Assembly: GCA_022759365.1 (NCBI GenBank)
Contig: JAEMPJ010000060.1
Location: 1 to 38,485, forward strand
Reading direction: 5' to 3'
DNA length: 38,485 nucleotides
DNA from: Thermogladius sp.
Lineage (GTDB): Archaea > Thermoproteota > Thermoprotei_A > Sulfolobales > Desulfurococcaceae
A model generated the notes under the pieces. It saw only the letters and a program-made list of their open reading frames with translations, was not told where the DNA came from and did not search any database. Below, piece by piece: positions 1-38,485 of this stretch; position 1 is the first letter of the stretch, and every line of letters begins with the position of its first letter. A program made the position numbers and the translations under genes.

Positions 1-24
1 CCGCTGGCGTTAGGTTTAATAGTC

Positions 25-35
25 TTTTATAAATT
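25..35 (+). promoter_or_regulatory. TATA box of the RNA polymerase operon
   Basis: An AT-rich element (ttttataaatt) lies about 60 bases before the rpoH ATG at 91. A second TTTAAT stretch sits at 14-20. With transcription starting about 25 bases downstream, the leader would be roughly 30 bases. It is the only promoter-like element seen ahead of rpoH-rpoB-rpoA1-rpoA2-rpl30e-nusA. Confidence 0.55.
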
Positions 36-90
36 GGGGTATTCAGGTGTGTTAGCTTAGTTTATCGCAAGTTTATGAGTGGTGTCTGTT

Positions 91-366
91 ATGAGTGAGA
101 AGAAAGATATCAACATCCTAGAACACGTTCTAGTCCCTAAACACGAAATCCTTTCACCGGAGGAAGCCGTCGAAGTCCTCAGAAAACTTGGGGTGAGCCC
201 CAAGAACCTGCCCTGGATATCCGTCGACGACCCTGCTGCGAAGGCTATTGGGGCTAAACCCGGCGACATCATTAGGATTATAAGGAAGTCCCCTACCGCG
301 GGTGTCTCGGTCGCTTACAGGTATGTAGTCGTGGATGTGAGTAGGAAAGAGGCGAGCGTCGAGTGA
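91..366 (+). CDS. rpoH: RNA polymerase subunit H (Rpb5 C-terminal homologue)
   Basis: Small subunit of archaeal RNA polymerase, equivalent to the C-terminal domain of eukaryotic Rpb5, which sits at the downstream DNA jaw. The product has about 91 residues, normal for the family, with the conserved pattern [10 protein letters not shown], then [21 protein letters not shown] and a C-terminal YRYVV. I chose ATG 91; GTG 79 and GTG 82 are in frame upstream but add only residues untypical of the family. The stop TGA overlaps the rpoB start GTG in a GTGA junction, so translation is probably coupled. It opens the polymerase operon, as in other Crenarchaeota. Confidence 0.95.
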
Positions 367-3300
367 CGTATATTCCGTCCACAGACGATTTATGGACTCT
401 GATGAAAGCTTTTTTCGAGGAGAAAGGCCTTGTCCGCCAGCACCTAGACAGCTACAACAGGTTTGTTCGCGAGCTTCTCCCTGAGATAATTAATGAACAC
501 AGAGAGATCCCCATTACAGCCGACTTGAAGCTGGTCATCAAGGACTACAAGATTGGGCGGCCGATATGGAAGAATATTGAGGGCGTGGAGATCGAAGTCA
601 GCCCGATGGACTGCAGGCTTAGGAACCTCACGTATGCTGCCCCCGTCTACGCTAAGGTCGTCCTGGTAGACAGCGAGAACTCCCATAGGGAGCAAGAAAT
701 AAAACTGATGGATCTTCCGATAATGCTTAAATCCGACCTCGACCCCCTCAGCAAGTTAACGCCCGAGGAGCTCGTGGAGAAAGGAGAGGATCCCAAGGAT
801 CCAGGAGGATACTTTATAATTAACGGCGCTGAGAAAGTGTTGATAGCACAGGAGGATTTGGCGAGCAACAACATAATTGTCGATGTGATGCCAGAGGGCT
901 CGTCGTCAACTCACGTAGCTAAAGTAGTCAGTACCGCTAAGGGTAGGAGAAGCCAGCTGGTAATAGAGAGGAGGAAGGACGGTGTCTTCTACGCTAACTT
1001 CCAGGGGAGGAAGTTCCCGGCCATAGTGCTGATGGCTGCCCTCGGCCTCTCAACAGAATACGAGATTATGAATGCTGTTTCATTCGACCCGGAGATCCAG
1101 GTTCAACTCCTCCCCTCTATCAGCGAGGCCCAATCTATATTCCCGAAACTCGAGATACCGCCTGAAACCCCCGAAGAAGAGGTTAGGAGGCTTGAGGAGG
1201 AGTATAGGAAGAAGGTTGTTGAGGAGGCCCTGGACTATATTGGCGCTAGAATAGCCGTTGGCAGACCTCGTGAGGAGAGGATCAGGAGGGCTGAGAGGGC
1301 TCTAGACGAATATCTCCTACCCCACATAGGCACTGACCCAAGCCCCACAACACGGTTGAAGAAAGCCCTCTTCATAGGCCAGATGATCAGCAAAATACTC
1401 GAGGTTCACATGGGCAGGAGGCAACCGGATGACAAGGATCACTACAGGAATAAGAGGCTTAAACTGGCTGGAGACCTGTTGGCGACACTCCTCAGGAACG
1501 CGATAGTAGTCTCCTTTATAAGAGAGGTTAAGTCGAGCATAGAGAAATCCTACAGTAAATACAGGAAAGTCGATTTAAAGATGGTGATTAAACCGAACAT
1601 CATAACAGACAGAATACTCCACGCTATGGCCACGGGTAATTGGCCTGGAGGTAGGACAGGCGTCAGCCAGATTCTCGATAGGACAAACATGTTGAGCACA
1701 CTCAGCCACCTCAGGAGAGTGGTCTCACCCCTCGCGAGGGCGCAGCCGCACTTCGAGGCCAGGGAGCTACACTTCACGTCGTGGGGTAGGATGTGCCCGT
1801 TTGAAACCCCTGAGGGGGCTAACATAGGGCTTGTGAAAAACCTGGCTTTAATGGCTCATGTCAGCGTGGGATACGATGAGAGGGAGGTTGAGCAGCTTCT
1901 CATCCAGCTCGGCGTCAAGCCTCTGACCGAGATACTTGAGGAGCTTCGGGAGAGAGTGAGAAGAGGCGAGGGCTCCAGCCCCACCGAGTACATCTCGTGG
2001 AGCAAGGTATATTTGAACGGGAGGCTTATCGGGGTTCACCCCAACGGCGGGGAATTAGCGAGTAGGATAAGAGAGTTGCGTAGACAGGGCAAGTTGTCGC
2101 CGGAGGTGAACGTAGCCTTCTTCAAGGGGGAGTACTTGAATGAAGTCTACGTCAACTGCGATGCCGGCCGTATCAGGAGGCCTCTCCTCGTCGTTGAGAA
2201 CGGCGAGCTAAAGCTTAAACCGGAGCACATTAAAATGCTGAAGAACGGGTCGCTTAAGTTCGAGGACCTGGTTAAGAAGGGCGTTATAGAGTACCTTGAC
2301 CCGGATGAAGAGGAGAACGCCTACATAGCTTTGACACCAAGCGAGATCACTAAAGAGCACACCCACCTCGAGATATGGCTTCCAGGCACTCTAGGGATAG
2401 TGGCCTCGATAATCCCCTACCCGGAGCATAACCAGAGCCCCAGGAACATATATGAGGCCGCTATGGGGAAGCAGAGCCTCGGCCTCTACGCGGCTAACTT
2501 CCAGAGGAGGATGGATTCACGCGGCCACTTCCTGCACTACCCTCAGAAACCTCTAGTCCAGACTAGGGCGCTCGACGTCATAGGCTACAACGAGAAGCCG
2601 GCGGGGCAGAATATGGTTGTCGCCGTGCTGACGTACACGGGCTACAATATTGAGGATGCTGTCATAATGAATAAGAGTAGCATTGAGAGAGGGCTGGGCC
2701 GGAGCACGTTCTTCAGGGTCTACACGACGGTGGAGTACAAGTATCCGGGCGGTCAAGAAGACAAGCTGACAGTCCCTTCAAGCGATATAAGGGGTTACAA
2801 GGGGCCTAGAGCCTACGAGAAGCTCGAGGAGGACGGTATTGTAGCCCCAGAGACCAACGTCACTGGCGGTGACGTGTTGATAGGTAAAGTCAGCCCCTCG
2901 AGGTTCATGACGACGCCGGAGCTCACGGGAACCGAGCAGGCGAAGCAGGACACGAGCATCGTTATGAGACACGGGGAGAAGGGTGTCGTGGACATGGTCA
3001 TGATAACGACGGACAACGACGGGAATAAGCTCGTCAAAGTCAGGGTCAGAGACCTGAGGATACCCGAGTTAGGCGACAAGTTCGCGTCGAGGCACGGGCA
3101 GAAGGGTGTGGTCGGATTGATCATACCCCAGTACGACATGCCCTTCACAGAGGAGGGGATTACACCAGACTTGATCATCAACCCCCACGCGTTCCCCAGC
3201 AGGATGACAGTGGGCCAGTTGATCGAGAGCATCGCAGGCAAGGTGGCAGCCCTGGAGGGCAGGCTGGTTGACGGAACACCCTTCTACAAGGAGGATCCGG

Positions 3301-3815
3301 AGAAACTAATGATCGTTTTGAAGAAGCACGGGTACCCTGAGACGGGTGAGGAGGCCATGTACGATGGGAGGACTGGGGAATTACTGAAGGCCCCTGTCTT
3401 CATAGGGATCGTCTACTACCAGAAGCTCCATCACATGGTCAGCGATAAAATACATGCTAGGGCCAGGGGCCCAGTCCAGATACTGACGAGGCAGCCAACG
3501 GAGGGCAGGGCTAGGGCTGGTGGCTTAAGGTGGGGTGAGATGGAGGTCGACTGCCTGGTCGGCCACGGCGCGGCAGCGTTGTTGAAGGAGTCTATGATGG
3601 AGAGAAGCGATAAGACGGTCATCTACGTTTGCGAGCTGTGCGGTCACATAGGCTACTATGATAGGATAAGGGGTAGGTATGTCTGCCCCATCCACAAGGA
3701 GAAGGGTGTTCTAAAGCCTGTTGAAGTATCCTACAGCTTCAAACTGCTCTTGCAGGAGTTGATGAGCATGGCGATTATGCCGCGCATCATCTTGGGAGAT
3801 GTGAGGGAGGGGTAG
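363..3815 (+). CDS. rpoB: DNA-directed RNA polymerase subunit B (beta-like), unsplit
   Basis: Second-largest polymerase subunit. It forms one side of the active-centre cleft and binds the hybrid and the incoming nucleotide. The 1150 residues are full length and uninterrupted, whereas many methanogens and halophiles split this gene into B'' and B'. Visible motifs are [10 protein letters not shown] near residue 355, the NIEDAVIMN region near 762, the universal [10 protein letters not shown] near 910, and a C-terminal zinc site starting with CELCGH near 1090 and ending with CPIH. The GTG start at 363 is set by the GTGA overlap with rpoH. rpoA1 follows after two bases. No intein is present. Confidence 0.97.
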
Positions 3816-3817
3816 GC

Positions 3818-6460
3818 ATGTACAGGATCAAATCCATAAAGTTCGGTATACTCTCGCCCGACGAGATCAGGAAAATGAGCGTCACGAACATAATTACAAG
3901 CGATGTCTACGACAACGATGGGGCGCCCGTGGACGGGGGCGTGATGGATAAAAGGCTCGGCGCCATCGAGCCGAGGGAGGTTTGCCCCATATGCGGGAAC
4001 ACAAGGGATGAGTGTCCAGGCCACTTCGGGCATATAGAGCTGGCTAAGCCTGTCATACACGCAGGATTCTCCAAGCATATACTCGTCTACCTCAAGTCGA
4101 CGTGCAGGGTCTGCGGTAGGATCAAGCTACCTGAGAACGAGAGGCAGCAATACTTGAAACTGCTGAAGGATCTCGAGGACTTGAACCTCAAGTACCTGGT
4201 TAAGAGATTACACGAGTTCATCAGGAAGAAAGCTTCAGCCCAGCAGACATGCCCCCACTGCGGGGCGCCTCAGTACAAGATTAAACTGGATAAGCCGCAC
4301 ACATTCTACGAGGAAAGAGAGGAGGGGCTGGTCAAACTAACGCCCGCTGAAGTTAGGAGCAGGCTGGAGAAAATACCCGACGACGACGTCCGCTTACTCG
4401 GCGGAGACCCGAAGGAGGCTAGGCCTGAGTGGATGGTTTTAACCGTCCTGCCAGTGCCGCCGAGGGCTGTCAGACCGTCAATACTGTTGGAGACGGGGAT
4501 AAGGAGCGAGGACGACTTAACCCACAAACTCGTCGATATTATAAGGGTGAACAACAGGCTTAGGGAGCACGTTGAGACAGGTGCCCCCAACGCGCTTATC
4601 GAGGACGAGTGGGAGCTACTCCAATACCATGTGACAACATACTTCGACAACGAGGCACCCGGTATACCTCAAGCCAAGCATAGGACAGGCAAGACATTGA
4701 AGGGTATAGCGCAGAGGCTTAAAGGGAAGGAGGGTAGGTTTAGAGGAAACCTCAGGGGTAAGAGGGTTGATTTCAGCGCGCGTACCGTGATCAGCCCTGA
4801 CCCGAACCTCAGCATAAACGAAGTCGGGGTTCCAGAGGCCGTCGCCAAGATCCTGACTGTCCCGGAGAAAGTAACGCCCTGGAACGTGGAGGAGTTGAGG
4901 AAGCTCGTCCTAAACGGCCCCGACAAGTGGCCTGGCGCAAACTACGTTATAAGACCCGACGGCAGGAAGATCAGCCTTAAGTTCGTGGACAGAAAGGCTG
5001 TCGCCGAGTCTCTTGCCCCAGGCTTCATCGTCGAGAGACATCTATTGGACGGCGATATAGTACTGTTCAACAGGCAGCCCTCGCTCCACAGGATTTCGGT
5101 CATGGCTCACGTGGTCAGAGTCCTCCCCTACAAGACCTTCAGGCTAAACCTGTTGGTTTGCCCGCCTTACAACGCTGACTTCGACGGCGACGAGATGAAC
5201 CTGCACGTCCCCCAGAGCGAGGAGGCCAGGGCTGAGGCGAGGATCCTGATGCTGGTTGAAAAACACATTTTGACCCCAAGGTACGGAGGGCCTATAATAG
5301 GCGGGCTCCAGGACTATATCAGCGGTGCCTTCCTCCTAACAAACAAGTCAACGCTCTTAACTAAGGGTGAGGTCATCGACCTCCTCAGCGTCGCCGGTTA
5401 TAGGGGTCCTCTACCCGAGCCAGCAATATTGAAGCCAGCCCAGTACTGGACGGGCAAGCAAGTGGTCTCCCTGTTCCTCCCAAGAGACTTCAATTACAAG
5501 AGGAACGCTAAGATCGCTTCAGCGTCAGCGCTCAGGTGCATCGACGAGGACTGCCCCCACGACAGCATAGTCATAATTAAGAAGGGCCTGCTGCTGGAAG
5601 GCGTCCTGGACAAGGCTACTATCGGCAGGGAGGAGCCGGAGAACATCATCCACTGGTTGATTAAAGAGTACGGTGAGGATGTCGCTAGGAAGTTCATGGA
5701 CGACGTCTACAAGATTTTCATAAGGTTCTCCGAGATGTACGGCTTCACAATGAGCTACTACCACCTAATGATACCACCCGAGGCCAGAGAGAGGATTAGG
5801 AATATTATTGAGGAGAAGAAGAGGGAGGTGGACAGGTTAATAGAGGAGTTCAAGGCTGGGCGGCTTATACCTAAGCCGGGTAAAACTGTGGAGGAGACGC
5901 TGGAGGACGAGATAATAGACCTGCTGTCTAAGAGGCTGCTCGATGAGGTGGCCGATGTGATCACACCCTACTTCACTCTCGCAAACCCTGTGATAGTCAT
6001 GGCCAGGACGGGCTCGAGGGGTAACCCCATTAACTTGACACAGATGGCCGCTATACTAGGCCAGCAGACAGTTAGAGGCAAGAGGCTTACAAGAGGCTAC
6101 TTGAACAGGAGCCTACCCCACTTCAAGCCCGGCGATCTAGGGCCTGAGGCGAGGGGGTTCGTGGCAAGGGGATTTGTGAACGGGCTGTCACCGGTTGAAA
6201 TGTTCTTCCACGCTGCTGGCGGTAGAGAGGGCTTGATCGACACGGCTGTCAGGACGAGCCAGTCGGGTTACATGCAGAGGAGGCTTATCAACGCTCTCCA
6301 AGATGTTAGAGTAGACGTAGATGGGACTGTGAAGACGACGACGGGCGAGATTATCCAGTTCAAGTACGGTGAGGACGGGGTTGACCCCATGAAGAGCGAT
6401 CACGGCAAAGCCGTGAACGTGGATAGGGTGGTGCAGAAGGTGGTGGGGTGGAGGCTGTGA
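3818..6460 (+). CDS. rpoA1: RNA polymerase subunit A' (beta'-like, N-terminal part)
   Basis: Largest-subunit N-terminal portion, carrying the catalytic magnesium site. The motif [10 protein letters not shown] lies near residue 451 and supplies the three metal-binding aspartates. The N-terminal zinc motif CPICG plus CPGHFGH lies at about 56-72, and a second zinc pair (CRVCG, CPHCG) at about 96-150. The bridge-helix-like stretch [18 protein letters not shown] begins near 801. The protein is 880 residues, the usual size for crenarchaeal A'. The start ATG follows the rpoB stop closely. The end overlaps rpoA2, which completes the subunit as a separate polypeptide. Confidence 0.97.
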
Positions 6461-7659
6461 AGCAGATCACCTCTATAGAGGAGCTGAAAAACTATATTGA
6501 GAAACTACGGGGCAGGGTTAGCGACAACATTATTGAGGAGCTCGAGAAGAAGCTGGTTGAAGTATATGAGAAGAGCGGGCTTTACGTGGAGGAGGTTGAG
6601 GCTATAATAGGGGAAGTCCTGAGGAGGTATGAGAGCTCGCTTGTAGAGCCGGGCGAGCCCGTGGGAACGGTCGCAGCCCAGAGCCTCGGCGAGCCGTCTA
6701 CCCAGATGACTCTGCGTGTATTCCACTATGCCGGTGTAAGGGAGTTCAACGTCACGCTCGGCCTGCCGAGGTTGATCGAGATCGTTGACGCGAGGAAGAG
6801 GCCTGAAACCCCGATCATGGAGATATACCTCGAAGACGACTACAAGCACGACGAGGAGAAAGCGAAGGAGGTTGCTAGGAGAATAGAGTCGACGCTAGTG
6901 GAGAACGTGGCTGAAAGCATCTCCATCTCGCCGTTCGAGGGCGTGGTGATAAGGCTTGACCCAAGTATGCTGGAGGATAAAGGTGTCGGGATTAAGGATG
7001 TCGTGGATGTCCTCGAGGAATTAAAGCTCGGCGACATAGAAGTAGACGAAGAAAACTACACTATTAGGATAAGGCTACCCGAGGAGCTTATGGATTACTC
7101 GAAGATGGAGAAGATCAGGCAGAAGGTAGCGTCGGCCAGGATAAAGGGCGTGAAGGGGATTAAGAAGGTTATCATACAGAAGAGAGGGGACGAGTATGTT
7201 CTGATAGCTGAGGGCAGTAATCTGAGCGAGGTGATGAGGGTGAAGGGCGTCGACTGGAGGAGAGTGTACACGAACGACATCATGGAGGTGGAGAGGACTC
7301 TCGGGATAGAAGCAGCTAGAGCCGCGATTATAAAAGAGATTAAGAGTATCCTCGACGACCAGGGTCTAGATGTGGATATAAGGCATATCATGCTCTTAGC
7401 GGATGTGATGACCTGGACCGGCAGGGTTAGACAGGTCGGTAGGATGGGTGTAGCGGGCGAGAAGCCGAGCGTCCTAGCCAGGGCTGCCTTCGAGATGACG
7501 GTTCAAAGGCTGATTGAGGCAGCGGCTAGCGGCGAGGTGGACGAGCTGAGCGGGATCCCCGAAAATATTATAATAGGCCAAATAATTCCAATTGGAACAG
7601 GTATGGTAGAGTTGTACGCGACACCCTCGACCGCTAGACCCAAGGGAGGGGAGGGATAG
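6457..7659 (+). CDS. rpoA2: RNA polymerase subunit A'' (beta'-like, C-terminal part)
   Basis: C-terminal third of the largest subunit, containing the trigger loop. The block [19 protein letters not shown] near residue 67 is the trigger-loop neighbourhood, and the region near [17 protein letters not shown] close to the C terminus is also characteristic. I prefer GTG 6457 because it overlaps the rpoA1 TGA as GTGA, the coupling used at other junctions here. GTG 6448, three codons upstream, is equally possible and gives 403 residues. No intron or intein is visible. rpl30e starts two bases after the stop. Confidence 0.95.
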
Positions 7660-7661
7660 CC

Positions 7662-7985
7662 ATGTCATCTGCTCAACCCGAGCTTGTCAAGGCTATTCAA
7701 ACAGCAGCTAAGACCGGGAAGGTCGTCCTAGGGTACAAGGAGACGATTAAGCTTCTACTCCACGGGAAGGTGAAGTTAGTTGTCGTAGCGGTCAACGCTC
7801 CGCCGGAGTTTAAAGAGGACGTGAACTACTACGCTAAGCTCTCAAACATACCTGTCCTAACCTTCCCCGGAACAAACATAGAGTTGGGGACTATACTAGG
7901 GAAGCCCTTCGGCGTTTCTACACTAGGTGTCGTGGACCCAGGGCAATCCAATATACTTGAGCTCGCGGGTGCAGGCGCGCAATGA
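7662..7985 (+). CDS. rpl30e: 50S ribosomal protein L30e
   Basis: Large-subunit protein of the L7Ae/L30e RNA-binding family. The 107 residues include the family signature GYKETIKLLLHGKVKLVVVA at the N terminus, the CxxYAKLSNIPV-type region (here NYYAKLSNIPVLTF) and GTILGKPFGVSTLGVVDPG near the C terminus. ATG 7662 follows rpoA2 by two bases, and the stop overlaps nusA in ATGA. This position between rpoA2 and nusA is conserved across Archaea, which supports L30e over the similar L7Ae. The true L7Ae gene is at 21252. Confidence 0.95.
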   Translation: MSSAQPELVKAIQTAAKTGKVVLGYKETIKLLLHGKVKLVVVAVNAPPEFKEDVNYYAKLSNIPVLTFPGTNIELGTILGKPFGVSTLGVVDPGQSNILELAGAGAQ

Positions 7986-8428
7986 GCAAGGAGAAGCCTC
8001 AAATAAAGATAACACCGGAAGAATTCGGGTATATGACACTACTCCACGAGCTCACAGGCGTCCACGTGCAGGACTGCGTGATCGATGAGGAGAACAACAG
8101 GGTCATCTTCCTCGTGAAGCCAGAGGAGATAGGTAAGGCTATAGGGCCTAAGGGGATCTTCGTCCAAACACTAAAGAAAATGTTGAATAAGAACGTTGAG
8201 ATAGTGGGCTATAGCGATAACATCGAGGAGTTAACGAAGTACGCGCTGGCGCCGGCAAGGGTGAGGGAGGTTAAGGTTGCTCAGAGGCCTGGGGGTAAAA
8301 AAGTCGTGTACGCCACGGTAGACCCGAACGACAAGGCTATCGCTATAGGTAAGAACGGCAGGAACGTGGCCAGGGCACGACTACTATTAAACAGGTATTT
8401 CAACATTGACACGGTCATCATAGCGTGA
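7982..8428 (+). CDS. nusA: NusA-like transcription factor with two KH domains
   Basis: Archaeal NusA homologue reduced to the two KH RNA-binding domains, without the bacterial N-terminal polymerase-binding and S1 domains. The length of 148 residues is typical. GxxG loops are visible as IGPKGIF near residue 52 and IGKNGRN near residue 122. It sits in the polymerase operon just upstream of rps12, the standard archaeal location. Its role in archaeal elongation or termination is not well defined. The ATG overlaps the rpl30e stop. Confidence 0.9.
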   Translation: MSKEKPQIKITPEEFGYMTLLHELTGVHVQDCVIDEENNRVIFLVKPEEIGKAIGPKGIFVQTLKKMLNKNVEIVGYSDNIEELTKYALAPARVREVKVAQRPGGKKVVYATVDPNDKAIAIGKNGRNVARARLLLNRYFNIDTVIIA

Positions 8429-8429
8429 A

Positions 8430-8440
8430 GCTTAAAAACC
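8430..8440 (+). promoter_or_regulatory. TATA box for rps12
   Basis: The element gcttaaaaacc begins two bases after the nusA stop and lies about 33-43 bases before the rps12 ATG. Initiation would fall at about 8462, giving a very short leader. S12 can therefore be expressed independently of the polymerase operon. Confidence 0.55.
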
Positions 8441-8472
8441 AGTATGAGACTCCATAATTGGAGGGTTTGCTC

Positions 8473-8916
8473 ATGCCCGGGAAGAAAGCGCCAAACGGCT
8501 TGTTCGCGGCTAGGAAGCTGAGGAGGAAGAGGCTGAAGTTTAGGTGGAGCCAGAGAGAGTTCAAAGTGAGAATGCTGAGGCTGAAGGAGAAAGTCAACCC
8601 GCTCGAAGGGGCTCCAATGGCTAGAGGGATAGTTCTCGAGAAAGTTGGTGTTGAATCGAGAAAGCCGAACTCAGCTGTCAGAAAGTGTGTTAGAGTCCAG
8701 CTAGTCAAGAACGGTAAAGTGGTGACGGCTTTCGTGCCATGGGATGGTGGAGTGAACTACATCGACGAGCACGATGAGGTGATCATAGAGGGGATTGGGG
8801 GGCCTAGAGGCAAATCAATGGGAGACATCCCAGGGGTCAGGTTTAGGGTTGTCAAAGTAAACGGTGTCTCGTTGAAAGCGATATGGCTAGGTAAAAAACA
8901 GAAGCCCGTGAGGTAG
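8473..8916 (+). CDS. rps12: 30S ribosomal protein S12 (S23e)
   Basis: Universal decoding-centre protein of the small subunit. The product of 147 residues carries the hallmark [13 protein letters not shown] and the loop [13 protein letters not shown] around the accuracy centre. The start is ATG 8473, preceded by GGAGG at about 8460-8464. The in-frame TTG at 8458 would overlap that ribosome binding site and is rejected. A five-T run directly follows the stop. Confidence 0.95.
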
Positions 8917-8926
8917 AGTTTTTAGA

Positions 8927-9385
8927 TCAATGCTCGCGGTAAAACGACTCCTGCTCGTCCACGAGCTCTTTCCTTACATAAATGGGTTTACCTACGAGGA
9001 GAGCCAGGAAAATTGCGTGGCTTGGAACCATCTTCCTCCTGAGGGTCACATTCCCGTCGTTGAATTCCACGTAAGCAGAGTAGACGCCTCTCGCCTCATC
9101 GAATTCCTCGATTAAAACCCTCTTCACATGCCTGCCAAGCGCTTCAAGCACCTCAGGCATCGAAGCCAGTAGATCCCCCAACCTCTCCCTATCGTCGTCG
9201 ATAGCCTCCCCGTTCTGCTTCTTTACAAACAGGACTATATCGTAGGGCACTCTCTCGAGGTAGAAGACCCGCCCGTCTTCCAGCTCGCAGACAAGCCTTG
9301 GGATAGGCATATACACGTCTAACTCCTTCAATTCAACTCCACTAATCTCGTCTCGTACCCTGCGGACAAGGAGGTATTGTGTCAA
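8927..9385 (-). CDS. Bifunctional nuclease (BFN/DUF151) family protein
   Basis: About 152 residues ending with the family signature: a run like MVPSHAIFLALLVGKPIYVRKELV matches the conserved PSDAIxLAxRxxxPIYVxxxxL block of the BFN/DUF151 family, whose characterised members include plant nucleases and Thermotoga TM0160. Family membership is recognised by eye; nuclease activity here is inferred only. It starts at TTG 9385, with AAGGT directly before. It lies between rps12 and rps7 but on the opposite strand, so it breaks what is usually a continuous archaeal ribosomal cluster. It has its own TATA element near 9425-9433. Confidence 0.75.
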   Translation of the reverse strand: MTQYLLVRRVRDEISGVELKELDVYMPIPRLVCELEDGRVFYLERVPYDIVLFVKKQNGEAIDDDRERLGDLLASMPEVLEALGRHVKRVLIEEFDEARGVYSAYVEFNDGNVTLRRKMVPSHAIFLALLVGKPIYVRKELVDEQESFYREH

Positions 9386-9424
9386 ACCTTAATCCTCTCT
9401 TACTAAACACCAAGCGTTTAACTT

Positions 9425-9433
9425 GTTTTAAAC
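9425..9433 (-). promoter_or_regulatory. TATA box for the BFN-family gene
   Basis: The near-palindrome gttttaaac lies about 40-48 bases before the TTG at 9385 on the minus strand. Initiation would fall near 9403, giving a leader of under 20 bases. Confidence 0.45.
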
Positions 9434-9495
9434 ATAGCCTGCCTAAAGGGTTGGGGCTTCCACTCCTGGCTGGTTGTTTAAGCCCGTGAGACAGA

Positions 9496-9507
9496 GGTTT
9501 AAAAAGG
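9496..9507 (+). promoter_or_regulatory. TATA box for rps7
   Basis: The element ggtttaaaaagg predicts transcription starting near 9528-9532. This rules out the in-frame TTG at 9508 as the rps7 start, because it would lie outside the transcript, and favours GTG 9532 or TTG 9541. Confidence 0.55.
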
Positions 9508-9540
9508 TTGTTCATAATTCAATCCTTCCAGGTGCTTGGG

Positions 9541-10140
9541 TTGAGTAGTGAGAGTGTGGCTGAGAAAGTAGGGACACCTGAGATCTTATTGTTTGGCAAG
9601 TGGAGTTACGACGGCGTGGTTGTGAGAGACCCCAGCTTGAAGAGGTACATATCTCTGAAACCCGTCTACCTCCCACATACAGGTGGGAGGCATGAGCACA
9701 AGAGGTTCGGTAAGGCTGAGGTCCCGATTGTGGAGAGGCTGATCAACAAAATAATGAGGCCCGGCCACAACATGGGTAAGAAACACCTTGCTTACAATAT
9801 CGTGAAAACCGCTTTCGACATAATGTACATGAGGACAGGTGAGAACCCCATCCAACTGCTGGTCAGGGCTATTGAGAACGCTGCTCCAAGAGAGGAGACT
9901 ACTAGGATAATGTACGGTGGGATCGTCTACCACGTCTCAGTCGATGTCGCTCCACTCCGTAGGATAGACCTCGCGTTGAGGCATATAACAGAAGGAGCGC
10001 GTTCAAAGGCTTTTAGAAGCACGTTAAGTATAGAGGAGGCGCTGGCCGAGGAGATCATCCTGGCCGCCTCCAACGACCCTAGAAGCTACGCTATTCAGAA
10101 GAAGGACGAGATCGAGAGGATAGCGCTCAGCAGCAGGTAG
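9541..10140 (+). CDS. rps7: 30S ribosomal protein S7 (S5e)
   Basis: Small-subunit head-assembly protein. Recognisable blocks are [44 protein letters not shown] and [16 protein letters not shown]. The C terminus ends [11 protein letters not shown]-like ([13 protein letters not shown]), typical of archaeal S7. The start is uncertain. TTG 9541 has AGGTG six bases upstream and follows the predicted transcription start; GTG 9532 would add three residues; TTG 9508 conflicts with the TATA position. The product is about 199 residues. It probably begins a new transcript because the BFN gene interrupts the operon upstream. Confidence 0.93.
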
Positions 10141-10224
10141 CATCCAGCTGGACTTGTTTTGCTTCCTACCATTCTGTTACACGCAGGTTTTCCTGCTCAA
10201 TAGTTGAGGCTCTTCAAGCATAAT

Positions 10225-10253
10225 GCTTTATAAGCGCCATATTTTATTTAAAT
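10225..10253 (+). promoter_or_regulatory. Tandem TATA-like elements before EF-1A
   Basis: Two elements lie in the 147-base gap before EF-1A: gctttataag at 10225-10234 and ttatttaaat at about 10244-10253. The second is about 35-44 bases before the ATG at 10288 and would give a leader near 12 bases. The first would give a leader near 30 bases. Two start sites are plausible for such a highly expressed gene. Confidence 0.5.
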
Positions 10254-10287
10254 CCCAGTACATTAGATTACACTGGAGTGGATGGGT

Positions 10288-11604
10288 ATGAGCGCGTCAC
10301 AGAAGCCCCACTTGAACCTCGTGATAATAGGGCACGTCGACCACGGCAAGAGCACGATGGTAGGCCACATCCTCTACCGTCTAGGGTACTTCGACCAGAA
10401 GACAATGCAGGCCATTGAGGAAGAAGCGAAGAAGATGGGTAAGGAAAGCTTCAAGTATGCCTGGCTGATGGACAGGATGAAAGAGGAGAGGGAGAGAGGT
10501 GTAACAATAGCGTTATCCTACATGAGGTTCGAGACCAAGAAGTATTTCTTCACGATTATCGACGCCCCAGGCCACAGGGACTTCATCAAAAACATGATTA
10601 CTGGAGCCAGCCAGGCTGATGCGGCCATCCTCGTGGTCAGCGCTAGGAAGGGTGAGTTCGAGGCCGGCATGAGCCCGGAGGGTCAGACGAGAGAGCACGC
10701 GATCCTTGCTAAAACCATGGGCATTGAACAGCTAATAGTAGCTGTCAACAAGATGGATGCGACGGAGCCTCCTTACAGCAAGGAGAGGTATCTCCAGGTG
10801 AAGGAGACCCTCGGCAAGTTCTTGAAGGGACTCGGCTACAATATTGACAAAATACCCTTTGTACCAGTGTCAGCTTGGACGGGCGAGAACCTCATAGAGA
10901 GATCGCCGAACATGCCTTGGTACGACGGCCCTGTGCTAGTGGAAGCCCTCGACATGCTTCAAGTACCGCCTAAACCTATTGACAAGCCGCTTAGAATACC
11001 GATACAAGACGTGTACAGCATATCAGGCGTGGGCGTAGTACCTGTGGGAAGGGTTGAAACAGGCGTGTTGAAAGTCGGCGATAAAGTGATATTCATGCCG
11101 GCAGGGGTCGTCGGCGAGGTAAGGTCTATTGAGACACACCACATGAGGATCGAGAAGGCGGAGCCAGGCGACAACATAGGCTTCAACGTTAGAGGCGTTG
11201 AGAAGAAGGATATTAAGAGAGGAGATGTAGCGGGCCACCCAGAGAACCCGCCATCAGTCGTGGATGAGTTCACGGCTAGGGTCTTCATCATATGGCACCC
11301 GACAGCCATAGCCGTTGGCTACACTCCAGTAATACACGTCCACACAGCCAGCGTGGCTTCCAGGATAACGGAGATCGTCGCTAAACTAGACCCTAGAACC
11401 GGCAAGGAGGTAGAGAAGAACCCGCAGTTCATTAAGCAGGGAGACAACGCTATAATAAAGTTCAAGCCGATTAAACCACTGGTCATAGAGAAGTACTCCG
11501 ACTTCCCGCAGCTCGGAAGATTCGCTATGAGAGACATGGGTAAGACCATTGGCATAGGTATTGTAACAGATATCAAGTTAGCAGAGGTTAAGACTAAGAA
11601 GTAG
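10288..11604 (+). CDS. tuf: Translation elongation factor EF-1 alpha (aEF1A)
   Basis: GTPase that delivers aminoacyl-tRNA to the ribosome. The 438 residues begin with G1 GHVDHGKS, followed by the switch-I region with RGVTIALSYMRF, G3 DAPGHRDF, G4 NKMD and the C-terminal barrel end GRFAMRDMGKTIGIG. I prefer ATG 10288, because GGAGTGG ends six bases upstream, over ATG 10282, which abuts that site. It lies between rps7 and rps10, the standard archaeal arrangement. A run of six T bases immediately follows the stop at 11608-11613. Confidence 0.97.
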   Translation: MSASQKPHLNLVIIGHVDHGKSTMVGHILYRLGYFDQKTMQAIEEEAKKMGKESFKYAWLMDRMKEERERGVTIALSYMRFETKKYFFTIIDAPGHRDFIKNMITGASQADAAILVVSARKGEFEAGMSPEGQTREHAILAKTMGIEQLIVAVNKMDATEPPYSKERYLQVKETLGKFLKGLGYNIDKIPFVPVSAWTGENLIERSPNMPWYDGPVLVEALDMLQVPPKPIDKPLRIPIQDVYSISGVGVVPVGRVETGVLKVGDKVIFMPAGVVGEVRSIETHHMRIEKAEPGDNIGFNVRGVEKKDIKRGDVAGHPENPPSVVDEFTARVFIIWHPTAIAVGYTPVIHVHTASVASRITEIVAKLDPRTGKEVEKNPQFIKQGDNAIIKFKPIKPLVIEKYSDFPQLGRFAMRDMGKTIGIGIVTDIKLAEVKTKK

Positions 11605-11607
11605 CAG

Positions 11608-11613
11608 TTTTTT
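11608..11613 (+). terminator. Oligo-T tract after EF-1A
   Basis: Six consecutive T bases begin three bases after the EF-1A stop. This resembles archaeal intrinsic termination signals. Because rps10 lacks an obvious promoter of its own, the signal may terminate only part of the transcripts, lowering S10 relative to EF-1A. That partial role is inference. Confidence 0.4.
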
Positions 11614-11641
11614 CCAAACAAATACTTTAAGGGTATTGCTT

Positions 11642-11953
11642 ATGTCGGCTCCAAGAATGGTCAAGATAAAAGTTTGGAGCACGAATGTGAATGTGTTGAA
11701 CGAGTTCACAGGCAAGATAGCTGATATAGCGAAGAAAACTGGTGTTAAACTATCAGGCCCAATACCACTACCGACTAAAAGGCTGTCTATAAGGACATTG
11801 AAGCTACCTCACGGTGAAGGGAAGAAGAAGTATGAGAAGTGGGAGATGAGGATACATAAAAGGCTTCTTTTCATAGCCGCCGATGAAAGAGTTATGAAGC
11901 AGTTGATAAGGCTTAGGGTGCCACCTGAAATCTGGATGGAGATAGAACTGTAA
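11642..11953 (+). CDS. rps10: 30S ribosomal protein S10 (S20e)
   Basis: Small-subunit protein of 103 residues. It shows the pattern KIKVWSTNVNVLNEFTGKI, the conserved GPIPLPTKRLSIRTLKLPHGEG and a C-terminal LIRLRVPPEIWMEIEL, typical of crenarchaeal S10. ATG 11642 is preferred, with AAGGG eight bases upstream; the in-frame TTG at 11636 would fall inside that spacing. It is 38 bases downstream of EF-1A and converges on the minus-strand microgene at 11990-12046. Confidence 0.95.
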   Translation: MSAPRMVKIKVWSTNVNVLNEFTGKIADIAKKTGVKLSGPIPLPTKRLSIRTLKLPHGEGKKKYEKWEMRIHKRLLFIAADERVMKQLIRLRVPPEIWMEIEL

Positions 11954-11958
11954 AAAAA
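11952..11958 (-). terminator. Oligo-T tract downstream of the microgene (minus strand)
   Basis: Read on the minus strand, seven T bases lie about 32 bases after the stop of the 18-codon ORF, and another TTTTT lies just past that stop at about 11984-11988. On the plus strand the same gap has TTTGTTTT for rps10. The A/T tracts could thus terminate both converging transcripts. Confidence 0.4.
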
Positions 11959-11989
11959 CTTTAATAAATTTGTTTTAAGCGTAAAAACC

Positions 11990-12046
11990 TTATTTCTTCT
12001 CTTCCTTCTTCTCCTCTTTCTTCTCCTTCTTGCCCTTCTTGCTCAT
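11990..12046 (-). CDS. 18-residue Lys/Glu-rich microprotein, unrecognised
   Basis: An ATG-to-TAA frame encodes MSKKGKKEKKEEKKEEKK. It is only 18 residues, eleven of them lysine and five glutamate. Three signals argue that it is translated. AAGGTG lies at 12052-12057, five bases before the ATG. A TATA-like gtttttaag lies at 12090-12098, which predicts a leader of about 20 bases. T tracts follow the stop. Lysines are mostly AAG and glutamates mostly GAG, matching neighbouring genes. The composition suggests an RNA-associated or ribosome-associated peptide, but I do not recognise a family. The alternative is that the pyrimidine-rich plus strand simply helps terminate rps10. Confidence 0.5.
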   Translation of the reverse strand: MSKKGKKEKKEEKKEEKK

Positions 12047-12089
12047 ACCAACACCTTCAGCTCTTCGAGTTTAAACTTTCTCCCATAAT

Positions 12090-12098
12090 CTTAAAAAC
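12090..12098 (-). promoter_or_regulatory. TATA box for the 18-codon ORF
   Basis: On the minus strand the element reads gtttttaag and lies about 44-52 bases before the ATG at 12046. Initiation about 25 bases downstream would leave a short leader containing the AAGGTG ribosome binding site. Confidence 0.4.
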
Positions 12099-12189
12099 AT
12101 ATCTGTTTGTTTCCGCGAGTATCATGATCATCCCGTTGAAAAACGGCTGGAGAACCGGTTTTTCACAATTTTTTTGTATTAAGTCCAAG

Positions 12190-12276
12190 CGCCGGGGGCG
12201 GGATTCGAACCCGCGCACCCTGTTACAGGGCACTGGCTCTCCAGGCCAGCCCCTTAGGCCGCTCGGGCACCCCGGC
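12190..12276 (-). tRNA. tRNA-Ser (anticodon GGA)
   Basis: The cloverleaf can be drawn in full: acceptor GCCGGGG pairs with CCCCGGC, the anticodon stem CTGGC pairs with GCCAG around a loop carrying GGA (plus-strand positions 12240-12242), and the T stem GCGGG pairs with CCCGC around TTCGAAT. A long variable arm closed by CCCTG/CAGGG is the class II feature expected for serine. The discriminator is G and CCA is not encoded. No intron is present. A minus-strand TATA element lies upstream at 12306-12314. A tRNA-Ser beside rps10 is a common crenarchaeal arrangement. Confidence 0.96.
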
Positions 12277-12305
12277 CCCTTATATAGTTAATTCCTCAAA
12301 GACCT

Positions 12306-12314
12306 CTTTAAATA
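12306..12314 (-). promoter_or_regulatory. TATA box for tRNA-Ser
   Basis: On the minus strand the element reads tatttaaag and lies 30-38 bases upstream of the mature 5' end. This spacing implies a 5' leader of only a few bases. Confidence 0.55.
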
Positions 12315-12387
12315 CTGTGACTTGTTTTTACAATCGGGCTATCGCAATCTAATTATGGGCACGCGTCCAGCTAGAATGCTAGAATTA

Positions 12388-12398
12388 AACTTAAAAAG
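12388..12398 (+). promoter_or_regulatory. TATA box for the rps13 operon
   Basis: The element acttaaaaaga lies 53-63 bases before the rps13 ATG, giving a leader near 30 bases that contains GAAGGGA at 12439-12445, five bases from the start. It probably drives S13-S4-S11-RpoD-L18e-L13-S9-RpoN-S2, since no clear promoter is visible between those genes. Confidence 0.55.
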
Positions 12399-12450
12399 AG
12401 CTTACTTAATTCAAGGTTCTAGGCATGCTTAACTATTAGAAGGGAGTACT

Positions 12451-12924
12451 ATGGAGAGGGGTTTTAGGCCGATAATCAGGATAGCCGGAGTCGACGTGGA
12501 TGGGAACCTACCATTGCTATATGGGCTGTCGGAGATTAAGGGAGTAGGTTATAATCTCGCGCTAGGCGTCACCAGGGTTTTAGGCTTAAACCCCAATATG
12601 AGGACGGGCTTTCTCACAGAGGAGGAGGTCAAGAAAATAGAGTCTGTTATAACCTCCCCCGATAAATACGGTCTCCCGGCGTGGATGTATAATAGGAGAA
12701 AGGACTTCACAACCGGGAGGAACATCCATCTAGTAGGCAACGACCTTATATTCTACGTTAAGGAGGATATTGAACGCGAGAAAAGGATTAAGAGCTGGAG
12801 GGGGATACGGCACTCCATGGGCCTCAAGGTGAGGGGGCAGAGGACGAGAACCACGGGTAGAACTGGTATGACTGTGGGTGTGAGGAAGAAGAGGCAGGTT
12901 CAGCAACAACAGAAGAAGGAGTAG
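12451..12924 (+). CDS. rps13: 30S ribosomal protein S13 (S18e)
   Basis: Small-subunit head protein contacting the P-site tRNA region. The 157 residues include RIAGVDVDGNLPLLYGLSEI near the N terminus, the helix-turn region GLPAWMYNRRKDFTTG, and the basic C terminus KVRGQRTRTTGRTGMTVGV typical of archaeal and eukaryotic members. ATG 12451 has a well-placed GAAGGGA upstream. First gene of a nine-gene ribosomal protein and polymerase operon; rps4 follows after eight bases. Confidence 0.96.
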   Translation: MERGFRPIIRIAGVDVDGNLPLLYGLSEIKGVGYNLALGVTRVLGLNPNMRTGFLTEEEVKKIESVITSPDKYGLPAWMYNRRKDFTTGRNIHLVGNDLIFYVKEDIEREKRIKSWRGIRHSMGLKVRGQRTRTTGRTGMTVGVRKKRQVQQQQKKE

Positions 12925-12932
12925 GTGGTTAG

Positions 12933-13448
12933 ATGGGTGATCCACGCAAGATAAGGAAAAAGTGGGAGGGGCCTAGGCACCCGTGGAGGAAGGACGTCTT
13001 AGAGCACGAGATGAAGCTTGTCGGGACATATGGTTTGAGGAATAAGAGGGAGCTGTGGATCGCGGCGACCATCGTGAGGAGGATAAGGCATAGAGCGAGG
13101 TCTCTACTAGCCGCTCCCAAGGAAGTACGGGAGAAGGAGGAGAAGGCTCTGATAAGTAGGCTTGTTAAACTAGGTGTTTTAAGGGAGAATGCCAAGCTAG
13201 AGGACGTGTTGGCTTTAAAGCCGGAGGACCTCCTTGAGAGACGCCTCCAGACTATTGTCTATAGGAAGGGGCTTGCTAAGACAATCCATGAGGCGAGGCA
13301 GCTAATAGTACACGGGCATATCGCGATAGCTGGCAGGAGGATTAGGTCTCCAGGCTACCTTGTCACACTCGACGAGGAGCGTTTAGTAGATTACGCGCCT
13401 AACAGCCCTCTTAAAGCGAGGGTTGCCAAGGAGGCGGCAGGTGGTTAG
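12933..13448 (+). CDS. rps4: 30S ribosomal protein S4 (S9e)
   Basis: Early-assembly small-subunit protein of 171 residues, the archaeal short form. The start [18 protein letters not shown] is typical, followed by LRNKRELW and an S4 RNA-binding domain around [14 protein letters not shown]-type sequence (here [20 protein letters not shown]) with [15 protein letters not shown] 12933 follows rps13 closely with GGTGG just upstream. rps11 follows after two bases. Confidence 0.96.
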
Positions 13449-13450
13449 CT

Positions 13451-13852
13451 ATGTCGTTCGCTGGGAGAGAGTTGAAATGGGGTTTAGCCCGGATTTACAG
13501 TAGCATGAACAACACCATAATACACATAACAGACATCACGGGTGCCGAGACTGTCAGTAGATGGAGCGGTGGGATGGTTGTTAAAGCCGACAGGGAGAAG
13601 CCGAGCCCCTACGCTGCTATGATGGCGGCAAGCCGTGCTGCAAGCGAAGCAATGGATAAAGGGATTACAGCTATACACATAAAGGTTAGAGCCCCTGGAG
13701 GGCATGGACCCAAGACTCCAGGGCCCGGCGCACAGGCCGCTATAAGGGCCCTAGCTAGAGCAGGCTTCATCATCGGTAGGATAGAAGACGTGACGCCGAT
13801 TCCGCACGACACGACTAGGAGACCTGGTGGTAGAAGGGGTAGGAGAGTCTAG
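13451..13852 (+). CDS. rps11: 30S ribosomal protein S11 (S14e)
   Basis: Small-subunit platform protein. The 133 residues show the Gly/Ala-rich core [19 protein letters not shown] and the signature [23 protein letters not shown], ending in the conserved [24 protein letters not shown] 13451 has a preceding AGGTGG. It sits in the fixed archaeal order S13-S4-S11-RpoD. Confidence 0.97.
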
Positions 13853-13867
13853 TGGTGTTGGCAGGTT

Positions 13868-14716
13868 ATGGATGTAGAGGTATTGAAACGGGACGATGTT
13901 TCACTTAAACTCCTTGTTAAAGGCGTTAAACTCCACCTGCTTAACAGCATTAGAAGGGCTTTAATAGCTGAAGTACCCGTTATGGCTGTAGACTACGTTG
14001 TCTTCATGGAGAACAGTAGTGTATTCTACGACGAGTACATTGCTCATAGGCTCGCGCTAATACCTCTCTCGAGCGAGAAGGCTTTAGAAAAATACAAGTC
14101 TCCAGAGGAATGCCGTGAAGCAGGCGAGAGGGGGATATTCTCGGAGGACTGCTTCGTTAAGCTCGAGTTAAGCGGGGAGGGGGTTAAAGGCGGCGTTAAA
14201 ACGCTTTACTCTGGAGACCTCGTCTCCGGGGATCCCGATGTAAAACCAGTCTATGATAAAATACCGATTATACAGTTGTTGGAGAACCAGAGAGTGAAGC
14301 TGGAAGCATACGCGAGGCTGGGGAGGGGTAGGGAACATATAAAATGGAGCCCTGTATCAGTCGCAGCCCACAAGTATGTAGCCAGCGTGAAGATAGATGA
14401 AGGGAAGTGCTCGTACCCCCAGTGTAGGAGATGTATTGAGGTTTGCCCCCGGCAAGTAATTGTCGAGAAAGAGGGGTCGATAAAAGTGGATGAAGGGAAG
14501 CTGTTGGAGTGTAGCCTGTGCAGATTATGTGAAACCGTCTGCCCTAGCGAGGCTGTTAAAGTCTCGTGGAAGGAAGACGAGTACATCTTGTACTTTGAGT
14601 CGACGGGTTCATTAACCCCTAAGAGAATCCTTATTGAAGCAACGAAGGTGCTTGAAGACAAGCTTAATACTTTGAAGAAAGCTCTGTTAGAAGGGGTTGG
14701 TTATGGAGGTGGCTAA
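13868..14716 (+). CDS. rpoD: RNA polymerase subunit D (Rpb3/alpha-like) with ferredoxin-like domain
   Basis: Assembly-platform subunit that pairs with RpoL. The N-terminal alpha-like motif is seen in LHLLNSIRRALIAEVPVMAVD, and the C-terminal dimerisation part follows FESTGSLTPKRIL. An inserted ferredoxin-like domain retains two complete cysteine sets: C181, C186, C189, C193-Pro and C215, C218, C221, C225-Pro. All eight ligands for two cubane clusters are thus present, whereas some crenarchaeal RpoD proteins have lost part of the set. Cluster occupancy is inferred. The 282-residue length fits the iron-sulfur form. The 3' end overlaps rpl18e. Confidence 0.95.
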   Translation: MDVEVLKRDDVSLKLLVKGVKLHLLNSIRRALIAEVPVMAVDYVVFMENSSVFYDEYIAHRLALIPLSSEKALEKYKSPEECREAGERGIFSEDCFVKLELSGEGVKGGVKTLYSGDLVSGDPDVKPVYDKIPIIQLLENQRVKLEAYARLGRGREHIKWSPVSVAAHKYVASVKIDEGKCSYPQCRRCIEVCPRQVIVEKEGSIKVDEGKLLECSLCRLCETVCPSEAVKVSWKEDEYILYFESTGSLTPKRILIEATKVLEDKLNTLKKALLEGVGYGGG

Positions 14717-15062
14717 GACAAACATCTTGTTGAGGAAGGCTATCAGCGAGTTGAGGAAGGCGGCTAACAAATACAAGGCCCCCATCTGGGATAGGGTTGC
14801 GGACGAGCTGTCTAAACCCCGGAGGAGGCGTAGGGCAGTCAACTTAAGCAGGATAAACCGTTACACAAAGCCCGGAGATGTAGTTGTAGTACCAGGTAAA
14901 GTCCTCGCAGCAGGCAAACTAGACCATCCCGTAACAGTGGCGTCGTTTAGCTTCTCGAAGACAGCCCTAGAGAAGATTCAGGGTAGCGGGGGGAGGGCGA
15001 TCCATATACTAGACTTAGTTAAAGAAAACCCGACTGGCAAGGGGGTGAAGATTATTGGCTGA
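14703..15062 (+). CDS. rpl18e: 50S ribosomal protein L18e
   Basis: Large-subunit protein related in fold to L15. About 119 residues, with RRRRAVNLSRINRYTKPGD, VVVPGKVLAAGKLDHPVTVA and a C-terminal GRAIHILDLVKENPTGKGV that match the archaeal L18e pattern. ATG 14703 lies inside the rpoD end; TTG 14697 is an in-frame alternative. The stop overlaps the rpl13 TTG start. Part of the rps13 operon. Confidence 0.94.
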   Translation: MEVAKTNILLRKAISELRKAANKYKAPIWDRVADELSKPRRRRRAVNLSRINRYTKPGDVVVVPGKVLAAGKLDHPVTVASFSFSKTALEKIQGSGGRAIHILDLVKENPTGKGVKIIG

Positions 15063-15522
15063 AAAGAAAAGTATCGAGGAGAAGGTGATTATAGTAGACG
15101 CAAGCGGGTTGATCCTAGGTAGAATGGCTAGCATAATAGCCAAGAAGCTACTTGAGGGGTACAAGGTGTACGTTGTCAACGCCGAGAAAGCTGTTTTAAG
15201 CGGTGAGAAGAAGAGGGTTATCGAAGGGTATAAACTTCTATTAAAGGTTAGAACACACTACAACCCGGATAAGAGCGGTATAAGGAGGCCTAGGACGCCG
15301 GTTGAGATCGTCAAAAGGAGTGTTAGAGGCATGCTCCCAATGGATAAACCCAAGGGGAGGTTAGCGTTTAAAAACCTGAAGGTATACATTGGTGTTCCAA
15401 AAGAGCTGGAGGGGAAGCAGGTCACAAAATTTGAGGAGGCCGATGCGCGTAGGCTGTCTGGGAGGTATGTTACAGTGGGTGAAGTGGCTGAGAGCCTTGG
15501 CTGGAAGGGTGGTGCTGGATGA
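15055..15522 (+). CDS. rpl13: 50S ribosomal protein L13 (L13a)
   Basis: Large-subunit assembly protein of 155 residues. Conserved elements are VIIVDASGLILGRMASIIAKKLL at the N terminus, VVNAEKAVLSG, and VRGMLPMDKPKGRLAFKNLKVY, which is typical of archaeal members. It begins with TTG 15055, overlapping the rpl18e stop by eight bases, and ends in an ATGA overlap with rps9. Continuous overlaps point to coupled translation in this stretch. Confidence 0.95.
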   Translation: MAEKKSIEEKVIIVDASGLILGRMASIIAKKLLEGYKVYVVNAEKAVLSGEKKRVIEGYKLLLKVRTHYNPDKSGIRRPRTPVEIVKRSVRGMLPMDKPKGRLAFKNLKVYIGVPKELEGKQVTKFEEADARRLSGRYVTVGEVAESLGWKGGAG

Positions 15523-15938
15523 GCTCTCAGGCTACTAGTTTCAAGATCGTGGTCTCGTCTGGTAAGAGGAAGACAAGTGTAGCTGTGGCCACGATAAAAC
15601 CAGGTAAGGGGAGAGTATGGGTCAACAATGTGCCTCTGGAGGTTCTTCCAATAGAGTTGGCTAGGATGAAGATCAGCGAGCCTTTAATGCTAATAGGTGA
15701 GCTGAGGAACCAGATTGATATTAGGGTTAGAGTGAGAGGAGGGGGCTGGATGAGCCAAGCCGAGGCAGCCAGGATCGCTATAGCGAGAGGGATCGTCGAG
15801 TTCTTTGGGTCGGAGGAGATTAAGAAAATATACAAGGAGTACGACCGCCACATGCTAAGCGGCGATCCAAGGCAGACAGAGCCGGAGAAGTGGGGTAGGA
15901 TAAGCGCGAGGAGGAGATGGCAGAAGAGCTACAGGTGA
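15519..15938 (+). CDS. rps9: 30S ribosomal protein S9 (S16e)
   Basis: Small-subunit protein whose C-terminal tail reaches the P site. The 139 residues show [43 protein letters not shown] and the terminal basic tail [14 protein letters not shown]. The last residues (KSYR) are nearly invariant in archaeal S9. ATG 15519 overlaps the rpl13 stop. The 3' end overlaps the rpoN reading frame. Confidence 0.96.
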
Positions 15939-16144
15939 GCGTTTTGCTATTCCCGGTTAGATGCTTTACATGCGGTGCTCCAATAGGCCACCTCTGGGAT
16001 GAGTACATTAAGAGGGTTCAAGCTGGAGAAGACCCGGCGAAAGTTTTAGATGACCTAGGCGTTAAAAGATATTGTTGCCGGAGGATGTTTTTATCTCATG
16101 TAGACATAGCGAGAGAAGTGTTGTACTTCCCGAAGATATCGTGA
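15935..16144 (+). CDS. rpoN: RNA polymerase subunit N (Rpb10)
   Basis: Small zinc-binding polymerase subunit. FPVRCFTCG near the N terminus and YCCRRM in the second half provide the four zinc cysteines, and [14 protein letters not shown] is a family hallmark. I prefer GTG 15935, which forms the GTGA overlap seen elsewhere in this window and yields 69 residues, near the usual size. ATG 15917 is also in frame and would add six residues and lengthen the overlap with rps9. RpoK, often a neighbour in Crenarchaeota, is not found here. Confidence 0.93.
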
Positions 16145-16154
16145 GGTGGGTTGA

Positions 16155-16817
16155 ATGAGTGAGGAGGAGAAGCCGGATACAGGAGAGGAGAAACCTATCT
16201 CAATGCTACCCGGTGAAAAAGTAGTCGAGCTACTCATACCCCTAGAAGACTACTTGACGGCCGGCGTCCACATCGGGACTCACATATGCACAAAGTTCAT
16301 GGAGCCCTTCGTATACAGGGTCAGGAGCGACGGCCTCTACATACTGGACGCGAGGAAGATCGATGAGAGGGTTAGGGTAGCGGCAAAGTTCCTCGCAAGG
16401 TATGAGCCGAGTAAAATAGCGGTTGTATCGGTTAGACAGTACGGCTTCAGGCCCGTGACAAAAATGTGCGAGTACGTGGGTTGCAAGCCGTTCACGGGGA
16501 GGTTTATACCCGGCACGTTCACGAACCCTAGTCTCGCTTGGTACTTCGAGCCCGATGTAGTCGTTGTCACAGACCCCAGGGCAGACGCGCAGGCGATCAA
16601 AGAGGCGGCGGAAGTCGGGGTACCGGTAGTAGCTTTCGCTGACACAGACAATAAGACAGAGTTCGTCGACCTGGTCATCCCAGGCAACAACAAGGGGAGG
16701 AAGAGCCTGGCACTCCTGTACTGGTTGTTGACGAGGCAGATCCTAAGGGAGAGAGGGGTCATACCGCCGAACGGCGATCTACCGGAGAAGCCCGCTGACT
16801 TCGAGACAAAGCTATAG
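16155..16817 (+). CDS. rps2: 30S ribosomal protein S2 (SA)
   Basis: Small-subunit protein of 220 residues. Characteristic blocks are [78 protein letters not shown] and [15 protein letters not shown]. The N-terminal 20 residues are acidic and unconserved. ATG 16155 is preceded by GGTGGG. It closes the ribosomal operon; the MEMO-family gene follows after eight bases, so the two are probably co-transcribed. Confidence 0.96.
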
Positions 16818-16825
16818 GGGTTTCT

Positions 16826-17686
16826 ATGAGCAAGCGGTATCCAGCTGTCGCCGGTTTTTTCTACCCTGGGGGTAAAAAGGAGCTCATCGCGAGTATCGAG
16901 CAGTCATTTCTACATAAGATAGGGCCTGGCAGGAAACCTGTTGTGGCAGGCGAGAGGAATAGGAAAGTTATAGGCTTCATAGTCCCCCATGCTGGTTACA
17001 TGTATAGCGGGCCAGTAGCCGCGCACTCATACCTCGAGCTGGCCTCCTCGGGGGTACCCGAGACTATTATAATCCTGGGCACCAACCACACCGGGTACGG
17101 TGCCCTGGTGTCGGTTTACCCGGGTGGTTCATGGGTTACACCTCTCGGAGAGATTAAGGTGGATGGAGAGCTGGCTAAGAGGGTGGTCGAGCACAGTGGT
17201 TTCGCTGTATTGGATGAAGAAGCCCATATCGAGGAGCACAGTGTCGAGGTGCAAGTCCCGTTCATCCAGTACATATACGAGGATAAAGTGAAAATCCTCC
17301 CTATTACAATAGGGCTTCACACCGTTGAAGTGGCTAGAGACTTAGCATCCTCGATCAAGAAGGCTGTCCTAGAGCTGGGCAGGGATGTAGTAATACTAGC
17401 TAGCAGCGACTTCAACCACTACGAGCCCCAGGACGTCACTCTCAGCAAGGATATGGAGGCAATAAACTACATCCTGAGAGAGGATACGGAGGGTTTCTAC
17501 AGGGTTATATTGGAGAGGAACATCAGCGTCTGCGGTCCAGGGGCTATAATGACGTTGATGGAGTACGGTAAGCTTCAAGGAGGTGTGAGGAGGATAACAC
17601 TGCTCAAACACGCGACAAGCGGCGATATCACAGGGGATTTTTCGGCTGTAGTCGGATACGCATCCGTGAAATTTGAGGTTGCCTAA
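16826..17686 (+). CDS. MEMO1-family protein (AmmeMemoRadiSam system B-type)
   Basis: The 286 residues fit the MEMO family, whose fold resembles non-haem iron dioxygenases. The visible pattern is RYPAVAGFFYPG at the N terminus, IVPHAGYMYSGPVAAHSY, IILGTNHTGYG, EEHSVEVQVPFIQY, LASSDFNHYEP and a cysteine in CGPGAIMTLM. These His and Cys residues line the putative metal site. The biochemical role in Archaea is unknown. It lies between rps2 and the isoprenoid gene idi2, a neighbourhood shared with several Crenarchaeota. ATG 16826 is clear. Confidence 0.88.
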   Translation: MSKRYPAVAGFFYPGGKKELIASIEQSFLHKIGPGRKPVVAGERNRKVIGFIVPHAGYMYSGPVAAHSYLELASSGVPETIIILGTNHTGYGALVSVYPGGSWVTPLGEIKVDGELAKRVVEHSGFAVLDEEAHIEEHSVEVQVPFIQYIYEDKVKILPITIGLHTVEVARDLASSIKKAVLELGRDVVILASSDFNHYEPQDVTLSKDMEAINYILREDTEGFYRVILERNISVCGPGAIMTLMEYGKLQGGVRRITLLKHATSGDITGDFSAVVGYASVKFEVA

Positions 17687-17715
17687 GGTGTCTTGGCCTG
17701 GTTGAAGAGCATTTA

Positions 17716-18807
17716 TTGAGGAAGATAGAGCACATAGACATAGTTGTCACTAAGGACGTCGACCACCCTGATCACTGTGAGAAATATTTCGACTCCATAG
17801 TCCTCATCCATCAGGCTCTCCCAATGATAAGCCTCGACGAGGTTGACCTAAGCGCTAAGTTCCTCAACCACGAGATATCGGCTCCAGTAATGATAACGGG
17901 TATGACCGGAGGTCACCCTGAGGTTTATACGTTGAATGAAAAGCTGGCGAGGATAGCCGAGGCCCTCCGGATACCGATTGGTCTCGGGTCGATGAGGCCT
18001 TTGCTGATAAAACGCGGCGACCAGGCTGTGGCCGAAACGTACAAGGTTGTCAGGCGTACAGCCCCCGACGTCCCGGTTATTGGGAATATCGGGGCTGTTA
18101 ACTTACCCGGCTTGAACATCAGGGAGATCGTCGACTTGGTCAACGAGCTTGAGTTAGACGCCCTCGCCGTACACCTAAACCCGGCACAGGAGTCAGTCCA
18201 GTTAGAGGGTGACACAGGGTTTAAATTCGAGATAGTGGACTACATCGCCGATCTAGTGAAGACCTTGAGCGTTCCCGTGATCGTAAAAGAAGTTGGGAAC
18301 GGCCTCTCCATGGAGATCGTCGGCGTGTTCTACTCGAGGGGTGTGAGGTACTTCGATGTAGCGGGGGCGTGCGGGACTAACTGGGTGACGGTTGAAAAGT
18401 ACAGGTTGAGCCCCAACCATGTGAAAAGACAGGTAGCAGATGCGTTGGCATCCTGGGGTATTCCAACCCCGGTCGCTGTTGTGGAGGCAAGGTATGTGGC
18501 GAGAGACGCGGTTATCATCGCTAGCGGGGGAGTTTGGGATGGTTTAAGAGCAGCTAAATGCCTCTCGCTTGGGGCGGACATGGTGGGGTTGGCTAAGCCG
18601 GTGTTGAAGACGCTGGTATTGGAGGGCTTCGAGAGCGCCCTAAGGTTCCTCGAGTCTTATATCCAGACGTTGAAGACTGTTATGTTCTTGACTTCCTCGA
18701 GGACACCAAGGGAGTTGAGGAGGAAGCCCGTCGTCATATTAAGCCCTCTCCTCGATTTCTTGAAGCAGAGGGGTATTGACGTATACGAATACGTTTTATC
18801 AAGGTAG
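17716..18807 (+). CDS. fni: Isopentenyl-diphosphate delta-isomerase, type 2 (FMN-dependent)
   Basis: Converts isopentenyl diphosphate to dimethylallyl diphosphate using reduced FMN, supplying precursors for archaeal ether lipids. The barrel signature is clear: RKIEHIDIV at the start, SAPVMITGMTGG, GLGSMRPLL, the HLNPAQESVQLEGD segment that carries the conserved Gln and Glu, PVIVKEVGNGLS, and the phosphate-binding SGGVWDGLRAAKCLSLGADM. The length of 363 residues is normal. TTG 17716 is the only start that keeps the family N terminus. Other mevalonate-pathway genes, present nearby in some relatives, are absent from this window. Confidence 0.92.
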   Translation: MRKIEHIDIVVTKDVDHPDHCEKYFDSIVLIHQALPMISLDEVDLSAKFLNHEISAPVMITGMTGGHPEVYTLNEKLARIAEALRIPIGLGSMRPLLIKRGDQAVAETYKVVRRTAPDVPVIGNIGAVNLPGLNIREIVDLVNELELDALAVHLNPAQESVQLEGDTGFKFEIVDYIADLVKTLSVPVIVKEVGNGLSMEIVGVFYSRGVRYFDVAGACGTNWVTVEKYRLSPNHVKRQVADALASWGIPTPVAVVEARYVARDAVIIASGGVWDGLRAAKCLSLGADMVGLAKPVLKTLVLEGFESALRFLESYIQTLKTVMFLTSSRTPRELRRKPVVILSPLLDFLKQRGIDVYEYVLSR

Positions 18808-18814
18808 TTAGGGA

Positions 18815-19336
18815 ATGTACTATTTCCCAGCCGTCTTAATCCCCTGCTCCTCGAATCCTAGATGGTGTCTTGTTGAAGACCAGCTATGCCCCTCCAAAGA
18901 TTCTTGCACCGAGGGCGTGGGCTTCTGTTTAGTCGAGTATGAGAGCGCGTTGAACAGGGTAGACTTATCCAATGGTTTGATCCTCGAAGACATGGTGGTG
19001 ATCGAAAAGTATGGCGCGGGCACCCGGGGTTCGAGTGGTATATATTTGAAGAAGGGTGATAGAGTGTGCCTCCAGGAGGTCTCCTCAGCATACGCTTACC
19101 TCACGAAGAAGGAGGGCGACGCTGTTAAACAGGGTGAGAGGATAGGGTTCATGCTCTCAGTGAAAGGTGCTGTGAGAACAGTTAAATCTGTCTGCGAAGG
19201 GATAATAACGCTCATCATCAATATAACATGGGAGGTGCCTGAAAAATATATTATTGTGGTTGTGAAGGAAGATGAGCTTAGACGAATCCATGTTAGAGAA
19301 GATAAGGGAGGTTGCGTTAAAGAACGCGCTGGCTAA
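18815..19336 (+). CDS. DUF2118-like small protein, function unknown
   Basis: A 173-residue protein starting MYYFPAVLIPCSSNPRWCLVE with five cysteines in the first 50 residues. The central part (DMVVIEKYGAGTRGSSGIYLKKGDRVCLQEV, then KKEGDAVKQGERIGFMLSVKGAVRTVKS, then CEGIITLI) has the turn spacing of a biotinyl/lipoyl-type barrel, but no biotinylation AMKM motif is present. I assign it tentatively to the archaeal DUF2118 family from memory of that pattern. It starts seven bases after fni and overlaps gltX by 65 bases, so its last 20 or so residues are encoded within the synthetase gene. Confidence 0.6.
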   Translation: MYYFPAVLIPCSSNPRWCLVEDQLCPSKDSCTEGVGFCLVEYESALNRVDLSNGLILEDMVVIEKYGAGTRGSSGIYLKKGDRVCLQEVSSAYAYLTKKEGDAVKQGERIGFMLSVKGAVRTVKSVCEGIITLIINITWEVPEKYIIVVVKEDELRRIHVREDKGGCVKERAG

Positions 19337-21029
19337 CGCTGTAAAACACGAGGGCAAGGCGGACACCAAGGCCGTTGTCTCAAAGGTTCTGGGAGAGGTA
19401 CCCGAGGCAAGAAGCATTGCCAGGGAAGTGGTTAGAATAGTCCAGGAGGTTGTGGAGCAGGTAAACAAGATGCCCATTGAAGAGCAGAAAAAGCTCTTGA
19501 CCTCTAGGTGGCCCGACCTACTCCAAGAGAAGAAGACCGAGAAAGAGAAGACCCTGCCACCTCTCCCAGACGCCGTGGAGGGAAGAGTTGTGACCAGGTT
19601 CGCACCCAACCCTGACTTCGCTATTCACCTCGGCAACGCTCGCCCAGCTCTATTAAGCTACTGGTATGCGAGGCAGTACAAGGGTAAGTTTATACTGAGG
19701 TTCGAGGACACAGACCCGAGGACTAAAGCACCGTTTCCAGAAGCCTACCTTCAGATAAAAGAGGACTTGAAGTGGCTTGGGGTTAAATGGGACGAGGAGT
19801 ATATTCAGAGCCTCCGAATGGAGGTCTTCTACAATATAGCGAGGAGGCTCCTCGAGGCTGGTGGAGCATACGTCGACACGTGTAGCGAAGAAGAGTTTAG
19901 GAGGCTTCGCAATGAGGGTAGAGCCTGCCCCCACAGAGATTCAAGTGTTGAGGATAACCTGGAGAGATTCGACAAGATGCTCGAAGGCCACTTCAAAGAG
20001 GGGGAGGCTGTCGTAAGAGTTAAAACAGACCTCTCGCACCCTGATCCCAGCGTCAGAGACTGGGTTGCCCTAAGAATCATAGACTCGTCCAAGACACCTC
20101 ATCCCATAACTGGCGACAAGTATATTGTATGGCCCACATACAACTTTGCGGCTGGAATAGACGACTACCTGATGGGTGTGACGCATATCCTCCGAGCTAA
20201 AGAGCACATCTCGAACACTGTTAAACAAGGATTCCTCTACAACCACCTCAAATGGAAGTACCCTGTTACAATTCATTTCGGCCGGCTGGGGTTAGAGGGG
20301 GTGATCCTCAGTAAATCCAAGATGAGAAAGATGAGCTCTACCGCTACTGTAAACCCCTTCAACGATTTAAGGTTCGGCACCATAGCCAGCCTTAGGAGAA
20401 GGGGTATTAGAGCTGAGACTATTCACAAGGTAGTCATGGAGGTAGGCGTTAAACCAGTTGACGCTAAGATCAGCCTTGTCAACTTGTTCGCCATTAACAG
20501 GAGTATTGTAGACCCGATAGCTAGAAGATACATGGCTGTTGAGGACCCGGTGTACGCGACGCTTGAATTCAGCGTTGAGAAACTAGAGGCTCATGTACCA
20601 AGGAGGTTGGGCACCAAGGAATTCGGGGTGTACGAGCTGAAGGGAGGCGATATTATAGCGGTCTCACGGGTTGATTTGAACGCTCACCGGGAGAAGGAGT
20701 TCAGGCTTCTAGGCTTAGGGAATTTTAGAGTGAAAGGTGTTGTGGAGAAAGAGGGCCGCCCGCTCATCGTATTGGAGTTAACGAGCTTGAGCTCAGAGGA
20801 GGCTAGGAGTAGGGAATTGCCGATCATCCAGTGGGTTAAAATAGGCGAGCATCTTCCAGGTAGGATGCTGGTTGTCAACGGGGATAGGATAGAGTCTAGG
20901 AGTATTCTGATAGAGAGAAGCGTCATAGAAGAGAAAACCGATAACATCATCCAACTCTACAGAATTGGTTTTGCTAGAGTGGAAGATGTAAGCGAGGAGG
21001 AAGCAGTTTTAGTCTACAGCCACGACTAG
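19272..21029 (+). CDS. gltX: Glutamyl-tRNA synthetase (archaeal class Ib type)
   Basis: Charges tRNA-Glu and, in Archaea lacking GlnRS, supplies Glu only, with Gln-tRNA formed by the GatDE amidotransferase. The 585 residues comprise an archaeal N-terminal helical region, the Rossmann fold starting RFAPNPDFAIHLGNARPALL (HIGH-type signature HLGN), FEDTDPR, and the KMSKS-type loop LSKSKMRKM near residue 355, followed by a beta-barrel anticodon-binding domain. ATG 19272 gives an N terminus (ALKNALANAVKHEGKAD) that looks like other crenarchaeal GluRS, so the overlap with the preceding gene appears real. No gene partner for tRNA-Gln is in the window. Confidence 0.95.
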   Translation: MSLDESMLEKIREVALKNALANAVKHEGKADTKAVVSKVLGEVPEARSIAREVVRIVQEVVEQVNKMPIEEQKKLLTSRWPDLLQEKKTEKEKTLPPLPDAVEGRVVTRFAPNPDFAIHLGNARPALLSYWYARQYKGKFILRFEDTDPRTKAPFPEAYLQIKEDLKWLGVKWDEEYIQSLRMEVFYNIARRLLEAGGAYVDTCSEEEFRRLRNEGRACPHRDSSVEDNLERFDKMLEGHFKEGEAVVRVKTDLSHPDPSVRDWVALRIIDSSKTPHPITGDKYIVWPTYNFAAGIDDYLMGVTHILRAKEHISNTVKQGFLYNHLKWKYPVTIHFGRLGLEGVILSKSKMRKMSSTATVNPFNDLRFGTIASLRRRGIRAETIHKVVMEVGVKPVDAKISLVNLFAINRSIVDPIARRYMAVEDPVYATLEFSVEKLEAHVPRRLGTKEFGVYELKGGDIIAVSRVDLNAHREKEFRLLGLGNFRVKGVVEKEGRPLIVLELTSLSSEEARSRELPIIQWVKIGEHLPGRMLVVNGDRIESRSILIERSVIEEKTDNIIQLYRIGFARVEDVSEEEAVLVYSHD

Positions 21030-21035
21030 CACTCG

Positions 21036-21185
21036 TTGGAAAATGGAGTGGACTTCTATCCTCGGAGCTAATTTGACCCCCGTTTTCCCCACAAAGATTC
21101 TTAGGACAAAGGAACGGGAGAGGATAGAGTGAGCTAACCAAGCCCCGGGTCAACTCACCGGGTTGGCGGTGGGCAGGTTGTCCAA
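21036..21185 (+). ncRNA. Candidate structured RNA between gltX and rpl7ae
   Basis: The 222-base gap has no credible ORF but several nested complementary segments. TTGGA at 21036-21040 can pair with TCCAA at 21181-21185. A perfect 9-base pairing joins 21055-21063 and 21120-21128. CCCGTT at 21079-21084 pairs with AACGGG at 21113-21118. A hairpin is formed by 21138-21141 with 21163-21166 and 21144-21148 with 21158-21162. It ends before the rpl7ae TATA box, so it would not belong to that mRNA. A weak TATA-like tttta lies near 21007-21011 inside gltX. I recognise no known family; it could also be the gltX 3' untranslated region. The strand is assumed. Confidence 0.35.
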
Positions 21186-21190
21186 GTAAA

Positions 21191-21201
21191 CGTTAAAAAC
21201 C
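21191..21201 (+). promoter_or_regulatory. TATA box for rpl7ae
   Basis: The element cgttaaaaacc, with purine-rich BRE-like bases before it, predicts initiation near 21222-21226 and a leader of about 25-30 bases. The leader contains an unusually strong GGGAGGAGG at about 21238-21246, five bases before the ATG. Confidence 0.55.
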
Positions 21202-21251
21202 TTTTGAGAGATTCTGAAGGATTATAGACGACCATATGGGAGGAGGATGAA

Positions 21252-21629
21252 ATGCCTAAGCCGTTTTACGTCAAGTTCGAGGTACCACCCGAACTAGCTG
21301 AGAAGGCCTACCAGTTGTTGGAGAAAGCTAGAGAGACAGGTGGCAAGATCAGAAAAGGCACTAACGAGACCACGAAAGCAGTTGAGAGAGGGCAGGCTAA
21401 GCTGGTGTTGATAGCTGAGGACGTCGACCCGCCTGAAATAGTGGCTCACCTGCCGGCTCTATGCGACGAGAAGAAGATACCCTACATCTATGTCCCCAGC
21501 AAACAGAGGCTCGGGCAAGCGGCTGGAATAGAGGTCGCCGCTGCTAGCGCTGCTATATTAGACTTCGGCGGTGCGAAAGATCTAGCGGAAGAAGTCCTAT
21601 CCAAGCTTAAGGAGATAAGAGCTAAATAA
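21252..21629 (+). CDS. rpl7ae: Ribosomal protein L7Ae, K-turn-binding protein
   Basis: Binds kink-turns in 23S rRNA, box C/D and H/ACA guide RNAs and RNase P RNA, and so serves both ribosome and RNA-modification complexes. The 125 residues show [18 protein letters not shown], the RNA-contact block [41 protein letters not shown] and [27 protein letters not shown] 21252 follows a near-consensus Shine-Dalgarno sequence. Known archaeal L7Ae genes can be self-regulated through a leader K-turn; I could not draw a convincing one here. Confidence 0.96.
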
Positions 21630-21637
21630 GGTTGGGC

Positions 21638-21907
21638 TCATCTCTTACCAGTTAGTTTTTTAGCCTCTCTTTCAGTCTCTCTCAGGATCAATATATCTCC
21701 TACTCTAACCGGGCCTTTAACGTTCCTCGTTATAACCCTCCCTTTATCACGCCCCTCGAGGACTCTAACTCTAACCTGGATTATCTCCCCTGTCACACCA
21801 GTCCTGCCAAGTATCTGGACTACTTCAGCTGGGTAGCCTATCTCCTCTACAACGTTCACGTTGAGGGGTTCGAACACTATTTTCCTCGGGCTACTCGTCT
21901 CAACCAC
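21638..21907 (-). CDS. rps28e: 30S ribosomal protein S28e
   Basis: Small-subunit protein with an OB fold. The run [19 protein letters not shown] plus [21 protein letters not shown] and [12 protein letters not shown] is diagnostic. The 89 residues include an N-terminal extension of about 20 residues beyond the shortest archaeal forms. The start is GTG 21907. It is transcribed opposite to L7Ae and L24e, between which it lies, although in many Archaea L7Ae-S28e-L24e-Ndk run in one direction. It has its own TATA element at 21937-21945 and may be nearly leaderless. Confidence 0.94.
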
Positions 21908-21936
21908 CTTAGCAACGATTATAGTCGGGTCACGTA

Positions 21937-21968
21937 CTTATAAAGGTTTATATTGGGGCTTTATATAG
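21937..21968. promoter_or_regulatory. Divergent promoter pair, rps28e and rpl24e
   Basis: On the minus strand ctttataag at 21937-21945 lies about 30-38 bases before the rps28e GTG. On the plus strand ctttatatag at 21959-21968 lies about 28-37 bases before the rpl24e ATG at 21996. Both transcripts would have very short or no leaders. The two elements are only about 14 bases apart, so occupancy by TBP/TFB may compete. Confidence 0.55.
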
Positions 21969-21995
21969 CTTGGTGTGAGTAGCTGGGTGTTTACC

Positions 21996-22175
21996 ATGCA
22001 AAAGATACTGACGTGTGCGTTCTGCGGTAGGGAGATAGAGCCAGGTACGGGTATAATGTACGTGAGAAACGACGGGTCAATATTATACTTCTGTAGCAGT
22101 AAATGTTTCAAGAACTACCGGTTAGGCCGGGATCCAAGGAAATACAAGTGGACCGCCAAATACGTCTCCCGGTGA
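21996..22175 (+). CDS. rpl24e: 50S ribosomal protein L24e
   Basis: Zinc-ribbon protein of 59 residues. [17 protein letters not shown] supplies the first cysteine pair and [10 protein letters not shown] the second; the C terminus [14 protein letters not shown] is typical. ATG 21996 is chosen over GTG 21975 because homologues start just before the zinc knuckle, and the upstream TATA at 21959-21968 predicts initiation near 21990, downstream of 21975. ndk follows after 26 bases on the same strand. Confidence 0.94.
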
Positions 22176-22201
22176 TAAGCGTACAGTGTTGGTGTAAGGG
22201 C

Positions 22202-22621
22202 ATGCCGGTGGAGAGAACCCTGGTTATGGTGAAGCCGGACGGTGTCCGCAGGGGCCTTGTAGGGGAGATAATATCGAGGTTTGAGAGAAAAGGGTTTAGA
22301 ATAGCCGGGTTAAAGATGTTGAAAATGAGCAGGGAGTTAGCGGAGAAGTTCTACAGCGTACACAAAGGAAAACCCTTCTTCGACGCGTTGATAGAGTTCA
22401 TAACCTCAGGGCCCGTCGTCGCCATGGTTATTGAAGGCGACTCGGCTGTAAAAGTGGCTAGGCTAATGATCGGTAGCACAGATGGCAGGGAGGCCCTCCC
22501 GGGCACTATTAGGGGAGACTACGCCCTATCTAAGACCGAGAACGTTGTCCACGCCAGCGACAGCGTTGAGTCGGCTAATTATGAAATAGGATTGCTGTTC
22601 AGCAAGGAGGAGCTCATGTAG
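22202..22621 (+). CDS. ndk: Nucleoside diphosphate kinase
   Basis: Transfers the gamma phosphate between nucleoside triphosphates and diphosphates. The 139 residues begin [21 protein letters not shown] and contain the active-site histidine in NVVHASDS, plus RPGTIRGD-type sequence (here [16 protein letters not shown]). The reading frame is open upstream to 22103, but that extension overlaps rpl24e out of frame and has no kinase-like sequence, so ATG 22202 is the start. Co-transcription with rpl24e is likely, and coupling ndk to ribosomal genes is common in Archaea. Confidence 0.95.
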
Positions 22622-22634
22622 AGCGGGGTTTACG

Positions 22635-24452
22635 TTAGATTTGTAGGAAACCGCCGTAGAACGGGTCTTTTTTCTTCTTTATAGAGATTATCTCCTTCAA
22701 TACTAGTAGCTCATCGTTTGAGAGCTCGTTCCTATACTTCGTTAACCAGAGTGTTACATGTTCTTTCGGGATGCTAGTGTAGAGTATATCGCCTTCGTCG
22801 ATCTGCCTGCCAACCATTACATGGCCTTTTATGCTGATCGCGACGGATGAGCCGACTAAAGCCTCCTTCAACACCTGATCCTTATCCCTGATTTGTTGGA
22901 TGACCCCTATCTCTAACCCGTCCTCTCTCATTAACGGGTATCCAGGCCTGATACGCCCTCCAAGCACTTCAATTCCAACAATAGCTGGGTCGCTTCTCCT
23001 GAAGACGTAACCTGGCAGTATCCTGATTTTGCCTGGTCTAACAAGCCCCTCGAGCTCTTTCATCTTCTCCTTGGCTCTAACTTCCTTAATCCACTTGTCG
23101 AGCTCGTCTAACAGCTGGTATATCACGTTGTGGTAGAGGATCGTGACGCCCTCTTTCTGGGCTGTAGATTTAGCCTCCGGCAGGATCTTCACGTTAAAAG
23201 CTAACACGACCTTGTACTCGGGTATGGATTTGCCGACGATAGCGGCTTCTAATACATCGCTCTGGGTGACAGGCCCAACATCCGCTATCCTGACGGGTAT
23301 GTTCATTTGCTTGAGGGCTGAGGTAAGGGCTTCAAGAGTCCCCAGTGTATCCGCTTTCACAACTATACCACTGCTACTGCTCCTAACGATGATCCCGCTC
23401 ACCTCCTCGGTTACAGCTTTAACTAGCTCGCTCACATGCTCATCGCTTAAGGCAACGTAGATCGGCGAGCCGGCCAGGGCGTCATCAAGGTTTGACGCCG
23501 ATATCTTGACACCCGCAGCCGCTACAACTTGATCTATTTGGGTGAACAAGCCCTCGTGCATCCTCATGTCCTGGAGGGGCCTGGGCATTAGCAGGGCTCT
23601 CACTTTTGTCACTATTGGACCCGATTTACCCGCCAGCACTATGGTGTCGCCTCTCCTTAGAACCCCATCGAAGATTATTGCGTCAATTGTAGTCCCGTAG
23701 CCCGCCTCCTCTTTAACCTCTAAGACAACCCCTTTACCTGGCTCGTTCTTGGAGACTAGCCTCTTCTTCATGAACTGTTGCACAAGCCCCGTGATCAAGG
23801 CCAGGAGCTCGGGGATCCCCTCACCGGTTTTAGCCGATATCGGGACTATTGCAACCGTCTTTCGGAAATCCCTCACCCTATCAAACCTCTCCGCTTCGAA
23901 ACCCTGCTCGTAGAGCTGGGACACGATCGAGTATATCCTCTCGTCCAACCTGGTTAAAGCCCTTGGATTCTGGGACTTAACGGATTCAAGAAATGATGAG
24001 TCCGGTTTAGAAACCCAGCCTTCTATCCTGTCGATCTTGTTTGCCGCCACCACGAAGGGGACTTTCTTCTCTTTCAAAATGTTTAAAGCCTCGTAAGTCT
24101 GTTTCTGGAACCCCTCCACTACGTCTACCACTAGGATAGCTAGGTCGGCTACACTGCCCCCTCTCCTCCTCAAGTTCGAGAACAGCTCGTGCCCCGGGGT
24201 ATCGATGAAGAGTATTCCAGGTATCTCAATGGTCAGCTTAGGGAAGAACCTCTTCAACGGCTCCACAACTTTCTTCAAAACGCTTGCTGGAACCATGCTG
24301 GCCCCAACGTGCTGGGTTATCTCGCCCGGCTCCTTCTTCGCTACGGCAGTCCCTCTTATCTTATCGAGTAGAGTCGTCTTCCCGTGGTCGACGTGGCCTA
24401 AAACAACGACGATCGGCTGCCGGATCCACGTCTCACCAGCATTCTCGGCCAT
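22635..24452 (-). CDS. infB: Translation initiation factor aIF5B (IF2-like GTPase)
   Basis: Promotes subunit joining and initiator tRNA placement. The sequence starts with RQPIVVVLGHVDHGKTTLLDKIRG (G1), followed by FIDTPGHELFSNLRRRGGSVADLA (G3) and AANKIDR (G4). Domain II to domain IV sequences run to the C-terminal YRNELSNDELLVLKEI typical of archaeal aIF5B. The 605 residues carry no intein, although this gene hosts one in some Archaea. I chose ATG 24452 because homologues start a few residues before the G domain; the frame is open to a TTG at 24527, which would add 25 unconserved residues. The gene converges on ndk and diverges from rps6e. Confidence 0.94.
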   Translation of the reverse strand: MAENAGETWIRQPIVVVLGHVDHGKTTLLDKIRGTAVAKKEPGEITQHVGASMVPASVLKKVVEPLKRFFPKLTIEIPGILFIDTPGHELFSNLRRRGGSVADLAILVVDVVEGFQKQTYEALNILKEKKVPFVVAANKIDRIEGWVSKPDSSFLESVKSQNPRALTRLDERIYSIVSQLYEQGFEAERFDRVRDFRKTVAIVPISAKTGEGIPELLALITGLVQQFMKKRLVSKNEPGKGVVLEVKEEAGYGTTIDAIIFDGVLRRGDTIVLAGKSGPIVTKVRALLMPRPLQDMRMHEGLFTQIDQVVAAAGVKISASNLDDALAGSPIYVALSDEHVSELVKAVTEEVSGIIVRSSSSGIVVKADTLGTLEALTSALKQMNIPVRIADVGPVTQSDVLEAAIVGKSIPEYKVVLAFNVKILPEAKSTAQKEGVTILYHNVIYQLLDELDKWIKEVRAKEKMKELEGLVRPGKIRILPGYVFRRSDPAIVGIEVLGGRIRPGYPLMREDGLEIGVIQQIRDKDQVLKEALVGSSVAISIKGHVMVGRQIDEGDILYTSIPKEHVTLWLTKYRNELSNDELLVLKEIISIKKKKDPFYGGFLQI

Positions 24453-24532
24453 TCGTAAACACCACTCTGCCTGTAATTGTAGGTTTGAGAAGCTAATAGA
24501 GTTTCCCGCCCTGAATAATCGGCTCAAGTATT

Positions 24533-24542
24533 CGATAAAGAG
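24533..24542 (-). promoter_or_regulatory. Possible second TATA element for infB
   Basis: On the minus strand ctctttatcg lies about 80-90 bases before ATG 24452. It is weaker than the shared element at 24556-24567. If used, initiation would fall near 24510, downstream of the alternative TTG at 24527, which would exclude that start. Confidence 0.25.
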
Positions 24543-24555
24543 GATGTGATAGAAG

Positions 24556-24567
24556 CGTTTATAAAAC
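24556..24567. promoter_or_regulatory. Near-palindromic TATA between infB and rps6e
   Basis: The sequence cgtttataaaac reads as a good TATA element on both strands. Toward rps6e it predicts initiation near 24588 and a leader near 25 bases. Toward infB it predicts initiation near 24533 and a leader near 80 bases. No second strong element is present for rps6e, so the same site may serve both directions. Confidence 0.5.
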
Positions 24568-24613
24568 TAGTATACACATTCTAAACTAGCCACCGGGAAA
24601 CTGGTGGTGGGAT

Positions 24614-25261
24614 ATGCCTGATTTCAAGATAGTCGTAAGCGACCCTGAAGCCCCTAAGAAGGAAGTCGTGGTTAAGGTCAAGGTGGTAGGAGACCCCGAT
24701 GTGCCTTTAAGCGATAAAGTGAAAGAGAAATTCGAGCTACCCCAGATAAAGCTTAACCCAGCGACTCTAGAGAAACTAGGGGCAAAATTTAATGTTGTCA
24801 CAATCAGGATGAGGAGGCCTGATACAGGGGATAAAGTCAAGATCACCGGCCTAGCGGTGGCAGATACGGCTGTGCCTGAGGGGGAGGCGAGGGTTAACTC
24901 GGAGCAACTAGTCAACCTGACTGGTGTCAACGAGATTGAAGGGGAAATATTTAGGGCGAGAGCCTGGCAGATCAGGATTAACGATGAGAGGACGAATGCT
25001 TTCATAGGGTTGAAGATCGGTGATGAGATAGACGGGGAGATAATCGGCTTAAAAGGCGTCAAGCTTGTTGTGACTGGTGGGAGCGACAACAGCGGTTTCC
25101 CCATGAGACCGGACGTGCATGGTGCTGGGAAGAAGAGGCTACTCCTATCCGGCCCACCGGGCTTCCACCCCAGGGAGGACGGGGAGAGGAGGAAGAAGAC
25201 TGTTAGAGGCAACACTATCTCAGGGGATATAGTTCAAATCAATACTGCCATAAAATACTAG
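24614..25261 (+). CDS. rps6e: 30S ribosomal protein S6e
   Basis: Archaeal/eukaryotic small-subunit protein. The start MPDFKIVVSDPEAPKKE, the segment INDERTNAFIGLKIGDEIDGEIIGLKGVKLVVTGGSD and the highly conserved GFPMRPDVHGAGKKRLLLSG plus DGERRKKTVRGNTIS identify it. The 215 residues carry an extended central region of about 60-70 residues (RMRRPDTGDKVKITGLAVAD onward) that I do not recall in the shorter archaeal members. It precedes aIF2-gamma, a standard archaeal pairing, but has its own promoter. Confidence 0.94.
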   Translation: MPDFKIVVSDPEAPKKEVVVKVKVVGDPDVPLSDKVKEKFELPQIKLNPATLEKLGAKFNVVTIRMRRPDTGDKVKITGLAVADTAVPEGEARVNSEQLVNLTGVNEIEGEIFRARAWQIRINDERTNAFIGLKIGDEIDGEIIGLKGVKLVVTGGSDNSGFPMRPDVHGAGKKRLLLSGPPGFHPREDGERRKKTVRGNTISGDIVQINTAIKY

Positions 25262-25270
25262 CGTGAAGGC

Positions 25271-25281
25271 TGTTTTTATTT
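25271..25281 (+). promoter_or_regulatory. TATA box for aIF2-gamma
   Basis: The element tgtttttattt begins nine bases after the rps6e stop and about 40-50 bases before the TTG start at 25321. The predicted leader of about 18 bases contains GAGGTGG at 25306-25312, which supports the TTG start. Confidence 0.45.
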
Positions 25282-25320
25282 GCGTGCCCTCCAAATAATT
25301 CTTCCGAGGTGGAGTACTAG

Positions 25321-26577
25321 TTGCCTTGGGAGCTTCGGCAACCAGAGGTAAATATCGGGGTTGTTGGGCACGTAGACCACGGCAAGACCACTCTAGTCCA
25401 GGCGTTAACAGGTATCTGGACGGCTAAGCACAGCGATGAGATCAAGAGGGGTATGACCATAAAATTAGGCTACGCGGACGGTAACATAGCCTACTGCGAC
25501 TCACTGGAGCCACCGGACGCCTACACCACGAGCCAGACCTGCCCCGACGGCAGCGAGTCCAGGCTACTGCGCAGGGTGAGCTTCATAGATGCCCCGGGTC
25601 ACGAAGCCCTTATGGCCACAATGCTCAGCGGCTCCTCCCTAATGGACGGGGCTATACTGGTTATAGCCGCCAACGAGCCCTGCCCGCAACCGCAAACCTT
25701 AGAGCACTTCTCAGCCCTCAACATTATAGGTGTGAGGAACGTCGTCATAGTGCAGAACAAAATTGACGTGGTCTCAAAAGAGAGAGCGGTGGAGAACTAC
25801 AAGGAGATAAAGAAACTCGTGGCGGGCTCGCCTTTGGAGAACGCGCCTATTATACCTGTTTCCTCTCTCCACAAAGTGAACATAGATGTAGTCCTCCAAG
25901 CCTTATACGAGGAGATACCTGTCCCCGAGAGGAATTTGTCGGGAGACCCTTTGATGCTGGTGGCCAGGAGTTTCGAGGTCAACAGGCCTGGCACTGACTA
26001 CAAGGAGATACGGGGAGGGGTTGTAGGCGGCTCGCTTATACAAGGCGTCTTGAGAGTGGGTGATGAAATCGAGATAGTCCCGGGGGCTAAAGTACCGGTT
26101 GGGAAGACCGGCTTCAAGTACCAGCCGTTGATAACCTCTGTCGAAGAACTCAGGTTTGGGGAGATGAAGGTGAGTGAGGCTAGGCCGGGCGGGCTACTGG
26201 CTATAGGGACAGGCCTAGACCCCTCTCTAACTAAGGCTGACAGCCTGGTTGGAAGCGTTGTCGGCAAACCTGGTAGGACACCCCCTACCGTGGACTCCCT
26301 GACAATACGCTACAACATGCTCGAGAGAGTTGTAGGGATGAAAGAGATGGGTAAGATGCCTCCTCTACAGGTGAAAGAGATGGTCGTCTTAACGATCGGT
26401 ACGGCCGTGAGAGTCGGGACTATAACAAGGCTGGCGAAGGACTCGATGGAGGTTGAGTTGAAAGAGCCTGTGGCGACGTGGCCGAACTCGAGAGTCGCGT
26501 TGAGTAGGAGAGTCCTCGGTAGATGGAGGCTCTCGGGTTGGGGTATAGTAGAGAGTGTGTCGAGCAAAGGTGCCTAG
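25321..26577 (+). CDS. eif2g: Translation initiation factor aIF2 gamma subunit
   Basis: GTPase core of aIF2, which brings Met-tRNAi to the small subunit. The 418 residues contain VNIGVVGHVDHGKTTLVQALTG (G1), GMTIKLGYAD in switch I, a zinc knuckle region with CDS and TCPDG, DAPGHEALMATMLSGSSLMDG (G3) and QNKIDVVSKE (G4), then barrel domains ending VALSRRVLGRWRLSGWG. The start is TTG 25321, with GAGGTGG eight bases upstream. The PIN-domain gene begins inside its 3' end. Confidence 0.96.
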   Translation: MPWELRQPEVNIGVVGHVDHGKTTLVQALTGIWTAKHSDEIKRGMTIKLGYADGNIAYCDSLEPPDAYTTSQTCPDGSESRLLRRVSFIDAPGHEALMATMLSGSSLMDGAILVIAANEPCPQPQTLEHFSALNIIGVRNVVIVQNKIDVVSKERAVENYKEIKKLVAGSPLENAPIIPVSSLHKVNIDVVLQALYEEIPVPERNLSGDPLMLVARSFEVNRPGTDYKEIRGGVVGGSLIQGVLRVGDEIEIVPGAKVPVGKTGFKYQPLITSVEELRFGEMKVSEARPGGLLAIGTGLDPSLTKADSLVGSVVGKPGRTPPTVDSLTIRYNMLERVVGMKEMGKMPPLQVKEMVVLTIGTAVRVGTITRLAKDSMEVELKEPVATWPNSRVALSRRVLGRWRLSGWGIVESVSSKGA

Positions 26578-26963
26578 AGGTAGTTTTAGATACAAACTTC
26601 ATAATTCTACTCTCAGAATACCCATACTTGATCGATGAATTAAACGAGGTTGTCCCCTTTAGATCGGTATGCGTGCTACTGACCGCCGTCCTCGAGGAGC
26701 TGGAGGCTGTCTCCAAGAGGCTTGGCGAAGTTAGGAGGAGGATGCTGGGTAAAATACTGGAGGTCTTAAGGGGGAGATGCGTGGTCGTGGATGCTGGCCG
26801 GAGCAGGGTAGTGGATGAAGCTATAATCGACTATGCCAGGGAGCACGGGGCTGTTGTAGCCACCAATGATAGAGAGTTGAGGAGGAGGCTTAGGGAGATG
26901 GGGATACCCAACGTGTTTTTCAGAGAGGAGTCCCGTAGACTGGAGTACGAGGGTTTTATTTAA
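26523..26963 (+). CDS. PIN-domain protein (FCF1/UTP24-like ribonuclease fold)
   Basis: A 146-residue PIN domain. The metal-binding acids are Asp in VVLDTNFI near residue 23, Glu in LEELEAVSKR and Asp in VATNDRELRRRLRE. The last motif resembles the FCF1/UTP24 group, which cleaves pre-rRNA in eukaryotes. Endonuclease activity and an rRNA-processing role are inference. The core begins exactly where aIF2-gamma stops. The only in-frame starts, ATG 26523 and TTG 26538, lie inside the aIF2-gamma gene, so a 40-55 base overlap is required. The aIF2-gamma, PIN, RpoE1, Spt4 order is widely shared in Archaea. Confidence 0.85.
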   Translation: MEALGLGYSRECVEQRCLEVVLDTNFIILLSEYPYLIDELNEVVPFRSVCVLLTAVLEELEAVSKRLGEVRRRMLGKILEVLRGRCVVVDAGRSRVVDEAIIDYAREHGAVVATNDRELRRRLREMGIPNVFFREESRRLEYEGFI

Positions 26964-26976
26964 TAGTTGTGGTAAA

Positions 26977-26986
26977 CGTTAAAAGG
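26977..26986 (+). promoter_or_regulatory. TATA box for rpoE1
   Basis: The element cgttaaaagg, preceded by a BRE-like ggtaaa, lies about 28-37 bases before GTG 27014. This predicts an almost leaderless rpoE1-spt4-dephospho-CoA kinase transcript. Confidence 0.5.
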
Positions 26987-27013
26987 CGTATTGCCGGATA
27001 GTATAAGCCTCAG

Positions 27014-27550
27014 GTGCGCTTATTGTACAAGCTGGTTAAAGTGAAAGGCGTGGTGAGGATACCTCCAGAAAAATTTGGCAGACCCCTGGAGGAAGTCGCT
27101 TGGGAGGAGCTGAGGAAAGAGTACGAGGGGGTTTTAACAACTAATGCCGGGTTAGTTGTAGCCATACTGGACGTCAAGGTTAGCGAGTACGGTAAGATCA
27201 TCCACGGTGATGGCGCAACATACCACGACGTCGAGTTCACGGCTCTCACGTTCGACCCATTCCTCAAGGAGGTCGTTGAAGGCGAGGTTTTAAACGTCAC
27301 TGAAAGCGGTCTTTTCCTGGATCTAGGCCCGTTGGACGGCTTCATATATATAGGGCAGGTCTCGGATGAACGCGTAGAGTACGATGCTTCAAGGCAGGCC
27401 CTCATATTGAAAGGCGGGAAGAAGATGATTGAGAGAGGTGATGTTGTGAGGGCTAGAATATACAACATAGGGCTCCAGCCGGGTAAAGGGCTCAGAATAC
27501 AGCTCACGATGAGGCAGGTAGGGCTTGGGAAAGTGGAGGAAGGTGAGTAG
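27014..27550 (+). CDS. rpoE1: RNA polymerase subunit E' (Rpb7)
   Basis: Stalk subunit that, with RpoF, aids promoter opening and binds nascent RNA. The N-terminal RNP-like domain shows VRIPPEKFGRPLEEVAWEEL and LTTNAGLVVAILDVK, and the C-terminal S1 domain shows VVEGEVLNVTESGLFLDLGPLDGFIYIGQV. Length 178 is typical. GTG 27014 is the best start given the TATA position; TTG 27023 is an alternative. spt4 follows after two bases. Confidence 0.94.
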   Translation: MRLLYKLVKVKGVVRIPPEKFGRPLEEVAWEELRKEYEGVLTTNAGLVVAILDVKVSEYGKIIHGDGATYHDVEFTALTFDPFLKEVVEGEVLNVTESGLFLDLGPLDGFIYIGQVSDERVEYDASRQALILKGGKKMIERGDVVRARIYNIGLQPGKGLRIQLTMRQVGLGKVEEGE

Positions 27551-27552
27551 CA

Positions 27553-27759
27553 GTGTCGACGCGTGGCAAACCATTCAAGGCGTGCCGTAAGTGTAGGTCG
27601 CTTGTGGATAAGAAAGTCGAGATCTGCCCTGTATGCGGCTCGCGTGAATTCACGGAGGAGTGGGAGGGTGCTATTATAGTGATCGATCCGGGGAGATCCC
27701 CCGTGGCAAGAGAACTCGGGTTAGAGGCCCCTGGGAGATACGCTATCAGGGTTATATGA
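27553..27759 (+). CDS. spt4: Transcription elongation factor Spt4 (RpoE'')
   Basis: Zinc-ribbon partner of Spt5 that closes over the polymerase cleft to increase processivity. The 68 residues carry ACRKCRSLVD and CPVCGSREFTEEWEG, giving the four zinc cysteines, and IVIDPGRSPVARELG, a family hallmark. It begins with GTG two bases after rpoE1. The coenzyme A gene starts one base after its stop, so all three are probably translated from one mRNA. Confidence 0.94.
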   Translation: MSTRGKPFKACRKCRSLVDKKVEICPVCGSREFTEEWEGAIIVIDPGRSPVARELGLEAPGRYAIRVI

Positions 27760-27760
27760 T

Positions 27761-28228
27761 TTGCTGTTGCCCTCCCTCGCTCTACGAGAGGACTTCAGGG
27801 CGAACATGGGTCTCCCGCAGGGGACGCTCTACATACCACCTGGAGGTAGACTGGTGGAGGGGCTTGAGGTCACAGCAAGTGTGGGTGATGTAGTATCCGA
27901 CACCCTGGAGTCCCGTATCAAGGTGGTTGACGGCAAGACTAGAAGGGGCGTGCAAACCAGTACTAGGCCGTGTGATAGGATAGTATACAATCCAAGGGGT
28001 GTTGTCTCACTGCATTCAGTGACCGCTCTAAGAGGGGTTAAAGCGGGGTGGGTTTGTGTGGTCGGTGAGGAGGATCTACTGACAACCTCCCTGGCGTGGA
28101 ACCTGGATGAGGGGAATATAGCCTACGGGCAACCAGGGGTTGGCGTGGTGGTTGTAGTGACTGACAAAGTTAGGCTTACGAAGTTTATTAAAATATTAAA
28201 ACCCTCCATAATTTCATATAACACCTAA
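27761..28228 (+). CDS. GTP-dependent dephospho-CoA kinase (DUF359)
   Basis: Catalyses the last step of archaeal coenzyme A synthesis, phosphorylating dephospho-CoA with GTP. The DUF359 pattern is evident: VGDVVSDTLE, IKVVDGKTRRG, YNPRGVVSL, VVGEEDLLTTSLAWN and AYGQPGVGVVVVV. Length 155 is at the short end of the family. TTG 27761 is the first in-frame start after the spt4 stop; TTG 27767 is also possible. A metabolic gene linked with rpoE1 and spt4 is a known archaeal arrangement. Confidence 0.88.
   Translation: MLLPSLALREDFRANMGLPQGTLYIPPGGRLVEGLEVTASVGDVVSDTLESRIKVVDGKTRRGVQTSTRPCDRIVYNPRGVVSLHSVTALRGVKAGWVCVVGEEDLLTTSLAWNLDEGNIAYGQPGVGVVVVVTDKVRLTKFIKILKPSIISYNT
28183..28202 (+). promoter_or_regulatory. 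TATA region for rps24e
   Basis: An AT-rich tract (tttattaaaatattaaaacc) lies inside the end of the dephospho-CoA kinase gene. It predicts initiation near 28220-28226, a short leader for rps24e and expression independent of the preceding operon. Confidence 0.5.
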
Positions 28229-28243
28229 ATGCTTAAGGGTGCT

Positions 28244-28585
28244 ATGATGGGGAAGAGCGTCCAGATAGCTGGGTACAGCGGTGAGATAGTCTCGGAGAAA
28301 TACAACCCGCTGGTTAAGAGGAGGGAGGTCATGCTGAAAATAGGACACGTAGGTGCAGGGACTCCCAGCAGAAAGGTTCTAAGAGCAGAGCTGGCCAAGT
28401 TGTTCAATGTGAATGTTGAGAATGTCTATGTAAGGAAAATTGAAACAGAGAACGGGATAGGGGTGAGCTTGATTAAAGCACATATATATGACTCCCCGGA
28501 GAGAGCCAAGTTCTTTGAGCCCGAGTACATCATTAAGAGGAATGAGGAAGGCTCCCAGAGTAACCAGCAGGCTCAAGGTGGTTGA
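28244..28585 (+). CDS. rps24e: 30S ribosomal protein S24e
   Basis: Small-subunit protein of about 113 residues. The pattern YNPLVKRREVMLKIGHVGAGTPSRKVLRAELAKLF followed by VYVRKIETENGIGVSLIKAHIYDS identifies it. The C terminus ends in a Gln/Ser-rich low-complexity tail. ATG 28244 is preferred, with AAGGGTG about six bases upstream; ATG 28229 adds five residues and ATG 28247 removes one. rps27ae follows after five bases, the standard archaeal pair. Confidence 0.93.
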   Translation: MMGKSVQIAGYSGEIVSEKYNPLVKRREVMLKIGHVGAGTPSRKVLRAELAKLFNVNVENVYVRKIETENGIGVSLIKAHIYDSPERAKFFEPEYIIKRNEEGSQSNQQAQGG

Positions 28586-28590
28586 GCTAT

Positions 28591-28752
28591 ATGGCTCACG
28601 TCCATAAACTCTACGAGTTCGACCTGGAGAAAGGGTATATAAAGCCGAAGAACAAGAAGTGCCCTAAGTGCGGGAGTTTCATGGCTTTCCACAAGGAACC
28701 TGTCCCGAGATGGCACTGCGGTAAGTGCGGTTACACGGAGTATGTCAGGTAG
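28591..28752 (+). CDS. rps27ae: 30S ribosomal protein S27ae
   Basis: A 53-residue zinc-ribbon ribosomal protein. It starts MAHVHKLYEFDLEKGYIKP and carries CPKCGSFMAFHKEPVPRWHCGKCGYTEY, giving four zinc cysteines as CPKCG and CGKCG. In eukaryotes the homologue is fused to ubiquitin; here it stands alone. ATG 28591 follows rps24e by five bases with a GGTGG upstream. The stop overlaps the proposed kae1 start by 11 bases, so translation into the KEOPS genes may be coupled. Confidence 0.94.
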   Translation: MAHVHKLYEFDLEKGYIKPKNKKCPKCGSFMAFHKEPVPRWHCGKCGYTEYVR

Positions 28753-29824
28753 TTTGAGCTACATAATACCTTTCGAACCCCCTCCTCTACTACGCGAGCG
28801 CATAACTGTACTAGGCATAGAGTCTACTAGCCACACCTTCGGCGTGGGGATTGTGGAGTACGATGGAGGCAGGAGAGTTAGCATTCTCGCGAACGTGAAC
28901 AAGAGGTATGTCCCGGCTAAAGGCGGGATCCACCCTAGAGAGGCATCGATCACCCACATGAGGAACTCCAAGGAAGCTATTGAGGAGGCCTTAGCGCAAG
29001 CCGGCTTGAAGATTAAGGAGATCCACTCTATTGCGGTGGCGTTAGGGCCTGGCCTGGGGCCTTGTATAAGAGTGGGTGCTACAATAGCCCGGTTCCTCTC
29101 CTCACGTTTGGGGAAACCATTAATACCTGTGAACCACGCGGTCGCGCATGTTGAGATAGGTAAACTGGTCTCAGGTCTGAGCGACCCTCTTGTAGTATAC
29201 GTGTCCGGGGGGAACACGATGATCCTAGCAGGTAGGGAGAAGTCTTATAGAGTTTACGGGGAAACCCTGGATATACCGTTGGGGAATTTATTCGATACGT
29301 TTACAAGAGAGATAGGTATCGCACCCCCTTACGTGGTCGGGGGGAAGCATGCGCTGGACCTCTGCTCCGAGTGGGGTAGCGAGTTCATACCTCTACCATA
29401 TGTGGTTAAAGGCAATGATTTAAGCTTCTCCGGCTTGCTTACAGCCGCCCTACAGCTAGCTCGAAGAGAGGGTAGGGTGGATAAGAAGAGGCTTGGGGAC
29501 ATCTGCCTCAGCCTACGTGAAACCGCTTTCAATATGTTGGTGGAGGTCGCTGAGAGAGCTCTTTTGACGACGGAGAAGAAGTCTATACTATTGGTTGGAG
29601 GCGTCGCGTCGAACACGTATTTGAACCGGAAGTTCGAGCTGATGGCGGGCGAGCACAACGTAGTCTACAAGGCTACGCCGCAGGAGTTCTCCGGCGATAA
29701 CGGTGCTATGATAGCTTACACCGGGCTCCTCAACTTCATTCACGGTATAGTAGTCGAGCCGTCTAAAGCGTATGTAAGGCAGAGGTGGAGGGTCGACGAG
29801 GTCGAGGTACCGTGGGTTCGGTGA
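28742..29824 (+). CDS. kae1: KEOPS subunit Kae1 (TsaD), tRNA t6A synthesis
   Basis: Catalytic ASKHA-fold subunit that transfers the threonylcarbamoyl group to A37 of ANN-decoding tRNAs. The sequence LGIESTSHTFGVGIVEYD marks the first phosphate motif. VNHAVAHVEIG holds the two metal-binding histidines, followed by YVSGGNTMI and the final NTYLNRKFELMA and GDNGAMIAYTG. At 360 residues it carries about 26 residues (SLSYIIPFEPPPLLRERI) before the usual start; there is no ATG closer to the domain, though TTG 28754 is in frame. It overlaps rps27ae at the front and bud32 at the back. Confidence 0.94.
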   Translation: MSGSLSYIIPFEPPPLLRERITVLGIESTSHTFGVGIVEYDGGRRVSILANVNKRYVPAKGGIHPREASITHMRNSKEAIEEALAQAGLKIKEIHSIAVALGPGLGPCIRVGATIARFLSSRLGKPLIPVNHAVAHVEIGKLVSGLSDPLVVYVSGGNTMILAGREKSYRVYGETLDIPLGNLFDTFTREIGIAPPYVVGGKHALDLCSEWGSEFIPLPYVVKGNDLSFSGLLTAALQLARREGRVDKKRLGDICLSLRETAFNMLVEVAERALLTTEKKSILLVGGVASNTYLNRKFELMAGEHNVVYKATPQEFSGDNGAMIAYTGLLNFIHGIVVEPSKAYVRQRWRVDEVEVPWVR

Positions 29825-30501
29825 ACGTGGCGATAGGTGAGAAGATCGCCGAGGGCGCGGAGTCAGTCGTATTCCGTGGGAGTATAATGGGAGTTGACGT
29901 GGTGGTCAAGATCAGGGTCAGCAGAAGCTATAGGCACCCCGAGTATGACAGGGTTTTCAGGTCGTATAGGACTAGAACGGAGGTGAGAGTCATGGCTGAT
30001 CTTCTGGCTAAGGGGCTCAGAGTACCAACACCGATCTTAGTCGACATGGAGAACTACGTTATCGTCATGACATACATTAGGGGGCGTAAGCTCTCTCATG
30101 TTATAAGCGATCTTGGCGGGGAAACCCTTGAGGAGATCTACCGCGACATCGGGCGGCAAGTAGGTGTAATGCATGCGTCCGGCATATACCACGGGGATCT
30201 AACAGTTTCCAACATCATGATTACTGACAGGAAGGAAGTATACTTGATAGACTTCGGGCTCTCCGGCTACAGTAGAGACGTGGAGGAGTACGCTATCGAC
30301 CTCCACTTATTTGACAGGAGTACGAGGAGTCTAGCCCCGGCTAGGGCAGATGAATTATTTGAGGCTTTCATGAAGGGGTATCAAGCATCCTTCCCCAGGT
30401 ACCTTGAAGTCGTTGAGAGGATGAAAGACATTAGGAGGAGGGGTAGGTATATTGAGGAGAGGCTCAGGAGGAAGCTGAGACGTGAGGCCTACACTAGTTG
30501 A
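29821..30501 (+). CDS. bud32: KEOPS subunit Bud32, atypical protein kinase/ATPase
   Basis: Small RIO-like kinase that binds and activates Kae1. The 226 residues show IAEGAESVVFRG in the glycine-rich position, VVVKIR carrying the ATP-binding lysine, the catalytic loop HGDLTVSNIMI and DFGLSGYSRDVEEYAIDL in place of the DFG region. GTG 29821 overlaps the kae1 TGA as GTGA; the longer frame to 29785 lacks family sequence. Kae1 and Bud32 are separate here, whereas some Archaea fuse them. The other KEOPS subunits, Cgi121 and Pcc1, are not in the window. Confidence 0.94.
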   Translation: MNVAIGEKIAEGAESVVFRGSIMGVDVVVKIRVSRSYRHPEYDRVFRSYRTRTEVRVMADLLAKGLRVPTPILVDMENYVIVMTYIRGRKLSHVISDLGGETLEEIYRDIGRQVGVMHASGIYHGDLTVSNIMITDRKEVYLIDFGLSGYSRDVEEYAIDLHLFDRSTRSLAPARADELFEAFMKGYQASFPRYLEVVERMKDIRRRGRYIEERLRRKLRREAYTS

Positions 30502-31066
30502 AAAAACAATCTACTTCGTAACAGATAATGTACATAAGCTCAGGGAAGTGGCACTAATAGGGAGGCAGATGGGCTTCGATATACAGCCTCTCCACGGGCT
30601 GAAAGTTGAAATCCAGAGCGATAGCATCGAGGAGGTTTCAAGGAAGTCGGCTCTGCTAGCCTACTTTATAGCAGGCAAGCCTATCCTGGTCGAGGACGCT
30701 GGGTTGTTCATTGAAGCCCTGAACGGCTTTCCCGGCCCCTACAGCAGCTATGTCTACAAAACTATCGGGATAAATGGGGTTCTCAAGTTAATGAAGGGTG
30801 TTGAGGATAGGAGGGCCTGCTTTAAGTCCGCTGCCACAGTAATCTACGGGCCATATGTGATCACAGAGGTTGGGGAGGTCTGTGGCTGGCTGGCCGAGGA
30901 GCCTAGGGGCGTCCAAGGCTTCGGGTTTGACCCAATCTTCATACCTGAGGGCTCTACGAGAACATTTGGCGAGATGAGCGTTGAGGAGAAGAACGCTCTC
31001 TCGCACAGGGCGAGATCCGTCTCAAACGCTTTAGGGAAACTGAAGAGCTTGATGACGCAGACCTAG
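30482..31066 (+). CDS. XTP/dITP pyrophosphatase (RdgB/HAM1 family)
   Basis: House-cleaning enzyme that hydrolyses non-canonical purine triphosphates to monophosphates. The 194 residues contain YFVTDNVHKLREVA (the nucleotide-recognition motif, with VTDN in place of the commoner TGN), VEDAGLFIEALNGFPGPYSSYV, GFGFDPIFIPEG and LSHRARSVSNAL. GTG 30482 overlaps the end of bud32 by 20 bases. The gene follows the KEOPS pair in this transcript and ends just before the rps15 promoter. Confidence 0.92.
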   Translation: MRPTLVEKTIYFVTDNVHKLREVALIGRQMGFDIQPLHGLKVEIQSDSIEEVSRKSALLAYFIAGKPILVEDAGLFIEALNGFPGPYSSYVYKTIGINGVLKLMKGVEDRRACFKSAATVIYGPYVITEVGEVCGWLAEEPRGVQGFGFDPIFIPEGSTRTFGEMSVEEKNALSHRARSVSNALGKLKSLMTQT

Positions 31067-31076
31067 CACGCTCGGA

Positions 31077-31090
31077 AATATTTTAAAACC
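31077..31090 (+). promoter_or_regulatory. TATA box for rps15
   Basis: The element atattttaaaacc lies about 40-54 bases before ATG 31131, predicting initiation near 31112 and a leader of about 20 bases with GGGGT at 31118-31122. It separates rps15 from the KEOPS/pyrophosphatase transcript. Confidence 0.5.
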
Positions 31091-31130
31091 ATGTTTACTC
31101 TAATCATTATTCTAGCCGGGGTTGATGCTA

Positions 31131-31595
31131 ATGAACAAAAAGAGGGATAGGGGTAAGTCACACTCGACCAGGCCGACGAGGGCTGGTCCACCGAGATGGC
31201 TTAAGCTGGACATGACACCGAGCGATGTGGAGCTACTCGTTGTTGAACTAGCGAAGAAAGGCTACTCTCCTTCGATGATCGGAATTATACTTAGAGACCA
31301 GTTCGGTATACCGCTTGTTAAACAGGTGACTGGCAAGAAAGTGGTAGAGATACTCCGCAAACATAACGCTGCCCCGCAGATTCCAGAGGACTTGTTTAAC
31401 CTGATGAAGAGGGCTGTCAACCTTAGGAGGCACTTGGAGGAACACCCGAAAGATTATCATAGTAAGAAAGGGTTGATTGAAATAGAGTCGAAGATCCACA
31501 GGCTAGTCAAATACTATAAATCACGTGGAGTACTACCGCCTGACTGGGAGTACACGCCTGAGAAAGCTAAGCTCTTTGTCTCGGGTGCTTACTGA
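31131..31595 (+). CDS. rps15: 30S ribosomal protein S15 (S13e)
   Basis: Small-subunit protein binding the 16S rRNA three-way junction. The archaeal/eukaryotic N-terminal extension ([18 protein letters not shown]) is followed by [26 protein letters not shown] and the S15 core [38 protein letters not shown] prefer ATG 31131 with GGGGT eight bases upstream; ATG 31125 and TTG 31122 are in frame. The length of about 154 residues is usual for Archaea. A T-rich CCTTTTCC tract follows the gene. Confidence 0.95.
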
Positions 31596-31663
31596 GCAAG
31601 AAAAACTCCTTTTCCTGTGCATGCGTTGTAGTTATCTGTATGAACATGGGAATACAATAATAA

Positions 31664-31675
31664 GCTTAAAAGATT
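31664..31675 (+). promoter_or_regulatory. TATA box for the 305-residue orphan
   Basis: The element gcttaaaagatt lies about 42-53 bases before ATG 31717 in an AT-rich 121-base gap. Initiation would fall near 31697, giving a leader of about 20 bases without an obvious Shine-Dalgarno sequence. Confidence 0.45.
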
Positions 31676-31716
31676 TAACCTTGGTTAATTAGAGAAATTA
31701 AAGCCGGTAATTTGGT

Positions 31717-32634
31717 ATGAGCAAGAGTGCCCAACAAAAGGTTATTTACTCCCCCGGGAGGCAGGAACAGGTCTACGCAGCCCTCTGGGATTTAAAGACA
31801 TTTCTCTCTAGGAACCCCCGTGTAGTGATAGTTAAATCCGAGGGGAATGCTGTTGAAGCCGAGATGAGTATTAGGACAGGCTTTAGAACCTACCAGAGGG
31901 AGTTCGTGAAAATACGTAGCGAGCCTGTCGACGGAGAGAACCTTGTTATTCGAGGAGAAGGAGGTAATTTGAAGTTCACCATACACTTCAGAGTGGTAGG
32001 AATAGGGTTTGCAACACATGTCGAGGTCAGTCTTGAATGCGAGAGCTTGGTTAGAAATCTCTGCGGTCACTTCGCCTCTGATATGCTGGACTACATAGAG
32101 GACTTCGTTAAAAGACCGCCTTCAGTAGAGTTCAAGGCACCTATCCCGAGTAAGAAGCCTGAGACACCTCCCCCTGCCCCTGTGAAGCCTCCCCAGGTCA
32201 CGCCGGCCCCGACTACGGTAACACAGGCCGCAGGAGAGAGGAGGGAGGTTCCTGGAGTTGAAGCAAGGCTATCTTTCGATAGAGTGAAACACTTGCTAGA
32301 CTACACGACCTTAGCTACGCTTGTCATGAATGCCACCCTCATAGGGAGGGTAACACTTAATCAGCCGTGGGGGAGGAGGGAGGTAGAGGATCTGCTTAAG
32401 GAAAGGCTGGCCCTGTTGAAAGATTACGCTCTAGTGGTTTTAAGCGTGAGAGGGGTAGGTGAGGCGTATATCCTGGCGGATAACATGGGGAATCTAGTTG
32501 CAGGCCTCGCAGAGATATCGGGCAACCTCATCAGCGGTGCTGGCGACGCAATCGGGAAAATAATCGAGCAGCTCGGTAAACAACCCGCTACTATTAGAAT
32601 ATGGGGTGTTAAAGAGATTCCAGCTCAGGTTTAA
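31717..32634 (+). CDS. Unrecognised two-domain protein with Pro-rich linker
   Basis: I do not recognise this 305-residue protein. Residues 1-138 form an alpha/beta domain whose pattern (early YSPGRQEQVYAALWDLKTFLS, several alternating strands, a final long helix SDMLDYIEDFVKR) resembles an SRPBCC/START-like ligand-binding fold, but this is weak. Residues 140-175 are a Pro/Thr-rich linker (PPPAPVKPPQ and so on). Residues 180-305 form a second alpha/beta domain, ending in a Gly/Ala-rich helical stretch (GLAEISGNLISGAGDAIGKII) and a strand TIRIWGV. It has no signal peptide or membrane helix. The stop codon lies inside the tRNA-Trp TATA box. It sits alone between rps15 and two tRNAs. Confidence 0.75.
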   Translation: MSKSAQQKVIYSPGRQEQVYAALWDLKTFLSRNPRVVIVKSEGNAVEAEMSIRTGFRTYQREFVKIRSEPVDGENLVIRGEGGNLKFTIHFRVVGIGFATHVEVSLECESLVRNLCGHFASDMLDYIEDFVKRPPSVEFKAPIPSKKPETPPPAPVKPPQVTPAPTTVTQAAGERREVPGVEARLSFDRVKHLLDYTTLATLVMNATLIGRVTLNQPWGRREVEDLLKERLALLKDYALVVLSVRGVGEAYILADNMGNLVAGLAEISGNLISGAGDAIGKIIEQLGKQPATIRIWGVKEIPAQV

Positions 32635-32638
32635 ATAG
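32628..32638 (+). promoter_or_regulatory. TATA box for tRNA-Trp, overlapping a stop codon
   Basis: The element ggtttaaatag contains the TAA of the preceding gene at 32632-32634. It lies 39-49 bases before the mature tRNA end, so a leader of 15-20 bases is expected. Confidence 0.5.
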
Positions 32639-32676
32639 CCTTCAAGGCAATAATATCATTCCTGATGACTGCTGAT

Positions 32677-32809
32677 GGGCCCGTAGCTCAGCCAGGCAGA
32701 GCGGCGGGCTCCAGATCCAGGCTATGGGTCAAATGACCCTTAATAGGGGGATGAATTGGATCTGGAGGGAGTGACCCGTAGGCCGGGGGTTCAAATCCCC
32801 CCGGGCCCA
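32677..32809 (+). tRNA. tRNA-Trp (anticodon CCA) with a 59-base intron
   Basis: Exons form a full cloverleaf: acceptor GGGCCCG with CGGGCCC, anticodon stem 32704-32708 with 32775-32779, anticodon CCA at 32711-32713, and T stem GGGGG with CCCCC around TTCAAAT. The discriminator is A, with no encoded CCA. The intron spans 32715-32773, after position 37. It fits a strict bulge-helix-bulge: central helix CTCC (32709-32712) with GGAG (32768-32771), 5' bulge AGA cut after 32714, and 3' bulge TGA cut after 32773. The intron also holds a hairpin, GGGTC with GACCC, at 32726-32739. Confidence 0.95.
32715..32773 (+). other. tRNA-Trp intron
   Basis: The 59-base insertion is bounded by bulge-helix-bulge signals. 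Inside, TCCAG (32716-32720) pairs with CTGGA (32762-32766), and an AAAT-capped hairpin occupies 32726-32739. A GGATGAA string at about 32759 region precursors was considered as box C, but no CTGA box D is present, so it does not look like the box C/D guide seen in euryarchaeal tRNA-Trp introns. Confidence 0.85.
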
Positions 32810-32841
32810 TCAGCGAAATCCCTCTCCTACCCGGTAATCTA

Positions 32842-32852
32842 AGTTTAAAACC
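32842..32852 (+). promoter_or_regulatory. TATA box for tRNA-Val
   Basis: The element agtttaaaacc lies 28-38 bases before the mature tRNA-Val 5' end, giving little or no 5' leader. tRNA-Trp and tRNA-Val are therefore probably separate transcripts despite lying 70 bases apart. Confidence 0.55.
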
Positions 32853-32879
32853 GTTTCATAGGGTAGAGTAGTTGGGTGG

Positions 32880-32954
32880 GGGCCCGTCGTCTAGCCTGGT
32901 TAGGACGCCGCCCTGACACGGCGGAGGTCCGGGGTTCAAGTCCCCGCGGGCCCA
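32880..32954 (+). tRNA. tRNA-Val (anticodon GAC)
   Basis: A 75-base cloverleaf: acceptor GGGCCCG with CGGGCCC, anticodon stem CCGCC with GGCGG around CTGACAC (anticodon GAC), and T stem CGGGG with CCCCG around TTCAAGT. The discriminator is A and CCA is not encoded. No intron. It shares the acceptor stem sequence with the neighbouring tRNA-Trp. Confidence 0.96.
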
Positions 32955-33026
32955 TACCATCTTCAAACACCTGGAGGGCAAGGTTGATAACACACGTAAC
33001 GGGATTCAAACTGGCTTGTGGTAGAG

Positions 33027-35021
33027 ATGCCGAGTAGACGGTTGATAATAGCCGCTTTAGCCGTCATCGTGCTTGTCCTCGCAGGCGAGATCCTCATCCA
33101 AACACTTCCACGCGAATCTTTTTCAACAACACCGGTCGTGGGAACCACCACTAGTCCCCAAGTAGCTTCTCTCAGCACCACTACTAACTCCCCGCCCAGC
33201 CTCACCTCCACTACGGCTTCGACAGGGACAACCTCGGAGGCGGCTCCTGGAGTCTACGTGGGGTCGAACAACCTGGGTTTATTATTCAACGCCAGCGACC
33301 CGGCATTCCTATCCGTGGCGGATGGAGGGGTAGTCTTCAGGGTTACAACACCCTCAGGGGTGTTTGCGAAGGTCTACGTAGTCGTAAACCAAACCGTGGT
33401 GGAGATGAAGAAGCAACTTGCTTGGAGTGGCTTCGAAATGTGGTATGCGAGGGTGGCTCCAGTATCTCCGTTAGAGTACTACTTCATGTTCATCTTCAAT
33501 AACGGGAGTTCCACAAGGCTCTATAACACTACTGACCAACCAATCTTCTACTTTGATGGAAGAGACAGATTTCCACAGGTTGAATGGGTCACTGGCTCCG
33601 TGGGATACCAGATCTTCCCTGACAGGTTTTATAATGGAGACCCCTCCAATGACATCCTAGCCAACTCAACGGATGAACTATGGTTGAACGCCTTCTCAAC
33701 CTCTAAGCCAGTATTCTCGAACTGGAGTGACCCAGTGACCCCTTTGAATTGTTGCCACCAGTATTACGGCGGAGACCTCAAAGGCGTGATCTTGAAACTG
33801 GGATACCTTAAAGAGTTGGGAGTAGACGTAATATACTTGAACCCGATATTTCTCTCGGGTAGCGTACACGGCTACGACACCTACGACTACATGGTGGTGG
33901 ACCCGAAGTACGGGACTCAAGAGGATTTGAGAAACCTGATTATGAAAGCCCACGAGCTGGGTATAAGGGTCATCTTCGACTTCGTTCCAGACCATGTGGG
34001 TATAGGGTTCTGGGCTTTCCAGGACGTCTATAAGAACGGGCCCTCCAGCAAGTACTGGAGCTGGTTCACGGTGTACAAATGGCCTTTCAAGCTAGGCGAC
34101 GGCTCTGCATACAGGTGCTGGTGGGGTATAGGTAGCCTGCCTCAATTAAATACAAGCAACCCGGAGGTTAGAGAATACTTGTTCAAGGTGGCTTTATACT
34201 GGATGGACTTCGGGTTCGACGGGATGAGGGTGGACACCCCGACCGACCTCCTGGACGCCAAAGGATTTTTCAGCCAGCTCAGAGTACTCGTTAAAAGCAA
34301 GTACCCCCAGGCTTACCTCGTGGGGGAAATATGGGATCTCGACCCAACCTGGCTGAAAGGCGACTTATTCGACTCCCTAATGAACTATGCTCTGGGTAGA
34401 AACATACTTCTAGCGTTCAGCCAGGGCAAGCTCACGGGCTATCAAGCCGCGGAGGCACTCTCAGTATTCTACTCGTCGATAGGAGTCAACGTGGCTGGTA
34501 TGGGGTTCAACGTTGTGGACAGCCACGACACGTCACGTGTTTTAACAGACCTGGGTGGCGGTAGGCTCGGGGATAAACCAAGCTATGAGTCCATCCAGAG
34601 ATTAAAGCTTCTGACAGTCCTCCAGTTCACTATGCCCGGGATGCCGGTTATATTCCAGGGCGACGAGAGAGGTATGTTGGGTGATAAAAACCACTACGAT
34701 GAGGAGAGGTACCCCGTCCAGTGGGATGAGCTGAATATCGATGTCTACAACCACTACACGGCCTTGTCAACCCTAAAACACTATTTGAAAGCGCTCGGCA
34801 CTAGCATTATACGTGTCTTGTACGCCAGCGATAGTGTAGTAGTGTACTCTAGAGGTTACAACGACGAGGTTGTCGTTATCGCCAACAATGGGATGGCGGA
34901 TCAAGAGGTTGAGTTGCCCGAGGGGACGTGGAGGGTAGTATACCCGGCGAGTAGCAGTATCGTAGTCTCCGGTAGTATATGGGTTAAATCGCTCTCAGCC
35001 ATAATCCTTGTGAGAGATTAG
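33027..35021 (+). CDS. Membrane-anchored GH13 alpha-glucan hydrolase (neopullulanase/alpha-amylase type)
   Basis: Extracellular enzyme expected to cut alpha-glucans at the cell surface. Residues 5-26 form one hydrophobic segment after MPSRR, a signal anchor. A Ser/Thr-rich linker follows to about residue 75, then a beta domain resembling the N domain of neopullulanases, then the GH13 barrel from about 185 (GYQIFPDRF). All four GH13 regions are present: DFVPDH (318-323), GMRVD with nucleophile Asp403, GEIWD with acid/base Glu434, and SHD with Asp501. Several N-x-S/T sites suit an exposed protein. ATG 33027 is chosen; GTG 33018 is in frame. Substrate is not resolved. It is the only carbohydrate gene in the window. 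Confidence 0.88.
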   Translation: MPSRRLIIAALAVIVLVLAGEILIQTLPRESFSTTPVVGTTTSPQVASLSTTTNSPPSLTSTTASTGTTSEAAPGVYVGSNNLGLLFNASDPAFLSVADGGVVFRVTTPSGVFAKVYVVVNQTVVEMKKQLAWSGFEMWYARVAPVSPLEYYFMFIFNNGSSTRLYNTTDQPIFYFDGRDRFPQVEWVTGSVGYQIFPDRFYNGDPSNDILANSTDELWLNAFSTSKPVFSNWSDPVTPLNCCHQYYGGDLKGVILKLGYLKELGVDVIYLNPIFLSGSVHGYDTYDYMVVDPKYGTQEDLRNLIMKAHELGIRVIFDFVPDHVGIGFWAFQDVYKNGPSSKYWSWFTVYKWPFKLGDGSAYRCWWGIGSLPQLNTSNPEVREYLFKVALYWMDFGFDGMRVDTPTDLLDAKGFFSQLRVLVKSKYPQAYLVGEIWDLDPTWLKGDLFDSLMNYALGRNILLAFSQGKLTGYQAAEALSVFYSSIGVNVAGMGFNVVDSHDTSRVLTDLGGGRLGDKPSYESIQRLKLLTVLQFTMPGMPVIFQGDERGMLGDKNHYDEERYPVQWDELNIDVYNHYTALSTLKHYLKALGTSIIRVLYASDSVVVYSRGYNDEVVVIANNGMADQEVELPEGTWRVVYPASSSIVVSGSIWVKSLSAIILVRD

Positions 35022-35043
35022 AAAAAATGGAAATAAACCCTAA

Positions 35044-35055
35044 CATATATAAATC
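35044..35055 (+). promoter_or_regulatory. TATA box for the KH-domain gene
   Basis: The element catatataaatc lies about 54-65 bases before GTG 35109. Initiation near 35078 would give a leader of about 30 bases containing GGTGA at about 35096-35100, placed before the GTG. Confidence 0.5.
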
Positions 35056-35108
35056 AACTAACCAATTTCTCAACAAATGACCGAGCAATACTGCTGGTGA
35101 GATAGCGA

Positions 35109-35606
35109 GTGAAGTATCCTCTAGACAGGATATGTGTTAAAAGCGGCGTGCTATGCCCAAACTGCCAGCGTAAAGTGGACTCAGGTGAGGTGAGCAGAGA
35201 GGAGATACCCATTATGAAAGCCTTAATGGAGTTGGAGGAGGAGATCAAAGAGCTGAGGAAAGGCAACTATGTGAAGTCATTCGATTTCGGAGATGAGGTG
35301 ATTGTGATACTTAGAGGAGAATGGGAGGAGTCGGAGATCGATAAAATATCCAAAGAGCTCTCGGCTAAGCTGGGCAAAAACGTTAAAATCCTACTAGAAG
35401 GTGAGGGCGTCAAGAAGTTGATGGAGCAACTACTATACCCTGCTTCAATCCTAGGCATCAATACCCTGTGGCTACCTGACGGTAGCGAGCAGATGGTTAT
35501 AAGATTGTCGAAGAGAGATAGGAAGTATCTGAGGGGGAAGGAGGAGAAGTATAAGAAGTTTATATCCGCGATCGTTGGAAAGAACATCGAGATCACTTTC
35601 GAGTAA
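35109..35606 (+). CDS. KH-domain protein with N-terminal cysteine motif (NusA-like)
   Basis: A 165-residue soluble protein. The N terminus has ICVKSGVLCPNCQRKVDSGEV, three cysteines that could bind a metal, followed by a coiled acidic helix (MELEEEIKELRKG). The rest alternates strands and helices in a KH-like order: VIVILRGEWEESEIDKIS, VKILLEGEGVKKLMEQLL, and a final helix-strand KKFISAIVGKNIEITFE. I recall archaeal proteins of this pattern annotated as predicted NusA-like or KH-domain transcription factors; that assignment is tentative. GTG 35109 is set by GGTGA upstream. It converges on truD across a 94-base gap in which I see no gene. Confidence 0.65.
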   Translation: MKYPLDRICVKSGVLCPNCQRKVDSGEVSREEIPIMKALMELEEEIKELRKGNYVKSFDFGDEVIVILRGEWEESEIDKISKELSAKLGKNVKILLEGEGVKKLMEQLLYPASILGINTLWLPDGSEQMVIRLSKRDRKYLRGKEEKYKKFISAIVGKNIEITFE

Positions 35607-35700
35607 AACGATCTCAACCAGGAGACATTCGATCCATCCTCGTGTTCAAGCGCCGATAGCTAGTTTGCTCAATCTCCCGTTTCACCCTATTCTTAAGGTC

Positions 35701-36777
35701 TCAGACCAGTCTGAAGTTCTCCTTAAAAAGCTCTCTGAGGACAAGAGAGGCGTAGCCTCCCCTTGGTAGAGTGAATTCTATTTCTATCCAACCGTTGCTT
35801 CTTCTTACCCCGGGCTCCGAGGGTTTCAGAACGCTACTCCTCTCCCAGCATTTAAAGAGGCTCCACCTTCTAACTATGATGCCTTCTTCTCTAAGAATCT
35901 CCTGGTAAGGCGCCCTATCGCATCCCGGTAAAGGGAGTTTCTCCTCGGGGAGCACACCCCCCTCCTTATCCAGTATCTTGGTTAACAGCCTGTTGAATAA
36001 GTAGGATGAGTAGGCGTCGACGTAAAGGTTCCCGAGAGTGCGGTTTAGCAATAGCCCGCAGTCCTCAACAGGGTTCATGGAGTGGCATTTTTTCTCATAG
36101 GACATAATCTCGTTGAAGGCGAACCTCATCCTCCCCATTACACTCTCAGCTGATTCAAGGGTAGAGGCATCTCTCAGCAACACGGATGCGAACCAGGAGG
36201 AGTCTGCTTCCAGGACGGCCTTGCCCAATAGATGCGTGATAGGCCTTGTAACCCCGAACCTCTGGTACCCATAGTAGTTTGGTAGTCCGTGCTCAACGAT
36301 TTCCCTTAGCAGTTCCTTGGCCAGCCAGTAGTCGTTATCGCTCGAGGCCTCGAATCTTATCTTGAAGGAGTTGCCTTTCAACGCCGACTTACCAGGCTTA
36401 CACCTAGAGTAGCCAATTACACGTGCTTTAACACTGTTGGCTTCCACATCAATTCCTCCACTCAGTAGATGTTTCTTAACGAAAACATACTGGATGCTTC
36501 TCGAATTCTTGTCTTTTAGGCCAAGTACTTTGAAGTTAGACGTAGGGATACCAGCTTTCCTAGCTAACAGTTTCAACGCCTCAAACGTGTCGACACCCTT
36601 CTTCTCTAACTCTATGACAGCGTAGTCTCCTTCGTCACTCAGCGCGCTTCTATCCAAGACCTCCCGGACGAGAAACGTCTCAGGGGTCTGGGTATACTCC
36701 GACTTAATGTTCTTCTCGGTTAAAACATACGCTATGTCGATGATGTAGTCGAGGACGTTGACGAACTTCTTTATCAA
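35701..36777 (-). CDS. truD: tRNA pseudouridine synthase D (TruD/Pus7)
   Basis: Makes pseudouridine in tRNA (position 13 in bacterial tRNA, also other sites in Archaea). The 358 residues contain the catalytic motif GLKDKNSRS (Asp89), FEASSDNDY, the conserved NYYGYQRFGVTRPITHLLGKAVL, and the C-terminal EFTLPRGGYASLVLRELFK. The TTG start at 36777 overlaps the pth2 TGA in a TTGA junction, so the two genes are translated together. The stop converges on the KH-domain gene. Confidence 0.92.
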   Translation of the reverse strand: MIKKFVNVLDYIIDIAYVLTEKNIKSEYTQTPETFLVREVLDRSALSDEGDYAVIELEKKGVDTFEALKLLARKAGIPTSNFKVLGLKDKNSRSIQYVFVKKHLLSGGIDVEANSVKARVIGYSRCKPGKSALKGNSFKIRFEASSDNDYWLAKELLREIVEHGLPNYYGYQRFGVTRPITHLLGKAVLEADSSWFASVLLRDASTLESAESVMGRMRFAFNEIMSYEKKCHSMNPVEDCGLLLNRTLGNLYVDAYSSYLFNRLLTKILDKEGGVLPEEKLPLPGCDRAPYQEILREEGIIVRRWSLFKCWERSSVLKPSEPGVRRSNGWIEIEFTLPRGGYASLVLRELFKENFRLV

Positions 36778-37127
36778 AGAAGCTTTAACCTCCCAGTCAA
36801 CTCGTCGACCAGCTCGCTTGGGCAGGGGCCTATGGCGATCGCTGTGAGAGTTCCAGGGGGGATCTCGGTTAAACCCGCGTCTCTAACTATAGCTACAGGT
36901 AGCCCCTTTCCTTTCGCTTTCTCGTACAGCTCTAGTAGCTCTCTCTCACCACTGACTTTAACCACGATCTTCTTCTGTCCGCTCTCCCACCATTTTTCAA
37001 ACCAGTCCCTGAAATTCCTAAACGCCTCGAAGGCGGCGAGAACTGAGGCGTGGGCTACCTGGACAGCTATCTTCCCCTTGCTTATTTCAAGGTCGCTTCT
37101 AACGACGATGACCTGCTTGTACTCGAT
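36774..37127 (-). CDS. pth2: Peptidyl-tRNA hydrolase Pth2, apparently starting at AUC
   Basis: Releases tRNA from peptidyl-tRNA that has dropped off the ribosome. The frame encodes the full family pattern: YKQVIVVRSDLEISKGKIAVQVAHASVLA, then WWESGQKKIVVKVSGERELLEL, LPVAIVRDAGLTEIPPGTLTAIAIGP and the closing ELTGRLKLL. The first in-frame GTG (36965) would delete about 54 residues including the catalytic KGK and AHA region. Upstream, the frame reads stop TAG, GTT, TCT, ATC, GAG, TAC, AAG with no ATG, GTG or TTG. ATC at 37125-37127 lies eight bases after GAGGT and gives exactly the usual N terminus and 117 residues. A sequencing error is the alternative. Confidence 0.88.
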   Translation of the reverse strand: MEYKQVIVVRSDLEISKGKIAVQVAHASVLAAFEAFRNFRDWFEKWWESGQKKIVVKVSGERELLELYEKAKGKGLPVAIVRDAGLTEIPPGTLTAIAIGPCPSELVDELTGRLKLL

Positions 37128-37135
37128 AGAAACCT

Positions 37136-37140
37136 ACCTC
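37136..37140 (-). promoter_or_regulatory. Ribosome binding site that points to the pth2 ATC start
   Basis: On the minus strand GAGGT, within GAGGTAGG, lies eight bases before ATC 37127. No ATG, GTG or TTG lies at that spacing in the pth2 frame. This site decides the start assignment. Confidence 0.5.
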
Positions 37141-37157
37141 TCTCCTCGGGGGACAAC

Positions 37158-37180
37158 TATATTTTTAAACCGCTTATATC
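37158..37180. promoter_or_regulatory. Divergent promoters for pth2-truD and the Zn-ribbon gene
   Basis: On the minus strand ggtttaaaaatatag (37158-37172) predicts initiation near 37140 and a leader of about 13 bases for pth2. On the plus strand gcttatatc (37172-37180) lies 28-36 bases before ATG 37208, predicting a leaderless Zn-ribbon mRNA. Confidence 0.5.
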
Positions 37181-37207
37181 TTCATTAAGAGATTAACGGG
37201 ATTGAGT

Positions 37208-37426
37208 ATGGCTTCGAAATACATGCTTTCAACTCTAAACATATCGATCTCAGAGGCCGCGACCCCGCCGATATGCAGTAGTTGCCACAGGCTGATGGAG
37301 CCCGGTGAACACGGTGTCGAATTCCTGTGCCCTAACTGCGGTAAGGCTGTTATAAGGAGGTGCAAGCGTTGCAGGCAACTAGGCGTACCATATGTGTGCC
37401 CTAACTGCGGCTTCAGGGGCCCGTAG
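37208..37426 (+). CDS. Zn-ribbon RNA-binding protein (DUF1610-like)
   Basis: A 72-residue protein with four cysteine pairs: CSSC, CPNCG, CKRC and CPNCG. This spacing matches the small archaeal zinc-ribbon family annotated as DUF1610 or as a Zn-ribbon RNA-binding protein involved in translation. ATG 37208 is chosen over TTG 37202. It precedes aEF-1-beta by nine bases, the usual archaeal pairing, and both are probably on one mRNA. The RNA-binding role is from family annotation, not from this sequence. Confidence 0.85.
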   Translation: MASKYMLSTLNISISEAATPPICSSCHRLMEPGEHGVEFLCPNCGKAVIRRCKRCRQLGVPYVCPNCGFRGP

Positions 37427-37435
37427 GTGGGTGTT

Positions 37436-37708
37436 ATGGCGAGAGTCCTTGTAATCCTGAAAGTCCTACCCGAGGACGTCGAGATCAAGCCCGAGGAGCT
37501 GGAGGAGAGGATAAGGAAGGCACTACCAGAGGGGTATGAGGTTAAAGGCTATGATATCGAGCCAATAGCCTTCGGGCTCAACGCTCTCAGGCTGTACATA
37601 TTCATGCCCGAGCAGACGGAGGGCGGTACGGAAAAATTGGAAGAAACGATTGCCAGCGTGCCAGGTGTAAGCCAGGTCGAAGTCGAGGTAGTTCACAGGA
37701 TTAGCTAG
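37436..37708 (+). CDS. ef1b: Translation elongation factor aEF-1 beta
   Basis: Nucleotide exchange factor for aEF1A. The 90 residues are the compact archaeal form: ARVLVILKVLPEDVEIKPEEL, YEVKGYDIEPIAFGLNALRLYIFMPEQ and the C-terminal VPGVSQVEVEVVHRIS. ATG 37436 has GGTGGG upstream; GTG 37427 is in frame three codons earlier. Its substrate EF-1A is encoded at 10288. Confidence 0.94.
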   Translation: MARVLVILKVLPEDVEIKPEELEERIRKALPEGYEVKGYDIEPIAFGLNALRLYIFMPEQTEGGTEKLEETIASVPGVSQVEVEVVHRIS

Positions 37709-37761
37709 GCCGCACGTTTTGAAATTTTCCTGCTGTAGACCCCCTTATTCTACGTGGAGTA

Positions 37762-37773
37762 CCTATTAAAGAC
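37762..37773 (+). promoter_or_regulatory. TATA box for the Cdc48-type gene
   Basis: The element cctattaaagac lies about 48-59 bases before ATG 37821, predicting a leader of about 25 bases. Confidence 0.4.
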
Positions 37774-37820
37774 CTTGTAGAGATATTGTTCTACAGTTTG
37801 GGAGAGCGGTGTCGGGAGAG

Positions 37821-38485
37821 ATGTCCAGCGAGAAGACTAAAGTAACTCTTAGAGTCCTCGAGGCTGAGCCCAAAGAGGTTGGCAAGGGGATCGGCAGGAT
37901 AGACCCTGAGGTAATGGAGAGGACTGGGCTGGTCAACGGGGATATAGTGTTCATCGAGGGTAAGAGGAGAACTGTTGTAAGGGTCATGGAGGGTAGGCCG
38001 CAGGACAGGGGTCTAGGGGTTATCAGAATAGACAGCACTACCAGGCAGAACGCTGGAGTCAAAGTAGGGGATATTGTGATAGTTGAGAAGACAGAGGCTG
38101 CCAACGCTATAGCAGTGAAGCTTGCCCCGAGCAAGTACTACGCTCCCTCAGACTCCCAGCTGGCAGACTTCGTTAAAAACAAATTATTGAATAGGCCGGT
38201 CATGGAAGAAGACCTCGTAGTCGTGCCCGTACTAGGGCAGACGTTGCCATTTAAAGTAATTTACACCAAGCCTAAAGGGCCCGTGGTGATCACTAAGGAG
38301 ACTGTTATAACAATATCGGAGAAACCGATGGAGACCTACAGGTTGCCGAGGGTTACCTACGAGGATATCGGCGGGATGAAAAACATTATACAGAGGGTGA
38401 GAGAGCTAATAGAGCTCCCATTGAAGCACCCAGAGTTGTTCAGGAAGCTGGGGATCGAACCCCCTAAGGGTATCCTGCTCTACGG
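37821..38485 (+). CDS. Cdc48/VCP-type AAA ATPase, 5' part only (runs off window)
   Basis: The first 221 codons of a Cdc48/VAT-like unfoldase that feeds proteins to the proteasome or disassembles complexes. The N-terminal double-psi barrel (LRVLEAEPKEVGKGIGRIDPEVMERTGLVNGDIV, then VGDIVIVEK) and the following Cdc48 domain 2 are complete. The D1 AAA domain begins at VTYEDIGGMKNIIQRVRELIELPLKHPELF, and the window ends inside the Walker A lead-in PPKGILLYG. ATG 37821 has GGGAGAG directly upstream; GTG 37809 is an in-frame alternative. D2 would lie outside the window. Confidence 0.93.
   Translation, partial: MSSEKTKVTLRVLEAEPKEVGKGIGRIDPEVMERTGLVNGDIVFIEGKRRTVVRVMEGRPQDRGLGVIRIDSTTRQNAGVKVGDIVIVEKTEAANAIAVKLAPSKYYAPSDSQLADFVKNKLLNRPVMEEDLVVVPVLGQTLPFKVIYTKPKGPVVITKETVITISEKPMETYRLPRVTYEDIGGMKNIIQRVRELIELPLKHPELFRKLGIEPPKGILLY

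Follow-up and report, generated by a model that had tools for sequence, protein, structure and literature searches.

The window, meaning the whole 38,485-nucleotide stretch of Thermogladius sp. DNA that was analysed, carries a very short open reading frame on its minus strand, in the interval that separates the S10 gene from a tRNA-Ser gene. This ORF starts at 12046 and ends at 11990 (57 nt including the TAA) and reads ATG AGC AAG AAG GGC AAG AAG GAG AAG AAA GAG GAG AAG AAG GAA GAG AAG AAA TAA. The features assigned at the locus are as follows.

11990..12046, minus strand: microgene ORF, ATG to TAA, encoding MSKKGKKEKKEEKKEEKK, 18 aa, net charge +5 (from the sequence and frame conservation)
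12052..12057, minus strand: Shine-Dalgarno-like AAGGTG, separated from the ATG by 5 bases (from the sequence; GGTG kept in 4/4 genus genomes)
12091..12097, minus strand: TATA-like TTTTTAA (unchanged in the four-genome alignment)
12098..12130, minus strand: upstream element GATCATGA...ACAAAYAGATA, adjoining the TATA-like box (from the four-genome alignment)
11983..11987, minus strand: T-tract TTTTT right after the ORF stop (GGTTTTT after the stop unchanged in four genomes)
11952..11958, minus strand: further T-tract, TTTTTTT, which overlaps the stop codon of S10 on the opposite strand (T6-T7 kept in four genomes)
stop at 11951-11953, plus strand: S10, flanking gene, convergent with the microgene
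12189-12276, minus strand: tRNA-Ser(GGA), flanking gene on the other side of the microgene

A preliminary description of this DNA had proposed a real microgene that possesses a promoter-like element and a ribosome binding site of its own, and this proposal was supported. AAGGTG was found five bases before the ATG (12057-12052), TTTTTAA at 12097-12091 and T tracts 3' of the stop at 11987-11983 and 11958-11952; the placement between S10 (+) and tRNA-Ser (-) was confirmed, and the ATG, frame and stop are kept in three relatives. From the position of the TATA-like TTTTTAA we infer a transcription start about 22 bases before the ATG. The roughly 30-base element 5' of the TATA-like box is largely invariant among the four aligned genus genomes and is possibly a BRE combined with a regulator site, and the TTTTT at 11983..11987 is a probable termination signal. 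By eye, a possible hairpin (GAAAAAC..GTTTTTC, minus strand, about 12132-12160) was seen between tRNA-Ser and the microgene promoter in the window's genome (G000), and G001 has CCCG..CGGG at a similar position. Elsewhere in the window, Rfam reports a 133-base tRNA match on the plus strand (32677-32809) that ARAGORN did not report and that probably contains an intron.

Codon use had been described as like that of the neighbouring genes, and the counts agree. Lysine is encoded by AAG and AAA in the proportion 8/2 and glutamate by GAG and GAA in the proportion 4/1, ratios that match those of EF-1A (31/9 and 26/6, respectively). The microgene strand is nearly all purine, with a 39-base A/G run, and the stop-free nature of such a strand had been overlooked in the preliminary description. 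A strand lacking T cannot hold a stop codon, so that the open frame alone is uninformative and independent coding tests were needed.

The near-pure purine strand, which makes an open frame automatic, also favours a non-coding reading, in which the frame would be a by-product of a pyrimidine plus strand serving as an S10 mRNA 3'-end or termination element, or of a purine-rich small RNA made from the minus strand. Pyrimidine-rich 3' ends are plausible in archaea. Several observations speak against this reading. When the DNA of seven species pairs was aligned without reference to frame, the third codon position took 21 of the 24 substitutions (P = 6e-8), and every gap was a multiple of three in length. 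When the set was widened to nine pairs, including more distant ones, 32 of 47 substitutions were at this position (P = 1e-6), and one pair showed +1/-1 gaps that cancel each other. Furthermore, the middle base is A in 322/339 all-purine codons, with both purines present at the other two positions, which is not what a neutral purine tract gives. The Shine-Dalgarno sequence, ATG and stop are conserved, and members of the family found at other loci do not lie downstream of S10. The non-coding reading is accordingly judged distinctly improbable. At the level of sequence, these comparisons demonstrate that purifying selection acts on the microgene reading frame.

A fifth-order Markov model of the window was used to generate 12 Mb of sequence, and none of its 7,097 Shine-Dalgarno-ATG sites opened such an ORF. 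A reversed-pattern control gave 0 matches in 40 genomes. On the strength of this simulation, the control and the conservation of the frame in four genus genomes, we consider a chance origin of the ORF excluded, and its standing as a real microgene well supported.

The order S10, ORF (minus), tRNA-Ser (minus) is common to all four genus genomes, the window's included. The peptide of G003 is identical to that of the window, and the underlying DNA differs at just two synonymous third-position sites, while G001 and G002 encode MSKKKEKKEEKKEEKKAEKK, which is two codons longer with gaps that are all multiples of three. TTTTTAA, GGTG, the ATG, the position of the stop and GGTTTTT 3' of the stop are invariant in the four. 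Frame-breaking indels and loss of the ATG, the changes in relatives that would speak against coding, were absent: the indels are multiples of three and the G003 changes are synonymous. It had also been anticipated that the S10/tRNA-Ser gap of related genomes would hold a K/E frame with synonymous changes. This was borne out in the four genus genomes but not beyond them, as no K/E microgene was found in the S10/tRNA-Ser gap of other genera in the family. Because the gap held no such gene there, pattern searches took the place of reliance on positional orthology alone. The tRNA-Ser lies on the strand opposite S10 in the window's genus and on the S10 strand in most other genera of the family, and it seems that tRNA-Ser, perhaps together with the microgene, was inverted or reinserted in this genus.

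The first search pattern (GGTG, spacer, ATG, K/E run) gave matches in 9 of the 40 genomes of the window's family. These were stand-alone ORFs of 16-20 codons, located at other loci outside the window's genus. With pattern variants and reading of the loci, 41 stand-alone microORFs of 14-24 codons were gathered from 35 Thermoproteota genomes, mostly at unrelated loci; chance matches of the wider patterns, which were many, were removed by inspecting the frame of each. Members span 6 of the 11 families of the order and also occur in four genomes of the phylum that lie outside the order (G307, MAKKKKEEKKKEEKKKEEKK; G262, MSSTAEKKEEKKEEKKKKKK; G327, MAEKKPEEKGKKKKK; G233, MSPCSRKKKEKKEKKK). Within the window's family, 17/40 genomes and 6/16 genera were positive. 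Many genomes of the order gave no match with these patterns, whose narrowness makes the microgene counts lower bounds. GGTG precedes most dispersed members, a feature partly built into the search, and GAGG as an alternative Shine-Dalgarno sequence retrieved mostly unrelated matches and one real member (G024). A TATA-like motif lies upstream of 24 of 37 family members, where shuffled sequences give 7.1 and at most 14 in 500 shuffles.

A Cys-containing sister type (MPCKKK...) was found in G008 (MPCKKKASEKKKEEKKQ), G020 (MPCKKKASGEKKKEEEKKQ), G032 (MGCKGKKKKEEKKQ) and G150 (MPRRCGKRKKEKKEEKEK), while a search for this type found none in the window's genus. The K/E and Cys types occur together in six genomes (G008, G020, G049, G032, G108 and G117). 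The K/E gene has the same neighbourhood in G008 as in G020, and the Cys gene likewise has matching surroundings in G008, G020 and G048. In G015, G041 and G052, each from a different genus, the K/E gene is found no more than about 2.5 kb from a shared neighbour, which we call RecB-like from a reading of its sequence, and the G041 counterpart of the G015 K/E gene contains one Cys. This synteny supports orthology for parts of the family. Between different loci, including the window and other genera, the low complexity of the sequence places homology beyond proof from sequence, and members may possibly have converged on the same composition.

In several Desulfurococcaceae the Shine-Dalgarno sequence of the microgene is part of, or next to, a short G/C hairpin (e.g. 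CCCC-GNAAA-GGGG) that could mask it. Six Desulfurococcaceae leaders were folded, and only those of G020 (z -2.8) and G052 (z -2.1) clearly exceeded shuffled sequences; the leader of the window's own microgene showed no stable hairpin when folded against shuffles. A hairpin covering the Shine-Dalgarno sequence was therefore rejected as a general feature of the family, being limited to some Desulfurococcaceae members and missing from the window's leader. The hairpins of G020 and G052, together with the shortness of the ORF and its richness in Lys codons, would fit a leader peptide or regulatory uORF that controls a downstream gene, for example by lysyl-tRNA supply. However, the next gene downstream in the window is S10, which is on the opposite strand, so that there is no co-directional gene directly downstream to control. 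The neighbours also vary among genera, and with the window's leader unstructured we regard this explanation as very unlikely.

The preliminary description had likened the composition of the peptide to the basic tails of ribosomal proteins. This likeness did not hold, since the K and E residues offset one another to leave a net charge that hardly departs from +5. Sixteen K/E-type representatives, taken one per genus save for three g7 members that differ in sequence, have net charges with an s.d. of 0.48, and 12 of them stand at exactly +5, although their lengths run from 15 to 24 and their K and E counts vary. With signs drawn at random at the K:E ratio of the family, the s.d. was 3.49 and 0/5000 draws were as tight, a test that is not a clean probability because relatedness among members inflates the constancy of charge. 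The Cys type is looser (s.d. 1.10 against a null of 2.98). We consider the constant net charge, as read from these sequences, the most informative clue to function.

A link to the translation machinery had also been suggested for the peptide. This was not supported, because it rested on adjacency to S10 and tRNA-Ser, which is unique to this genus; elsewhere the neighbours are unrelated. The proposal can nevertheless be put more specifically, as a ribosome-bound peptide with a role comparable to eL41 or bacterial bTHX, which would be a structural ribosomal protein of hyperthermophiles. The peptide is basic and tiny, it adjoins S10 in this genus, and eL41 and bTHX are likewise basic, encoded on their own and very short, with about 25 residues. 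These two are, however, Arg-rich and conserved in sequence. The window peptide has no Arg, and the K/E type is of low complexity throughout, almost without Arg and with 3-6 acidic residues; its K/E balance and want of Arg and aromatics are unlike either protein. Proximity to S10, confined to one genus, does not argue for a ribosomal role outside it, and a sequence search of PDB chains found no match to the microgene peptide, unmodelled density being beyond the reach of such a search. Small crenarchaeal ribosomal proteins have been newly found by cryo-EM, among them aS33/aS34 (PMC11698992) and aL45-47, the latter along with an unassigned density, SX1 (PMC10516650). On balance we hold a ribosome-bound peptide to be rather doubtful.

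The N-terminal tail of eS25 (S25e) has a similar Lys-rich start. A tail or fragment of eS25 was nevertheless rejected, as the eS25 gene (PF03297) is separate and intact at another locus in 20/20 genomes checked. The blocks of K and E in the K/E peptides (KKEEKKEEKK) resemble charged single alpha-helix (ER/K) motifs, which are long, near-neutral E4K4-type repeats that form a stable helix and serve as linkers. The K/E peptides are much shorter, have a net charge of +5 and are encoded by a stand-alone gene instead of forming a linker.

A second, apparently undescribed type of microprotein was observed, which is acidic and Trp-rich, 25-41 aa long, with a net charge of -17 to -24 and a C-terminal W. 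In the window's genome it is represented by MLWLEEEWEEEWEEEEPEEEWEEEEWEEEW (G000:C1:79300-80200, L179; about 499-591 of that piece, minus strand). Dozens of genomes of the order, and some beyond it, contain this E/W type (see also loci L216, L217, L218 and L219), which has no Pfam or NCBIfam match and, for the one member tested, no PDB match. The opposite charges (+5 and about -20), together with the presence of both types in G000, G001, G015, G020, G024, G026, G032, G117 and G123, raise the idea that the K/E peptide partners the E/W microprotein in a charge-complementary complex. Against this, the K/E and E/W genes are unlinked in the genome, and many genomes with the E/W type yielded no K/E microgene. 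Such a partnership thus appears improbable.

The microgene has a start, a stop and a ribosome binding site outside annotated genes, and its frame is under selection, as expected of a microprotein gene. In this it resembles archaeal small proteins encoded by sORFs, such as those of Methanosarcina mazei defined by Ribo-seq and peptidomics (PMC11456600), whose ORFs are also short, unannotated and separate from annotated genes, each with a start, a stop and a ribosome binding site. Unlike those, the K/E peptides are known here from sequence. They fall below most small proteins of this kind in length, and what marks them out is composition, a constant net charge and the layout of the gene, not the order of residues. 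Scanned against Pfam-A and NCBIfam, four family members with 20 or more residues, a set that does not include the 18-residue peptide of the window, had no match up to E = 10, and no description of the K/E family was found in the literature, of which coverage was partial. Small unannotated proteins are already known, but we could not find a family united by net charge and gene layout described in the literature, Pfam or NCBIfam.

Taken together, the ORF is very probably a genuine coding microgene and a member of an undescribed Thermoproteota family of 14-24-residue Lys/Glu peptides, and we infer that it is transcribed and translated. Members of the family have a stand-alone layout, often with a TATA-like box, followed by a Shine-Dalgarno sequence, ATG, 14-24 codons and a stop. 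Given the promoter-like element and own Shine-Dalgarno sequence, the lack of a fixed partner gene and of a hydrophobic core, and the constant +5, a free polycationic peptide is the simplest reading. Such a peptide, disordered or helical, would act as a +5 polycation that docks on a fixed negative surface, either a structured RNA (the ribosome or another RNP) or DNA. Selection would then bear on how much net charge the peptide carries and on roughly how long it is, not on the order of its residues. That the free peptide acts by such charge matching with a fixed anionic partner, most likely a structured RNA, or DNA, is a tentative proposal. It is conceivable, if somewhat more speculative, that there is a phylum-wide class of polycationic micropeptides in which +5 is held while sequence, length and place drift, with co-existing K/E and Cys-K/E forms that would serve hyperthermophiles as a nucleoid counter-ion or as a permanent constituent of an RNP, for instance the ribosome.

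Genes of 14-24 codons fall below the usual annotation length, so a widespread component of hyperthermophiles may be overlooked in many Thermoproteota genomes. The family provides a concrete list of genes for small-protein mass spectrometry and for those parts of crenarchaeal RNP cryo-EM maps where density is unassigned. Should the constraint on charge be real, this would be a gene conserved by a bulk property, its net charge, almost without conserved sequence.
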